Below are positions 1-64,000 of a stretch of 64,000 nt of DNA, one piece after another. The DNA comes from Psychrobacter arcticus 273-4 (GTDB taxonomy: Bacteria; Pseudomonadota; Gammaproteobacteria; Pseudomonadales; Moraxellaceae): the NCBI RefSeq assembly GCF_000012305.1, contig NC_007204.1, positions 682,001 through 746,000 on the forward strand. The letters are read 5' to 3'. Every line of letters begins with the position of its first letter. The stretch's first letter is position 1. The position numbers and the translations under genes were made by a program. Under the pieces are notes generated by a model, which had not been told where the DNA came from, did no database searches, and saw nothing but the letters and a program-made list of their open reading frames with translations.

Positions 1-1673
<1,673 letters not shown>

Positions 1674-1737
1674 CGAAAATAGTAGGTTAATCGTTATAAA
1701 TAGATGATAATCCTATTAATCATAAAGTAGATAAAGC

Positions 1738-4623
1738 ATGAGTGAAATTATTCTTAAGAAACCAGTCAACGTACTTAACCGTAACGTCAAATTCGATTTG
1801 AAGGACTTTTTTCTTCAAGCATCGTCCACTGTAGCAGGCACTGCAATTCAAGTCGCTACTGCAAATCCTGTAGGTGCGTTGACCAGTATCGTTAAAGGCT
1901 TAGCGAGTACCTCTAAATCAATATACTTAGAAGAAGTTCCAGTAGAAGAGAGGGCTTGGTTGCTTGTTGTGAGTTCTTTAACTCATGCTATCGCCAAGAT
2001 ATTAGAAGATTTTAATGATTTATTTGAAAATAGTATCGAATCTTCTCAACTGAATACAGTTAGCGAGCAAATCACTAACCAAATCAATGAAGTTGAAATT
2101 ACGCTAACAAATGAGTTTTTTAGCAAACCGCATAAATTAGCATTTTTAGAAGACTTCTCTCTTATTTTAGTTAGTTGGCTACAGCAGCTAGGATTAAATG
2201 ATAGTCAAACTAAGTCATTTATTTATCAGTTTAAATCTCAATTTCCGATGTCATTACATTATGAATGGGGTACAAATTCATCTTATTACGCCCTGATAGT
2301 TGAGAAGCTAGATACACCGTTTAACACTGTCAATAGACTGCAAAGACAGGCATCCGAATATCGCTACTGGCTCCAGCAGCAAGTTAATGAACGTATCTTC
2401 GAAGAAGCCTTTGGACTTAGACAAGTATATGTACCTTTAAGAGCTTATTACACACAAAAAACAGATAATGATGGTATTAAAGTCGATGAAAGTAACATAG
2501 AGGCTGAAGGTAGTGAAGTGCTTAACCTTAATAATAAAAATATCAATAAAAAAGTCTGCAATCTGTATGAAGAAATTAATAAATGGCTTAATCAGACTGA
2601 TGTAGAAGATAGCTTGAAAGTTATTAGTGGTGGACCTGGATCAGGTAAATCGTCTTTTGCTAAGATTTTAGCGGCAGAATTAGCTGAAAAATCCGATATA
2701 CCAGTTTTGTTTATACCTTTACATCGTTTTAAAATTAATGGTTATCTACCTGATGCTATTAGGCAGTTTCTTGACAATCACCATATATTAAGTCAAGAGA
2801 ATCTATTAAATGAATTAAATCTTCTTCTCATATTCGACGGTTTGGATGAACTGTCAATGCAGGGTACTAATTCAAAAGATATAGCGAACAATTTCACAGA
2901 AGAATTAAAGGAAGTATTGAGAGAAAAAAGAAGTTTAAACTGGAAATCCATTATCACTGGTCGAGAGCTGTCTATCCAGCAACAGCAAAACAAGTTAAAA
3001 AAGCAGAAGACTATTCTACATTTATTACCATACTTTATTAACGAAGATGATAGGGATGGTTTTGATGATCCCAGTAATTTGTTAGTGGAAGATCAACGTA
3101 ATGATTGGTGGCAGAAATTTGGTGAGCTAAAAAGTGAGGGCTTTGATGGATTACCTGAGATACTAGCAACTGAACATTTGGAGCCTATAACAAAAGAGCC
3201 TTTGCTAAATTATCTTTTATCATTGAGCTATTTGAGACAAGATATAAAATTTACGACAGATACCAACCTCAATCAGATATATGCAGATTTACTAGATTCA
3301 GTCCATGAACGGAAGTATACGGGTAGCCGTACTCATACTGGAATAAGCAATATTGAGAAAGAAAACTTTATACGAATTCTTGAGGAAATTGCATTAGTAG
3401 TTTGGCATGAGAATGGTAGAACCGCTAGTATTGATAAGATCATGGAACGATGTAAAGAGGCTGGAATTGCAAGCTACTTTGAAGAATTTAAAGGCGATGC
3501 AGAATCAGGTGTTATTCGTCTATTAATGGCGTTTTACTTTAGAGAATTTGACGGTAGTCAAGGTGAAAAAACTTTTGAATTTACGCATAAAAGTTTTGGA
3601 GAGTATTTAACAGCAAAACGGATAATGCTGGAATTAGAAATAATGCTAGAGGAAGTTGAGCGTGGTAGAAGTCGTGCAGGCTCTGGCTGGACAGTAGAGT
3701 ATGCATTTGAAAAATGGATAAAAATTTGCGGTGCTCAATATATCTCCTATGAATTAAACCGATTTATAGATGGTGAGTTTAAAATAATGATGTTAAAACA
3801 GAACGGACTAGAAAAAATAAAAAAATATCAGAGTTTAATGATCGAATTGATACAAATGTCAGTAAATGGGCAATCACCTATAAAAAACCTTAGTTTAAGC
3901 TCTTTTAAAGAGGATTTAACATATAGCAATATAGCTGAAATTGATATGTTAATAATACATTCACTATGTGCCAGATATACTAATAATGTGATTAAAAACG
4001 TTAAATATAATGATGAAAAAGCCTTTGATAGCTGGATACATAGGCTAGATTATAATATTGAAGGGCAATTCAATCATCTAGATCTTAGAAAGTGTGACTT
4101 AAGAAATATATTTTTAGGTTGTAATTTTGACTCCACAATACTAGATGATGGTAACTCGATTTTTTCCTCTTTTTTTATGTCAACATTTAAAAATGCAAGT
4201 CTTAAAAATGCCAAACTATACGTTACTAATTTTGAAAATGTAGACTTTGAAGGTGTAAATTTTGAAAACGCAAAACTTATAGAGTCTTCCTTGAAAGGTG
4301 CTAATATAAAAAATGTGTGTCTTTCAGGTGCTAACTTAGAAAGAACGAATTTTACTAAAGTCCAAGCTGAAGGCGCGGACTTCATGATTGCCAACCTTGA
4401 GGATGCTAATTTGAGTGAAGCAAATTTTACGAATACTAATTTCGTAGGTGCTAATTTTAAAAAGGCTAATCTTAATGGCACTGATTTTACTAATTCAAAC
4501 CTTGAAAATGCAAACTTTGAAGGCACTAACCATGAGGATGCTATTTTCACTGGATCAAATTTAAAAGGCACTATTCTAGAAGGTTTATACTCATCAGAAG
4601 ATAAGCTAGAGGAGACATTATGA
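1738..4623 (+). CDS. NACHT-domain STAND NTPase with C-terminal pentapeptide repeats (candidate NLR-like immune protein)
   Basis: 961 residues. Residues 1-240 are mostly helical with no motif I can name. A NACHT-type P-loop ATPase follows: Walker A GGPGSGKSS at 298-306 (K304), Walker B LLLIFDGLDEL at 362-372 (D367, D370, E371), a sensor-1-like TGRE with R409, and the typical NACHT-tail motif FTHKSFGEY at 615-623. Residues about 779-947 are tandem pentapeptide repeats of the A(N/D)(L/F)xx type, predicted to form a right-handed beta-helix. No signal peptide or clear membrane span, so cytosolic. Bacterial NACHT proteins of this architecture include proven phage-defence NLR relatives; here that role is inference. 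More AT-rich and richer in rare codons than its neighbours, suggesting transfer. Its stop overlaps the next start (ATGA). What it senses and its effector activity are unknown. Confidence 0.85.
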   Translation: MSEIILKKPVNVLNRNVKFDLKDFFLQASSTVAGTAIQVATANPVGALTSIVKGLASTSKSIYLEEVPVEERAWLLVVSSLTHAIAKILEDFNDLFENSIESSQLNTVSEQITNQINEVEITLTNEFFSKPHKLAFLEDFSLILVSWLQQLGLNDSQTKSFIYQFKSQFPMSLHYEWGTNSSYYALIVEKLDTPFNTVNRLQRQASEYRYWLQQQVNERIFEEAFGLRQVYVPLRAYYTQKTDNDGIKVDESNIEAEGSEVLNLNNKNINKKVCNLYEEINKWLNQTDVEDSLKVISGGPGSGKSSFAKILAAELAEKSDIPVLFIPLHRFKINGYLPDAIRQFLDNHHILSQENLLNELNLLLIFDGLDELSMQGTNSKDIANNFTEELKEVLREKRSLNWKSIITGRELSIQQQQNKLKKQKTILHLLPYFINEDDRDGFDDPSNLLVEDQRNDWWQKFGELKSEGFDGLPEILATEHLEPITKEPLLNYLLSLSYLRQDIKFTTDTNLNQIYADLLDSVHERKYTGSRTHTGISNIEKENFIRILEEIALVVWHENGRTASIDKIMERCKEAGIASYFEEFKGDAESGVIRLLMAFYFREFDGSQGEKTFEFTHKSFGEYLTAKRIMLELEIMLEEVERGRSRAGSGWTVEYAFEKWIKICGAQYISYELNRFIDGEFKIMMLKQNGLEKIKKYQSLMIELIQMSVNGQSPIKNLSLSSFKEDLTYSNIAEIDMLIIHSLCARYTNNVIKNVKYNDEKAFDSWIHRLDYNIEGQFNHLDLRKCDLRNIFLGCNFDSTILDDGNSIFSSFFMSTFKNASLKNAKLYVTNFENVDFEGVNFENAKLIESSLKGANIKNVCLSGANLERTNFTKVQAEGADFMIANLEDANLSEANFTNTNFVGANFKKANLNGTDFTNSNLENANFEGTNHEDAIFTGSNLKGTILEGLYSSEDKLEETL

Positions 4624-4991
4624 CCATCACCATTTACGGTATCAAATCTTGTAGTACTATGAAAAAGGCATTTGCTAAGCTTGATGAGCTGGGTGTCAAT
4701 TATGATTTTCATGATTATAAAAAACAAGGTGTCGATAAAGAGAGCGTTCAGCGCTGGGTCAAGGATGTTGGTATTGATAAAGTGTTAAACAAGCGTGGCA
4801 CAACGTGGCGCAAGCTGACTGATGAGCAAAAGCAAGTGGCGGATAGCGACGTGGATAAAGCCATTGACTTACTGATCGAAAACACCAGTATGATTAAGCG
4901 TCCAATAGTTGAAGGTGAGCTAACTAACAAAAATAAGCCGATACTATTATGCGGTTATGATGAAGCCGAGTTCGATACAAATTTCGCTTAA
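4620..4991 (+). CDS. ArsC/Spx-family thioredoxin-fold protein (YffB-like)
   Basis: 123 residues, the normal length for the ArsC/Spx/YffB family. It opens with ITIYGIKSCSTMKKA, where family members carry a single reactive Cys after the first strand (here C11), and ends with the family's IKRPIVE segment before a C-terminal tail. YffB-like proteins resemble glutathione-dependent arsenate reductases but usually have no proven arsenate role, and there are no ars genes nearby, so the substrate is unknown. Its ATG lies inside the last codons of the NACHT gene (4-bp overlap), implying co-transcription and translational coupling. A bidirectional terminator follows. Family call is secure, function open. 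Confidence 0.85.
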   Translation: MTITIYGIKSCSTMKKAFAKLDELGVNYDFHDYKKQGVDKESVQRWVKDVGIDKVLNKRGTTWRKLTDEQKQVADSDVDKAIDLLIENTSMIKRPIVEGELTNKNKPILLCGYDEAEFDTNFA

Positions 4992-5012
4992 AAAAAGCTG
5001 TTTTGTGAATTA

Positions 5013-5048
5013 AAAAAGCCCGAGCTTGAATAGCAAGCTCGGGCTTTT
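5013..5048. terminator. Bidirectional Rho-independent terminator
   Basis: Inverted repeat AAGCCCGAGCTTG / CAAGCTCGGGCTT with a 5-nt loop, flanked by an A-run on the left and T-run on the right. It lies between the convergent ArsC-like gene and argB and can serve both. Confidence 0.9.
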
Positions 5049-5067
5049 AAAGCAATTATTATAGCGG

Positions 5068-5988
<921 letters not shown>

Positions 5989-6079
5989 CTAAAATACGGT
6001 ATTAAGCGGTTGGTTGTTGCTATAAAAAATCATGGATAACAAAGCTGTGCTTGTGATAAAAAGTAGTTTTGATAACTGG

Positions 6080-7987
6080 CTACTGAGGAGAAATCGCCAC
6101 AATCTGCGCGGCTAGATTTTCATCAAATGGACGGCATAGCGCGGCAAATTTTGCTTGAATGTCTTGTAGATGTGCCATGCTATCTCCTGCAAAGCGTACC
6201 GTTAAATTGTGGCTAGTATTCGATTGGCGCAGCACCCCAAAACCATGGGCAAAATCCAAGCGCACCCCATCGATACAGCTCAGTTTGGTGCCAATTGGCA
6301 ATAAGTGTTTGGCTTGCTCTATGCTGATAGGTGGGTTTTTCGTAGAGCAACTACAAAGCGCCCGCTGACAGGTGCTGAGTACTTGATGGTCAGAGTAAGG
6401 CGACGGTGCAGCAGTTGCTTTAATAAGTTGTTGCAAATACAAGCACAGGCGGGTCAGCTGCTCAACGATTGAGCAATCGGTTAACGCGCTTACTGGGAGC
6501 GGCAAATAATGGTCAGCAGTACTGACTATATCCGGCAAGCTATAAATAATATCAGCAAGATTTGTCGTAACATTTAGACTACTTGCAGTATCAGCCGCTA
6601 GCCAATGTAGCAGCCTTAAGGCTGCATATATGGCATCATCATAGATAATAAAGCGACTGTCGTTAAAGATAAAATGCCCTGATAACTCGCCAGCAAATAC
6701 GATTTTCCCAGCAGAGTCCTGCATCTGTTGGCGCATTAGACTGCTACCAGTTTTGCTCATGATAGGTTCTGCGCCAAGCTCAGTCAGTAACGGTGGCAAA
6801 TGATGCGAGCATTTAATATCAAAGAGAATTTGCGGCGGAGATTGTAACTGGGTGAAAGCGACTGGACGCTCAGTCAGTGTTACCTTTGCCAATAAGTAAA
6901 GCAAGTGATCGGGCGTGACCACTTTGCCCATATTATCGACAATCATTAATCGGTCGCCATCACCATCAAAGGCGATACCTATATCTGCTTGATGATTGAG
7001 TACGCTTTGCTGCAATTGTTTGAGCCGATGTGGTTCAGTAGGATCAGGATTTCCCGCCGGAAAATCTCCATTTGGGGTGTCATTAAGTATGATGACATGG
7101 TGGCAAAAACGCTCAAATAAGGGCGGCGCGATATGACTGGTGGCACCATGCATACAATCGATAACAACCACCAAATCCAGCTTTGTAAGAAGTGATTGAT
7201 TGTTTTTATGACCGAAAATATTAGTATGCGGTTGGTTGTTGTGCGGATAGAATTCTTTGAATACTTGCACAATAGCATCGATATAATGCGCTGCTACATG
7301 CTCAGGCGATAAAGACGTTTGCTGATTACTAGTATGATTATCCACTACATTCAGTGAAATGTTTGACGCTTTATAGTCTTTTTGATTGTCTTCTTTAACA
7401 ATCGCTTTTCGAAAATTGATTGTTTCAAAATCGGTTTTTTGGAGGCAGCTTTTATGCAAGCCACTTTTCTCAAGCATGCCGTTGTCTAAAGAACGTTCAG
7501 TTAACTGCTGATAGGCTACTTGCTGATAAAGCGCCTGAATCTCTTCAACGCTAGGAGATTGATGATTAACCAACCACTTAATGCCTAAAACATCTTTGGC
7601 AGAATGACTGGCAGTCACAATGATACCGTGACCATAATATTGCTCAGCCCAAAAAACCATCATAGGAGTGGTAATCAGTCCCAACTGGATAACTTGTAGA
7701 CCGTGTTGGCTTAGTATAGTGGCAAGCTTTTGAGCAATAACGTCACTATCGCGACGTACATCATAGCCAATCACGACGATCGTTTTTTCGCTAGGCGTGT
7801 GCTGAGATAAACTGGGCGCAAGTTTGCTGTTATTAAAATTATACTTTACTGGAGAGGGATGTGTCACATTATAAAGATGAGCAAAAGCATGCCCTAAGGC
7901 TTGAATAAAATCAGTAGTGAAATGCTGGCGCGAACCGCGAATATCATAAGCACGAAATAAGGAGTGCTGCGCAGCAAAATACGGCAT
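6080..7987 (-). CDS. Phosphomannomutase/phosphoglucomutase (AlgC/ManB family), long form
   Basis: 635 residues; alpha-D-phosphohexomutases such as AlgC are about 460. Interconverts mannose- or glucose-1- and 6-phosphates to supply nucleotide sugars for LPS and capsule. The order fits the superfamily: N-terminal RAYDIRG (12-18), active-site serine loop TASH (125-128, S127), metal-binding DGDGD near 341-345, sugar-binding GELSGH, and a C-terminal phosphate-binding domain. The loop after the catalytic Ser reads SHSAKD instead of the usual SHNP. Extra sequence lies at about 45-66, 140-260 and near 525-550, which explains the length. AAGGAAAG stands before the ATG. The synteny dut-(this)-argB supports orthology to algC. 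Substrate preference cannot be read from sequence. Confidence 0.88.
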   Translation of the reverse strand: MPYFAAQHSLFRAYDIRGSRQHFTTDFIQALGHAFAHLYNVTHPSPVKYNFNNSKLAPSLSQHTPSEKTIVVIGYDVRRDSDVIAQKLATILSQHGLQVIQLGLITTPMMVFWAEQYYGHGIIVTASHSAKDVLGIKWLVNHQSPSVEEIQALYQQVAYQQLTERSLDNGMLEKSGLHKSCLQKTDFETINFRKAIVKEDNQKDYKASNISLNVVDNHTSNQQTSLSPEHVAAHYIDAIVQVFKEFYPHNNQPHTNIFGHKNNQSLLTKLDLVVVIDCMHGATSHIAPPLFERFCHHVIILNDTPNGDFPAGNPDPTEPHRLKQLQQSVLNHQADIGIAFDGDGDRLMIVDNMGKVVTPDHLLYLLAKVTLTERPVAFTQLQSPPQILFDIKCSHHLPPLLTELGAEPIMSKTGSSLMRQQMQDSAGKIVFAGELSGHFIFNDSRFIIYDDAIYAALRLLHWLAADTASSLNVTTNLADIIYSLPDIVSTADHYLPLPVSALTDCSIVEQLTRLCLYLQQLIKATAAPSPYSDHQVLSTCQRALCSCSTKNPPISIEQAKHLLPIGTKLSCIDGVRLDFAHGFGVLRQSNTSHNLTVRFAGDSMAHLQDIQAKFAALCRPFDENLAAQIVAISPQ

Positions 7988-8108
7988 TGCTTACTTTCCT
8001 TATTGTCGTGATTAACATGGTAATGGTTGATAAAAAATAAATCGCTGACTATTATTTATGCAATTTATGATAAATGACTATTCATGGTGAATAGAAATTG
8101 AATGATGG

Positions 8109-8573
8109 TTATTGACGACCGGAATGTCCAAAACCACCAGCACCGCGGGCACTGGTATCGCTAAACTCTGTCACGACTTCAAATTCAGGACGGGCAACAG
8201 GGACAACCACATATTGTGCCATGCGTTCTGCTGGATTGAGGACAAAGTCTTCCAGGCTACGATTCCAAATACTGACCATCAGCTCACCTTGATAATCCGC
8301 ATCAATCAAGCCGACTAAATTACCTAAAACAATACCATGCTTATGACCAAGACCTGAACGCGGTAAAATCATCCCTGCAAAGTTAGGATCTTGGATATAA
8401 ATCGCCAGACCAGTACCAATCAAATGCGTTGTCCCAGCTTTAATCGTCAAAGGCTCATCAATACAAGCGCGCAAATCAATACCAGCACTGCCATCAGTAG
8501 CACGAGTTGGCAAAGAAAACGCTTTATCTTCAGTAATTTTAGGGTTTAATACTTTAACTTGTACAGCTTGCAT
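8109..8573 (-). CDS. dut: dUTP diphosphatase (dUTPase)
   Basis: 154 residues, the usual trimeric dUTPase length. Hydrolyses dUTP to dUMP, keeping uracil out of DNA and feeding dTMP synthesis. Five family motifs are visible in order: GSAGIDLRA near residue 28, [11 protein letters not shown] (uridine-binding), [10 protein letters not shown] with the catalytic Asp, AERMAQ, and the flexible C-terminal [10 protein letters not shown]. First gene of the set leading to the phosphohexomutase and argB; the gap to the mutase is 121 bp. Confidence 0.97.
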
Positions 8574-8707
8574 AACGCACTCACTTAACGATTTAATGGT
8601 TTTTTAAACAGAATGAATCACATTTTTAAATATACTTAACAGCAATTATTATAATGAATAACTGATGGTTTTTAACTTTTAGTTTCTAAATTTTAACAGG
8701 CGATTGA

Positions 8708-10111
8708 CTAAAGAATCAGTACGCTCGCCAAGCCCAAGAATGACATAAAGCCGACAATATCCGTTACCGTAGTCAGGATAACGGAAGCAGATAATGCCGG
8801 ATCGATATTCATGCGTTTCAGCATCAGCGGAATACTAATGCCCGAGACATTGGCGGCAGTCATATTAATCGCAATCGCCAGACCAATAACTGCACTGATT
8901 TTTATGTTATGAAACCACAATTGCGCAATAAACGCCATGATTATCGCCCATATGATACCGTTTATCGCCCCAACCCACAGCTCTTTATTTAATAACCATA
9001 CGCGGTTAGAGCCACCGATTTGTCCCATTGCCATACCGCGAATGACGACGGTAAGTGTCTGCGAGCCTGCAATACCGCCCATACTGGCCACCACGGGCAT
9101 CAGTATCGCCAGCGCCACCACTTTTGCCAGTACTGCCTCAAACTGTCCAATCACAGCCGCGGCTAACAGCGCGGTGCATAAATTGATACCGAGCCAAATA
9201 CTACGGCTTTTGGCGCTGGTCAAAATAGGCGCAAACAGCTCTTCATCTTGACTGACGCCAGCCAAGTTTTTCATGGTGCTGTCGACATCATCTTGGATAA
9301 TCTCCATGATGTCCTCACCGTTTAGTTGACCAACCAGCTCGCCATGACTGTTAATCACTGGGGCAAAACGAATATCCTCTGAGCGAAAAATCGCCGCGGC
9401 ATCCTGAATGTCCAAGCGATCATTGATGGTAATTGCGGTATCAATCAAATCCGCAACTAGGGTGCTCTGCTTATGTTTAATCAAATCAACCAGACTTAAT
9501 AAGCCGAGTAATTGCTGGCTTTGATCGACGACCAATAGCTCTTGGCTTTCATCATCCAGTAAATCAATATTTTCTCGCAACCATTTCTGCACGTCAGCCA
9601 GCGTCATATCTTCTCGCACCTGAATAAGCTCAGGATCCATATAGCTGCCAACTTCCCAGTCGGCATAGGTATCGAGTTTATTGACCTGAATGCGTATATC
9701 TTCATCCAAAGTCGCCATCACCGAAGTACGCACACTTTCGGTGACCGTGTCTAGAATCTCTGAGATATCTTGCGCATCAAGATCTTGGGTAAACAGCGAT
9801 ATCTCTTTGGAAGAGATATTTTCCATCAATGGCTGGCGTGTATCAAACTCTAGCTCAGCTAGCACTTCACCTTTGATGTTGTCTGGTACTTGCGCCCAAA
9901 TCAGTAGTCGGCTCTGAGTCGGGAATGACTCTAATAAGTTGGCAATCTCATATTCTGACTGCCTCCCTAAAAACTCAGTAATCGCCTCGTACGCTTTATC
10001 TGCCACCAACTGTTGCAAGTAGAGTAGTTTATACTCAGCGTTAGATTCAGCCGGATTATAATCTCCCTGTCGGGTTAATGGTCGTTCAGAATTCGGCGTA
10101 GGAACGGGCAT
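8708..10111 (-). CDS. mgtE: Magnesium transporter MgtE
   Basis: 467 residues, normal for MgtE. The N-terminal helical domain (about 20-150) and tandem CBS domains (about 155-280) sense cytosolic Mg2+. Five hydrophobic segments from about residue 310 to the end form the channel, including the conserved MPVVASMGGIAGSQT stretch and an NVSGISIP segment. A dimeric inner-membrane Mg2+ channel gated by intracellular Mg2+. Single-gene unit between dut and rep. Confidence 0.95.
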   Translation of the reverse strand: MPVPTPNSERPLTRQGDYNPAESNAEYKLLYLQQLVADKAYEAITEFLGRQSEYEIANLLESFPTQSRLLIWAQVPDNIKGEVLAELEFDTRQPLMENISSKEISLFTQDLDAQDISEILDTVTESVRTSVMATLDEDIRIQVNKLDTYADWEVGSYMDPELIQVREDMTLADVQKWLRENIDLLDDESQELLVVDQSQQLLGLLSLVDLIKHKQSTLVADLIDTAITINDRLDIQDAAAIFRSEDIRFAPVINSHGELVGQLNGEDIMEIIQDDVDSTMKNLAGVSQDEELFAPILTSAKSRSIWLGINLCTALLAAAVIGQFEAVLAKVVALAILMPVVASMGGIAGSQTLTVVIRGMAMGQIGGSNRVWLLNKELWVGAINGIIWAIIMAFIAQLWFHNIKISAVIGLAIAINMTAANVSGISIPLMLKRMNIDPALSASVILTTVTDIVGFMSFLGLASVLIL

Positions 10112-10185
10112 AAAGGTTCCAAGTTTTTCAAAATTGTTAAATAATAATGACTAAGATATAGGCTTAATGTTTAATTAATGAGTTG

Positions 10186-10323
10186 TATAGTCGGTGAAAA
10201 GTAATATCGATACAACACGTATTGCTGGTGCAAATTTTTCTTGCTTGCTGTGCCTACGCAGACAGAGGCTGCAAAAAATTTACACCAGCAATACGGTAGC
10301 GACTTTAAAGTATTTCAACTATA
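10186..10323 (+). repeat. 138-bp MITE-like repeat, copy A
   Basis: Starts TATAGTCGGTGAAAAG and ends AAAGTATTTCAACTATA. Its inner halves form an inverted repeat around GCTTGCTGTGCCTACGC, with arms TATTGCTGGTGCAAATTTTT and AAAAAATTTACACCAGCAAT. Nearly identical 138-bp copies occur at 29749-29886 (opposite orientation) and 63683-63820. No coding capacity. TA at both ends is compatible with an IS630/Tc1-type mobiliser. Confidence 0.85.
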
Positions 10324-10359
10324 TTGAAAATAATAGAGGCAGACTTTAAAGGTTAAATA

Positions 10360-12393
10360 TTAGCGATTGCCTAATAAAGCCCGAATGTTAGCCAAGTATT
10401 CATCAGCGACTGCTGCGGGGTCTTTGGTGGCTTTTTGTTTTTTTGCTTTGGCAGGCCAGTCGATATGATCTTCTGGCAACTCATCTAAAAACCGTGATTC
10501 AGAGGTCACGCGCATTTGACCGCCAGCACGCCGCTGGGTGGCTAATGTCAAGGTTAGCTCACGACGCGCGCGAGTAATGCCCACATACATCAAGCGTCGT
10601 TCTTCTTCGACCGTCTCGCTTAAAATTGAGTTGCGATGCGGTAGCATCTCTTCCTCCAGACCCATGATATACACGAAATCAAATTCCAAGCCCTTGGCGG
10701 CATGTAAGGTCATCAGATTGACTTTATTGGTATTTTCTTCTTCTTGCTGCTGCTCAAGCATATCAAGCAATACCAACTTGCGAATGATGGTATCAATCGT
10801 CCGATCTTCGTCTTCTTCAGCGCGATTAATCAGCGATTGGATACTGGTATAAAGCATATCGATATTATCAATACGGTTTTTTTCTTGCTGCGGTGTTTTA
10901 GAGTCACTGCGGACAAAATCAATATAACCAGTCTCATCAATCATCTGGCGTACGATTGGTACAGGGTCAGGATGTTGATCAAGCTCACGAGTGTAATGCT
11001 CAATAAAATCGCCAAACTCTTTTAGCGTGCTGTAAGCTTTTGATGGCAAGACATGAGCAAGACCGGCATGCGTACAAGAGGCAAGTAGTGAGATGCTATG
11101 CTCTTGTGAAAATAAGCCAAGCTTTTCGAGCGTGGCTGGTCCCATACCGCGCTTGGGTGTATTAATCACCCGTAAAAATGCACTGTCGTCTTCTGGGTTT
11201 AAAATCAGACGCAAGTAGCTCATAACGTCTTTGATTTCACTACGGGCAAAGAATGATTGACCACCGGACAATTTATAAGGTACTTGCAATTGACGAAGTT
11301 GTGCTTCAAGCATCCGCGCCTGAAAGTTACTACGATAGAGAACCGCGTATTGTTCCCATTCATTGCCAAAGCGCAGTTTATGAGTGACGATTTCTTTGGC
11401 GACGCGCTCAGACTCATCATCATCATTACGGCAGTTAATAATTCGAATTTTTTCGCCTTGACCTTTGTCTGACCAGAGTTTCTTTTCAAATAAATGCTCA
11501 TTATTAGTAATAACCGCATTTGCTGAAGTTAAAATACGCGTGGTCGAGCGATAATTTTGTTCAAGCATGACGATTTTTAGCTTAGGAAAATCTTCTTTGA
11601 GCAGCCCCATGTTTTCAGGTTTAGCACCGCGCCATGCGTAAATAGATTGGTCATCATCACCAACGACGGTAAAGCGCCCTTGCGGTCCGACCAGATATTT
11701 AATCATCTCATACTGAGCCGTATTGGTATCTTGATATTCATCGACCAACAAATAGCGAATACGGTTTTGCCACTTGTCACGTAGCTCTCTGTTTTCACGT
11801 AAGATTTTGGTCGGCAATACAATCAAGTCATCAAAATCGACCGCATTATAAGCCCGCAGATTTCGCTCATACAGCGCATAAAGCGTCGCAAAAATCATAT
11901 CTTCTGGATCGTCTAAGGTTTCCATCGCCTTATCCGGCTCAATCAAATCGTTTTTCCAATCAGAAATCATTTTTATCGCTTTGCCGACCAACTCTCGACT
12001 TTCAGCGCCACTTAAGTTGTCACGCATCATCAGCTCCATCAGCAGACGCTTGCTATCATCGCTGTCCATGATGGAGAAGTTGCCCTTAAGGGGCGTATGA
12101 AGCAGCTCATAACGCAAAAACTGTAGCCCAAACTGGTGAAAGGTTGATACTGTCAGCCCACGCGTCTTTTCACTCGGTAGCAATTTACTGACTCGAGCTT
12201 TCATCTCACGCGCCGCTTTATTGGTAAAGGTCACCGCGGTGATGCGCTCAGCTGGCATATTACATTCTTCAATCAAATAAGCAATTTTGCGCGTAATCAC
12301 TGAGGTCTTACCGGAGCCGGCACCTGCTAATACCAGCAGCGGACCGGATACGTAGAGCATGGCTTCTTGTTGTTTGGGATTAAGTTGACTCAT
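10360..12393 (-). CDS. rep: ATP-dependent DNA helicase Rep
   Basis: 677 residues, the expected size for Rep (UvrD/Rep superfamily 1A). A 3'-5' helicase that helps forks past bound proteins. Motifs in order: Q motif LNPKQQEA (4-11), Walker A GAGSGKTS (K29), VTFTNKAA, DEYQDTN, VVGDDDQSIYAWRGA, EQNYRS, LMTLHAAKGLEFD and MYVGITRARREL. The absence of the longer UvrD C-terminal tail and the overall sequence favour Rep over UvrD. Monocistronic and divergent from the nuo operon. Confidence 0.95.
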   Translation of the reverse strand: MSQLNPKQQEAMLYVSGPLLVLAGAGSGKTSVITRKIAYLIEECNMPAERITAVTFTNKAAREMKARVSKLLPSEKTRGLTVSTFHQFGLQFLRYELLHTPLKGNFSIMDSDDSKRLLMELMMRDNLSGAESRELVGKAIKMISDWKNDLIEPDKAMETLDDPEDMIFATLYALYERNLRAYNAVDFDDLIVLPTKILRENRELRDKWQNRIRYLLVDEYQDTNTAQYEMIKYLVGPQGRFTVVGDDDQSIYAWRGAKPENMGLLKEDFPKLKIVMLEQNYRSTTRILTSANAVITNNEHLFEKKLWSDKGQGEKIRIINCRNDDDESERVAKEIVTHKLRFGNEWEQYAVLYRSNFQARMLEAQLRQLQVPYKLSGGQSFFARSEIKDVMSYLRLILNPEDDSAFLRVINTPKRGMGPATLEKLGLFSQEHSISLLASCTHAGLAHVLPSKAYSTLKEFGDFIEHYTRELDQHPDPVPIVRQMIDETGYIDFVRSDSKTPQQEKNRIDNIDMLYTSIQSLINRAEEDEDRTIDTIIRKLVLLDMLEQQQEEENTNKVNLMTLHAAKGLEFDFVYIMGLEEEMLPHRNSILSETVEEERRLMYVGITRARRELTLTLATQRRAGGQMRVTSESRFLDELPEDHIDWPAKAKKQKATKDPAAVADEYLANIRALLGNR

Positions 12394-13359
12394 AACGTGA
12401 CCTGTAAGACAAAAGCAAAAAGAGGGTAGCAGTAAATCGTAAAATGCACCTAGCTGCCATCAAGCGAAAGGCACATTCGTTAAAACAGATGACATTTTTA
12501 ATAGGATAAGTCACAGAATAATTTTAAAATTTTGTGGCAATCTTTGAGAAAAATCAGGTGAGCTATTATAAAGCAAAACCAGGGCTTTTGGGCAGGAGTT
12601 AGTAGCGGGGTATATATAAAATTATGAGGTATATATAAGGTACGTCTTAAAAAATGGCTTGGAGAAACATTTTGTTTCAATGAAAAACGTCTAAAATTTA
12701 GCTAACATAAGGTCATTTGCCATGAATGGAAATAAGGCGTTAGAGTTAAGTATCATCACTTAGAAGAGTAGACATTAAACAATCATAAGCTGTAGCTAAA
12801 TGCGCGATTTATATACATTTTTTACCTTATTTAGTATTCAATTAGTAGGGTATCCCTTAAAGTGGTAGAAGGTTTTTAGAGCAGGATAATAGATAATCTA
12901 TAGCATAGTTTGCGCATAAAAAAACCTATTTTTTTTGCCGATAAAGTGACCGCTCAATACAGTTAAAAACTAGCTTTTGATTGCCGATATGCGTATAGTA
13001 CGTAAATAATTTATGCCAGTTGTCACGTCATTGTTGACCACGTGTAATGAGCTATTAAATCAATTAAATAAACACGAAAATATGATATTGATTTAATACG
13101 TTGATCTTACGTTGTTAGAAGATGCGTTGGGCGACCAGCCTTTATCCGCATATCGAGCGGAAACTCTATAGTTGGTCATGTCTGACATCGTCGTCAATAA
13201 GCTTGATAATTGGTTGTTACCAGCACAGAACCTAACATGTGACTCAACGACAGTTGCGTTGTGTTTTCGTCTGCGTTATGCCTGTCGCTTTACGACCTTA
13301 AAATAGGTCGGTACTTGCACAGCGTGTAACACTCGATTGGGTGAGGAGCACGTATTATC
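12394..13359. promoter_or_regulatory. 966-bp gene-free gap and leader before nuoA
   Basis: Divergent upstream regions of rep and nuoA; no convincing gene. A 60-codon minus-strand frame (12498-12680) has no ribosome-binding site and looks random. A small hairpin CGACCT / AGGTCG (13293-13310) lies about 50 bp before nuoA, whose GAGGAG ribosome-binding site is 10-11 nt from the ATG. The size suggests a long regulated nuo leader, but I found no site I could name with confidence. Confidence 0.5.
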
Positions 13360-13983
13360 ATGTCTGCTTTTAATTGGTCAGCCATTGCTTTTATTTTAGC
13401 CGCCATTGCGCTAGTTGTGTTTATGTTGGTCGTACCGCGTCTACTTGGCGGTCGCTCTCATGGTTCACAAAAAGAAGAGATATTTGAAGCGGGTGTTGTC
13501 GGATCTGGCAACGCCCGTATTCGTTTGTCCGCCAAATTCTATTTGGTGGCCATCTTCTTTGTTATTTTTGATCTAGAAGCCCTCTACTTATATGCTTATG
13601 CCGTTTCGGTACGTGAAGCTGGATGGCTTGGCTTTGCTGCTGCCGCTATATTTATCACCATCTTGATCATTGGCTTAGTATACGAGCTGAGTCTGGGTGC
13701 GATGAACTGGGCGCCAGCTGATAAGCTGCGCAAAAAAGCGCGCCTATATGCTGCACCTGCTGGCTTTAGTCTAGCGGACATCACTAAGTTCGATGGCGTT
13801 GATGAGCTAATGGTTGATCCTACGGGCAAGATACCTGCGCAGTCTTCAGGACAGATTAATGTTTCAAACAATATTGAGACCAATCGTCGTCACTTGCAAA
13901 ACATCGATCACATTAACACCACGGGCAATGTGACTTCTGTGGACTTTGCGACGTCTGCGCAAACAGACAATATTAAGCGTTAA
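13360..13983 (+). CDS. nuoA: NADH-quinone oxidoreductase subunit A
   Basis: Membrane-arm subunit of complex I near the quinone site. 207 residues; other NuoA are about 120-150. Three membrane helices at about 8-28, 58-82 and 88-110, with the conserved acidic pair D71/E73 in FFVIFDLEALYLY and the loop motif IFEAGV (41-46). From about residue 145 the protein is a hydrophilic, Asn/Thr/Ser-rich tail with no recognised domain, about 60 residues beyond the usual end. First gene of nuoA-N; 180 bp separate it from nuoB. Confidence 0.96.
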   Translation: MSAFNWSAIAFILAAIALVVFMLVVPRLLGGRSHGSQKEEIFEAGVVGSGNARIRLSAKFYLVAIFFVIFDLEALYLYAYAVSVREAGWLGFAAAAIFITILIIGLVYELSLGAMNWAPADKLRKKARLYAAPAGFSLADITKFDGVDELMVDPTGKIPAQSSGQINVSNNIETNRRHLQNIDHINTTGNVTSVDFATSAQTDNIKR

Positions 13984-14172
13984 TAAACCCTAATGGTTTT
14001 GCCGGTTTTTGCTCAAACTTTGCCTAGCCTGCTAGAAGCTGAAAGCAAAGTAAGGTGCTGTAAACAGATTTATCATATATTTATATTAATGGTCACTTAT
14101 TAATAATAGAAGTTATGGCGATAGTGATGACAAATGATTGTCATGCATTGCTTAAAATAAAGGTTGTATGTT

Positions 14173-14841
14173 ATGAAATACACATTAACAAAAGCCAACC
14201 CTGATGCAGATGTCTATCCTGCTCAGACAAGCCAAACCGTCAATGACCCAATGGAAGATGAAGTCAATAAAAACGTCTTTATGGGTCGCCTAGAAGACCT
14301 TGTACACTCAACAGCGAACTGGGGGCGTAAGCACTCACTATGGCCATTTAACTTTGGTACGTCATGCTGTTATGTCGAATATGCGACTACTCTGACAGCG
14401 GTTCATGATTTGTCACGCTTTGGTGCCGAAGTTATTCGCGCCTCGCCACGTCAGGCGGATGTGATGATCGTCGCTGGTACTTGCTTTGTCAAAATGGCAC
14501 CCGTTATTCAGCGCCTTTATGAGCAAATGCTTGAGCCAAAATGGGTTATATCGATGGGTGCTTGTGCCAACTCGGGCGGCATGTATGATATCTATTCTGT
14601 TGTGCAAGGGGTGGATAAAATCATTCCCGTCGATGTCTATGTACCAGGTTGTCCGCCACGTCCAGAAGCGTTGATTCAAGGCTTGATGTTACTACAAGAA
14701 TCTATTACTAAAGAGCGTCGTCCATTAGGTATTCATGTCAATGATCAGGGTATCTATCAGCCGCAAATGACGCCTGAGCGTGACCGTAAGCAAGCAGATC
14801 GTATTGCTGTGAAAAACTTACGTAGCCCAGATAGCATTTAG
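14173..14841 (+). CDS. nuoB: NADH-quinone oxidoreductase subunit B
   Basis: Peripheral-arm subunit carrying the terminal [4Fe-4S] cluster N2 that reduces quinone. I chose the ATG at 14173 because AAAGG lies 9 nt upstream; an in-frame TTG at 14164 would overlap that site's spacing. 222 residues. Cluster ligands by comparison with E. coli are the adjacent Cys pair at 65-66 (GTSCCYVEY), C131 (MGACANSGG) and C160 (PGCPPRP). Followed by 130 bp and nuoCD. Confidence 0.97.
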
Positions 14842-14971
14842 TTAAGTAGTTTGGCGTAGTTATTAATAATTGTTAGAAGTGCGCGTACGCTCATCATAGT
14901 TTGGTTATGATTATCATCTTTTATTATGGTTGTCATGGTTTAGTTATGATTAATGAAGGAATACATCATTC

Positions 14972-16747
14972 ATGGTCACGGTAGTCGAAAACATAGATCC
15001 TAAGATCAAGCCTGTCCCAGCGGTTATCAAAGAGCTGGAAGAAAAATATGCTGGTAAGTTTGTCGTGCAGCACACGGTTGATGAAATTCCAACGGTTTGG
15101 GTGGCACGCGCTGATTTATTAGACGTTCTCTTATTCTTGCGTAAATTGCCAAAACCTTATGTCATGCTATTTGACTTATCAGCGATAGATGAGCGTTTAC
15201 GTCAGCATCGCCAAGGTTTACCTGAAAGCGACTTCACGGTGTTTTATCACTTGATGTCGCTTGAGCGTAATAGTGATGTCCGTATCAAAGTCGCGCTGAG
15301 TGAAGAAGATTTAAACGTCCCAAGCGCGACACAGATTTGGCCAAATGCTAACTGGTATGAGCGCGAAGTGTGGGATATGTTCGGTATTGTCTTTACGGGA
15401 CATCCGCATCTAACTCGTATTCTATTACCAAAATATTGGGAAGGTCATCCGCTGCGTAAAGAATATCATGCGCGTGCGACTGAGTTTACACCGTATTTCT
15501 TAAACACAGCTAAACAACAATACGAGCAAGAAAACCTGCGCTTTGTCCCTGAAGAATGGGGCATGAAACGTTCAGGTCGTGATGAAGACTTTATGTTCTT
15601 GAACATTGGTCCTAACCATCCATCTGCTCATGGTGCATTCCGTTTGGTACTACAGCTTGATGGTGAAGAAGTCGTCGACTGTATCCCTGATATTGGCTAT
15701 CACCATCGCGGCGCAGAAAAGATGGCCGAGCGTCAGACATGGCACTCATTTATTCCTTATACCGACCGTATTGATTATCTTGGCGGTGTGATGAATGAGC
15801 TACCGTATATCATGTCGGTTGAAAAGCTGGCGGGTATCACGATTCCACCACGCGCTGAAACCATCCGCGTGATGATGAGTGAGTTCTTCCGTATCACCAA
15901 TAACTTACTATTCGTCGGCACCTTTATTCAAGATGCAGGTGGTATGACGCCGGTATTCTATATGTTTACTGATCGCCAAAAAGCCTATGACGTCATCGAA
16001 GCAGTGACCGGCTATCGTATGCATCCGGCATGGTTCCGTATTGGCGGCACCGCGCACGATTTACCGCGTGGCTGGCAGCGTTTGGTGCGCGAGTTTTTAG
16101 ACTGGATGCCAAAACGCTTGGATGAGTATGTCAAAGCAGCATTGCAAAACAGCGTGCTTAAAGGTCGTACCCAAGGCGTGGCGCAATATAATACCAAGCA
16201 AGCATTGGCGTGGGGCGTCACGGGTGCAGGCTTACGTGCGACCGGTTTGGATTTTGATTTGCGTAAAGCGCGTCCGTACATGGGCTATGAGAACTACGAT
16301 TTTGAAGTGCCAGTCGGCTATAATGGCGATGCTTATGACCGTTGTATGGTCAAAGTCGAAGAGATGCGCCAGTCGTTACGTATCATCCGTCAATGTATGG
16401 ATAATATGCCGCAAGGTCCTTATAAAGCCGATCACCCATTAGCGGTACCACCGCCAAAAGATCGTACCTTGAATGATATCGAGACCTTGATTAACCACTT
16501 TATCTCAGTCTCTTGGGGTCCTGTGATGCCAGCGGGTGAGTGTACGACGATTGTAGAAGCTACTAAAGGTCTAAATAGTTATTACATTACCTCGGATAAA
16601 GCGACGATGAGTTATCGTACCCGTATCCGTACACCGACGTTTGCTCATTTGCAGCAAATGCCATCAGTCATTAATGGCTCACTGGTATCCGATGCCATTA
16701 TGTATTTGGCATCGATTGATGTTGTGATGGCGGATTGTGACCGTTAG
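14972..16747 (+). CDS. nuoCD: NADH-quinone oxidoreductase fused subunit C/D
   Basis: 591 residues. The N-terminal ~180 residues are NuoC (30-kDa type, with [12 protein letters not shown] and HPLRKEY). The C-terminal ~390 are NuoD (49-kDa type), starting near [16 protein letters not shown] and forming the quinone pocket against NuoB. The C-D fusion is shared by E. coli, Pseudomonas and Moraxellaceae. AAGGAA precedes the ATG. The NuoD C-terminus ends in the conserved DVVMADCDR. Confidence 0.98.
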
Positions 16748-16900
16748 AGCGTCTGTGGTTATACGTTTATCGTTATCGTTTGTATATTAAAAGTAAGACA
16801 CGTTCATTAACATGTTATCGCCAAATTGGCACACCAAAACGCTGTCATTGCGCCTTGAGCGCAACTTTAACAGTGGGCTGAGTGAGGAAAGAAAAAGATT

Positions 16901-17410
16901 ATGAGAATTGTTTCCGATAAAATGCCAAAAGTAGATGTGGCAAGTATCTTAACTGCTGAAGAAATTGCGGCTATCCATGAGTTTATGCATCATTATCCCC
17001 ATCCACGGGCAGCATCTTTAGATGCTCTAAAAATCGTGCAAAAGCGTAACGGCTGGGTCGATGATGCGCAAGTGAATGCCATTGCTAACATTCTAAATGT
17101 TCCTATGACAGATATGGATGGAGTAGCCACCTTTTTTAACCGTATCTATCGTCAGCCGGTCGGTCGTCATGTCATCCTCATTTGTGATTCGGTCGCTTGT
17201 TATTTAACAGGTTATGAAGCACTGGCAGCTGAACTGAAAGCGCAGCTGGGTATCGATTATGGTCAAACCACCGCCGACAAACGCTTTACGCTATTGCCGA
17301 TTTGCTGTTTGGGCAACTGTGATAAAGGTCCTGCTGTATTGATTAATGAAGATACTTATGGTCCTGTCCAGCCTGAAGAAGTCGCCCAATTGTTGGAGCT
17401 ATACGCATGA
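16901..17410 (+). CDS. nuoE: NADH-quinone oxidoreductase subunit E
   Basis: 169 residues, usual length. 24-kDa-type subunit of the NADH-dehydrogenase module, carrying the [2Fe-2S] cluster N1a on thioredoxin-fold ligands C95, C100, C136 and C140 (CDSVAC and CLGNC). Upstream GAGGAAAG is a good ribosome-binding site. Its stop overlaps the nuoF start by 4 bp, so translation is probably coupled. Confidence 0.97.
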
Positions 17411-18831
17411 GATTAACGGTTTCAGAGCAGATTGCCCTTCGCAACCAAGGCAAAGCACCAAGCCAACTTAATGAGCAGTGCATTCCTATCTATGGTGACA
17501 GAGCGACCGCTACCAGTGAAACTAAACCACTGACATGGCGTCTAGCACATCACGATGCGGTATTAGATTTGGCAACTTATGAATCGCTACGTGGTTTTGA
17601 AGCACTAAAAATAGCGTTAAACCAATCACCAGATGATACGTTAAAAACTATCAAAGAAGCGGTAGTTAAAGGACGTGGCGGTGCAGGTTTCCCAGCGGGT
17701 ATTAAGTGGTCGCTGATGGCACCACCAGATGGTGGTCCACGCTACCTAGTTTGTAATGCTGATGAGATGGAGCCGGGTACGTTTAAAGACCGTTTGCTGA
17801 TGGAGCGTCTGCCACTACAGCTTATAGAAGGTATGCTGATTTCTGCCTACGCGATTGGTGCAACTGCTGGTTATATCTTTATTCGCGGTGAATATATCTT
17901 AGCAGCGGAGCGCTTAACCGCAGCAATTGAAGAGTTACGTGCCAATAACTTGATTGGCGATAATATTTTAGGCTCAGATTTTAGTTTTGATTTACATGTG
18001 CATACGGGTGCTGGTCGTTATATTTGTGGTGAAGAAACGGCATTGATTAACAGCTTAGAAGGTCGTCGTGCCAATCCGCGTACCAAACCGCCATTTCCAC
18101 AAGTGGCAGGTGCATGGGGACGTCCAACCGTCGTTAATAACGTTGAAACTTTGCATAACGTCTCAGCAATTATCCTGCATGGTAGCAAGTGGTATCAAGA
18201 CTTGCCAAAAGCCAAAGGTGTGGTCGAAACACCTGGTACTAAACTGTTTGGTTGCTCAGGCTTGGTTAACGATCCCGGTCTTTGGGAATTACCTTTTGGT
18301 TATACGGCACGTGAGATCATTGAAGATTTTGCGGGTGGTATGCAGGAAGGTCGCACGCTTAAGGCTTGGTTACCGGGCGGCGCATCAACGGATTTTTTAA
18401 CCGCTGAACATTTAGATACTGTTGTTGATTTTGATACCATTCAAAAAGCCGGTAGTCGTATGGGTACAGGCCTGCTGATGGTCGTCGACGAAGAGCAAGA
18501 TATGGTGCCATTGGTACGTAACCTTGAGATTTTCTTTCAGCGTGAATCGTGTGGTTGGTGTACGCCATGCCGTGATGGTCTACCGTGGGGCGTTAAAATC
18601 CTCACCGCTATCAATGATGGCGAAGGGCAGATGGGCGATGTTGAAAAGTTAGAAGGGTTAACCCGTGACTTATGGATCGGTAAAACCTTCTGTGCCCATG
18701 CGCCGGGTGCGATGGAACCACTCATGAGTGCAATTAAATATTTCCGTCCTGAGTTTGATCAAAAAATTACGCAGGCGGTTGGTGAAGATGTCATTGAGGC
18801 TGCAGCCAGTCAACAGCTAGATGTGAAATAA
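17407..18831 (+). CDS. nuoF: NADH-quinone oxidoreductase subunit F (NADH- and FMN-binding)
   Basis: 474 residues; 51-kDa-type subunit where NADH reduces FMN, with [4Fe-4S] cluster N3. Visible: the NADH/FMN glycine-rich [13 protein letters not shown], the FMN-site [13 protein letters not shown], and the cluster motif [12 protein letters not shown] with the fourth Cys in KTFCAHAPG. Starts in the ATGA overlap with nuoE and ends 10 bp before nuoG. Confidence 0.98.
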
Positions 18832-18841
18832 GGAGAGCGGC

Positions 18842-21800
18842 ATGGCAGTCATACATATTGATGGAACCACTGTCGAAGTAGATAGCGCGGATAACTTGCT
18901 ACAAGCATGCTTGTCCCTCGGCATTGATGTGCCGTATTTTTGTTATCATCCAGCCCTTGGCTCCGTAGGCTCTTGCCGTCAGTGCGCGGTTAAGCAATAT
19001 ATGACCAAAGAAGATATGGAAGCGGGTCGCGGTCGCCTGGTGATGTCCTGTATGGTTGCCCCAGGCGATGATATGTACATCTCAGTGACTGATGATGAAG
19101 CCAAGGCTTTCCGTAAGTCGATGGTTGAGCTGTTGATGATTAACCATCCGCATGACTGCCCAACTTGTGAAGAGGGTGGACACTGTCATTTGCAAGATAT
19201 GACTTATATGTCAGGTCATCATCGTCGTCGCTACCGCTTTACCAAACGCACCCATCACAATCAAGAGCTTGGTCCGTTCATCGCGCATGAAATGAACCGC
19301 TGTATCGCTTGCTACCGCTGTGTCCGTTTTTATAAAGACTATGCAGGCGGCGAAGATTTGGGTGTTTATGGCTCAAATGAACGCGTTTATTTTGGTCGTG
19401 ATAAAGACGGTCAGTTTGAAAGTGAGTTTTCAGGTAACTTAACGGAAGTCTGCCCAACTGGTGTATTTACCGATAAAACGCATTCTGATCGTTATAACCG
19501 TAAATGGGACATGCAGTATGCCCCAAGCATCTGTCATGGCTGTTCAGCGGGTTGTAATATCTCTGCCGGTGAGCGCTATGGTGAGTTGCGCCGTATCGAA
19601 AACCGCTATAACGGTGAAGTAAACCGTTACTTCTTATGTGACCGTGGTCGTTTTGGTTACGGTTATGTTAATCGTGAAGATCGCCCAACCCAAGCGCTTG
19701 AGCGTATTAATGGCAAACACGTCAAAATCAATATTGACTATGCGCTTGATGAAACCATTAAGCGTATCAAAGATAAAAAAGTCATTGGTATTGGTTCACC
19801 ACGTGCCAGTTTAGAGACCAACTTTGCGCTGAAGAACCTCGTTGGTTTTGATAATTTTTCAACAGGTCTCAATCATCAGCAGCAAGCACTGGTCAATAAA
19901 TGTATTGAAGTACTAAGTACCGAGGGTATTTATAACCCAGGTATGGTTGATATTGAAAGTCATGATGCGGTGTTAGTGTTGGGTGAGGATATCACTCAAA
20001 CGTCATCACGTGTGGCGCTATCTATTCGTCAAGCGGCAAAAAATGAAGCCATAAAAATGGCTGCTGTGACCAAGACACAATCGTGGTTGGCTGAGCCAGT
20101 CAAACGCATTGCTCAAGGCGCGCAGAGCCCAGTATATGTCATCGATGTGACTCAAACCAAACTTGAAGATATCAGTAAGGTTAGCGTGGTCGCGACGCCT
20201 GAAGACATCACTAAGCTTGGTTTCAAAGTCGCTGATGAGATTGCTAAATTTGCCGATAATTTAGCAAAAATCGTCGACCCGCAAATAGCTGAAAAAGATG
20301 CCGATACTGATATTGATGCTATGCAAGCACTGGCACAGCAAATCGCTTATGACTTGATACAAGCGGATAAGCCATTGGTCGTCTCTGGCAGCAGCTTATC
20401 GTCTATCGCTTTAATAGAAGCGGCTGCACAAATCACGCAAGCATTAAGCCAAAAGCGTGCAGCCATCAAAGCAACTGAGCAGTATGAAGTTGAGACGCAT
20501 AACGCTCAAGTTGCAGCAGCTGAAGTGCAAGCACAAACAACAACCACTCAGCAAACAGAAGATAAAGAGCTATCTGCTAAACCTAGCAAACCTCAGGCAG
20601 GTGTGGATACTGAAGCGCAAGATGATGTTGAACGTCAGCCTGCAACCAAGCTTGAGCTAAAAGACGTCAATAAAAAATATCATGCGCAAGCGGGTATCTA
20701 TTTAGCGGTTCCAGATGCCAATAGCATCGGTGTGTGTTTGCTTGGTGGACATTCAGTTGAAGAATTGCTGGCGACAGATTTTGACGTGGTCATTGTGGCA
20801 GAAAATCAGCTGACCGATGCCATTGATGCTAATAAATTAACCCAACTATTGACCGATAAAACCGTGATTGCGCTGGATCATCAATTGCTTGATTGGCACA
20901 AAGATGTCGATATTGTATTGCCAGCAGCCACCTTTGCTGAGGCAGATGGCACGCTTATTTCTGCCGAAGGTCGTGCGCAGCGCTTCTTCCAAGTTTATGA
21001 TAACGACTATTATCACCCGCTTAGCAGTATCAAAGAAGGCTGGCGCTGGTTACATGCCGTACATAGCAGCTTAGAAGGTCGCGATGTTGATTGGACGCAG
21101 CTTGATGATGTCATCAATGCTTTGATAGCGACGCATCCTAAACTTGCCGGTATTAAAGAGGCGGCACCTGATGCCGATTACCGGATGAATGGTCTAAAAA
21201 TTGCCCGCCAGCCACGTCGTTACTCAGGTCGTACTTCTATGCGCGCGCCGGTATCGGTGCATGAGCCAATGCAGCCAAAAGATTTGGATACCGGTTTAAC
21301 CTTTTCAATGGAAGGCTATAGCGGTAAACAAACCCCAAGCGCTATGATTCCTTTTGCACAATCCGCGGGCTGGAACTCACCGCAAGCTTGGAATAAATAT
21401 CAAGATAAAGTCGGTGGCAGTCTTAGAAATGGTGATCCGGGCGTACGCTTGTTCGACCAATTAGAGCGTTTGGCTATGCGCCAGTATGTTGCTCCAGAAG
21501 TTACCTCGGTAGCCACGACAGATATGCAGCAAGGACAAGCCAAATTGGTGCCTATTTATAATATCTATGCCAGCTCAATGATGGCATCGCGTAGCCCAGT
21601 GGTTGCTGAGCAATTACCAGTAGCTGCATGGCGTGTGGGTATTGATGATGCTAAAGAGTGGGATGTTGCTGCTGGCGATTATCTGGCGATTGAGATTGAT
21701 AAACAGCAAATCACCTTGCCTATTCAGCTGGTTGGCTATTTAGCCGAAGGCTGTATTGGCTATCCAGTTGGACAGGTCAGTATTATTCATCCATCGATGC

Positions 21801-21934
21801 CAGCATCGGTACGTAAAGTCGATGCGCCGGTGACGATGATGGGCAGCATGGCGACTGAGAGATCTTTAACAGCCAATACCAATAACCGCGCAGCGCCAGT
21901 AAGCAGCGCGCCGACCACCACACAGGAGGTGTAA
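18842..21934 (+). CDS. nuoG: NADH-quinone oxidoreductase subunit G
   Basis: 1030 residues; E. coli NuoG is about 908. Carries the chain of iron-sulfur clusters from NuoF/E towards NuoI. N-terminal ferredoxin domain ([15 protein letters not shown]), His/Cys cluster motif [25 protein letters not shown], and a molybdopterin-oxidoreductase-like domain opening with CHGCSAGCN. The extra length includes a low-complexity Gln/Thr/Lys/Glu-rich stretch at about residues 540-615, probably a surface loop. AGGAGAG stands directly upstream. Confidence 0.97.
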
Positions 21935-21935
21935 T

Positions 21936-22979
21936 ATGCAAGTGACCCGTATTATCCCTGATGTGCCAAGCTTTTTGGCTAGTATGATGACCTTTGATAC
22001 TTGGTCGATACTTTTTATGGTCGTACAATCGTTGGTTATCTTTTTAGTCGTCGTGATTGTTGCGGCAATGATGATTATCTATGAGCGCCGTATGCTAGCA
22101 CTCTGGCAAGATCGTTATGGTCCAAACCGTGTCGGACCGTTTGGTTCGTTGCAACTGGTTGCTGATATGCTCAAAATCTTCTTTAAAGAAGATTGGACGC
22201 CAAACTTTACCGATAAATTTATGTTTACCTTGGCGCCAGCGGTAGCGATGTTTACTGCTTTAGCCTCATTTGCCATTATTCCTATCTCGCCAACCCTTGG
22301 GGTGGCTGATTGGGATATTGGTATTTTATTCTTTTTTGCCATGGCAGGTATTGCGGTATATGCAGTGCTGTTTGGTGGTTGGGCGTCAGCCAATAAATTC
22401 TCGTTACTCGGCGGTTTACGTTCAGCCGCGCAAACCATTAGTTATGAAGTGTTTTTAGGATTGTCGTTGATGGGCGTTGTTGCATTGACAGGCTCCTTTA
22501 ACTTACGTGCAATTGTCGAAGCGCAGGCTGATGGTTGGTATATCATCCCGCAGTTTTTTGGCTTCTTAACCTTTGTGGTCGCGGGTGTTGCGGTAACGCA
22601 TAGGCATCCATTTGATCAGCCAGAAGCAGAGCAAGAGCTTGCTGAAGGGTATCACGTTGAATACTCTGGCATGAAGTTCGGTATGTTTTTTATTGGCGAA
22701 TACGTCAACGTTGTACTGATTTCTGCTTTGATGACGTGTCTGTTCTTTGGGGGTTGGTTGGCACCTTTCAATTTAGATATTCCGTTTATTCCACCAGCTT
22801 TTTGGTTCATGATTAAGACGCTATTCTTTATGACTATGTTTATTTTGGCTCGAGGCTCACTCATGCGTCCGCGCTATGATCAGGTGATGAACTTTGGCTG
22901 GAAAGTCTGCCTGCCAGTAACTTTGATTAATTTATTGGTTACTGCTGCAGTCATTTTGATTTTTTCCCCAACGTTGTAA
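21936..22979 (+). CDS. nuoH: NADH-quinone oxidoreductase subunit H
   Basis: 347 residues, eight or so membrane helices. Links the peripheral and membrane arms and forms part of the quinone chamber. Conserved stretches [19 protein letters not shown] and the acidic loop [22 protein letters not shown] are present. It begins one base after the nuoG stop; an AGGAGG within the nuoG end serves as its ribosome-binding site. Confidence 0.97.
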
Positions 22980-23034
22980 TCATCACTAGCCATCACTGAT
23001 GAACTAGGGTAAAGCTGAGAAGGATAATAATCCC

Positions 23035-23583
23035 ATGTTTACTACGATAAAAAAGACCGTTATTGGACTATTTACCATTGTCCGCAGCATGTGGATGGTC
23101 AATAGTCATGCAATCAGACCACGCGACACCATTCTTTATCCTGAGGTGCCGGTACCGGTGCCGCCACGTTTTCGTGGACGTATTATATTGTCTCGTGACC
23201 CTGATGGTGATGAGCGCTGTGTTGCTTGTAACTTATGTGCCGTGGCATGTCCAGTTGGCTGTATCTCGTTACAAAAAGCGGAACGCGAAGACGGACGCTG
23301 GTATCCAGAGTTCTTTCGAATCAACTTTTCACGTTGTATTTTTTGTGGATTGTGTGAAGAAGCTTGCCCTACGACGGCCATTCAGATGACGCCTGACTTT
23401 GAGATGAGCGAATACGTCCGTCAAGATTTGGTCTATGAAAAAGAGCATTTACTGATTTCAGGACCGGGTAAATATCCCGATTATAACTATTATCGCGTGA
23501 CGGGTATGGCGGTAGCAGATAAACCAAAAGGTGCGGCGCAAAATGAAGCGGCACCGATTGATCTAAGGAGCTTGCTACCATGA
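23035..23583 (+). CDS. nuoI: NADH-quinone oxidoreductase subunit I
   Basis: 182 residues. TYKY-type ferredoxin subunit with two [4Fe-4S] clusters (N6a, N6b) between NuoG and NuoB. The two motifs [15 protein letters not shown] and [15 protein letters not shown] are complete. AGAAGGATAA precedes the ATG. Its stop overlaps the start of nuoJ by 4 bp. Confidence 0.98.
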
Positions 23584-24299
23584 TGAATATTTTGAACCAT
23601 CCTGAATTGGCAGGGTTTTACTCACTGGCAGCGGTGGCAATATTTGCCAGTTTGCGCGTGGTAACCCAAGCCAATCCAGTCCATGCTATTTTATCGATGA
23701 TTGTGTCGTTACTGGCAATTGCAGGTATATTTTTTGTGATAGGTGCGCCGTTTGCTGGGGCACTTGAAATTGTCGTTTACGCTGGTGCCATTATGGTGCT
23801 GTTCGTTTTCGTGATTATGATGCTAAATTTAGGCATGCGTAATGATGAGCGTGAAGAGCGCTGGCTTGATGCTGGCACTTGGGCGATACCGACGGGGCTA
23901 ACGATAATTATCGCGGTTGTGCTGTATGCAATGATTGGTCTTAATCATAACGAAGCTGCTGTGATTGGCGGGTCAACCATTTCAGCCAAAGCGGTAGGTA
24001 CTGTCTTATTTACCAAATACATTATGTTGATAGAAGTAGCTGCTTTGCTACTACTCGCGGCCTTAGTTGCGGCTTATCATTTGGGTAAAGAAGCTATCGA
24101 TGATGAGATCGTTGGTAACGATAGCCTAGCACTTAACGCTAAGGTAGCCAGTATCGAACAATATGATAATAACGGCATGCAAATAGATACTGATGCAGCA
24201 ACAATGGCTGAATCATACGAATATAAAGATGTCGACCCGCATGACTACGTAGGTATGCAGGTAGGTATGAAAAAAGTCACGCGCAAGGAGTCAGACTGA
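23580..24299 (+). CDS. nuoJ: NADH-quinone oxidoreductase subunit J
   Basis: 239 residues; five membrane helices in the first ~170 residues, including the conserved [19 protein letters not shown] helix, then a hydrophilic tail somewhat longer than usual. ND6-like membrane-arm subunit. ATGATG at the start gives two in-frame start choices; the first overlaps the nuoI stop. It ends on the A of the nuoK ATG. Confidence 0.96.
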
Positions 24300-24706
24300 T
24301 GGTACTAGCAGCAAGCGTGGCACAAGAGGTTGCCAATGTGCCGTTTGCCCATGAAGTAGCAGGCTTAGTGCAGCCGGTTGCTGAGGCGCAAAATGTACTG
24401 GGTCTGATACCCATGAGTCATGGATTGATCTTGGCAGGTATCTTATTTGCCATTGGTCTGTGCGGTGTCATGGTACGGCGTAATTTCTTGTTTATGCTGA
24501 TGAGCCTTGAGATCATGATGAATGCGGCGGCACTAGCATTTGTGGTAGCAGGTAGCCGCTGGGTCGATCCAGATGGACAGATTATGTTTATCTTTATTTT
24601 GACCTTAGCAGCAGCAGAGGCAGCCATTGGTTTAGCAATATTATTGCGTTTTTATCATCAGCGTGGGCATCTCGATGTCGACAGCGCCAATGAGATGAAA
24701 GGATGA
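24299..24706 (+). CDS. nuoK: NADH-quinone oxidoreductase subunit K
   Basis: 135 residues versus about 100 in most species; ND4L-like antiporter-type subunit with three helices and two conserved membrane Glu residues (in [12 protein letters not shown] and AAAEAAIGL). The normal family start aligns at [11 protein letters not shown] (about residue 37). The extra N-terminal 36 residues are moderately hydrophobic. The ATG at 24299 has AAGGAG 9 nt upstream, so the long form looks genuine rather than mis-called; an internal start is less well supported. Confidence 0.94.
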
Positions 24707-24710
24707 TGTC

Positions 24711-26585
24711 ATGAGTTTATTACCATTAACCTTTATATTCCCGCTCGTTGGCTTTTTGATTTTAGCCTTTATGCGCGACAAGTTAAGCGAGCAGGTAGCA
24801 GCGATTGTCGGTGTCGGTAGCATGTTGCTATCAGCGCTCTGTACGCTGGTTGTTAGCTATACCTTTTTAACAACGCATCCAGCCGGAACCGTCGTAGAGA
24901 TTCCGTTGTGGACTTGGTTTCAAGTTGGGGATTTTGCGCCGAATTTTGGTTTAAGCTTTGATGGCTTAGCATTGACGATGACTGGGGTGATTACCGGCAT
25001 TGGCTTTTTAATCCATCTGTTTGCCGCTTGGTATATGAAAGGCGAAACCGGTTTTGCACGCTTCTTTAGCTATATGAACTTGTTCGTCACCAGTATGTTA
25101 TTGCTGGTATTAGCGGACAATTTGTTCTTGCTCTATCTTGGCTGGGAAGGCGTGGGTATTTGTTCATACTTGCTGATTGGTTTTTATTATCAAGACCGTG
25201 CCAATGGTCGGGCAGCGATGAAAGCCTTTACCGTCACTCGTGTGGGTGATGTGTTCTTAGCTTTTGGTTTATTTTTATTGTTCCGCGAATTTGGTACGCT
25301 TAATATTCAAGAGATTATTACTCGTGCGCCGGAAGTGTTTGATATCAATAATCCGACCATGATTCTGACCACGATTATGTTGGTTGGCGGGGCGATGGGT
25401 AAATCAGCACAGTTACCACTGCATACATGGCTTGCAGATGCGATGGCAGGTCCAACGCCAGTATCAGCATTGATTCACGCAGCAACCATGGTTACCGCTG
25501 GTGTTTATTTAATCGCCCGTCTACATCCACTATTTATCTTAACACCAGGGGTATTATTGTACTGGGTTGGGGCAGTGGGTGCATTGACGTTGGTCGTCGC
25601 TGGATTCTGTGCGCTGGCACAAACGGACATCAAACGTATCCTTGCTTATTCGACCATGAGCCAAATCGGTTATATGTTCTTAGCATTGGGCGTTGGGGCA
25701 TGGCAAGGCGCTATCTTCCATCTGATGACGCACGCTTTCTTTAAAGCTTTGTTATTCTTATCATCAGGTGCGGTGATTCTTGCGGTACATCATGAGCAGA
25801 ACATCTTTAAGATGGGCGGCTTACGTAAAAAGATACCATTAGTCTTTTGGTGCTATATCGTCGGCGGCGGTGCATTGGCAGCGATACCTTGGGTGACGGT
25901 TGGTTTTTATTCTAAAGAAGCGATTCTTTGGGAGAGTTATGCAACCGGTCATATGGTGTTATTTTATATGGGCGTATTCGGTGCCTTCTTAACCGCGCTT
26001 TATACCTTCCGTATGATTTGGATTATCTTCTTTGGTGAAGAGAAAACGCACGCACATAAATTATCTGGTGTCTCATATTGGTTGCCACTTAGTGTGTTGC
26101 TGGTATTATCAACGGCAGTAGGTGCTTTCATTACCCCGCCACTGCAAGGCGTATTGCCAGAGAGCGTTGGGCATTTATTAGAAGTTGCTGGTCAAGCGCA
26201 TGGTAAGCATACCGCTGAGTTTATCGCCATGGGTGCGATGGCAGCAGGCTTGGTATTGGCGGCGCTATTATATGTCGTTAATAAAGGTCGACTGCTCACA
26301 AGCTTTAAGCGCACGCGTATCGGCGGCGCGTTATATCATTGGTGCTATCACGGTATGGGCTTTGACGCGCTATACGATATAGTTTTTGTAAAACCCTTTT
26401 TGTTCATCGGCCGCTTATTTAAAGCCGACCCTATCGATAAAACGTGGCTGCTATTGCCTAAGCTGGCATCAGCGGGTAATAAGGTATTGTCTGCGACGCA
26501 AACAGGGTCACTTCGAGGTTATGCTGCAAGCTTTGGCTTGGGTATGGCTGTGTTACTCGTGCTGGTAATGATGACGGTGGTATAA
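24711..26585 (+). CDS. nuoL: NADH-quinone oxidoreductase subunit L
   Basis: 624 residues, normal. Largest antiporter-like, proton-pumping membrane subunit with about 16 helices and the long lateral helix near the C-terminus. Conserved LGWEGVGICSYLLIGFYY, the pump Lys in GKSAQLPLHTWLADAMAGPTPVSALIHAATMV, and the proton-channel KRILAYSTMSQIGYM are visible. It starts 4 bp after nuoK and stops one base before nuoM. Confidence 0.98.
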   Translation: MSLLPLTFIFPLVGFLILAFMRDKLSEQVAAIVGVGSMLLSALCTLVVSYTFLTTHPAGTVVEIPLWTWFQVGDFAPNFGLSFDGLALTMTGVITGIGFLIHLFAAWYMKGETGFARFFSYMNLFVTSMLLLVLADNLFLLYLGWEGVGICSYLLIGFYYQDRANGRAAMKAFTVTRVGDVFLAFGLFLLFREFGTLNIQEIITRAPEVFDINNPTMILTTIMLVGGAMGKSAQLPLHTWLADAMAGPTPVSALIHAATMVTAGVYLIARLHPLFILTPGVLLYWVGAVGALTLVVAGFCALAQTDIKRILAYSTMSQIGYMFLALGVGAWQGAIFHLMTHAFFKALLFLSSGAVILAVHHEQNIFKMGGLRKKIPLVFWCYIVGGGALAAIPWVTVGFYSKEAILWESYATGHMVLFYMGVFGAFLTALYTFRMIWIIFFGEEKTHAHKLSGVSYWLPLSVLLVLSTAVGAFITPPLQGVLPESVGHLLEVAGQAHGKHTAEFIAMGAMAAGLVLAALLYVVNKGRLLTSFKRTRIGGALYHWCYHGMGFDALYDIVFVKPFLFIGRLFKADPIDKTWLLLPKLASAGNKVLSATQTGSLRGYAASFGLGMAVLLVLVMMTVV

Positions 26586-26586
26586 G

Positions 26587-28212
26587 ATGATTGAGTTACA
26601 ACAAACGTGGATGCTACCAGCATTAATTGCCATTCCTTTTATTGCAGGATTGCTGTGTTGGCTGGTTGAACGCTTTAATAAACGTCTACCGCGCTGGATT
26701 GCCTTAATCGGTATGACGTTGACCTTTGTGTTATCAATGGTACTGTGGCAATACGGCGATTTTTCTGGCATGAGTCAGCAAGTCATTGCGCCAGATGCAA
26801 ATGTGCCTTGGGTCGCTGAATTCAGTGTGCCATGGATACCCAGCTTTGGTATCAGCTTTCATTTAGCCTTAGATGGTTTATCGCTAATGATGGTAGCTTT
26901 GACAGGGCTTCTCGGTGTTGCCGCCGTTGCCTGTTCGTGGAATGAGATTCAGCGTCGTGTTGGTTTCTTCCATTTGAACTTGCTATGGAGCTTGGGCGGC
27001 GTCATTGGTGTTTTCTTAGCCATCGATATGTTCTTATTCTTCTTCTTTTGGGAGATGATGCTGGTTCCGATCTATTTCTTGATCGCGATTTGGGGTCATG
27101 ACGTCGTTGGCAAAACCAAAGAATACGCAGCAACTAAGTTCTTTATTTATACCCAAGCGTCTGGGTTAATCATGCTCGTAGGTATTTTGATATTGGTCAT
27201 TATCAGCTACGCCCAAAAAGGCGTGGTCAGCTTTAATTATAATGATTTGCTCGGTACGTCACTTGGCGGCTGGGAATATCCGATCATGCTGTGCTTCTTT
27301 ATTGGCTTTGCGGTTAAGTTGCCGATTATTCCGTTCCACGGCTGGTTGCCAGATGCGCATGCGCAAGCACCAACCGCAGGTTCGGTAGATTTGGCAGGGG
27401 TTTTGATTAAGACTGCCGCTTATGGTTTGATTCGTTTTGTCTTGCCATTATTTCCAGCTGCGTCACAAGATTTTGCTCCGATTGCCATGACCTTGGGTAC
27501 CATTGGTATCTTCTATGGCGCATGGCTAGCCTTTATGCAAACTGATATGAAGCGGCTGCTGGCTTATACCAGTATCTCGCACATGGGCTTTGTGGTGTTG
27601 GCGATTTATGCCGGAACGTTACTCAGCTTACAAGGTTTGATGATTCAGATGCTTGCGCATGGTTTAAGCTCAGCAGCGCTATTTATTATGGCAGGGCAGT
27701 TGTATGAGCGTCTGCACACCCGTGATTTGACCTTGATGGGCGGTATGTGGGGTCAGTTCCGTTATTATGCGCCGATATTGATGTTCTTTTGTGCCGCCTT
27801 GCTTGGTATTCCGGGTACGGGTAACTTTATCGGTGAATTCTTGATCTTGTTTGGCGCATTTGCACAGTATCCTGTGTTTGTGGTCTTGGCAACCTTTAGC
27901 TTAGTATTAGCAGGTTTATACTCGCTTATATTAATTCATAAGGCGCTATTCGGTACTAATAATATTAAAGAAGTGGCGTTAAAAGAAACCAAATCTCATG
28001 GTCTGCCAGAGCGTCCATTAAAAGATTTGGGCAAGCGCGAGTTGTCGTTGCTATTGATGCTTGCCGCAGGCTTAGTCTGGCTCGGACTGTATCCACAGCC
28101 GTTCCTTGATACCTCAAGTCATGCGATGCAGTGGATTAATAACGCCTATATATACAGTCAAGTAACACAAGTAGATGCCTCGCAACTGCTTGATGCAATG
28201 GAGGCACGTTAA
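26587..28212 (+). CDS. nuoM: NADH-quinone oxidoreductase subunit M
   Basis: 541 residues; ND4-like antiporter subunit with about 14 helices. Family stretches FFFFWEMMLVPIYFLI (conserved Glu), FAVKLPIIPFHGWLPDAHAQAPT and KRLLAYTSISHMGF are present. It begins 1 bp after nuoL and is followed by nuoN after 3 bp, consistent with tight co-translation. Confidence 0.98.
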   Translation: MIELQQTWMLPALIAIPFIAGLLCWLVERFNKRLPRWIALIGMTLTFVLSMVLWQYGDFSGMSQQVIAPDANVPWVAEFSVPWIPSFGISFHLALDGLSLMMVALTGLLGVAAVACSWNEIQRRVGFFHLNLLWSLGGVIGVFLAIDMFLFFFFWEMMLVPIYFLIAIWGHDVVGKTKEYAATKFFIYTQASGLIMLVGILILVIISYAQKGVVSFNYNDLLGTSLGGWEYPIMLCFFIGFAVKLPIIPFHGWLPDAHAQAPTAGSVDLAGVLIKTAAYGLIRFVLPLFPAASQDFAPIAMTLGTIGIFYGAWLAFMQTDMKRLLAYTSISHMGFVVLAIYAGTLLSLQGLMIQMLAHGLSSAALFIMAGQLYERLHTRDLTLMGGMWGQFRYYAPILMFFCAALLGIPGTGNFIGEFLILFGAFAQYPVFVVLATFSLVLAGLYSLILIHKALFGTNNIKEVALKETKSHGLPERPLKDLGKRELSLLLMLAAGLVWLGLYPQPFLDTSSHAMQWINNAYIYSQVTQVDASQLLDAMEAR

Positions 28213-28215
28213 GTC

Positions 28216-29694
28216 ATGAACGATTTTACGATGAATGATTTGATGGGGCTATTGCCTTATGCACCAATCATTGCGGTAGTGATTACGGTATTGGTGGTGA
28301 TGATTGCCATTACTATGAAGCGCTCACATATGGTAACTGGTACGATTTCGGTCGTCGGTCTTAATATTGGTCTGTTTATTTTGCTTGGGCAAATGGCAGG
28401 CATCATTGACAGTGGGTCGCTCGTGCCAGCGGCTGAGCAGTTATTCGTTATTGATAACTTTGCTCAGTTTAATATGGTGATTATCTTTATCTGTGCATTG
28501 GCATGTTGTACGTTATCTTATGCCTATTTAGCCGATTTAAAAGACCATAAAGAAGAGCTGTATTTGCTCATGTTGCTATCAACGGTTGGTGCGCTGCTTA
28601 TGGTTTGCGCCCAGCACTTAGCATCCTTCTTTATGAGTCTGGAGATGCTATCGATACCGCTATATGGCATGCTGTCATATACTTATATGCGCACTCGCTC
28701 GCTTGAGTCGGGGCTGAAGTACTTAGTGCTATCAGCGACAGCATCGGCAACGCTGCTGATGGGCATGGCATTTATCTATGCAGAAGTCGGCTCGCTTGCT
28801 TTTAAGCCTATCAGTTTAACCTTAGCAGATACGTTTGAATCGCCGCTGTTAATCTTAGGGGCAGCGATGATGATGTTTGGTATTGCCTTTAAGCTTTCTG
28901 CTGCGCCCTTTCATATCTGGACACCAGATGTCTACGAAGGCGCACCTGCACCTATCGCGACTTATCTGGCCTCGGTATCAAAAGTAGCGATGATGGCACT
29001 GGCAGTACGATTTTTAATTGATACCTCACTATTGGCATTACCATCGGTGCAAATGCTGCTGATGGTTATGGCAACCTTGTCGATTTTGCTAGGTAACTTA
29101 CTCGCGGTACGCCAAACCAGTCTCAAACGCTTGCTTGGTTATTCATCCATTGCCCATATGGGTTATGTGTTAATCGTAATCGTGAGCATTGGCTCTGCTG
29201 CTGATAGTATTTCTAGCATGTATATGGCGATTTATGCCTTTACCTCTATCGGTGCCTTTGGCGTAGTGACCTTGATGTCTAGCCCTTATCGCTTATCTGG
29301 TGAAGCGGATGAATTAACGCATTATCAAGGGCTGTTTTGGCGTCGTCCGGTATTGACGGCTGTCATGACCATCATGATGTTGTCTTTGGCGGGTATTCCA
29401 CTGACCGCAGGCTTTATTACGAAGCTGTTTGCGATTCTTGCTGCCGTACAAGGTACCAATTGGTTCTTGGCAGCGATGATTATCTTGGGTAGTGCCATTG
29501 GTCTGTTCTATTACCTACGCGTCTTGCTCACGCTATTTAAACGTCCAAAACAGTTTATTGAATTTGACGTCTCAAAGCAGTGGGGTCTACGTACCGGTGG
29601 TATCATGGTCATTGCAGTCACGGCAATCATTGTATTCTTTGGTGTGTTGCCAAACAGTATGATTGAATGGGCGAGTTTGGCTCGTATTTGGTAA
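28216..29694 (+). CDS. nuoN: NADH-quinone oxidoreductase subunit N
   Basis: 492 residues; ND2-like antiporter subunit and the last gene of nuoA-N. Visible: SLEMLSIPLYGMLSY with the membrane Glu, FKLSAAPFHIWTPDVYEGAP, and the channel motif KRLLGYSSIAHMGY. It ends at 29694, followed by a MITE copy and a strong terminator. Confidence 0.98.
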   Translation: MNDFTMNDLMGLLPYAPIIAVVITVLVVMIAITMKRSHMVTGTISVVGLNIGLFILLGQMAGIIDSGSLVPAAEQLFVIDNFAQFNMVIIFICALACCTLSYAYLADLKDHKEELYLLMLLSTVGALLMVCAQHLASFFMSLEMLSIPLYGMLSYTYMRTRSLESGLKYLVLSATASATLLMGMAFIYAEVGSLAFKPISLTLADTFESPLLILGAAMMMFGIAFKLSAAPFHIWTPDVYEGAPAPIATYLASVSKVAMMALAVRFLIDTSLLALPSVQMLLMVMATLSILLGNLLAVRQTSLKRLLGYSSIAHMGYVLIVIVSIGSAADSISSMYMAIYAFTSIGAFGVVTLMSSPYRLSGEADELTHYQGLFWRRPVLTAVMTIMMLSLAGIPLTAGFITKLFAILAAVQGTNWFLAAMIILGSAIGLFYYLRVLLTLFKRPKQFIEFDVSKQWGLRTGGIMVIAVTAIIVFFGVLPNSMIEWASLARIW

Positions 29695-29748
29695 GCATAG
29701 AAAATAGAAAATAGAAATCTGAAATAAGTAGCGCTATATCTATGTTGC

Positions 29749-29886
29749 TATAGTTGAAATACTTTAAAGTCGCTACCGTATTGCTGGTGTAAATTTTTTG
29801 CAGCCTCTGTCTGCGTAGGCACAGCAAGCAAGAAAAATTTGCACCAGCAGTACGTGTTGTATCGATATTACTTTTCACCGACTATA
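29749..29886 (-). repeat. 138-bp MITE-like repeat, copy B
   Basis: Reverse-complement copy of the repeat at 10186-10323: same length, same TATAGT termini, only a few substitutions. It lies between nuoN and the operon terminator, so it is probably transcribed with nuo and could fold as a long hairpin in the 3' untranslated region. Confidence 0.85.
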
Positions 29887-29913
29887 TTTATTGCTTGTTA
29901 CGGTTCGAAAAAC

Positions 29914-29957
29914 AAGATGCGCCAGCTTTGTGATAAGCTTGGCGCATCTTTTTTTGT
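29914..29957 (+). terminator. Rho-independent terminator of the nuo operon
   Basis: Stem AAGATGCGCCAGCTT / AAGCTTGGCGCATCTT with one bulge, followed by a run of T. Placed between nuoN and fpr. Confidence 0.9.
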
Positions 29958-30006
29958 GTTGTTTAAATTTTTATAAAAATAAATGTTAATAAAATATAAG
30001 TGATTC

Positions 30007-30843
30007 ATGACTATGAGCGACAATATTCAAACCGTAACAGTGCTAAGCAAAACCACTTGGACACCAAATTTATTTAGCTTTACCGTCAGCCGTCCTGATA
30101 GCTTTAAATTCACGGCTGGGCAGTTCGTACGCTTGGGCGTTAATCCCAGTCAGTTAAATTATTATAAGCAGCAGAACGAAGCAGGTCATGATATCGCCAA
30201 TGAAGCACTAAACGAAGATATTTTTCGTGCTTACTCGATTGTCTCGTCACCCTTTGATGAGGTACTAGCATTTTTCTCTATCGTTATTCCTGATGGCGCT
30301 TTTACCTCGCAACTACAACATCTGCAAGTAGGCGATGAGTTGCTGCTTAATACCATACCATTTGGCTTTTTAACCTTAGCACGGTATCAAAAGCCATTAC
30401 CAAAAGATTTGTGGCTGCTGGCTACTGGGACTGGACTTGCACCTTTCTTATCAATGCTGCAAGATTTAAAGACATGGGAAGATTACGAGCATATCATCTT
30501 GGCGTATAGCGCACGTTCGATAGAAGAGTTGGCGTACGTTGAGAAGATAGAGAGTCTACAAGAAGACTTTGGCTCCTTAGTCGATAATCCTGCAAAATTA
30601 ACCTTTATACCGATCGTTACTCGTGAGCCTGTCGAGGGCGCATTGACTGAACGTCTGCCGAAACTTCTATTAGACGGAACGCTGCAAGAACGTGCGGGTA
30701 TTGCCTTAGATATCGACAGTACGCATGTCATGCTCTGTGGTAATCCAGAGATGGTAGAAGATACTAAAGAGACTTTAAAGACATTAGGACTGGTAATGAA
30801 TCGTCGCGGCGAAGGCAATATTGCGGTAGAAAACTACTGGTAA
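30007..30843 (+). CDS. fpr: Ferredoxin/flavodoxin--NADP+ reductase
   Basis: 278 residues (ATG at 30007; an alternative ATG at 30013). FAD-dependent reductase exchanging electrons between NADPH and ferredoxin or flavodoxin, active in redox-stress defence and Fe-S supply. FAD-binding RAYSIVSSP (isoalloxazine/phosphate motif), the NADP pocket LLATGTGLAPFLSML and the LCGNPEMVEDT motif are visible, with the short aromatic C-terminus (VENYW) typical of bacterial FPR. Monocistronic between two terminators. Confidence 0.93.
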   Translation: MTMSDNIQTVTVLSKTTWTPNLFSFTVSRPDSFKFTAGQFVRLGVNPSQLNYYKQQNEAGHDIANEALNEDIFRAYSIVSSPFDEVLAFFSIVIPDGAFTSQLQHLQVGDELLLNTIPFGFLTLARYQKPLPKDLWLLATGTGLAPFLSMLQDLKTWEDYEHIILAYSARSIEELAYVEKIESLQEDFGSLVDNPAKLTFIPIVTREPVEGALTERLPKLLLDGTLQERAGIALDIDSTHVMLCGNPEMVEDTKETLKTLGLVMNRRGEGNIAVENYW

Positions 30844-30881
30844 AGAGTGTCATTTTTTTGAAAGTTTTAGCAAAAGAAAAA

Positions 30882-30927
30882 AGCGGTATCTTGAAGACTG
30901 TTGTCTGGCAAGATACCGCTTTTTTTT
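30882..30927. terminator. Rho-independent terminator after fpr
   Basis: Stem AGCGGTATCTT / AAGATACCGCT with an A-run before and T8 after. Between convergent fpr and the 30969-31757 gene, so probably used by both. Confidence 0.9.
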
Positions 30928-30968
30928 ATAAGAGCTAAAAATTATAAGAGCTGAGAGCTTGTGATGAT

Positions 30969-31757
30969 TTAAGCTGGTCTTGGCATCTTTTCCGCATCTA
31001 GCGGATGGACAGGACCTTGTACCTGTACAGGCTCGTCCTTTTCGCTGATAATATCTTCATTGCTATTTGAGGATAATAAATCACGATAGTTAATCTGCGC
31101 TTTCAAAATCAATTGTTCTTCTTCAAGCTCACCATAATTGATTTGTGCCTTATGCAAGGTACTGATGATTTTCTTATTACTCTTCAGCCAACGATTGATA
31201 TCAATATAAATAATCTCATTTTTTGTGCGTGCAATGTTGATATAAGATAGGATAAAGCCTAACGGATCTTTTTTTAGAATGCGGTGGTAAAACCAAATAA
31301 ACAGTTTGATACCTTGACGCTTAAGAAAGGATTCGCAGCGCAGATTTAAGATATCGGTATAAGTCAGTTGACCAAAAACAAAGCGCTGTACATTGCGATC
31401 GAGCTGCGCATGTACCAGACGAAAGTTACTCGCGACCTCCGCATAAATGCCGCCTGCATCGACGGTGCAGTATAAGCGAAACCAGTCTTCATGTATCTCA
31501 ACACGCAGCTCTAAGATGGCTTTGACATTATCCGTGACATAGGTTTTCAGTGCATCATTAACGTAGGTTTGTGTCAGCGGTAGCGCCAGCTCATCTTCCA
31601 GCTTATCGGTTGTACGGTTGTATAAGTCTTTAATAGATTGGGTCAGGCGATCCCAACCATCGCTAAATGATTCATCAAAGCGGTAGCCGAGATTCTCAAA
31701 AAAGTCATCAAAATTGTCTGAATCATTTATATTGTCCATATTATCAAAGTTACTCAA
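30969..31757 (-). CDS. Unrecognised conserved-looking protein, TTG start preferred
   Basis: 262 residues from a TTG at 31757, chosen because AAGGA lies 8 nt upstream; an ATG at 31775 extends 6 residues but has no ribosome-binding site of its own. Acidic N-terminus (Asp/Asn-rich), a central region with aromatic and hydrophobic patches (IKLFIWFYHRIL) but no clear membrane helix, and two copies of KAQINY(G/R) about 20 residues apart near the C-terminus. No family recognised. Codon use and composition match the neighbours, so it looks like a resident gene. Confidence 0.75.
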   Translation of the reverse strand: MSNFDNMDNINDSDNFDDFFENLGYRFDESFSDGWDRLTQSIKDLYNRTTDKLEDELALPLTQTYVNDALKTYVTDNVKAILELRVEIHEDWFRLYCTVDAGGIYAEVASNFRLVHAQLDRNVQRFVFGQLTYTDILNLRCESFLKRQGIKLFIWFYHRILKKDPLGFILSYINIARTKNEIIYIDINRWLKSNKKIISTLHKAQINYGELEEEQLILKAQINYRDLLSSNSNEDIISEKDEPVQVQGPVHPLDAEKMPRPA

Positions 31758-31904
31758 ACTTATTATCCTTATCATTATAAAAGCGTGACCGATATTAAAC
31801 AGTATATATCAAAAACGAGGCAGGCAAAATGAACGTCTATTACTCATCAGCATACCTTTATTTTCGATATGAAATGCGCTGGGCTTATACGATGAGAGCA
31901 ATTT

Positions 31905-32035
31905 AGAGTATGCTCGAATGAGGCCACAGCGTACTTTGCCAATGAGGAACGTTAAGAAACAGTCTGGGAGACTGTTTTAGTGACGCAAGACGTAGGGCTA
32001 TGCCCGCAGTGACAGCTAGTAAGGTACGCTTTTAT
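31905..32035. other. Unexplained structured sequence beside the IS3 fragment
   Basis: A stretch bounded by AGCGTAC (31928-31934) and GTACGCT (32022-32028), which pair as a long-range helix. Inside are a perfect 9-bp hairpin AAACAGTCT-GGG-AGACTGTTT (31957-31977) and GGGC-TAT-GCCC. No open frame. Its right edge runs into the IS3 orfB fragment. It could be part of a mobile element, a repeat, or a small structured RNA; no class was recognised. Confidence 0.4.
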
Positions 32036-32994
32036 AAAAACTAATCGGCATATCTTTACCGTCATAAGCATGTGCCGTGTATTAGCTGTTAAACCATCAA
32101 GCTACTACGACTGGATGAATCGTAACATCAGTGATCAGCAGATACACCGCAACCAGTGTGAACTACTTGTCAAAGCGGCTCACACTGAGACTCGTGAGCG
32201 CTATGGCGTAGATCGTCTGCAAGCACATCTAAGACAGCAAGGGCACTATGTCAGCCAATATATGATTAGAAGCATTAAAGAAGAATACGGCATCAAATGC
32301 CGGCGCCACAAGCGTTTTAAAATGACTACCAACTCCAATCATAACAAGCTGGTTTATCTAAACGTGCTGGATCAGCAGTTTGATGCTAAGCATCCCAATG
32401 AGTCTTGGGTTAGTGACATCACCTATATCTGGACAAATGAGGGCTGGCTGTACTTAGCAGGGGTTAAAGACTTATACACCAAAGAGCTGGTCGGCTACGC
32501 TATCAATAAGCGCATGACGGCTGATTTAGTTTGCCGTGCACTGAATATGGCAATCAAGAACAAACGTCCAAGACAAGGATTGATTGTGCACTCTGACAGA
32601 GGCAGCCAGTATTGCAGCCATGCGTACCACAAGATTATCGAGCAACATCAATTTACAGGGTCAATGAGTGCTAAAGGTAATTGCTTCGATAATGCGCCAA
32701 TAGAAAGCTTTTGGGGCGTGTTGAAGAACGAATTAGTGTATCACCAAGATTATAAAACAAGGTTTGAAGCCATCAGCGATATCACACAATATATCGAGCT
32801 TGAGTACAATGAGGAGCGATTAGCAAAGCACTGCTTTGCAGCGACGCAAGACAAGAGCTGTGCTCGCAGTGGGGCGAGAATTCAAAAGAGCTTGGGCTAT
32901 AAATCGCCTAGACAGGTGTGGTTTGATTATTATCGTCAGGCTGCATAACTAAAATCTCCCAAGTTTAGTTGTACGGTGTTGACGGCAGGGGTCA
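32019..32994 (+). mobile_element. 5'-truncated IS3-family insertion sequence
   Basis: Contains an intact orfB but no recognisable orfA; the reading frame can be traced back to VRYAFIK at 32019, the usual orfB entry after the programmed frameshift. The right end looks like the GGCAGGGGTCA at 32984-32994, whose complement TGACCCCTGCC fits IS3-type termini. The next base continues the exbD remnant in frame. Confidence 0.75.
32070..32948 (+). CDS. IS3-family transposase OrfB (integrase catalytic part)
   Basis: 292 residues from the ATG at 32070. DDE/rve integrase core with D in WVSDITYIW, D in IVHSDRGSQY and E in NAPIESFWGVLKNEL, preceded by an HTH_21-type region (RYGVDRLQAHLR). Normally made as an OrfA-OrfB frameshift fusion; since OrfA is missing the protein lacks its DNA-binding half and the element is probably immobile on its own. 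Confidence 0.9.
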   Translation: MCRVLAVKPSSYYDWMNRNISDQQIHRNQCELLVKAAHTETRERYGVDRLQAHLRQQGHYVSQYMIRSIKEEYGIKCRRHKRFKMTTNSNHNKLVYLNVLDQQFDAKHPNESWVSDITYIWTNEGWLYLAGVKDLYTKELVGYAINKRMTADLVCRALNMAIKNKRPRQGLIVHSDRGSQYCSHAYHKIIEQHQFTGSMSAKGNCFDNAPIESFWGVLKNELVYHQDYKTRFEAISDITQYIELEYNEERLAKHCFAATQDKSCARSGARIQKSLGYKSPRQVWFDYYRQAA

Positions 32995-33321
32995 CTGGTG
33001 CTGATGATTATCTTTTTGGTTACGGCCACAGTGATGAATCCAACCGTACCTTTGGAGCTACCCGAGACCAGTGCTACGGTTAATGGCTTACCTGATGAGG
33101 TATTGCAAGTCAGTATTGATAAGGACAATGGCTTATTCTGGGATGAAGAGGCGCTGACGTTAGAGTAATTACAAGTCCGGTTTGAGCAAGCGTCAAAAGA
33201 AGGGCGTAATCCAAATATTCACCTGCGGGCGGATAAAGACACCCGTTACGATATGGTCGCGCAAGTGCTGGCTGCCGCGAGTAATGCGGGTCTGACTAAG
33301 ATTGCTTTTGTAAATAAATAG
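32995..33321 (+). pseudogene. exbD: exbD remnant (TonB-system biopolymer transporter)
   Basis: In-frame fragment beginning LVLMIIFLVTA, the single membrane helix of ExbD, through to KIAFVNK and a stop at 33321. The cytoplasmic N-terminus and the start are lost at the IS3 boundary, and an in-frame TAA at 33166-33168 interrupts the periplasmic domain, probably a CAA-to-TAA change. Non-functional. A TonB-like gene lies 26 kb away (59705). Confidence 0.85.
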
Positions 33322-33516
33322 ACTTCGCATAACATGCAACCATGTTTAGCCGCTGTTTAATATCATCGTTCCACTCCCGTTAACACTATTTTTTAGTGCC
33401 TATTAAGTAGTATTGAAAACAAAATTTATACTGCTTTCGCTCAATAGTTAGCTTCATTATTTATTGGTATATTGCCCCTATTACAACTGTGAAAATTTAC
33501 GGTAGGGGTATTTACT

Positions 33517-34998
33517 ATGCAAGCAAAAGAGCTACTTGAACTGGAACGCCGGGAAATAAAAGCGCTTCACTATACGTGGATCGCTTTTTTTCTTACCTTC
33601 TATGTCTGGTTCAACATGGCGCCGCTAGCCACTTCTATGTTACAGACAGAAAGCTATTTGACGCCTGATCATATTAAGTTGTTCCTAATTGCAAACGTGG
33701 CTTTAACGATTCCTGGGCGAGTGGTCGTCGGAATGGCCTTAGATCGTTTCGGACCCAGACGAGTGTTCTCGATATTAATGGTCGTCATGGCGATACCGAC
33801 TTGGTTTTTTGCTTTTGGTACCTCTGCCATGCAACTATTCGTTGCGCGACTATTTATGTCTATCGTCGGTGCTGGTTTCGTGGTCGGTATACATATGACG
33901 GCGCTATGGTTTAAGCCGAAAGATATTGGCTTTGCCGAAGGCTTCTATGCAGGATGGGGGAATTTTGGCTCGGCAGCAGCGGCGATTACTATTCCGACGG
34001 TTGCGCTACAGTTCTTCGGTGGCGATGATGGTTGGCGTTGGGCCATTGCATTGTCTGGGTTAATTATGGCGGCATACGGTGTGGTGTATTGGTTTCTGAT
34101 TACCGATGGTCCAACGGCTGACACCCATAAAAAAGCACGTTCGGCTGGCGCTTTAGAGGTATCGACTTGGAAAGACCTTTTATTATACTGTTTGTTTATT
34201 GTTCCTTTATACGGTGTATTATCATTACTGGTCTATCGTACTCAAGGAATGGGCTTTTTGAGCGCTACTGGCGCTTGGGTATGCTATGGCGTTATCGGGT
34301 TGATGGTGCTGTATCAAATTTATAAAGCCATCAGCGTTAATGTTCCTATCATTAAGGCGGGTATTCCTGAAGACGATAAGTATCCGTTTACCTCCGTTGC
34401 TGCTCTAAACGTGACTTACTTTGCTAACTTTGGGGCAGAGCTGGCAGTGGTATCTATGCTACCGATGTTCTTTGCCGCGACATGGACACTTGATCCCACG
34501 GTAGCAGGGCTGGTTGCCTCGACTTTTGCCTTTGTTAATTTGTGGGCGCGTCCGTTAGGGGGTTATATCTCCGATCGAGTAGGTAATCGCCGTTTGGTTA
34601 TGTTGGTCTATATGTTCGGCATTGGTATCGGATTTGGACTAATGGGATTATTGAATGCAGAGTGGCCGTTGTTTATTGCGGTGGTCTTTACCATTTTATG
34701 CTCAGTATTTGTACAAGGCGCAGAAGGGGCAACCTTTGGCGTTATTCCGTCCATTAAGCGACGTCTCACGGGTCAGATATCAGGCTTGGCAGGCGCTTAT
34801 GGCAACGTAGGCGCAGTATTCTACTTGTTTGTATTTACCTTGGTTGAGCCCAACCAATTCTTTTTCATTATCGCTATAGGTGCCTTTATTGCTTGGGTAC
34901 TTTGCTTCTTCTGGTTAAAAGAGCCTGAAGATGCCTTTGGGGATGATTATAAAATGTCATCGGTAGATATTCAGATTGCTAAAGAACATAACGGTTAG
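33517..34998 (+). CDS. narK1: Nitrate/nitrite transporter, NNP family, type I
   Basis: 493 residues, about 12 membrane helices, major facilitator superfamily. The N-terminal ALHYTWIAFFLTFYVWFNMAPLA and the first signature GFVVGIHMTALWF plus GFAEGFYAGWGNFGSAAAA match NNP type I NarK, generally regarded as nitrate/proton symporters. The second NNP signature-like stretch GAYGNVGAVFYLF is in the C-half. AGGGG directly precedes the ATG. It points towards narL and ends at a strong shared terminator. Type assignment is by sequence resemblance. Confidence 0.9.
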   Translation: MQAKELLELERREIKALHYTWIAFFLTFYVWFNMAPLATSMLQTESYLTPDHIKLFLIANVALTIPGRVVVGMALDRFGPRRVFSILMVVMAIPTWFFAFGTSAMQLFVARLFMSIVGAGFVVGIHMTALWFKPKDIGFAEGFYAGWGNFGSAAAAITIPTVALQFFGGDDGWRWAIALSGLIMAAYGVVYWFLITDGPTADTHKKARSAGALEVSTWKDLLLYCLFIVPLYGVLSLLVYRTQGMGFLSATGAWVCYGVIGLMVLYQIYKAISVNVPIIKAGIPEDDKYPFTSVAALNVTYFANFGAELAVVSMLPMFFAATWTLDPTVAGLVASTFAFVNLWARPLGGYISDRVGNRRLVMLVYMFGIGIGFGLMGLLNAEWPLFIAVVFTILCSVFVQGAEGATFGVIPSIKRRLTGQISGLAGAYGNVGAVFYLFVFTLVEPNQFFFIIAIGAFIAWVLCFFWLKEPEDAFGDDYKMSSVDIQIAKEHNG

Positions 34999-35032
34999 TA
35001 TTGTTTTCCCTATGACTGTTTTTCCTATAAAG

Positions 35033-35063
35033 AAAGCCACCTAACTTATGGTTAGGTGGCTTT
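35033..35063. terminator. Bidirectional terminator between narK1 and narL
   Basis: Perfect 13-bp stem AAAGCCACCTAAC / GTTAGGTGGCTTT with a 5-nt loop. Lies between two convergent genes. Confidence 0.88.
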
Positions 35064-35102
35064 AAATTAGGTAGTTTTTTATTTATCAGTTTTGATAACA
35101 AG

Positions 35103-35762
35103 TTATTTTGATAAGTGATTGACTGTCCAAACGGCCGCATCTACCCGTGTACGCAGACCGGTCTTATTAAGGATATGCTTCACATGTACTTTTACCGTTG
35201 ATTCTGCAATATCAAGCTTATTGGCAATCATCTTATTACTAAGCCCTTCCGCTATCATCTGAATCACTTGCAGTTCTCTACCTGTCAGACTGCCAGCAAT
35301 ATCTTCAATACTAGGGGTACGTAAGGTTTGTGCCAATATTGACGCCAGATTTGGACTGATAACCAGCTCTCCGCGCAATATTTTTCTAATATCAATAATG
35401 ATTAAGTCAGGTTCCATATCCTTTAATAGATACCCATCTACGCCTAACTTCAAGGCATCCTGTACATCTTCACCGCTATCAGAAACTGTAAATAATACGG
35501 TTTTGGTCTTAATGTTTCTCGCTTTGATTTCTTTTAAGGTTTCCATACCCGTTAGTATGGGCATTTTATGGTCTAGTATGACCAAGTCAACCTCATTATT
35601 TGCTAAAAATTCTAACGCCTCTTGTCCATTACTCGCTTCACCAATGACCTCTACGTCATTCTCAAGACTCAATAACTCTGCCACCCCGCGACGTAGCATA
35701 GGATGGTCATCCACCAGTAACAACCGAGCTGGAGAAGCGGAGGTATAAACTTTAGTACTCAT
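35103..35762 (-). CDS. narL: Nitrate/nitrite response regulator NarL
   Basis: 219 residues, standard. Receiver domain with DD pair in LLLVDDHP and phosphoacceptor Asp in LVILDHKMP, then a LuxR-type helix-turn-helix (LTGRELQVIQMIAEGLSNKMIA ... STVKVHVKHIL). When phosphorylated by NarX it binds TAC-type heptamers and controls nar and related genes. 101 bp downstream of narX on the same strand; likely a narXL operon. Confidence 0.93.
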   Translation of the reverse strand: MSTKVYTSASPARLLLVDDHPMLRRGVAELLSLENDVEVIGEASNGQEALEFLANNEVDLVILDHKMPILTGMETLKEIKARNIKTKTVLFTVSDSGEDVQDALKLGVDGYLLKDMEPDLIIIDIRKILRGELVISPNLASILAQTLRTPSIEDIAGSLTGRELQVIQMIAEGLSNKMIANKLDIAESTVKVHVKHILNKTGLRTRVDAAVWTVNHLSK

Positions 35763-35863
35763 AACATACTCACAGATTAAAAATACTATAAAAGAAGCGT
35801 TCTAAATCTTAAAAAACGGCAAGCTAACTGTTTAACTTTACTGGAAGGTCTAATTCTACTGGC

Positions 35864-37930
35864 TTAGAGATAAGCTTCTTTGGATATATTCTCATCGAAG
35901 AAATTGGGAGCAAACTTAGCGGTTATTGTCGTGCCTTGTGATTCGTTATTAGATACAATCAACTCCCCGCCTAAGTTATGAGCGCGCTCTTTCATAATCA
36001 TTAGACCATGATGTTGAGTTTGATCTACGGTTCCTGATATACCAACACCGTTATCTACGATGGTCATAACAATATATTTGTCCTCATCGTCATAACCCAA
36101 ATCAATCTCTACGTTTTCAGCTTGGGCATGCCTGCTAATATTCGACAACGCCTCTCTAGCAATTTGGATCAAATCAATTTGTTCAGTGGCACTCAAGTTC
36201 AGGGTCATCACTCGATTACTCACCGTAATCTCAAACTTACCCTTAAGCGCAAATTCATTGGCGGCTTCGTGTAATGCTTCATCAAAATTATCGTTATCGA
36301 TGGTGAGACGGAAGGTAATTAATAAGTCTCTTAACTGTTGATAGGCGGAGCTAAGACCTGCTTTTATTTGATCAATATGCTGCCGGACGGAAGCTTCATT
36401 TTGTTCGTCAGACCCATTTTTAAGATGCCTCTCTAACACACTGATTTGAATCTTCAGATAAGACAATGACTGAGCCAAAGAATCATGCAACTCTCTGGCG
36501 ATAGTGGACCGCTCTTCAAATAAAATGAGCTGATGTTCCTGTTGTCTTTGCTTACGTAGTGACAGAGCGGTGCTGATGAGATTGGTGAGCGCTACAATCA
36601 GCTCATTGTTTTCAAGGTCTAGCTCAGAACCTATTTCAGACTCGAAAAAGGTTCTGCCTTCTTTTGCAATCTGAATACGCTGTGAGGACGGCGTATTGCC
36701 GTCATTATTATTTGGAAAAAGTGTACTATTGATAAGTAGGACCGACTTTGGCCGCACTTTTAACTCGCCGAATTCGACTTTTTGGTGGGCGATAGGATAG
36801 GATTTGGTATATACGCCTTCTTTGGTTAAACAGTTATCACAGTTTAACTTCTTACACAGCTCTTTCATTTTTTCACCATGTAAGATGATGGCGTTTTTAT
36901 TATTTATGAATTTATTCTGTATGCATAAAGTGAACTCTAAGTGCGGCAGGATCTTGCCAAAATCTGTAATCAAGGTATCTAGCCTGTACAAGCTCACTTG
37001 ACTGGTGGTTAGGGATTTAGAAAAGTCATAAAACAGCGACAGCACCTGGTTGGCTTTCACTAGATGTTGGGTTTTTATCTGTACTTCACTTTCAAGTGAA
37101 CGCTGATGGGTCTCAATGGTGCTCGCCATATCATTAAAAGAATCTCCGAGTGCATTAAATTCTGTATAGCCCGATATAGACACTTTAGTATTGCGCTTGC
37201 CCTGTTTAAATTTATAGTTGGCTTTAATAAGCTGTTGTACGGGTATCAGTACATTTTGACGCAGTCTCTGCATACCCACTAGCATAATGATAACCGTCAG
37301 CACCAACGATACAATTTGCAGGATTTGCTGCCACGTCTGACGCTGCTCATTTCTATACTGTAGCTCGTTGACGAAGCTATCCACGTCTTCAATGTATTTA
37401 AACGAGACGATATAAAATTTTTGGGCATCTTGTGATAACAAAGCAGGTTTCAACTCGCGAAACCACTGCGACTCTATTTGCTTAAGTTGGTTGTTGATTC
37501 CTTCATTGTCATTCGCATTGGCCAATTGATAGTCATGTAATTCCGCAAGCCTACTTTCCATATCCTCAATAAGAGTGCTGATTTCTTCAGTCTTTTCTTT
37601 CCGGATAGGACTTAATTTATCTTGCTCTCCAATTCTATTCTCACCCTTAACATTCTCTGTACCTTCTTTTTTACCTTCTAAGTCATTTTTCTTAAGACCA
37701 ATGTTCAAATCAAAAGGATTGTTTTCAGAAAAATTAGTCGCCAACTGAAAGCTAATACGGTAAGTGGCCATACGTATCGAGCCTGCGGTGTTAATGGCTT
37801 GAGCATCTGTTTCTGACACCCAAGCTAGCATGCCGCCACCTAATGTAGATATAAAACATAAGATAGAAATAGTAAAGATAGCGCCCCAAGCATGAAGGGG
37901 TAGGGAATGGCGTAATAGACGACTATTCAT
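35864..37930 (-). CDS. narX: Nitrate/nitrite sensor histidine kinase NarX
   Basis: 688 residues from the ATG at 37930; a TTG at 38041 would add 37 residues, and neither has a strong ribosome-binding site. Membrane helix at about 10-35, then the periplasmic nitrate-sensing P-box INTAGSIRMATYR. A polar, charged insert follows, then a second helix near 250, HAMP, a Cys-containing central module (CKKLNCDNC) as in NarX, the H-box STIARELHDSLAQSL, and an HATPase_c domain (DNGVGI). The periplasmic loop is longer than in E. coli NarX (about 600 aa). Confidence 0.92.
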   Translation of the reverse strand: MNSRLLRHSLPLHAWGAIFTISILCFISTLGGGMLAWVSETDAQAINTAGSIRMATYRISFQLATNFSENNPFDLNIGLKKNDLEGKKEGTENVKGENRIGEQDKLSPIRKEKTEEISTLIEDMESRLAELHDYQLANANDNEGINNQLKQIESQWFRELKPALLSQDAQKFYIVSFKYIEDVDSFVNELQYRNEQRQTWQQILQIVSLVLTVIIMLVGMQRLRQNVLIPVQQLIKANYKFKQGKRNTKVSISGYTEFNALGDSFNDMASTIETHQRSLESEVQIKTQHLVKANQVLSLFYDFSKSLTTSQVSLYRLDTLITDFGKILPHLEFTLCIQNKFINNKNAIILHGEKMKELCKKLNCDNCLTKEGVYTKSYPIAHQKVEFGELKVRPKSVLLINSTLFPNNNDGNTPSSQRIQIAKEGRTFFESEIGSELDLENNELIVALTNLISTALSLRKQRQQEHQLILFEERSTIARELHDSLAQSLSYLKIQISVLERHLKNGSDEQNEASVRQHIDQIKAGLSSAYQQLRDLLITFRLTIDNDNFDEALHEAANEFALKGKFEITVSNRVMTLNLSATEQIDLIQIAREALSNISRHAQAENVEIDLGYDDEDKYIVMTIVDNGVGISGTVDQTQHHGLMIMKERAHNLGGELIVSNNESQGTTITAKFAPNFFDENISKEAYL

Positions 37931-38069
37931 AATTAATAAGCTTTTACCTATGAGAAAGCATGACGGGGAATAATGATTGGGAAGCATGGTTTTTATAAAT
38001 TTCGAGTTTGAAATACTCAAGCGTATAAGCCCAAATATCAATTTATCATCAATGAGTTGACCTTTTATA

Positions 38070-38122
38070 TACCTCTAAAGCAGTAGTTCACTTAGAGTGC
38101 TAAACATTACCTCTTTGAGGTA
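38070..38122. promoter_or_regulatory. Possible NarL-binding heptamers in the narX/narK2 gap
   Basis: TACCTCT occurs at 38070 and again at 38108, the second as the palindrome TACCTC-TTT-GAGGTA (38108-38122). TACCTCT fits the NarL consensus TACYYMT. Spacing differs by one from the classical 7-2-7 arrangement. Position between narXL and narK2/narGHJI makes autoregulation plausible; inference only. Confidence 0.4.
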
Positions 38123-38319
38123 TCAGTCTACCACTATGTATCAATACTAATGACGGTGATAACAAAGTACCGTGAGTTATCATTTGTTGTTAATGCATCA
38201 AGTGAATAATAGAGCCAATACGCAAGGATAGTAGCCCGTTTTTTTCTTTAAACGTCTACTTCTTACTGCCTATTTTTATAGTGGCCTAACTGTATAGACG
38301 ATATTAAGTGAGGAATAGT

Positions 38320-39699
38320 ATGGGCAGTAATGACAATTTTAAAGGTGGTAAGCTCATCACTGACTGGCGTCCTGAAATGGAAGAGTTTTGGGAAAGTAGC
38401 GGCAAAAAAGTCGCCCGTCGCAATTTATGGATATCTATACCGGCCTTACTGCTGGCTTTTGCGGTATGGATGGTATGGAGTGCGGTCATCGTTCGCTTGC
38501 CAGAGATAGGTTTTGGATTTGATAGAGGTCAGCTTTTTTGGTTGGCGGCTCTACCAGGCCTATCAGGGGCGACACTGCGGATTTTTTATTCTTTTATGGT
38601 GCCTATATTTGGTGGACGGCGCTGGACAGCTATCTCCACTGCATCGTTATTGATTCCGGCATTATGGATGGGGTTTGCCGTTCAAAACCCTGATACCCCG
38701 TTCATTATATTCGCCATTATTGCGCTACTTTGCGGCTTCGGCGGCGGCAATTTTGCCTCTTCTATGTCCAATATTTCGTTCTTTTATCCAAAATCTGAAC
38801 AAGGTACCGCACTGGGCCTCAATGCCGGTCTTGGTAATCTAGGCGTGTCCGTTATGCAGTTTGTGGTGCCGGTGGTCATCCTATTTGCGGCGTTCGGTAG
38901 CTTAGGCGGCGATCCGCAGATTTCCGGTTCAGGCCAACAGTTCTATCTACAAAATGCGGGCTTTATTTGGATACCTTTTATTCTGCTATTCTCAGTGTTA
39001 GCTTGGTTTGGAATGAATGATATTGCTACTTCCAAAGCCTCCTTTAAAGATCAATCTGTTATCTTTAAACGTAAGCACAACTGGATCATGTGCATTCTTT
39101 ACATGGCAACCTTTGGTTCATTCATTGGTTTTTCTGCCGCGTTTCCTATGTTGATTAAGAACTCGTTCCCTGCCATAGACGCCCTGAAATTTGCCTTTTT
39201 AGGTCCCTTGGTAGGCGCGCTTTTCCGGCCTTTAGGAGGTTGGATATCTGATAAAGTAGGCGGCGCTAGAGTCACGTTTTGGAATTACATTGTGATGGTG
39301 TTGGCAGTACTGGCTGTCATGTACTTCTTACCCAGTGAGAGCAATGAAGGCAGCTTTGTCGGATACTTCATCTCCTTCATGGTGCTATTTATTACTACCG
39401 GCATCGGTAACGGCTCTACCTTTACCATGATTCCGGTTATTTTTAGAACCTTTCATGAGCGACGTGCACCGGAGAAGGTGGGAGCAGAGTCACTGTTCGT
39501 AGAGATACGTAAAGAGTCCGCAGCGGTGGTTGGTTTTACCTCGGCTATCGCGGCTTATGGCGCTTTCTTTATTCCTAAAATGTTTGGATCGGGCTTAGGA
39601 GTCTTTGGCACTTTTATCGCTTTAATTATTTTTTATATCATTTGTATCGTATTGACTTGGTGGTATTACAGCCGTGGAAACGCAGAATATCCTTGTTAG
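38320..39699 (+). CDS. narK2: Nitrate/nitrite transporter, NNP family, type II
   Basis: 459 residues from the ATG at 38320 (AGGAA just upstream; a GTG at 38308 is in frame). About 12 helices. The N-terminus ITDWRPEMEEFW plus RRNLWISIPALLLAFAVWM closely resembles E. coli NarK, and both NNP signatures (GGGNFASSMSNISFF, TTGIGNGSTFTMI) are present. Type II NarK proteins exchange nitrate for nitrite during anaerobic respiration. It precedes narGHJI but is separated by 505 bp with a terminator-like hairpin. Confidence 0.93.
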   Translation: MGSNDNFKGGKLITDWRPEMEEFWESSGKKVARRNLWISIPALLLAFAVWMVWSAVIVRLPEIGFGFDRGQLFWLAALPGLSGATLRIFYSFMVPIFGGRRWTAISTASLLIPALWMGFAVQNPDTPFIIFAIIALLCGFGGGNFASSMSNISFFYPKSEQGTALGLNAGLGNLGVSVMQFVVPVVILFAAFGSLGGDPQISGSGQQFYLQNAGFIWIPFILLFSVLAWFGMNDIATSKASFKDQSVIFKRKHNWIMCILYMATFGSFIGFSAAFPMLIKNSFPAIDALKFAFLGPLVGALFRPLGGWISDKVGGARVTFWNYIVMVLAVLAVMYFLPSESNEGSFVGYFISFMVLFITTGIGNGSTFTMIPVIFRTFHERRAPEKVGAESLFVEIRKESAAVVGFTSAIAAYGAFFIPKMFGSGLGVFGTFIALIIFYIICIVLTWWYYSRGNAEYPC

Positions 39700-39706
39700 C
39701 TATATA

Positions 39707-39795
39707 TATAGTCAGTCCATAATAAAATAGGTACAGATATGATAACGTACTACTGGTACAAATTTTACTCGCTTGCTGTGTGGCTGCGCCAAACC
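39707..39795 (+). repeat. Degenerate relative of the 138-bp repeat (left half)
   Basis: Begins TATAGTCAGTCCATAATAAAA, then GTACTACTGGTACAAATTTT and CGCTTGCTGTGTGGCTGCGC, matching the left half and centre of the 138-bp element but with many changes; the right half is gone. Confidence 0.6.
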
Positions 39796-39898
39796 AGGTG
39801 TTCTATAATATTATTTAGCGTTGCACTTGGTGTGTTAATCTAGGAATATAGAGGTGTTAAAACTATATCAGCACTAAAAATATACGATCAACGTTTTT

Positions 39899-39936
39899 TG
39901 ACCAGGCTACTTACTTAGGTCAGTAGCATTTTTTTT
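39899..39936 (+). terminator. Terminator-like hairpin after narK2
   Basis: GCTACT (39906-39911) pairs with AGTAGC (39922-39927), followed by ATTTTTTTT. TGACC / GGTCA offers an alternative, partly overlapping stem. Suggests narK2 transcription is at least partly stopped and narG has its own promoter in the ~270 bp that follow, where I see no firm FNR box. Confidence 0.65.
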
Positions 39937-40204
39937 GCTTATTCCATTTTATCTGGTTTTCTGTCGCCTGTTTTCTCTCTTATTGATTGGTTTTTGACGA
40001 CAGTATTTTTATAACGGCTACTACTAAGGTGGTAGGGCTGTGCTCATGTTAGATAATAGTAAGTCCTCTAGCGCTTACTTACAATGATGATATCGAAACA
40101 GTATTTACGGCTTATGTGCATAGAGAAGCTACTAAAATCACTCCTCAAATCACTCTGAGCCCAGTTCTAGATACATCATAAGCAATAACCTAGGGGATAG
40201 CGAA

Positions 40205-43200
40205 ATGAGTCATTTACTCGATCAGTTCCGTTTTTTTAAGCGCAAAAAAGGTGAGTTCACCGATGGACACGGCGAGACCCGTGATGAGTCGCGTGATTGG
40301 GAAAATGTTTATCGCAGTCGTTGGCAGTATGACAAAGTCGTGCGCTCAACACATGGCGTCAACTGTACGGGTTCGTGCTCATGGAAAATCTATGTTAAAA
40401 ACGGACTGGTTACGTGGGAAACTCAGCAAACTGACTATCCAGAAACGCGCCCAGATCTACCCAACCACGAACCTCGCGGCTGTCCTCGTGGCGCAAGTTA
40501 TAGCTGGTATATGTATTCTGCCAACCGGGTCAAATATCCTAAAATTCGTAAGCCTTTATTAAAATTATGGCGCGAAGCCAAGGGCGAGTTTCCAGACCCA
40601 GTCGATGCTTGGGGAAGTATCGTTGAAGATCCAATCAAAGCCGAACAATATAAATCTAAGCGTGGTCTTGGTGGCTTTATCCGCTCAACTTGGGCAGAAG
40701 TCAACGAGATTATTGCCGCGAGTAACGTCTACACTGCCAAAGTTTATGGCCCTGACCGTATCGTCGGTTTCTCTCCTATTCCTGCCATGTCAATGGTCAG
40801 CTATGCCGCAGGCAGTCGTTACCTGTCTTTGATTGGTGGCGCTTCTCTGTCTTTTTACGATTGGTACTGTGATTTGCCACCGGCGTCGCCAATGACTTGG
40901 GGCGAGCAAACGGATGTGCCTGAATCAGCCGACTGGTACAACTCTGATTATATTATCGCTTGGGGGTCGAACGTGCCGCAAACGCGCACACCCGATGCGC
41001 ATTTCTTTACTGAAGTCCGTTACAAAGGCACCAAAACAGTTTCTATTACGCCCGATTATGCGGAGATATCTAAATTAACTGATTTGTGGCTGAACCCTAA
41101 ACAAGGGACGGATGCAGCGGTCGCTCAAGCGTTTTGTCATGTCATTATTAAAGAGTTTTACCTAAAGCAGCCTAGCGAGTATTTTCTAGACTATGCCAAG
41201 CGCTATACCGATATGCCAATCTTGGTCATGTTAGAAGGCGCAGAAGGCTCGCGTCGTCCGGGTCGCTATCTTCGTGCTTCTGACTTGGTTGATAACTTAG
41301 GTCAAGAAAACAATCCAGAATGGAAAACCATCGGCTTAAATAATGATGGCGAGCTGGTTTCTCCACAAGGCTCTATCGGTTACCGTTGGGGCGAAAAGGG
41401 CAAGTGGAACATTGAGCAAAAGAATGGAACGACAGGCGAGGCCATTGACCTGACGCTAACCTTAAAAGACAGTGGTGAAACTAGTATAGTTGCATTCGAC
41501 TACTTTGGTCATGTTAAACATCCACACTTTGAGTGCGTACCAGGCGACGCGTTACAGCAAAAGACCGTCCCTTGTAAAACCGTCACCCTTGCCGACGGCA
41601 CCACCGCTATAGTAGCGACCGTATTTGACTTAACAGTCGCTAATCTTGGGGTTGATAATGGGGTTGGGGGCGAACACGTCACCGATGATTATAACGATGC
41701 TAGTGTCCCAGGGACGCCTGCGTGGCAGGAAGTAATCACGGGTCTCAGTCGCGAGCGCGTCATTCAAGTGGGCCGTGAGTTTGCAGAAAACGCGCATAAG
41801 ACTAAAGGCAAATCGATGATTATCATCGGTGCGGGTATGAATCACTGGTATCACCTCGATATGAACTATCGCGGCGTTATCAACATGCTTATGCTGTGCG
41901 GTTGTATCGGCAAATCAGGTGGTGGCTGGGCGCATTATGTGGGTCAAGAAAAACTACGTCCACAGACCGGTTGGTTGCCATTGGCATTTGCGCTTGATTG
42001 GCATCGTCCACCGCGTCAAATGGCCGGTACCAGTTTCTTTTATAGCCATAGCTCACAGTGGCGTCATGAAACTATTTCTGCTCATGAGATTCTCTCTCCG
42101 AATGCCAATAAAGCAGACTTTCCTGAGCATATGCTTGACTACAATATTCAAGCAGAGCGAGCAGGTTGGTTACCTTCAGCACCGCAACTCGATCGCAATC
42201 CGCTAATCATTGCTGAGCAAGCAAAAGCGAGTGGCAAAGAGATAGAGGATTATGTGGTGGATTCTCTGGAAGATGGCAGTATGCGCTTTGCCTGTGAAGC
42301 ACCGGACAACCCCGTTAACTTCCCTCGTAATATGTTTATCTGGCGCTCAAACTTGTTGGGTTCATCAGGTAAAGGGCATGAATACATGCTCAAGTATTTT
42401 TTGGGCACCAAAAACGGCCTGCTAAACGAAGAGAACCCTGCTGGTCATTTACAACCAAAAGAAGTCGATTGGGTAGAAAAAGGCCCGACTGGCAAGCTGG
42501 ATTTGGTGGTTACTTTAGACTTCCGGATGTCTTCTACTTGTATGTATTCTGATATCGTCCTGCCGACTGCGACTTGGTATGAAAAAGATGACATGAATAC
42601 CTCAGACATGCATCCTTTTATCCATCCTCTAACCGCCGCAACAGATCCTGCTTGGGAATCTAAAACGGATTGGGAAATCTATAAAGGTATCGCTAAAAGC
42701 TTTTCTGAAATCTCTAAAGGTCATTTAGGGGTTGAGACTGATGTCGTAACTTATCCGATGCAGCATGATACTCCGGGGGAGCTGGCTCAGCCATTTGGTG
42801 GCACAGACTGGAAAACCGCTGGCGAAAGACCGGTTCCGGGTAAGAACTGCCCAATGATTAAGATTGTTGAGCGCGATTATCCAAATACTTATGCCAAATT
42901 CACCTCGCTTGGACCTGCTTTGGAACAGTTAGGCAACGGTTCAAAAGGTCTGAATTGGGACGTCAAAACTGAAGTTAAGCAACTGGGTGATCTCAATTAC
43001 CGCGTGACTGAACCTGGCGTTTCTGAAGGTCGTCCACGTATCAGTACGGCAATCCATGCATCCGAAACCATCTTAATGCTCGCTCCAGAAACCAATGGTC
43101 ATGTCGCTGTTAAAGGCTGGCAAGCATTGTCTGAGTTTACCGGTCGTGAGCATGCGCATCTTGCCAAGTCTAGCGAACATGAAAAAATTCGCTTCAAAGA

Positions 43201-43963
43201 CATCGTGGCGCAACCGCGCAAAATCATTTCAAGCCCGACGTGGTCGGGGATTGAATCCGATGAAGTGAGCTATAACGCCGGTTATACCAACGTTCATGAG
43301 CTTATTCCTTGGCGTACGATTACGGGCCGTCAGCAGTTTTATCAAGATCATCCGTGGATGCAGGCTTTTGGGGAACAAATGCAACAGTATCGTCCACCGA
43401 TTGATACCAAAACCACTGAGATAGTCAAAAACGCTAAGCCCAATGGTAATAAAGAAATTGTGCTTAACTTTTTAACACCACATCAAAAGTGGGGTATCCA
43501 TAGCACGTATTCTGACAACTTATTGATGCTGACCCTGAGCCGTGGCGGCCCTTGTGTCTGGATGTCAGAAGTTGATGCGGCCAAAGCAGGTATCGTCGAT
43601 AACGACTGGATTGAGCTGTTCAATGCTAACGGCGCTCTCACCGCTCGTGCCATCGTCAGTCAGCGCGTCAAAGAAGGCATGACCATGATGTATCACGCTC
43701 AGGAAAAACTGGTCAATATTCCTGGTTCTGAGCAGACCGGTACTCGTGGCGGTATTCACAACTCAATGACCCGTACTATCTTGAAGCCTACCCATATGAT
43801 TGGCAGCTATGCTCAGCAGTCTTATGGCTTTAACTATTATGGAACGGTGGGTTGTAACCGTGATGAGTTTGTTGTTATCCGTAAAATGTCAAAAATTGAC
43901 TGGTTAGAAGACAAGCCAGATGATTCATTGCCGCGCCCACTGCCGACCAGCATTGAAGGGTAA
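40205..43963 (+). CDS. narG: Respiratory nitrate reductase alpha subunit
   Basis: 1252 residues, full length. Reduces nitrate to nitrite on a bis-MGD molybdenum centre at the inner face of the membrane. N-terminal region shows the His/Cys FS0-cluster motif (HGVNCTGSCSWKIY) and the Mo-ligand Asp region YNSDYIIAWGSN. C-terminal molybdopterin-binding stretches (GGPCVWMSEVDAAKAGI) are in place. No twin-arginine signal, as expected for cytoplasmic-facing NarG. GGGGATAG precedes the ATG. First gene of narGHJI. Confidence 0.98.
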   Translation: MSHLLDQFRFFKRKKGEFTDGHGETRDESRDWENVYRSRWQYDKVVRSTHGVNCTGSCSWKIYVKNGLVTWETQQTDYPETRPDLPNHEPRGCPRGASYSWYMYSANRVKYPKIRKPLLKLWREAKGEFPDPVDAWGSIVEDPIKAEQYKSKRGLGGFIRSTWAEVNEIIAASNVYTAKVYGPDRIVGFSPIPAMSMVSYAAGSRYLSLIGGASLSFYDWYCDLPPASPMTWGEQTDVPESADWYNSDYIIAWGSNVPQTRTPDAHFFTEVRYKGTKTVSITPDYAEISKLTDLWLNPKQGTDAAVAQAFCHVIIKEFYLKQPSEYFLDYAKRYTDMPILVMLEGAEGSRRPGRYLRASDLVDNLGQENNPEWKTIGLNNDGELVSPQGSIGYRWGEKGKWNIEQKNGTTGEAIDLTLTLKDSGETSIVAFDYFGHVKHPHFECVPGDALQQKTVPCKTVTLADGTTAIVATVFDLTVANLGVDNGVGGEHVTDDYNDASVPGTPAWQEVITGLSRERVIQVGREFAENAHKTKGKSMIIIGAGMNHWYHLDMNYRGVINMLMLCGCIGKSGGGWAHYVGQEKLRPQTGWLPLAFALDWHRPPRQMAGTSFFYSHSSQWRHETISAHEILSPNANKADFPEHMLDYNIQAERAGWLPSAPQLDRNPLIIAEQAKASGKEIEDYVVDSLEDGSMRFACEAPDNPVNFPRNMFIWRSNLLGSSGKGHEYMLKYFLGTKNGLLNEENPAGHLQPKEVDWVEKGPTGKLDLVVTLDFRMSSTCMYSDIVLPTATWYEKDDMNTSDMHPFIHPLTAATDPAWESKTDWEIYKGIAKSFSEISKGHLGVETDVVTYPMQHDTPGELAQPFGGTDWKTAGERPVPGKNCPMIKIVERDYPNTYAKFTSLGPALEQLGNGSKGLNWDVKTEVKQLGDLNYRVTEPGVSEGRPRISTAIHASETILMLAPETNGHVAVKGWQALSEFTGREHAHLAKSSEHEKIRFKDIVAQPRKIISSPTWSGIESDEVSYNAGYTNVHELIPWRTITGRQQFYQDHPWMQAFGEQMQQYRPPIDTKTTEIVKNAKPNGNKEIVLNFLTPHQKWGIHSTYSDNLLMLTLSRGGPCVWMSEVDAAKAGIVDNDWIELFNANGALTARAIVSQRVKEGMTMMYHAQEKLVNIPGSEQTGTRGGIHNSMTRTILKPTHMIGSYAQQSYGFNYYGTVGCNRDEFVVIRKMSKIDWLEDKPDDSLPRPLPTSIEG

Positions 43964-44002
43964 AGTCACTTTTTTCTATCCATACTTGGAGCACACACAC
44001 CC

Positions 44003-45541
44003 ATGAAAATTCGTTCGCAAGTCGGCATGGTGCTTAACCTTGATAAATGTATCGGTTGTCACACCTGCTCAGTTACCTGTAAAAACGTTTGGACCAGCCG
44101 TGAAGGCATGGAATATGCGTGGTTTAATAACGTCGAATCCAAGCCCGGTATTGGCTATCCCAAAGAATGGGAAAATCAAACCAAATGGAAAGGCGGTTGG
44201 ATACGCAATGCTAACGGCACTATTAATCCTCGCATTGGTGGTAAGTTCAGAGTGTTGGCTAATATTTTTGCCAACCCTGATTTGCCAGAGATTGACGATT
44301 ATTACGAACCGTTTGATTTTGATTATCAGCATCTTCATACCGCGCCTATCAGCAATCACCAACCTATTGCCCGCCCGCGCTCATTGATTTCTGGCAAGCG
44401 CATGCAAAAGATAGAGTGGGGCCCTAACTGGGAAGAGATTCTAGGTACTGAGTTTGAAAAAAGACGCAAAGATAAGAACTTCGATAATATCCAAGCGGAT
44501 ATCTACGGAGAGTACGAGAATACATTCATGATGTATCTGCCACGTCTTTGTGAGCATTGCTTGAACCCAACTTGCGTGGCGGCGTGCCCTAGTGGCGCTA
44601 TTTACAAGCGTGAAGAAGACGGTATTGTACTGATTGATCAGGAAAAATGTCGTGGCTGGCGGATGTGTATCTCAGGTTGCCCGTATAAAAAGATTTACTA
44701 TAACTGGAAATCGGGAAAATCTGAAAAATGTATCTTCTGCTATCCGCGTATTGAAGCCGGTTTGCCGACTGTCTGTTCAGAAACTTGTGTAGGCCGTATC
44801 CGCTATTTAGGCGTGCTGTTATATGACGCTGACAAAATCGCCGAGGCTGCCAGTACGCCAAACGAAAAAGACATTTACCCCGCGCAATTGGATTTATTTT
44901 TAGATCCTAATGATCCTGTTGTTATTGCGCAAGCATTAAAAGATGGGGTCCCGCAGTCAGTTATCGATTCTGCCCAGCGCTCACCGGTATATAAGTTGGC
45001 AGTGGAGTGGAAGCTTGCCTTACCGCTACATCCTGAGTATCGCACCTTGCCAATGGTCTGGTATGTGCCACCATTATCACCGATTCAAAATGCTGCTGAA
45101 GCCGGAAAGGTAGGCATGGATGGACTTATTCCAGATGTGGACAGCCTACGTATACCGCTGCGTTATTTAGCCAATCTACTGACCGCCGGTGATGAAGAGC
45201 CCGTTCGTCTTGCTCTAAAACGGCTACTTGCTATGCGAAGCTATAAGCGTATGCAGTTGGTCGAAAAGCAAGAAGTTCAAAGCATATTGGACGATGTGGG
45301 TCTGACCAAAATTCAAGTTGAAGAGATGTATCGTTATCTGGCGATTGCCAACTATGAAGACCGCTTCGTCATTCCAACGGCGCATCGCGAAGAAGCGTTG
45401 AGTGATGCATTTGCTGAACGTGGTGGCTGTGGATTCACCTTTGGCGAGGGCTGTTCTGGTTCTACTGATAATAGTATGTTCGGACAGCGTAAAACCAACC
45501 GTCGCGACTTTATTGATACTGTCCAAAAGTGGGAATCATAA
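44003..45541 (+). CDS. narH: Respiratory nitrate reductase beta subunit
   Basis: 512 residues. Electron-transfer subunit with one [3Fe-4S] and three [4Fe-4S] clusters; Cys motifs CIGCHTCSVTCKNVW, CEHCLNPTCVAACPSGA, CRGWRMCISGCPYKK and CIFCYPRIEAGLPTVCSETC are complete (the Trp in CRGWRMC marks the [3Fe-4S] site). 39 bp after narG and 1 bp before narJ. Confidence 0.98.
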   Translation: MKIRSQVGMVLNLDKCIGCHTCSVTCKNVWTSREGMEYAWFNNVESKPGIGYPKEWENQTKWKGGWIRNANGTINPRIGGKFRVLANIFANPDLPEIDDYYEPFDFDYQHLHTAPISNHQPIARPRSLISGKRMQKIEWGPNWEEILGTEFEKRRKDKNFDNIQADIYGEYENTFMMYLPRLCEHCLNPTCVAACPSGAIYKREEDGIVLIDQEKCRGWRMCISGCPYKKIYYNWKSGKSEKCIFCYPRIEAGLPTVCSETCVGRIRYLGVLLYDADKIAEAASTPNEKDIYPAQLDLFLDPNDPVVIAQALKDGVPQSVIDSAQRSPVYKLAVEWKLALPLHPEYRTLPMVWYVPPLSPIQNAAEAGKVGMDGLIPDVDSLRIPLRYLANLLTAGDEEPVRLALKRLLAMRSYKRMQLVEKQEVQSILDDVGLTKIQVEEMYRYLAIANYEDRFVIPTAHREEALSDAFAERGGCGFTFGEGCSGSTDNSMFGQRKTNRRDFIDTVQKWES

Positions 45542-45542
45542 T

Positions 45543-46412
45543 ATGAAAACCTCTCAACCTTATAGTTCTCAGTCTTATAGTACCAATCCTAGCAACGATG
45601 CTGATGTGCTTCCCGTTATTGGCGACTCGGAATTAAAGTTATTAAAAGTATTGAGCTTACTCATCGATTATCCGAGTAATGAGCTCTTTGAAGGCGATGC
45701 TTTTGCTCAGTGTAAACAGATCGTTGCAAAATCAACCCTGATTAGCCCACAAGTACGCAGCCAAATAATCCGCTTAATTGACGACTTAATTGAGATGGGG
45801 TCTCTTGAGGCGCAATCTCGTTATGACGGTTTGTTTGAGCGCGGTCGTTCCTTGTCGCTATGGTTATTTGAGCATGTCCATGGCGAGTCGCGTGACCGCG
45901 GTCAAGCTATGGTTGATCTGATGGGTCAGTATGAAGAAGCTGGTTTTGAGATTGGGGTAAAAGAGCTACCAGATTTTCTACCTTTATATCTAGAATTCTT
46001 GGCATACCAAGCCACTGTTATTGAAGATGATATTCAAATTCGTATGGATATTGCCGATGTGAGTCATATTATTGCGTTGCTGGCCGCCAGACTCGGTGAC
46101 CGACAAAGCTTATATCAAGGTTGTTTCAATGCGCTATTACAGATTGCAGGAAAACCCCTTGAGATGGTTGACGACTTTCAAGAAAAAATCAGTAAAGAGA
46201 CGCGAGATGACACTTTTGAAGCGTTAGATAAAGAGTGGGAAGAAGAAGTGGTCGACTTTTTAGGGGCACAGCAAGAAGAGCGCTGTCCTTCAGAGACCAG
46301 TACCCATAATCTGGCTGCAAAAGCTGGTGTTAGACCTGCCAAGGCAAAAAATGCCGTCGATGCCCCTGTGCACTGGGTGGACTTTAAACAAAACCCTTCG
46401 GTCAAACAATAA
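45543..46412 (+). CDS. narJ: Nitrate reductase molybdenum-cofactor assembly chaperone
   Basis: 289 residues from the ATG directly after the narH stop (longer frames run inside narH and are not preferred). TorD/NarJ-family all-helical chaperone that holds apo-NarGH during cofactor insertion and docking to NarI. Typical LLIDYPSNELFEGD, LSLWLFEHVHGESRDRGQAM and LPDFLPLYLEFL are visible. C-terminal ~60 residues are a polar tail, and the Ser/Tyr-rich first ~20 residues are also extra. Confidence 0.95.
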   Translation: MKTSQPYSSQSYSTNPSNDADVLPVIGDSELKLLKVLSLLIDYPSNELFEGDAFAQCKQIVAKSTLISPQVRSQIIRLIDDLIEMGSLEAQSRYDGLFERGRSLSLWLFEHVHGESRDRGQAMVDLMGQYEEAGFEIGVKELPDFLPLYLEFLAYQATVIEDDIQIRMDIADVSHIIALLAARLGDRQSLYQGCFNALLQIAGKPLEMVDDFQEKISKETRDDTFEALDKEWEEEVVDFLGAQQEERCPSETSTHNLAAKAGVRPAKAKNAVDAPVHWVDFKQNPSVKQ

Positions 46413-46426
46413 AAAGGAGAAAAGAC

Positions 46427-47152
46427 ATGAATATTGCAGATCCTGGTATGCAGTCTTTAGCCAATCTAAATTGGCTACAAATATTCACTTTTGGTATTTA
46501 TCCCTATATTGCATTGACCGTCGCTATCGTTGGTACTTGGGTACGTTTTGATTTGTCTCAGTACTCATGGAAGACTGGGTCGACGCAGATGCTACGAAGC
46601 AAGAATATGCGCTGGGCCAGCAATCTATTTCATGTGGGTATTATCGTCGTGCTACTGGGACATCTATTCGGTATGTTAACACCGCATTTTCTTTATGAGC
46701 CCTTTATCAGTGCGGGACGCAAACAAGTGGTAGCGGTAATCGTCGGCGGTATCGCGGGGGTGTTTTGCTGGATTGGCTTGGTCATGCTCATGTGGCGACG
46801 CTTTACTGATGATCGTATCTCCAATACCTCATCGTTCTCAGACAAGCTGATACTGGTGTTGTTATTTATTCAGCTTAACCTAGGTTTAGCGTCTATCTTC
46901 ACCTCTGTCCAACATTTGGATGGCTTGACGATGATGAATTTAGCGGGCTGGGCGCAAGACATCACTATCTTAAGACCGTGGCATGCAGCAGCACGTATCG
47001 AGCAAACCGATATCATTTATCAGCTACATATGGCGCTGGGTATTACGCTAGTAATGATCTTTCCGTTTACCCGATTGATTCATATTATTAGTGCACCCGT
47101 TTGGTATCTTGGTCGTCGCTATCAGATTGTTAGGCAAAAGAGCTCGCAATAA
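46427..47152 (+). CDS. narI: Respiratory nitrate reductase gamma subunit (cytochrome b)
   Basis: 241 residues, five membrane helices. Diheme b-type quinol oxidase that passes electrons to NarH. His ligands of the hemes lie in NLFHVGIIVVLLGHLFG and in the C-terminal YQLHMALG / RLIHIISAP segments. AAAAAGGAG gives a strong ribosome-binding site. Confidence 0.97.
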   Translation: MNIADPGMQSLANLNWLQIFTFGIYPYIALTVAIVGTWVRFDLSQYSWKTGSTQMLRSKNMRWASNLFHVGIIVVLLGHLFGMLTPHFLYEPFISAGRKQVVAVIVGGIAGVFCWIGLVMLMWRRFTDDRISNTSSFSDKLILVLLFIQLNLGLASIFTSVQHLDGLTMMNLAGWAQDITILRPWHAAARIEQTDIIYQLHMALGITLVMIFPFTRLIHIISAPVWYLGRRYQIVRQKSSQ

Positions 47153-47201
47153 AACAGCGCTTATGAAACATCCAGCCCGACTTAAATGAATGATCTCAAT
47201 G

Positions 47202-47276
47202 CTGTGTTTAAATGCCATGTTTCTAAATACAGTATTTTTAAATACCATTTTTTTAAACACATCATTCTCTAAATTC
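47202..47276. repeat. Five imperfect 15-bp tandem repeats
   Basis: Units beginning at 47202, 47217, 47232, 47247 and 47262 share the core TTTNTAAATNC (for example ATGTTTCTAAATACA, GTATTTTTAAATACC, ATTTTTTTAAACACA). They fill most of the narI-isomerase gap. Confidence 0.65.
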
Positions 47277-47308
47277 CTATTATACGAATTCTTAGTGGAG
47301 CGCCAACT

Positions 47309-48340
47309 ATGACTGTCAGTACTTATAACCCCGCCGACCACGTTAATTGTGATACTCATGCCCCTAATTCTTCTACTGTAGCAGATAAGACGGCAATGGA
47401 TACTTCGACTATAACAAACAAGGATGATATCGTTCATCTGATGCCAACCTTGACGGATCTTAAAAAGCCGCATTCTGATCAAGAGTTCATCGAAAAAGCA
47501 ATGGCAGAAGAGCGTAGCAACCATAAGAACCTAATCGCCTCTAGCCGTGATGAGCTGCCTTCTGTATTGGTCAACGGCGTGATGATTGATAGAACGGCTA
47601 TTGCTCAAGAGCTACAATATCATCCCGCAGAAAATAAAGAGGACGCAGTGTTTTTAGCGACTCAAGCGTTGGTGGTTCGTGAGTTATTAAGGCTTGCCGT
47701 TTTAAGTGACAGCAGTCTAGGCGAATCGGCATGGGACGAAGATGAAGAAAAAGCCATCTCTAGCTTAATTGATAAAAACGTAAAAGCGACCACACCAAAT
47801 AATGCAATCTGCGAGCGTTATTATGAGCAGAATATAACTGACTTTATGACTGATCCTATTATGTCTGCTCGCCATATATTATTGGCTTGCTTGCCTGAAG
47901 ATGGTGACGAAAGACTGAAACTCAAAAAAACCGCTTACGACCTGATTGAGCAAATTAACGCAGATAGCAATTCTACTGCGGCACTTATTGAATTAGCGCG
48001 TCAGCACTCTGCTTGTCCCTCAAAAGAACAAGGGGGCGATTTGGGTGTCATCAGCAAAGGACAAACCGTACCGGAATTTGAGAGCACATTATTTAAGTTA
48101 GAGACCGGTATAGCGCCTAGTCCTATCGAAAGCAGATATGGCTTTCACATTGTTGAGGTGCTCAATAAACAGCCCGGAATACAAATGAATTATGAGCAAG
48201 TAAGCGCTGCGATAGCCAATAAGCTGAGTCAACAAGCCTTTCATCAGTCGCTTTGTGATTACTTATTTACCTTAACTGATGAAGCGGAAATACAAGGAAT
48301 TGAGATGGTGCTGGCACAAGAAAATATATATCGCGGTTAG
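47309..48340 (+). CDS. Parvulin-type peptidyl-prolyl isomerase of the nar operon
   Basis: 343 residues. A PpiC/parvulin domain at about 185-290 (SARHILL ... GGDLGVISKGQTVPEFE ... SRYGFHIVEV) follows a helical SurA/NifM-like N-region (VNGVMIDRTAIAQEL). The first ~75 residues are polar and probably disordered. No signal peptide, so cytoplasmic. A similar isomerase follows narGHJI in Pseudomonas aeruginosa, and NifM, its relative, matures nitrogenase, so a role in NarGHI maturation is likely but not shown here. 156 bp after narI. Confidence 0.88.
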   Translation: MTVSTYNPADHVNCDTHAPNSSTVADKTAMDTSTITNKDDIVHLMPTLTDLKKPHSDQEFIEKAMAEERSNHKNLIASSRDELPSVLVNGVMIDRTAIAQELQYHPAENKEDAVFLATQALVVRELLRLAVLSDSSLGESAWDEDEEKAISSLIDKNVKATTPNNAICERYYEQNITDFMTDPIMSARHILLACLPEDGDERLKLKKTAYDLIEQINADSNSTAALIELARQHSACPSKEQGGDLGVISKGQTVPEFESTLFKLETGIAPSPIESRYGFHIVEVLNKQPGIQMNYEQVSAAIANKLSQQAFHQSLCDYLFTLTDEAEIQGIEMVLAQENIYRG

Positions 48341-48358
48341 TAAAGGTATATGATATTA

Positions 48359-48385
48359 GGGCGTGCTGAATGTTCAATACGCCCT
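48359..48385. terminator. Hairpin made from an IS5-like terminal repeat
   Basis: AGGGCGT / ACGCCCT stem around GCTGAATGTTCAAT. Its complement GGGCGTATTGAACATTCA is close to the right end of the IS5-family fragment at 58932-58949 (GGCCGTGTTGAACATTCA). No U-run, so terminator strength is uncertain. Confidence 0.5.
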
Positions 48386-48530
48386 AGAAAATAGACGCTG
48401 TTGCCAATTAAATGAGCAGCCGTCTATTTTTTCGTTGACTGAATGCCAGTCATTGTTTAACTTAGCACTAACAAACTTATCACTGATAAATGGATCGAAT
48501 ATTTATCATTAATAAAACGAGTGTACGCTT

Positions 48531-49826
48531 ATGATTACTACAGAGCAGTTGCGGTCTGCAATCCAGCAACGCATCGCTATTTATAATCAAGATGATTTGC
48601 CACTAAAAAACAGAGCGACGCAAAATTGCGCGCTATTAGACAGCCGTAACCACATACTGGCTGAATATATTATTTCACCCTTTGCCGTGCCGAGACAGAA
48701 TATATCGGCGATGGATGGCTACGCTATGGCTCACGGTAGCACACTCTCAAAAGGCAGTATTATTGAGATTGTTGGCGAGTCGCAAGCAGGAAGTCCTTAT
48801 ACCGATGCTGTTAAAAAAGGCCAAGGTATCCGTATCTTTACCGGTGCTGTGGTGCCGGACAGTTGTGATACCGTTATTATGCAAGAAAACACCAATTTTG
48901 CTTATATAAAAGACAGCCTAGATAAAACGCAACCTTACGAGATTATTCTATCAAAGGCTGCAGACGTAGATGCTAATATCCGTAAGCAAGGCGAAGAGAT
49001 ACAACACAACGAGCTGGTCTTACAACAAGGCAAACGCATAAACCCTGCTGATATTAGCTTACTTGCCAATCTGGGTATTGATAAAGTAAAAGTATTTAAG
49101 CCGCTGACAGTAGGCCTTGTGGCGACAGGTGATGAATTGGTGGCACTTGGTGGTAAATTAAAAAGTTTGGCGCAAATATATAACTCTAATACACCCACTA
49201 TGAAGAGCTTGTTAGAGTCGTTACCGATCGTTATTAATGACTATGGCATCATCCCTGACGACCTAAATAAGACCACCAAAGCCGTTACTAAAGCCATGAA
49301 AGAGTGCGATGTGCTGATTTCTACTGCTGGGGTCTCTGTCGGAGATTATGATTTTCTGACTACAGTGATTGAAGATTTAGGGCAAATTAACCATTATAAA
49401 GTGGCGATGAAACCCGGCAAGCCTTTCGTCTTTGGTGAATTAAATAAAGGTATCGACAAGCCGGTATTGTTTTTTGGCTTACCGGGCAATCCTTTGTCAA
49501 CGGTAGTAGGGGCTTTGCAATTTGTGATTCCAGCATTATGGCAGATGTCAGGGGTTCTAGCGTCAGAGCAGCCCATGCAACTGACCGTAAAAGCCACGCT
49601 TATGAATGATGTGAAAAAATCAGTCGGTCGTACTGATTTTCAACGCGGCGTATTGTCACAGGACAAAGATGGTAGCTATCAAGTTGAGTGTTCCTCTAAA
49701 CAAGACTCTCATAGAATAAAGCAGCTAAGCCATGCCAACTGCTTTATCGTTTTAGACCAAGATAGTGGCAACGTGACATCAGGTGATATCGTAAACGTTC
49801 AACCTTTTCCTTGGCTACATAAGTAG
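48531..49826 (+). CDS. moeA: Molybdopterin molybdotransferase
   Basis: 431 residues. Inserts molybdate into adenylated molybdopterin to form Mo-cofactor. Conserved VPRQNISAMDGYA (45-60 region), RIFTGAVVPDSCDTVIMQE, RKQGEEI, the MoCF-binding TGDEL, GVSVGDYDF and MKPGKPF...LPGNPLSTVV are all visible. First of seven cofactor genes on one strand; a 19-bp inverted repeat follows it. Confidence 0.96.
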   Translation: MITTEQLRSAIQQRIAIYNQDDLPLKNRATQNCALLDSRNHILAEYIISPFAVPRQNISAMDGYAMAHGSTLSKGSIIEIVGESQAGSPYTDAVKKGQGIRIFTGAVVPDSCDTVIMQENTNFAYIKDSLDKTQPYEIILSKAADVDANIRKQGEEIQHNELVLQQGKRINPADISLLANLGIDKVKVFKPLTVGLVATGDELVALGGKLKSLAQIYNSNTPTMKSLLESLPIVINDYGIIPDDLNKTTKAVTKAMKECDVLISTAGVSVGDYDFLTTVIEDLGQINHYKVAMKPGKPFVFGELNKGIDKPVLFFGLPGNPLSTVVGALQFVIPALWQMSGVLASEQPMQLTVKATLMNDVKKSVGRTDFQRGVLSQDKDGSYQVECSSKQDSHRIKQLSHANCFIVLDQDSGNVTSGDIVNVQPFPWLHK

Positions 49827-49850
49827 TAAAACTATCTAATAGTTAATTTG

Positions 49851-49906
49851 ACCCTAAGCGCCTTAATATCTACCACTTTAGTAGTACATATTAAGGCGCT
49901 TAGGGT
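49851..49906 (+). terminator. Perfect 19-bp inverted repeat after moeA
   Basis: ACCCTAAGCGCCTTAATAT and its exact complement flank an 18-nt spacer. It forms a strong hairpin 25 bp downstream of the moeA stop, but lacks a U-run. Probable terminator or mRNA-stabilising structure. Confidence 0.65.
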
Positions 49907-50012
49907 TAATTGCTATCTGACCTCAATCTGTCATAATAAATAGACAATAGACCTTTATCAACTCACAACCTGAGGCACCGCTTACAGACCACAATATTGG
50001 CGGTAACGACAT

Positions 50013-51122
50013 ATGACTTATCACAGCCCCACAATAGGGAGTGCTCAATTGTATTCTTCTGTTTCAACACCTGCTAGCTTTGATATTGACGATCACACAG
50101 CATCGTCGGTAGCAACTGTGCCTAATGATTCCTCTATCAGCCACCATCAGCCTTTAACAGATAATTTTGCACGCCAATTAACTTACCTACGTTTATCCAT
50201 CACTGATTTCTGTAACTTCCGTTGTGAATACTGCTTGCCTAATGGCTATCAGGGCAAGCGTCCTGATGACGAGTTAAGCGTGTCTGAAATTGCTACCTTG
50301 ATTCGTGGGTTTGCCCAAGTAGGGACACGAAAAGTGCGGATCACAGGTGGTGAGCCTTCTATTCGCCGTGATGTCGTGGACATTATCCAAACCATAAAGC
50401 AGACGCCTGGCATTGAAACCGTAGCGATGACCAGTAATGGGTATAAGCTTGGCAAGCATTTAGCCAATTGGCAAGCTGCTGGACTGAATCAGATCAATAT
50501 CAGTATGGATAGCTTCGATGCGGATACCTTTCATAAGGTGACCGGCTTTAATATGTTGCCGCAGTTAATGACTGATATGGATCAGCTGTTAGAGACCACG
50601 GATATTAAGCTAAAAATAAACAGTGTCTTGATGGCAGAAACCGCTTTTCAAAATCTGATAACGGCGATGGACTATGTGAAAAATCGTCCGGTGACGTACC
50701 GCTTTATCGAATTTATGCAGACCAGTGACAACAGCGACTTATTTTTTGCCCAGCATGCGCAAGCTGAGACTATTACTGATTATTTGTTAGACCACGGCTG
50801 GCAGACCAACGATCATGGTAGCGCTGATGGCCCAGCAATAGAATACAGTCATCCGGATTATCTCGGACGCATTGGTATGATTGCCCCGTATGCGGCTCAC
50901 TTTTGTGATAACTGTAACCGTCTACGTGTCAGCAGCTTGGGTAAAGTGCATCTGTGTTTATTTGACGAAGGTAACTACGATATTCGTGAGCACCTACGTC
51001 AGAATGATGTGGAAGGTCTGATGGCCACACTACAAAGCTTTATGCCTATCAAGCCTGAGCATCATCACTTGCATGACTCTAATAGTGGCATGATGAATAA
51101 TTTATCAATGATTGGTGGTTAG
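50013..51122 (+). CDS. moaA: GTP 3',8-cyclase (radical SAM)
   Basis: 369 residues. First step of molybdopterin synthesis with MoaC, making cyclic pyranopterin from GTP. Radical-SAM CxxxCxxC in DFCNFRCEYCLP near residues 67-75, GGEPS for SAM, and the C-terminal second-cluster motif CDNCNRLRVSSLGKVHLCL. The first ~50 residues are a Ser/Thr-rich extension before QLTYLRLSITD, where most family members start. The ribosome-binding site is weak, so the true start could be internal. Confidence 0.96.
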   Translation: MTYHSPTIGSAQLYSSVSTPASFDIDDHTASSVATVPNDSSISHHQPLTDNFARQLTYLRLSITDFCNFRCEYCLPNGYQGKRPDDELSVSEIATLIRGFAQVGTRKVRITGGEPSIRRDVVDIIQTIKQTPGIETVAMTSNGYKLGKHLANWQAAGLNQINISMDSFDADTFHKVTGFNMLPQLMTDMDQLLETTDIKLKINSVLMAETAFQNLITAMDYVKNRPVTYRFIEFMQTSDNSDLFFAQHAQAETITDYLLDHGWQTNDHGSADGPAIEYSHPDYLGRIGMIAPYAAHFCDNCNRLRVSSLGKVHLCLFDEGNYDIREHLRQNDVEGLMATLQSFMPIKPEHHHLHDSNSGMMNNLSMIGG

Positions 51123-51148
51123 CTTCTTATATTAAACCCTTAATCTTA

Positions 51149-51208
51149 TATAGTCAGTTCAAAATAAAAGAGGCAGCACTGTATTCTTTTATTTTGAACT
51201 AACTCTAT
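51149..51208. repeat. Short IS630-type palindromic element
   Basis: TATAGTCAGTTCAAAATAAAAGA and its inverse meet around a short spacer; the inner 16-bp arms (51156-51171 and 51185-51200) are exact complements. The end sequence resembles the terminus of the IS630 remnant at 59317 (ATAATCAGTTCAATATAAAA). It sits between moaA and moaB. Confidence 0.6.
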
Positions 51209-51242
51209 CTATTTATTTTTTTGCTTTCGTTAAGGAAAATTT

Positions 51243-51773
51243 ATGTCCAAGCCCGCTGCAGAATTTATTCCGCTTAGTATTGCTGTTTTAACTGTTTCTG
51301 ACTCTCGCACTTTAGCACAAGACACATCAGGTCAATATCTGGTCGATCAGCTGATGTCAGCGGGACATCAGTTAGCAGATCGCCAACTCATTACTGATGA
51401 CATTTATCATATTCGAGCTGTTATCAGTGGCTGGATTGCAGATCCCAATGTCCATGCGGTTATCACCACCGGCGGTACTGGCTTTTATATTAGAGACAGC
51501 ATGCCAGAAGCGGTTAATGTGTTATTTGACAAGTCCATTGATGGTTTCGGTGAGATGTTCCGTTTGATCTCAAAAGACGATATTGGCATGTCTACCGTAC
51601 AGTCGCGAGCGGTTGCAGGGATGGCAAACGGTACCGGTATTTTCTGCCTGCCTGGATCATCAGGGGCTTGCCGTACTGGTTGGGAAGGCATATTAAAAGA
51701 CCAGTTCGATAGCCGCACCCGTCCGTGTAATTTCGTACCCCATTTTATGCGCATCAATCCTAGCCATGACTGA
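51243..51773 (+). CDS. moaB: MoaB/Mog-type molybdopterin biosynthesis protein
   Basis: 176 residues. MoCF-binding fold: LTVSDSRTLAQDTSG, the TTGGTG(F) loop, MPEAV, and the PGSSGACRTGWEGIL segment. MoaB/MogA proteins adenylate molybdopterin before MoeA acts; the sequence resembles MoaB more than Mog, and no other mog-like gene is present in the window. AAGGAAAA precedes the ATG. It overlaps mobA by 8 bp. Confidence 0.93.
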   Translation: MSKPAAEFIPLSIAVLTVSDSRTLAQDTSGQYLVDQLMSAGHQLADRQLITDDIYHIRAVISGWIADPNVHAVITTGGTGFYIRDSMPEAVNVLFDKSIDGFGEMFRLISKDDIGMSTVQSRAVAGMANGTGIFCLPGSSGACRTGWEGILKDQFDSRTRPCNFVPHFMRINPSHD

Positions 51774-52563
51774 TAGGGTAGATCGCTTACAGGGTTTGAA
51801 TAGCCTAGATAGTTTGAATAGATTAGAAAGCTTGGCCGGTGTGGTAATTTTGGCAGGAGGGGCGTCCAGACGCATGGGCACAGCCAAAGCCAAGCTGACT
51901 CTGCCTAGCAACGAAAGCCTACTGGATTATCATGTGCGACACGCTATCGATTTAAACGTACCTATTATTATTGCTGATAATGAGCGCGGTTTTACCGTAA
52001 TGCCAGAATTGCTTTTAAAGCGTTCAGAGTCACCTATTTCCCATGTTGCTGACTATGGTTCTACAACGACTATTGCCGATAATAGCGATAGCCATAAGCA
52101 TAACGGTACTGGGGGAGCATTAGTCGCGATTGAGTCAGCGCTACAATTATTAATAAAGCAGCCATTAATAAAGCAATCATTAGTAAAACAGCCGTTGGCA
52201 AATACAACTGACGCTGGCCCACTAAAGAATGAGTACTCATCATGGTTGATGGTCATTAGTTGTGACAGCTTAATTCCAGCTACTGATTTATGGCAAAAGT
52301 TACAGCCCTTTATAGCAGAATCATCAGATAAAAAAGTAATTTGTTTAACCGATGAGCGCTATTTATATCCGTTGTTAGGAGTTTATTGCTTGAGTGTTGA
52401 GACTGATTTAAAGACTTATATTGATAGTGGGGAACGGCAAGTGATGACGTTTATTAAACCGATGACTCAGGCTATTTCAATTGTAAAAGAATGGCAGCCA
52501 CTAACTAACTTTAATACCCCTGAAGACTTTAAGCGCGCCTGTACCGCTTTATATGATCTATAA
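51766..52563 (+). CDS. mobA: Molybdenum-cofactor guanylyltransferase
   Basis: 265 residues; MobA is usually about 190-210. Adds GMP to Mo-molybdopterin; bis-MGD is the form NarG needs. GTP loop VVILAGGASRRMGTAKAKL (near residues 25-45) and the metal-site CD in VISCDSLIP are visible. Insertions account for the extra length, including a LIKQP LIKQS LVKQP triplet encoded by a 15-bp tandem repeat (52150-52194). It starts inside the moaB end, so translation is probably coupled. Confidence 0.9.
   Translation: MTDRVDRLQGLNSLDSLNRLESLAGVVILAGGASRRMGTAKAKLTLPSNESLLDYHVRHAIDLNVPIIIADNERGFTVMPELLLKRSESPISHVADYGSTTTIADNSDSHKHNGTGGALVAIESALQLLIKQPLIKQSLVKQPLANTTDAGPLKNEYSSWLMVISCDSLIPATDLWQKLQPFIAESSDKKVICLTDERYLYPLLGVYCLSVETDLKTYIDSGERQVMTFIKPMTQAISIVKEWQPLTNFNTPEDFKRACTALYDL
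52150..52194 (+). repeat. Three 15-bp tandem repeats inside mobA
   Basis: TTAATAAAGCAGCCA, TTAATAAAGCAATCA, TTAGTAAAACAGCCG: in-frame units coding for LIKQ(P/S)-type pentapeptides. Copy-number change would keep the frame. Confidence 0.75.
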
Positions 52564-52594
52564 AATAACGAGACTTTTAAAGAGTAAAGAGACT

Positions 52595-53140
52595 ATGCCG
52601 ATGAATCCTAATTCTAATACCGATGTTGAACAGAACACGCAAACTGATTTAACCGCATCTGGTCTATCCCATTTGGATAGTGATGGCGACATTAATATGG
52701 TCGATGTGAGTGGCAAGACAGTAACTACTAGAGAGGCCCACGCCACAGGGCAAGTACGTTTTCCAGAAGGCATCTATACGCAAATCAAAGCTGCCGATGG
52801 TATGACTAAGAAGGGTAGTATCACTCAGACCGCACATATCGCTGGTATTATGGCGGCCAAGCGCACTCATGAGCTTATTCCCCTTTGTCATCCGCTACCT
52901 TTAGATAAAATTGGTTTAACTTTTGATTATGACGATAGCATTCATGCGATTACAGTGACGGCAACGGTAAAAGTCACTCATAAAACAGGCGTAGAAATGG
53001 AAGCCTTAACCGCTGTTAGTATTGCTTGTTTGACCCTATATGATATGACCAAAGCATTGTCGCATGACATTGTTATTGATGACATTCGCCTTATTACTAA
53101 AACGGGTGGCAAATCGGATTATAACTGTTCTTCGATTTAA
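52595..53140 (+). CDS. moaC: Cyclic pyranopterin monophosphate synthase
   Basis: 181 residues from the ATG at 52595 (a longer frame from 52553 overlaps mobA and is not preferred). Works with MoaA. DGDINMVDVSGKTVTTREA, RTHELIPLCHPLPLD and the catalytic-Lys region VKVTHKTGVEMEALTAV ... GGKS are complete. The first ~20 residues are a polar extension. Confidence 0.96.
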   Translation: MPMNPNSNTDVEQNTQTDLTASGLSHLDSDGDINMVDVSGKTVTTREAHATGQVRFPEGIYTQIKAADGMTKKGSITQTAHIAGIMAAKRTHELIPLCHPLPLDKIGLTFDYDDSIHAITVTATVKVTHKTGVEMEALTAVSIACLTLYDMTKALSHDIVIDDIRLITKTGGKSDYNCSSI

Positions 53141-53200
53141 TCCTTAGTTTGATTCAATTTAGATATTTAGTTAGACAGTCAGCCAACCAGGGAGACCTCT

Positions 53201-53464
53201 ATGAGCATTACAGATGCCACTATGGATATTAATATTTTATACTTTGCTGGTTTGGCTGATGAAGCCAAGTGCCATGAGGAAAAGGTTACCGTAAGGCAGT
53301 CACTGTCACTCACTGGTTTGTATGAACACTTAAGTCAAAAGCATCGTTTCAGCCGCCCACAATCCCAATTACGGGTCGCGGTAAATGATTACTTTGTCAA
53401 ATGGAATGAAGCCATTTATGATGGCGATAATGTGGTCTTTATCCTGCCGGTAGCCGGTGGCTGA
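53201..53464 (+). CDS. moaD: Molybdopterin synthase sulfur-carrier subunit
   Basis: 87 residues. Ubiquitin-like small subunit whose C-terminal Gly-Gly (ILPVAGG, complete at the stop) is thiocarboxylated and donates sulfur to the pterin. An AGGGAGA ribosome-binding site precedes the ATG. MoaE follows after 113 bp. Confidence 0.94.
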   Translation: MSITDATMDINILYFAGLADEAKCHEEKVTVRQSLSLTGLYEHLSQKHRFSRPQSQLRVAVNDYFVKWNEAIYDGDNVVFILPVAGG

Positions 53465-53553
53465 TAGCGCATTTGATGCGTGAATGGATAGAATGAAAAC
53501 GATAAGCAGAGCCTGTATAAATAAAGAGCATATAAATAAAGACTGTATAAGTA

Positions 53554-53581
53554 GAGATGAGAGATGAGAGATGAGAGATGG
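53554..53581 (+). repeat. Heptanucleotide tandem repeat at the moaE start
   Basis: GAGATGA three times followed by GAGATGG; the last unit contains the moaE ATG (53578). Each unit supplies a GAGA purine run and an ATG, so unit number changes which start is used. Just upstream, TATAAATAAAGA is also duplicated (about 53515-53542). Confidence 0.8.
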
Positions 53582-54132
53582 AAGATAGTGTGAACAATAG
53601 CAATAAAGATGCTGATGTAAAAAACCATAAAGCAGAGCACGACAAAAAAGATGTGCATAGCCAATCCATGCACATAAGCCGTAGCGTCGATGACGCCTAT
53701 ATGATCGCTGAGCGTGATGGCTTTGCCTTATTAGATATCGCCATTGATGAGAGTAGACTCAGAGATATGCTTGATGATGACAGTTGCGGCGCCTTCGTAA
53801 GCTTTGAAGGACGCGTGCGTAATCACAATAATGCCAGTAGTGTCGATCGCTTAAGTTATTATGGCTATGAAGAATTAGCCGTTAATCAAGGCCGGCAAAT
53901 TATTGAAAAGGCAAAGAATAAATTTGATATCACCCATGCTATTGCTATTCATCGTATCGGTGCGTTAGAGATAGGTGATATAGCCGTATGGATCGGGGTG
54001 GTTTCTGCGCATCGCTATCCTGCGTTTGATGCCTGTCGTTGGATACTTGATACTATTAAGGCTGATATTCCCGTGTGGAAGCAAGAATACTACGAGGATG
54101 ACTCCTCTAAATGGCTAAGCAACAATGGTTAA
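53578..54132 (+). CDS. moaE: Molybdopterin synthase catalytic subunit
   Basis: 184 residues; MoaE is usually about 150. Converts cyclic pyranopterin to molybdopterin using MoaD thiocarboxylate. Conserved CGAFVSFEGRVRNHN, YYGYEELA, AIHRIGALEIGD and VPVW-like IPVWKQEYYEDD(S)S. The first ~35 residues are Asp/Lys/His-rich and outside the fold. The start is embedded in a 7-bp tandem repeat. Confidence 0.93.
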   Translation: MEDSVNNSNKDADVKNHKAEHDKKDVHSQSMHISRSVDDAYMIAERDGFALLDIAIDESRLRDMLDDDSCGAFVSFEGRVRNHNNASSVDRLSYYGYEELAVNQGRQIIEKAKNKFDITHAIAIHRIGALEIGDIAVWIGVVSAHRYPAFDACRWILDTIKADIPVWKQEYYEDDSSKWLSNNG

Positions 54133-54293
54133 GTAGCAGTGGTTGAGTGACAGTGATTGCGTGACAGTAGCTAAGTAAAAAGTAAAAATGAGCAACCAAT
54201 AACGGCTAAGTAAGAAGGGTCATAGGACTGTTTTTGCTTAGTCGTTTTAGCAATATATGCCAAATAAAAACTGGATTCTACAGATGGTAAGCT

Positions 54294-55184
54294 ATGAAAA
54301 TTAATACAGTAAACGATGGTGATACTAAAACTTTAATACCGCATTTTACAACCGTATTTAAAGCTTTGTTAACGGTTAGTGCCTCTACTTTTTTGGCGTT
54401 AACACTCACGTCTTGTGCCAAAGAAAGTACCACGAATACGGCGCAAGCTGCGGTTAATGATACGACTGCGCAGACCGAAACGCTACGTATTGCTGCTGCT
54501 GCTAATCTATTTGATGTATTGCCTGATATTGTTGAAGCTTATAAAGCAGATAGGAAATTGCCTGATCAAGACATAGAGGTCACTTTTGCCTCTTCTGGTA
54601 AGCTATATGCCCAAATAACCTCAGGCGCCCCTTATGATATATTCTTATCCGCCAATCAAACGTTCCCTGCAAAGTTAGCGGACGAGTTAGCTCATAAAAG
54701 GCCTCAAAGTGAAAAGACTTATAAACCATTCACTTATACTCAAGGTCAATTGGCGCTATACAGTGTCACTACGCCTATGAACGGCCTAGAGGCCTTTACG
54801 GCAAACCCTGATAGTAAAATAACGATAGCCAATCCTGAGCTTGCCCCTTATGGCGAGTCTGCAAAAGCGTATCTACAGTCACAAAATATCTATGATTCAC
54901 TAAATGAGCAAAAACGCATAATACAGGCTGAGAATATTGGTCAAGCCTTTCAATATGCTCATACTGGGAGTGTTGATTATGGGTTTGTCGCGCAATCACA
55001 GATTACGGCGATTAAAGCCACACCTGAACAATTTTATACCTTGCCACCAAATGCTTATCCGCCTATTTTACAAGATGGTATGGTAATCACTGATGGTGCT
55101 ACAGCGACAGACTTCACTGACTATATACGCTCTCCTGTAGGCCAAGCATACTTTTCAAAAGCAGGTTATTTAGCCGTTAAATAA
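54294..55184 (+). CDS. modA: Molybdate ABC transporter substrate-binding lipoprotein
   Basis: 296 residues. An N-terminal signal with lipobox LTSC (C41) indicates a lipid-anchored periplasmic protein. The body is a PBP type II fold: LRIAAAANLFDVL, TFASSGKLYAQITSGAPYDIFLSAN, NPELAPYGESAKAYL and DYGFVAQS are typical ModA. Followed by modB after 171 bp containing a hairpin. Confidence 0.93.
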   Translation: MKINTVNDGDTKTLIPHFTTVFKALLTVSASTFLALTLTSCAKESTTNTAQAAVNDTTAQTETLRIAAAANLFDVLPDIVEAYKADRKLPDQDIEVTFASSGKLYAQITSGAPYDIFLSANQTFPAKLADELAHKRPQSEKTYKPFTYTQGQLALYSVTTPMNGLEAFTANPDSKITIANPELAPYGESAKAYLQSQNIYDSLNEQKRIIQAENIGQAFQYAHTGSVDYGFVAQSQITAIKATPEQFYTLPPNAYPPILQDGMVITDGATATDFTDYIRSPVGQAYFSKAGYLAVK

Positions 55185-55220
55185 TTAATGGATACTCTTT
55201 CTGTTAGTTTTATAGACTAG

Positions 55221-55263
55221 GGCGTGTGAGCAATGAGGTTCTAAATATCGTTGCTGACACGCC
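55221..55263 (+). terminator. Hairpin between modA and modB
   Basis: GGCGTGTGAGCAA pairs with TTGCTGACACGCC, one mismatch, 17-nt loop. No U-run. Could attenuate modB relative to modA, as expected when the binding protein is needed in excess. Confidence 0.55.
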
Positions 55264-55355
55264 TTATTGCTGATAAGTTTTAGGGTTATTGTAGAGTGCA
55301 TAATGAACAGTATGACGAATAACACGCAAGATAACGGTGAGTAAACAGTGACACT

Positions 55356-56057
55356 ATGATATCTGAAACCCTTGTATCAGACATGCTCAGCCCAATTTGG
55401 GTAAGTATTAAGCTTGCCGGTGTGACAACCTTGTGCTTGTTATTGTTTGCGACACCTCTAGCTTACTGGTTGGCTAAGCCCAGCCGGGGCAATGTCGTCG
55501 GGCATCTTAAGATATTATTAATGGGCGTCATTGCCATGCCATTGGTGTTACCGCCTACCGTGATTGGTTTTTATTTATTATTACTCATGAGTCCGAATTT
55601 CGGCATCGGCAAATGGCTTGCCGAGCATAACATCAGCCCATTTATATTCACTTTTGAAGGCTTAGTGATAGGGTCGATTATTTATTCGCTACCGTTTTAT
55701 GTACAGCCTGTCTATGCGCAGTTTTTACGGATTCCAAGAAGCGTTATGGAAGTCGCCCAGTTATTAGAGCCCAATCGACTGAAACGCTTTATAAGAGTGG
55801 CGTTACCGCAAGCTCGGGTTGGTATTGTTCTTGGCAGTCTAATTAGCTTTGCGCATACTATTGGCGAGTTTGGTGTGGTACTGATGATAGGGGGCAGCAT
55901 CTCTGGTGAAACCAAAGTGGTCTCCATTGCTATCTATGAGCAAGTAGAGGCGCTTAATTATGAGACTGCCCATACGATGTCCATCATTCTGATTGTAATG
56001 GGCATGATAATGGTCGCTTTAATCGCCAGCGTTAATAAGTTAAATCAGCGTCCATAA
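55356..56057 (+). CDS. modB: Molybdate ABC transporter permease
   Basis: 233 residues, five to six membrane helices. The cytoplasmic EAA loop (EVAQLLEPNRLKRFIRVALPQARVGI) that would contact a ModC ATPase is intact, and the FAHTIGEFGVVLMIGG stretch is typical of ModB. No ATPase gene follows; a repeat and then a minus-strand gene come next. Confidence 0.93.
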   Translation: MISETLVSDMLSPIWVSIKLAGVTTLCLLLFATPLAYWLAKPSRGNVVGHLKILLMGVIAMPLVLPPTVIGFYLLLLMSPNFGIGKWLAEHNISPFIFTFEGLVIGSIIYSLPFYVQPVYAQFLRIPRSVMEVAQLLEPNRLKRFIRVALPQARVGIVLGSLISFAHTIGEFGVVLMIGGSISGETKVVSIAIYEQVEALNYETAHTMSIILIVMGMIMVALIASVNKLNQRP

Positions 56058-56077
56058 AACGGTCTATGTGAGATATA

Positions 56078-56161
56078 TTTAGTCCAATTTAAAAAAACAC
56101 AGTGCTACTGGAATGAATTTTCCCAGCTACTCTGTATCTGTTTTAAAGTGGTTTAACTATG
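56078..56161. repeat. Degenerate MITE-like palindrome after modB
   Basis: TTTAGTCCAATTTAAAA ... CACAGTGCTACTGG on the left pairs imperfectly with CAGCTACTCTGTATCTG ... TTTTAAAGTGGTTTAACTAT on the right. The right end resembles TTTAAAGTATTTCAACTATA of the 138-bp repeat. Confidence 0.5.
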
Positions 56162-56181
56162 ACATTCAAATAACGTGCAAT

Positions 56182-56691
56182 CTAGCGCCGCTCATCTAAA
56201 TGTTTAATATCATCTGGACTCGCATTATAAACAGCATTCAGCTCATCCTCTGTCAGATACTTTTCAACGATAGGAAAGAGCTCGCGTTCTTCAAAACGAA
56301 CATGATCATAGAGCAGGTTAGCAAGTTGTCTGACTTGGTCTACAGTGACTACGCTATCAGTGACTAGGCTATCAGTAGGCTGACCATCTTTATTCGCTTG
56401 AGAGGCATGAATCTCTGCCGTCAAGTCGTTCAACTGCTGATGCTGTTCTTCCAACGTTTCAAGTGCGGACGCCACGTCAGGCTGAGTAGATTGATGAGGC
56501 AGTAGGGCATCAACGATTAGATTGTCTTCAATTTTAAAGTGATTGCGCATGTCACTCATATAAGAGGACAGCGCTTGCCAATGTTCGGCAATCTCTTGCG
56601 GATTGTCAGCGCACTCTTTAGCGTGACGGCCTACATGTAGTCCAAGATGATGCTGGCGAGACAAAGGCTGTAATTGATTGGCACGTTTCAT
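56182..56691 (-). CDS. Hemerythrin-like (HHE) domain protein
   Basis: 169 residues from the ATG at 56691, chosen for its AGGAG 7 nt upstream. Four-helix HHE domain with metal-type residues in SRQHHLGLH, MRNHFKIEDN, EEQHQQL and YDHVRFEERELFP. Such proteins bind a di-iron site and sense or handle O2, NO or nitrite-derived stress; placement beside nitrate respiration genes fits NO handling, but this is inference. Not a YtfE/RIC form, because the N-terminal Cys-containing domain is absent. Confidence 0.88.
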   Translation of the reverse strand: MKRANQLQPLSRQHHLGLHVGRHAKECADNPQEIAEHWQALSSYMSDMRNHFKIEDNLIVDALLPHQSTQPDVASALETLEEQHQQLNDLTAEIHASQANKDGQPTDSLVTDSVVTVDQVRQLANLLYDHVRFEERELFPIVEKYLTEDELNAVYNASPDDIKHLDERR

Positions 56692-56722
56692 AATTAATCT
56701 CCTTTTTACAGAATTCAACGTT

Positions 56723-57163
56723 ATGCTCAACTATATACTAATCGTACATTTATTAGGGGCGACTATCTGGACAGGTGGTCATTTAATCTTAGCGTTAGTT
56801 ATTTTGCCCAAAGCGCTGTCATCACGCGATATCGATGTGTTGCTACAGTTCGAGCAGCATTTTGAAAAGGTCGGTATGCCAGCGTTAGCAGTTCAAATAA
56901 TAACGGGGCTGTGGATGTCATATAGATTAATACCCGATATAAGCGCCTGGTTCACATTTGATAATGACCTTAGCATCCTCATCAGTCTCAAATTATTGCT
57001 GTTGCTAGCGACTGTTATAGTCGCACTACACGCACGCTTCCGGGTCATCCCAACCTTATCAGCTAATACGCTGAACGCGTTTTCAATAAATATTATTTTG
57101 GTGACCTTATTGTCAGTAAGCTTTGTCGTTGTTGGCACCTTGTTTCGTACGGGATTTAGCTAA
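56723..57163 (+). CDS. CopD-like four-helix membrane protein
   Basis: 146 residues from the ATG at 56723 (an upstream in-frame start at 56678 would overlap the divergent HHE gene start). Four predicted membrane helices; HLLGATIWTGGHL near the N-terminus and the overall pattern resemble the CopD/YckC-type heme- or copper-associated family. Conserved His in the first helix may ligate a metal or heme. Function unknown. Only 31 bp separate it from the divergent HHE gene, suggesting shared regulation. Confidence 0.75.
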   Translation: MLNYILIVHLLGATIWTGGHLILALVILPKALSSRDIDVLLQFEQHFEKVGMPALAVQIITGLWMSYRLIPDISAWFTFDNDLSILISLKLLLLLATVIVALHARFRVIPTLSANTLNAFSINIILVTLLSVSFVVVGTLFRTGFS

Positions 57164-57306
57164 TAAACTATTTTTAGACAAATCATAACGCTTTTTTAGT
57201 TGCCTCAGTGCTTATTTCTATCAGCGTGAATAGCAGATTCAACTTGGATACGAGGATTTAAGAGATAAGATTAGTCAATAAATGACTGAATTAATTAGGA
57301 AGTTTA

Positions 57307-57723
57307 ATGCGTACTACTAAAGATCGTATTCGCCATACCTTAGGCTTTGAGATAATAGGTCTAATCATTTTAGCCCCATTGGCAAGCTTAGTTTTCGGTT
57401 ACGAGCTACAAACGATGGGGGTCATAGCTATCGCCGCCTCAACTATCGCCACGGTATGGAACTATTTTTATAACTTGTTGTTCGATCACGCTATGCTAAA
57501 GCTGCACGGAGAGGTACATAAGACAATGCTAATACGGGTATTTCATGCCCTGATATTTGAGGGCGGTCTGCTGTTATTATTTATGCCGATGATTGCCTGG
57601 TACTTAGGCATCAGCCTGTGGGAAGCCTTTATAATGGATATCGCTATGGCCTGCTTCTATGTGGTATATGCCTTTGTCTATAATTTGGCCTATGACAAAG
57701 TGTATCCTATTCCTCAAACTTAA
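57307..57723 (+). CDS. PACE-family efflux transporter (AceI-like)
   Basis: 138 residues, four helices as two tandem bacterial transmembrane-pair units: RIRHTLGFEIIGLI with E15, the position of the essential Glu in Acinetobacter AceI, then VWNYFYNLLFDHAML, RVFHALIFEGGLLL and MDIAMACFYVVYAFVYNLAYD. Members export chlorhexidine, biocides or short diamines with proton exchange; the native substrate is not shown by sequence. AGGAAG precedes the ATG. Confidence 0.88.
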   Translation: MRTTKDRIRHTLGFEIIGLIILAPLASLVFGYELQTMGVIAIAASTIATVWNYFYNLLFDHAMLKLHGEVHKTMLIRVFHALIFEGGLLLLFMPMIAWYLGISLWEAFIMDIAMACFYVVYAFVYNLAYDKVYPIPQT

Positions 57724-57852
57724 CTATTAAAAATAATTTGCTTAGTACATGAGGTCAGATCCGATGCGACTAAATCTGGAAGAGCACTTTATAGAGTGCT
57801 CAACAGAAGCCCCGCAGATAGGAGCGTTAGAAAACAGTTTTAAAAAGAGAGT

Positions 57853-58506
57853 TTAGTCGGGATTTTCGGCCAACTGTTTTAGAATTCTGGTAAAGTTTTC
57901 TATGCCTTGGGCACCGCTGACCAAATGGCGACCATTAAAGATAACTGCTGGCACACCTTGAATACCTTGTTGTGCTGAATGCTGTTCTGCCTCGCGAACG
58001 TCTTTGGCAAAGCGCTGATCTTCAACAACGGCCAACGCTTCGGCACGATCTAAGCCGATTTCCGCTGCTATATCCGCGAGCACAGCGTTATCAGAGATGT
58101 TGCGATTATTGGTAAAATGGGCGGTGAATAACGCTTGTTTTAAATCGTGCATGTGGCCTTGTTGATCCGCCCAATGTAACAGTTGATGCAAATTAAAGGT
58201 GTTGTGCATGCGCGTATCATCAGTAAAGTTGAATTCGAAGCCAACGTCTGCTCCTGCTGCGGCCATCCTAGTCCGGCTCTCATTCGACTCTTGTACGCTG
58301 CTGCCATATTTTTCGATAATATGCTCACGCAGATTTTGCCCTTCGGCTGGCATGTTAGGGTTCAGCTCGAACGGGTGCCAATGTATCTCATGCGCGGTAT
58401 TGGTGTCCTTCAATGCCTCGGCTAGCTGCCGATAGCCGATGATGCACCAAGGGCAAACAACATCCGATACGATGTCTATTTGTAGTGGTTGGTCTGAATT
58501 TTTCAT
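57853..58506 (-). CDS. DsbA-family oxidoreductase (FrnE-like)
   Basis: 217 residues, no signal peptide, so cytoplasmic. Thioredoxin fold with CPWC at 18-21, helical insertion, and cis-Pro loop QGVPAVIFNG. Resembles FrnE/YwbO-type 2-hydroxychromene-isomerase relatives. AAGGA stands before the ATG. An IS5-family fragment ends about 15-20 bp upstream, so its native promoter may have been displaced. Confidence 0.88.
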   Translation of the reverse strand: MKNSDQPLQIDIVSDVVCPWCIIGYRQLAEALKDTNTAHEIHWHPFELNPNMPAEGQNLREHIIEKYGSSVQESNESRTRMAAAGADVGFEFNFTDDTRMHNTFNLHQLLHWADQQGHMHDLKQALFTAHFTNNRNISDNAVLADIAAEIGLDRAEALAVVEDQRFAKDVREAEQHSAQQGIQGVPAVIFNGRHLVSGAQGIENFTRILKQLAENPD

Positions 58507-58520
58507 AGTATTCCTTAAGT

Positions 58521-58931
58521 GTGGTAGGACGCGCGACCAAGATTCACTTAGCGGTTGATGCTCATGGCAACCCCATCACTTTTATCTTATCAGATGGCAC
58601 CATTCACGATGTGAAGGTGGCACCAGACTTAATGGATAAGATGGATTTAAGCGATACAGACATTCTATGTGCCGATAAGGGCTATGATTCTGATGCGCTA
58701 CGAACCCATATTAAACAAGCTGGTTGCTGTGATAACATTCCTCGTAAACAGAATACTAAGTCCACCAACAACCATATGGACTGGCACTTGTACAAGGCGC
58801 GACACTTAGTAGAAAATGCTTTTGCTAAGTTAAAAAACTACAGAGCGGTTGCAACCAGATTTGATAAGCTCAAGCAGAGTTATGAGAATACGGTGGCCCT
58901 TGCTTGTGCTTATCTTTGGTTGAAATTATGA
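58521..58931 (+). pseudogene. IS5-family transposase fragment
   Basis: 136 codons starting TKIHLAVDAHGNPI, with the second catalytic Asp in LCADKGYDSD and the Glu in HLVENAFAKLKNYR. The N-terminal third with helix-turn-helix and first Asp is lost, so not an active transposase. The fragment abuts the dsbA-like gene upstream region. Confidence 0.85.
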
Positions 58932-58949
58932 ATGTTCAACACGGCCTAG
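58521..58949 (+). mobile_element. 5'-truncated IS5-family insertion sequence
   Basis: Only the 3' part remains: the DDE transposase C-terminal part (to 58931) plus the right terminal repeat TGAATGTTCAACACGGCC (58932-58949). The left end and transposase N-terminus are missing. Confidence 0.8.
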
Positions 58950-59226
58950 TATTTATTTTTTGTTTAATATAAATTTCAACAAAATGTCTAGCAGTGAATA
59001 AGATAGGATAAACTGCTGTATCTATGCTCCAAAGAAAAGCTTGTTTAGGTGTGATACTATCAATCTCAGGATTGTATTGAGATAAGATCGATTCTAACAT
59101 TACCAACGTAGCTGATTGGTAACCTTCAATATGAGCAAACATTCCTCTCCAGCCATTGTTCCCAACACAAGCGTTAAGTTGAAAGTTTTTTTGCTCGTTA
59201 CGAAATAAATCTGCTGTTTCACTCAT
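58936..59226 (-). pseudogene. Unknown small gene truncated by the IS5-family element
   Basis: 96 codons; the last five (NTRPC) and the stop are encoded by the IS terminal repeat, so the native 3' end is gone. The remaining part ends in YPILFTARHFVEIYIKQKI, a pattern like the RHxxE(L/I) helix of HEPN-like helical proteins. An AGAAAAAAATG start with a weak ribosome-binding site at 59226. Family not firmly recognised. Confidence 0.65.
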
Positions 59227-59316
59227 TTTTTTCTCTATTCCCAGTTAACGCATTTAAACTATATTGTTACTATATTGCACAGAATTTAATAAACAAAAAA
59301 TGAGTTATTTTTATAA

Positions 59317-59660
59317 ATATAATCAGTTCAATATAAAATCGATACCGCCCATATCATAAAACAGTTTATCTAAGTTATTCTCCATCCATCTTTGACATCA
59401 AAATTCAATCTGCGTCCACTTTCGTTCGATGGGGTTTAAGCCAGAGCTATAAGGTGGCAACCAAAGAATGCGATGGCCGGGTCTATTGAGCGGTTTTTGG
59501 ATACGTTTATGAAAGCTTGTCACTCGAGCCCAGCTCTCGTCTTTCACTTGGGCAAAGCACTGCTTTATCCTCGCTCATATCCATAACAATCACGAATGGT
59601 CTTTTTAATCTATACCTCTCACTGTAAGCAATGATAAATTGTTGAGAGGCTACTGTGAAT
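59317..59660 (-). mobile_element. IS630-family transposase wreck
   Basis: On the minus strand HRILWLPPYSSGLNPIERKW is the C-terminal signature of IS630/Tc1-type DDE transposases, followed by a stop soon after (TQIEF*). Upstream frames shift (KRPFVIVMDMSED in another frame). The end at 59317 has an ATAATCAGTTCAATATAAAA terminus. Non-functional. Confidence 0.8.
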
Positions 59661-59704
59661 TTACGGTATACGGTTGTGCTAGCGACACAATTCTATGTCA
59701 TGTT

Positions 59705-60676
59705 ATGATGGCGCCAGCATGGGCAATAGATATGGATATTACCACGTTTATTGATGACCGCCTTTATATTCATAAGCTGAGACTGACTGCGGTGTATATT
59801 AAAGACTCACAGAGCTACCATTTTTCAGCGCAAGCACCAAAGCGCGATATCAGCTTGCCGATGGCGATTGTCATTGCCATCACGGTGCATGCGTTGATTA
59901 TTTTTGGTGTCAGTTTTTCGATGGGGCAAGACCCTGCCGGATTGATGCAAGACGTTGCTAAAGCCCTGACGGATAATATGCAGCCAAATGAAGATGCGCA
60001 GTTTATTGCCAATGCTTCACAGCAAGGCGGCGGCACCGTGCAAGAGCAATTGCGCCAAGAAACCGACCAAAGCAGTCCTTTGTCCGCTGAACAAATGAGT
60101 GAGACGCAAGATGTGATTCGCTTGCAGCGGCAAGTGCGCCAGCAGCGTTATCAAGAAAGCTACCTGCGCACGACGCTAAGCTGGCGTCACGCAAGCGTAG
60201 AGTCTGATAATGACAGTAAGCAAGCGCAAGATGATATGAGGGTGCAAGAAGAGCGCCTGCGTAAGCAAATCGCTACCTTGGAGGCACAGCTGTCTCAGCG
60301 TCAACAAACCTATGCCACCAAATCAAAAGTGGTGACCATGGACAGTAACTCAACGACACATGGCGCCGCGGCAGATTATATCAATACCTTTCGTGAGCAC
60401 GTTGAGCGCGTTGGCAACCTACAATATCCTGCCCAAGCACGAGCGCAAAGTATTACGGGCGAAGTGCGCTTGATGGTGATCATTGCCAACGACGGTAATA
60501 TCAAGGCCATCCGTTTGCTTGAGAGCTCAAATTCAACCATCTTAGATGAGGCGGCTAAACAATCAGTTAGACAAGCCGCGCCATTTGGTAAATTTACCGC
60601 GGACATGAAAGACATCGTTGAATTGCGTCTGATACGTACCTATCGTTATAGTGATACGGTAGAAGTGACGTATTAA
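59705..60676 (+). CDS. TonB-like energy transducer
   Basis: 323 residues from the ATG at 59705; a TTG at 59639 lies in IS630-derived sequence, and a later ATG at 59732 is possible. No strong ribosome-binding site for any of them. One membrane helix at about 52-72 (IVIAITVHALIIFGVSF), then a Gln/Glu/Arg-rich periplasmic spacer with coiled-coil character instead of the Pro-rich one of classical TonB, and a C-terminal TonB domain (YPAQARAQSITGEV ... ILDEAAKQSVRQAAPF). Transfers proton-motive energy to outer-membrane receptors or other envelope machinery. No exbB/exbD beside it. Confidence 0.85.
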   Translation: MMAPAWAIDMDITTFIDDRLYIHKLRLTAVYIKDSQSYHFSAQAPKRDISLPMAIVIAITVHALIIFGVSFSMGQDPAGLMQDVAKALTDNMQPNEDAQFIANASQQGGGTVQEQLRQETDQSSPLSAEQMSETQDVIRLQRQVRQQRYQESYLRTTLSWRHASVESDNDSKQAQDDMRVQEERLRKQIATLEAQLSQRQQTYATKSKVVTMDSNSTTHGAAADYINTFREHVERVGNLQYPAQARAQSITGEVRLMVIIANDGNIKAIRLLESSNSTILDEAAKQSVRQAAPFGKFTADMKDIVELRLIRTYRYSDTVEVTY

Positions 60677-60742
60677 TACCAGCAGCCCTGCATTTTTACA
60701 GTATTAAATAGATAACACACAGATATAGAGTAAAGAGTTTAT

Positions 60743-61618
60743 ATGGAATTTTTAGGTTTTACCCTTGATGTTGCCACCTTAACCAATAACGCTTTGAGCC
60801 TTGCTGCCAAAGTTGCGTTAGCGCTGCTAATATTCATTGTAGGGCGCTGGCTTGCCAAAAAAGCGGTGACATTCACGCATAAGATTATGTTGCGCAGTCA
60901 CTTAGATGATACAGTCGCCAATTTTTTAGGTCGGCTCATCTATGGCATGTTACTAGTGATAGTAGTGTTGGCAGCGCTGAGTAAAGTTGGGGTACAAACC
61001 ACCTCGGTCGTTGCTATCTTAGGCGGTGCAGCGGTTGCGATTGGTTTATCGCTTAAAGATCAGCTGTCTAATTTTGCAGCGGGCATTATGATTGTCACCT
61101 TTCGCCCCTTTGTACGCGGCGACTATGTGCAAATCAGTAGTTATACAGGCACCGTGACAGAAATTACCTTGGTTAATACCCATCTAACGACGATTAATAA
61201 TCATGATGTTATCATTCCTAATAGTGATATCACCACTTCAGCGGTCATCAATTACACCGCATTGCCCAACCGCCGCGTCGATATCACCGTTGGTATTGGT
61301 TATGATGCTGATATCAAAACTGCCAAAGATGTTATGCTAAATTTGGCAATCAGCAATCCGAAGGCGTTTACTGATCCTGCACCGGTTATCCGCGTTACCA
61401 ACTTGGGCGATAACTCCGTTGATTTAACCTTGAATGTTTGGACAACCAATGATGATTGGTGGTCAATGCAGTGCGATCTATTGGAACAGTTTAAATATGC
61501 GCTAGACGATAATAAAATTGATATTCCATTCCCGCAGCGCAATGTCCATGTTAAAGGACTTGACCAGATGATTAATCAAATGGATCAAGCGCAAAAACTG
61601 CTAACGAAAAAAGATTAA
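60743..61618 (+). CDS. mscS: Small-conductance mechanosensitive channel
   Basis: 291 residues, E. coli MscS is 286. Three N-terminal helices; the pore-lining third helix is Gly/Ala-rich (VAILGGAAVAIGLSLKDQLSNFAAG), followed by the beta domain FRPFVRGDYVQI and C-terminal alpha/beta cage. Opens under membrane tension to release solutes in osmotic downshock. Converges with ybeY, sharing 4 bp at the stops. Confidence 0.95.
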   Translation: MEFLGFTLDVATLTNNALSLAAKVALALLIFIVGRWLAKKAVTFTHKIMLRSHLDDTVANFLGRLIYGMLLVIVVLAALSKVGVQTTSVVAILGGAAVAIGLSLKDQLSNFAAGIMIVTFRPFVRGDYVQISSYTGTVTEITLVNTHLTTINNHDVIIPNSDITTSAVINYTALPNRRVDITVGIGYDADIKTAKDVMLNLAISNPKAFTDPAPVIRVTNLGDNSVDLTLNVWTTNDDWWSMQCDLLEQFKYALDDNKIDIPFPQRNVHVKGLDQMINQMDQAQKLLTKKD

Positions 61619-62235
61619 TTATAAGGGTTTGGGATATTGAGCCCTGCCAAAATTTCAATCTCAAAGCGCTCCATCTCATCTTGCTCGGCTTGTCCGAGCT
61701 CATGGTCGAAACCGAGCAGGTGCAGTATGCCATGGACTAATAAGTGATTGATATGTTGCACTGCCGCTTTATTTTGCTCTGCTGCTTCACGTACCATGAC
61801 AGCATGGCAAATGACCAGCTCGCCAAGTGGTAGCGTTGGCATCAGTCCAATAATTGCTGCTGGCAAGTCGCTTGGGTAGGAGAGGATGTTGGTTGCATAG
61901 TCTTTTTGCCGTGCTTCCAAATTCAGCTCGCGACCTTCATCCTCATCCGTAATATAAATATCTAACGCTTTAATCTTCTCTTGCCACTGTTCAGTATCGA
62001 TATCGTCAAAGTACGGCAATATCAGACCTTTTTTTACCCGTTCATCGATATAGTCTAACGTTGCCATCATCACAGATAGCAGCTGCTCACGATGATAAAA
62101 GCCATCTAACACCTCGTCATCAATATTGTCACTGGCACTGATATCGAGCGTGTCTAAGCTTTCGCTATCATTAAAATGGTTATTAATATTATCGTCAATA
62201 TTGTTGTGAGTATCGTTATGGTTGGCTTGGCTCAT
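61615..62235 (-). CDS. ybeY: Endoribonuclease YbeY (rRNA maturation factor)
   Basis: 206 residues; other YbeY are about 155. Zinc-dependent single-strand RNase for 16S rRNA 3' processing and ribosome quality control. The zinc motif HGILHLLGFDH (His, His, His) is complete near residue 170. The first ~45 residues are an Asn/Asp-rich extension encoded by an AT-rich repeat-like stretch. Follows phoH/ybeZ, as in most proteobacteria, but with a hairpin terminator in the 100-bp gap. Confidence 0.94.
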   Translation of the reverse strand: MSQANHNDTHNNIDDNINNHFNDSESLDTLDISASDNIDDEVLDGFYHREQLLSVMMATLDYIDERVKKGLILPYFDDIDTEQWQEKIKALDIYITDEDEGRELNLEARQKDYATNILSYPSDLPAAIIGLMPTLPLGELVICHAVMVREAAEQNKAAVQHINHLLVHGILHLLGFDHELGQAEQDEMERFEIEILAGLNIPNPYN

Positions 62236-62281
62236 GCCCTAATCCTTTTATTTCTATGTCAATTAAAAAGTATCTAATAAT

Positions 62282-62310
62282 AAAAAACCGGATATCAAAT
62301 CCGGTTTTTT
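62282..62310 (-). terminator. Rho-independent terminator between ybeZ and ybeY
   Basis: AAAAAACCGGAT / ATCCGGTTTTTT, 5-nt loop; read on the minus strand it ends in a U-run. It lies between two genes normally co-transcribed, so it may attenuate ybeY. Confidence 0.85.
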
Positions 62311-62335
62311 TCCAATATGCGTCTATTAAGAGAGA

Positions 62336-63433
62336 TTAAAGTTTGGCTGCGGCACCAGCAACTGCCTGTTTGCGCTCTTGCTCTTTAAGACGCTCAAACT
62401 TGCGCTTTTCCTGCAAGGCAAACTGCTCATCATCAAAGACATCATAAGCCTCAACGATTTTTTGTACCAACTGATGGCGCACGACGTCTTTTGAATCGAA
62501 TTTTGTGATATGAATCTCTTCAATACCACTTAAGATTTCCATCGCTTGTGCCAACCCTGACTTACTGCCACGTGGCAAATCGACCTGTGTAATATCACCG
62601 GTAATCACCGCACGTGAGCCAAAGCCTAAACGTGTCAAAAACATCTTCATCTGTTCAGGTGTGGTATTTTGCGCTTCATCTAAAATGACAAATGAGTTAT
62701 TAAGCGTACGACCACGCATATAAGCAAGTGGGGCAACTTCAATGATTTGCTTCTCAAGCATTTTACCCACTTTTTCGAACCCAAGCATCTCATATAGCGC
62801 ATCATATAAAGGACGCAAATATGGATCAATCTTTTGGGTTAAATCACCGGGTAAGAAGCCCAGTTTTTCGCCAGCTTCTACCGCAGGACGTACGAGCAAA
62901 ATACGCTCAATTTCATTGCGCTCAATCATATCAACCGCACAAGCAACCGCGAGATAGGTCTTGCCGGTACCGGCAGGTCCGATACCGAAAGATACATCAG
63001 ACGATAAAATGTCTCTGACATAACGCTGCTGATTGCCACCGCGTGGGATGATCTTTCCATTACGCGTACGCAAGCTGATAGGTGTAAAATCACTTGGGGC
63101 GTCTAAATTTTTCTCTTCATCCACTAATCGCACTGCATCTTCTTCGATATCCTCATCGCGCGAGAGACTCGATTGGATGATGAGGTGTAGCTCTTCTGCA
63201 CTGATGTCTTTGGTGTTCTGCGCTTCGTCGACCATTTTATAAATAATACGTTCGCCGCGCTCGACACCCAATATATCGCCACTCAGACAAAAATCACCTT
63301 GGCGTTGGTTGATTTTAATATCGAGTCGTTGTTGAATGTATTTCATGTGATTGTTGTATTCGCCAAGCACGGTTTTGAGCTGTGCTGGGGTCAAGGATTC
63401 AAATTTTATGCGGCGGCTCATGGAGTCAGTCAA
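62336..63433 (-). CDS. ybeZ: PhoH-like ATPase (YbeZ)
   Basis: 365 residues from a TTG at 63433, chosen because AAGGA sits 7 nt upstream; the ATG at 63421 lacks one. P-loop ATPase domain: Walker A GPAGTGKTYLA, LVRPAVEAGEKLGFLPGD, Walker B FVILDEAQNTTPEQMKMFLTR and GDITQVDLP. The N-terminal ~100 residues are the KH-like region seen in YbeZ. Partner of YbeY in rRNA processing. Upstream, beyond a MITE, the window ends before another gene. Confidence 0.93.
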   Translation of the reverse strand: MTDSMSRRIKFESLTPAQLKTVLGEYNNHMKYIQQRLDIKINQRQGDFCLSGDILGVERGERIIYKMVDEAQNTKDISAEELHLIIQSSLSRDEDIEEDAVRLVDEEKNLDAPSDFTPISLRTRNGKIIPRGGNQQRYVRDILSSDVSFGIGPAGTGKTYLAVACAVDMIERNEIERILLVRPAVEAGEKLGFLPGDLTQKIDPYLRPLYDALYEMLGFEKVGKMLEKQIIEVAPLAYMRGRTLNNSFVILDEAQNTTPEQMKMFLTRLGFGSRAVITGDITQVDLPRGSKSGLAQAMEILSGIEEIHITKFDSKDVVRHQLVQKIVEAYDVFDDEQFALQEKRKFERLKEQERKQAVAGAAAKL

Positions 63434-63682
63434 GCGATTATCCTTATATTGGTTGCCCGCTGCTATGGTTATTGCTTTTATGCTGCATAGTCAAACGGGC
63501 TTCAGAGATAAAATAGTGAGTCGTGCTTTATGTTCTTTGGTTTATTGCTTTTAGTGTAGGGCTTTTAGATAACAGAAAATGACGGCAAAGCAGCGGTTAG
63601 TTTAATGAATAGTAAGTTTGATGAATAATAAGTAAATGTCCTGCCTTCATTATGGTAGATAGATTTGAAATTTCAAGCTATA

Positions 63683-63820
63683 TATAGTCGGTGAAAAGTA
63701 ATATCGATACAACAGGTACTACTGGTGCAAATTTTTCTTGCTTGCTGTGCCTACGCAGACAGAGGCGGCAAAAAATTTACACCAGCAATACGGTAGCGAC
63801 TTTAAAGTATTTCAACTATA
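63683..63820 (+). repeat. 138-bp MITE-like repeat, copy C
   Basis: Third full-length copy, same orientation as the one at 10186, with the same ends and a handful of substitutions. Located about 250 bp upstream of ybeZ. The 63434-63682 and 63821-64000 flanks hold no gene I can support. Confidence 0.85.
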
Positions 63821-64000
63821 GATGTAAGCACGGCTTTGTTTTTGTATGGTGATTGCAACGATAGACGAAAGCATTCAGCAGTCACACTGAAAGAATTTTT
63901 TATAGCTGCTATGGATACCGTCAAGACCACAGAATGATAGGAGATTTGTGGTAATCTATTATCTAGGTGATAACGCTATAGTGAGTTTTAAGTGAAAGAA

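Follow-up and report, generated by a model that had tools for sequence, protein, structure and literature searches.

The NACHT proteins bNACHT02, bNACHT12, bNACHT25 and bNACHT32 are built on a tripartite plan around a central NACHT module, and some bNACHT clades have no discernible effector domain (excerpts of PMC12169576). The protein described here shares the module and the plan; those described there, however, end in SNaCT or NCH1 and some of them begin with a nuclease, whereas ours combines an N-terminal NNH3 domain with a C-terminal pentapeptide solenoid. The pairing of NACHT with pentapeptide repeats is already published, with caspases: the relevant passages of PMC3501461 (2012) describe cyanobacterial metacaspase-NACHT-pentapeptide-WD40 proteins, discussed for programmed cell death, in which pentapeptide repeats follow NACHT on one chain as they do here, but with a caspase-like domain, and with WD40 after the pentapeptides, where our protein has NNH3 in front and no WD40. 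NACHT and pentapeptide are also both mentioned in a bacterial setting in excerpts of PMC10853773 and PMC7475262; within the parts of the literature covered by our search we found no published phage test of a NACHT protein with a pentapeptide tail. The NACHT/CLec sensors of multicellular bacteria (PMC10907252, in excerpt) likewise join a STAND core to a variable C-terminal domain; their variable part is a lectin fold mutated by a diversity-generating retroelement, whereas here recombination swaps modules and pentapeptide coils are gained or lost. The animal NLRs NOD2, NLRP3 and NLRC4 have the predicted core fold in common with our protein, followed by a repeat tail, but carry LRRs and CARD or PYD in place of the solenoid and NNH3. 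Free pentapeptide proteins (HetL, MfpA, Qnr, AlbG) are, unlike ours, not fused to an ATPase.

The gene lies in a window of 64,000 nucleotides from the chromosome of Psychrobacter arcticus 273-4 (NC_007204.1), as an intact open reading frame on the forward strand (1738..4623; 961 codons including the stop codon, ATG start). We interpret it, with a probability of about 0.74, as a candidate single-gene bNACHT-type (NLR-related) STAND receptor for phage defence, with the pentapeptide rod as variable sensor. The initial annotation had likewise proposed an NLR-like, probably antiphage protein, and the support is indirect: the architecture, the intact motifs, a predicted core fold like that of NOD2, NLRP3 and NLRC4, patchy accessory presence, replacement of the slot in which the gene sits, exchange of its modules and a relative in a phage antiviral hotspot position.

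The NACHT domain (Pfam PF05729; residues 295-428, 2620..3021) was matched with E=3.9e-8 and 33.7 bits, above the cut-off of 26.7 (E=2.7e-9 in a search of its own genome); in two other carriers, G027 (25.6) and G068 (25.3), the match is slightly under the cut-off. Walker A (GGPGSGKS, residues 298-305, 2629..2652) with K304 and Walker B (LLIFDGLDEL, residues 363-372, 2824..2853) with D367, D370 and E371 are both present, as the initial annotation had read them. The motif FTHKSFGEY that it had also picked out is present at residues 615-623 (3580..3606) and probably belongs to a winged-helix domain, judging from the NLR-like fold. K304, D367, D370, E371 and F613-F620 (FEFTHKSF) are invariant in all 80 rows of alignment A1, which comprises the window protein and 79 of 120 listed homologues, hand-picked without fragments or near duplicates. 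The predicted core (about residues 197-750) resembles NOD2, NLRP3 and NLRC4; in the three best rows the part that aligns is 15% identical. A helical region follows (residues 631-770, 3628..4047; 10-residue pLDDT means of 91-97 in the predicted model), which from its position may be HD2-like. The P-loop ATPase with Walker A and Walker B and the predicted NLR-like core fold are features expected of a bNACHT protein; the C-terminal repeat domain, the most variable part, and the N-terminal NNH3 may stand for the sensing and effector domains of such proteins.

The C-terminal part (about residues 778-952, 4069..4593) is a solenoid of tandem A(D/N)LXX-type repeats, as in pentapeptide-repeat proteins, and its putative role is that of the sensor. 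Pfam PF00805 matches it in four stretches (E=3e-30), and across residues 771-952 Leu or Phe occupies 28 of 37 central positions in a single phase, a value reached in none of 10,000 shuffles. The predicted model has a regular five-residue strand pattern over residues ~781-946, compatible with the roughly 34 units counted earlier. Tail length in A1 ranges from 111 to 562, a range that covers truncated proteins since some shorter ones are included. The idea that the tail mimics DNA was dropped: net charge is -12 over 187 residues here and lies between -5 and -18 in rows 1-25 of A1, but in the 55 other, distant rows the final 180 residues have a median of -4 and a range of -32 to +11. Charge is therefore not conserved among relatives, and the comparison with HetL, MfpA, Qnr and AlbG does not imply gyrase-inhibitor-like DNA mimicry. 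A composition unlike that of the neighbours, noted at the outset, was borne out (GC of 0.31-0.35 in 1-kb windows of the gene vs 0.37-0.48, mostly 0.42-0.48, in windows outside it in the first 20 kb).

The gene occupies a variable slot (1568..4619) between the start codons of leuS (leucyl-tRNA synthetase, reverse strand, 1..1567, an open frame starting at 1567 whose 5' part only lies in the window) and arsC (forward strand, 4620..4991; a 123-residue Spx/ArsC-family protein, TIGR01617 above cut-off). Five of 105 Psychrobacter genomes carry it, all five in this slot. A common locus in all related genomes was to count against a defence role; within the genus the locus is indeed always the same, but the gene is confined to those 5 genomes. 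arsC was matched in 103 of the 105 (E<=1e-15) and adjoins leuS in 99; two of the four remaining stretches stop at a contig end near arsC. The 99 slots hold a short gap (135-410 bp) in 85 genomes, one of which (G070) keeps a cargo remnant, a membrane-protein gene in 8, another, divergent ORF in 1 and the NACHT gene in 5. The alternative cargo encodes an STM3941-like membrane protein, for which we know of no defence role. Between one carrier and a close relative the whole slot differs, while the surrounding DNA is 92-98% identical. Compared with the empty site of G012, similarity on the left stops at ~1651 and on the right covers 4609-4619, the arsC ribosome-binding site. The LeuS tree was drawn from N-terminal fragments and midpoint-rooted, with support values not shown.

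Within the slot, the gene is a mosaic by sequence comparison: species have exchanged its N-terminal module and its C-terminal module independently of each other. In the pair G000 and G023 the C-terminal part, which includes the helical region 631-770, is much younger than the flanking sequence (dS 0.12-0.23 vs 0.71-1.35), the N-terminal windows being at 0.70-0.88; in the pair G095 and G068 it is the N-terminal domain alone that is much younger than the flanking sequence. These are the two exchanges seen at codon level, and the case rests on them and on the comparison of domain variability, since protein-level mosaics among homologues may include assembly chimeras. Three Nostocales show 61-69% identity in the rod and about 90% in the remainder. 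In alignment A2 the window is set beside 63 of the 69 locus references that were usable, with L113 and L173 left out (stops). Recombination also reaches non-immune genes, and the N-terminal windows of G000 and G023 are also somewhat raised. One may ask whether the slot is simply a neutral, permissive gap and the mosaic the outcome of homologous recombination of the usual sort, without any selection favouring diverse sensors. Left breakpoints differ among carriers, the slot contains no inverted repeat and is flanked by no direct repeat (the direct repeats found are two inside the rod and one weak pair), as in plain homologous recombination, and the cargo is of only two kinds plus the divergent ORF. 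Against this, the rod varies more than any other main domain in two unrelated lineages, and the leuS, arsC and argB windows are older than the exchanged modules. We regard the neutral account, which is compatible with defence and whose odds overlap with those of the receptor reading, as rather unlikely.

Known defence systems were looked for both in the protein and beside its relatives. PADLOC (2023), which includes Avs models, gave two weak matches up to E=1, mad8 (E=6.9e-6) and TRIP13 (E=0.0017), both over the P-loop region, with no Avs match among them. PADLOC families (E<=1e-15; families rather than proteins counted, 25 listed on each side) numbered 51 among 140 near ORFs and 43 among 140 far ORFs, so that a defence-island setting was rejected for lack of enrichment. 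The near set was taken nearest-first from 229 ORFs within 2.2 kb and the far set at random from 215 beyond 5 kb (100-900 aa), drawn from 56 of 80 relative loci. Many relatives are cyanobacterial. Among plasmid and phage records with a match, none has 80% of the protein covered at a single location (0/101 and 0/50), and most of the 40 matches listed are to the tail only. In a P2-like Vibrio prophage, a full-length relative with the same architecture and 34% identity (L190/L210) sits between the CI repressor and the integrase, and the cI-integrase position of P2-related Vibrionaceae phages is described in excerpts of PMC9122126 as an antiviral hotspot. The Psychrobacter copy lies instead in the chromosomal leuS-arsC slot, with no phage gene seen beside it.

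If the protein is a STAND receptor for phage defence, its NACHT-WHD-HD2 core would at rest hold ADP, with the C-terminal part keeping it shut. A phage-made or phage-altered component would be bound by the pentapeptide solenoid and the helical region that precedes it; exchange for ATP would open the core, which would oligomerise and cluster the N-terminal NNH3 bundles. The clustered bundles would then halt the infected cell, the simplest routes being an action on the membrane or a scaffold role in recruiting a host factor. Recognition of a ligand by the solenoid, formation of oligomers, death of the cell and all action of NNH3 are inferred.

The N-terminal region, initially described as having no nameable motif, is in fact the Pfam domain NNH3 (NACHT N-terminal helical domain 3, PF22735; residues 38-227, 1849..2418; E=7.9e-28, 98.3 bits vs a curated cut-off of 27), a predicted helical bundle and putative output domain. 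Its conserved positions are mostly hydrophobic and aromatic with no evident catalytic pattern, and its predicted model has no convincing solved relative, fold match or enzyme-like fold. These features would also suit a variant of the receptor reading, with overlapping odds, in which NNH3 is an adaptor only, recruiting an effector encoded elsewhere, and the gene is not a complete system; STAND adaptor domains that recruit separate effectors have been proposed (excerpts of PMC8195603 and PMC10907252). However, no neighbour family recurs often (the commonest Pfam family is present in 4 of the 140 near ORFs), the Psychrobacter neighbours leuS and arsC occur with or without the NACHT gene, and clade 14 bNACHT proteins protect against phage while having no discernible effector domain (PMC12169576, in excerpt). 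We therefore think the adaptor variant improbable, marginally more so than a neutral slot.

A role in host physiology rather than against phages, as a signalling protein or transcription regulator using its ATPase in the manner of MalT or AfsR, is far less probable. Work on bacterial STAND ATPases has centred on their role as transcription regulators (passages of PMC7159879), and the many cyanobacterial relatives might fit such a role, but none of the protein's 21 Pfam matches (up to E=1) is to a DNA-binding domain, and the very patchy presence, module swaps and phage carriage are unexpected for a regulator. Least probable of all is that the protein works with the ArsC/Spx-like product encoded downstream, within a single operon for redox or stress functions: in 5/5 carriers the stop codon of the NACHT gene and the start codon of arsC overlap (ATGA), so that their translation is probably coupled, and arsC probably uses the NACHT transcript because an exact TATAAT within the slot's final 70 bases is found in 56/85 short gaps and in 0/5 carriers (a general promoter scan was uninformative, with 17 sites vs 14.8 expected), but arsC, present in 103 genomes against 5 for the NACHT gene, is therefore not dependent on it, and the absence of ArsC from the 25 commonest of 131 neighbour Pfam families, the 25 listed, says little.

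We tentatively suggest, at somewhat short of even odds, that these proteins form a bacterial NLR family that senses phage through a pentapeptide solenoid and whose recognition is diversified by recombination, sensor and output modules being swapped separately between species in a fixed leuS slot. Such a family would be a prokaryotic counterpart of the allelic series of plant NLRs that operates without a diversity-generating retroelement. Should the rod prove to be the sensor, the regularity of its geometry would make the recognition surface legible from sequence. The natural mosaics, two receptors with a common tail (G000 and G023) and two with a common N-terminus (G095 and G068), offer a ready way to work out which module senses and which gives the output. 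The leuS-arsC slot indicates that exchange of a defence-like gene can take place next to a housekeeping gene, and surveys based on neighbouring defence genes would overlook such loci.

The gene at positions 1738-4623 of the forward strand is intact and comprises 961 codons. In a Pfam profile search its product has an NNH3 domain at residues 38-227, a central NACHT domain and a tail of pentapeptide repeats. K304, the Walker B acids and the stretch F613-F620 are invariant in all 80 rows of an alignment (A1) of the protein with 79 homologues. The tail repeats keep one phase, with L or F at 28 of the 37 central positions, a count reached in none of 10,000 shuffles. GC content falls to 0.31-0.35 over the gene. 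Residues 883-943, within the pentapeptide part, match the HalA NCBIfam model weakly (E = 1.8e-4, far below its cut-off); HalA, the effector of the anti-phage system Hailong, may contain similar repeats. The P. arcticus 273-4 genome, a single contig of 2.65 Mb, holds a second NACHT-profile match at G000:C1:2456758-2457036 (locus L002) that is weak and under the curated cut-off.

The NNH3-NACHT-pentapeptide protein is accessory: it is present in 5 of 105 Psychrobacter genomes (E ≤ 1e-20); arsC, the gene to its right, is found in 103 (E ≤ 1e-15). We retrieved the arsC neighbourhoods and measured the interval from arsC to leuS, which adjoin in 99 of the 103 genomes. This slot is a short gap of 135-410 bp in 85 genomes; the others hold a ∼ 205-codon ORF (eight), another ORF (one) or the NACHT gene (five). 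In a LeuS tree, the genome nearest to every carrier lacks the NACHT gene. At the family level NNH3 was matched in 6 of 299 genomes (E ≤ 1e-3), and the five above the cut-off are the same five carriers; a class-level sample gave NNH3 in one of 370 genomes, that of P. arcticus 273-4. The ∼ 205-codon ORF encodes an STM3941-like membrane protein (two members, E = 1e-8 and 2.7e-10; scores 35.2 and 40.4 bits, cut-off 40) in the slots of G049, G028, G075, G035, G083, G014, G066 and G071 (loci L013, L019, L020, L024, L028, L041, L042 and L087), and may also be a conflict gene. A distant relative of it was seen in G055 (L084).

Comparison of the carrier G068 with its close relative G070 delimits an exchange of the whole slot. 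Counting back from arsC, their DNA is 91.7% identical between bases 7613 and 3025, has no match between bases 3025 and 14, and is 95.1-97.7% identical from there onwards, except that positions +827 to +1206 are unmatched. The G070 slot (L045) holds the ∼ 205-codon gene in decayed form (78% over 51 residues), and an intact copy sits in the slot of their next relative, G014. When the other carriers are compared with their nearest empty sites, similarity extends 84-151 bases beyond the leuS start. A search of the slot for inverted repeats and flanking direct repeats found none. Together with the variable breakpoints, this fits homologous recombination acting through the conserved genes on either side of the slot. 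The NACHT stop and arsC start codons overlap as ATGA in every one of the five carriers, and the ribosome-binding site of arsC sits inside the NACHT coding end (window positions 4600-4640). Within the 70 bases upstream of arsC, an exact TATAAT occurs in 56 of the 85 short gaps, in none of the eight ∼ 205-codon-ORF slots and in no carrier (0/5), suggesting that in carriers arsC and the NACHT gene probably share a transcript.

Parts of the gene differ in apparent age. Between G000 (P. arcticus 273-4) and G023, dS is low towards the C-terminus (0.12 for the pentapeptide rod, 0.23 for the helical region that precedes it), compared with 0.75-0.88 in the ATPase core, 0.71 in leuS, 0.89 in argB and 1.35 in arsC; NNH3 has 0.38 and the last 26 codons 0.39. 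We also scored the fraction of identical codons at conserved residues in 80-codon windows. For this pair, windows starting at 681-841 reached 0.91-0.96, compared with 0.63-0.70 for the flanking genes (p as low as 3e-9), those starting at 361-601 were flank-like (0.63-0.71), and those closer to the N-terminus gave 0.70-0.88. For the pair G095 and G068 the young part is the N-terminal domain, with a dS of 0.22 versus 0.97 for leuS; windows starting at 1-161 scored 0.86-0.93 against 0.56-0.63, and those past about residue 245 scored 0.39-0.62. Module breakpoints lie near residue 240, in the linker, and near 640-680. Among the first 25 rows of A1, all more than 50% identical to the P. arcticus protein and, where named, from Psychrobacter, mean protein identity is 0.68 in NNH3, 0.44 in the short linker, 0.73 in NACHT, 0.76 after NACHT, 0.60 in the helical region and 0.45 in the rod. 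The homologues P0014 and P0017 have identities of 1.00 in NACHT and 0.38 in the rod.

On sequence comparison, Nostocales represent an independent lineage with a variable rod. Three copies (L122, L147 and L185) are 0.88-0.95 identical in the N-terminus, core, helical region and last 20 residues, and just 0.61-0.69 in the rod, with 25-54 gapped positions. Each follows the same gene of 705-708 codons (L122 6555-8681, L147 6549-8666, L185 6555-8681), whose product in L122 has RDD, HEAT-like and pentapeptide domains and is a possible membrane partner in this lineage. Over the 80 rows of A1, truncated proteins included, the standard deviation of length is 15 before the FTHKS motif and 58 after it. 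In P0038 (Leucothrix sargassi, 1157 aa) the tail closes with many identical ANLEG units in a row, a sign of recent coil expansion.

Relatives of the protein were found on 14 IMG/VR loci. The two close ones, L210 and L211, both contain NNH3 as well as pentapeptide domains; for NACHT, L210 scores above the profile cut-off and L211 has no listed match at E ≤ 1e-4. The L190/L210 contig, with small ORFs left aside, encodes a terminase, portal, gpA-like nickase, CII-like regulator, CI repressor and a 455-aa protein, followed by the NNH3-NACHT-pentapeptide protein (973 aa), a NOV_C protein, a 289-aa ORF and an integrase. The portal shares 96% identity with its counterpart in Vibrio phage vB_ValM-yong1, and the integrase 93% with the one encoded by Vibrio phage L9-1. 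The integrase-CI interval holds one hypothetical gene in vB_ValM-yong1, and a cytosine methyltransferase and four hypothetical genes in L9-1; in ValB1MD-2, where no CI is annotated, the genes next to the integrase include an adenine methylase. According to Rousset et al. (PMC9122126), P2-related Vibrionaceae phages have an antiviral hotspot in the interval between the cI repressor and the integrase. In L191/L211 an integrase, an HsdR_N-type endonuclease and a CI-like repressor surround the gene. Eleven phage proteins searched against 80 loci (L110-L189) matched only in L186 and L183. In L186 (Vibrio sinaloensis) the gene precedes a broken integrase that is 59-62% identical to pieces of the L210 integrase; in L183 (Hymenobacter) it adjoins an integrase that shares 42% identity with the L211 integrase, and a CI-like match lies some 4 kb downstream. 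Eleven IMG/VR contigs of about 10-82 kb (L192-L202) carry a more distant NACHT-pentapeptide protein (22% identity) with identical match values, and are possibly one viral population sampled repeatedly; the one scanned, L194, had no NNH3 match listed.

NNH3 is an existing Pfam family, found together with pentapeptide repeats in most of 120 homologues, among the matches listed. Immunity by bNACHT proteins is already published (PMC12169576), as are cyanobacterial metacaspases with NACHT and pentapeptide repeats on one chain (PMC3501461); the protein is therefore a variant on a known theme. Our literature search, largely confined to papers outside subscription, found none testing a NACHT-pentapeptide protein against phage, and, in titles and abstract openings, no such module exchange in these proteins. 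Known defence genes were not enriched near the relatives, which we count among the main weaknesses of an immune reading. Nor were recurring neighbour genes found beside them, so this is likely a single-gene system. NNH3, by its position, is likely the output domain, and the rod, as the most variable main domain and one that moves as part of a module, is likely the sensor. An NLR-like protein that is accessory, recombines and has a relative carried by a phage is best read as a putative immune receptor directed at phages or other mobile elements.
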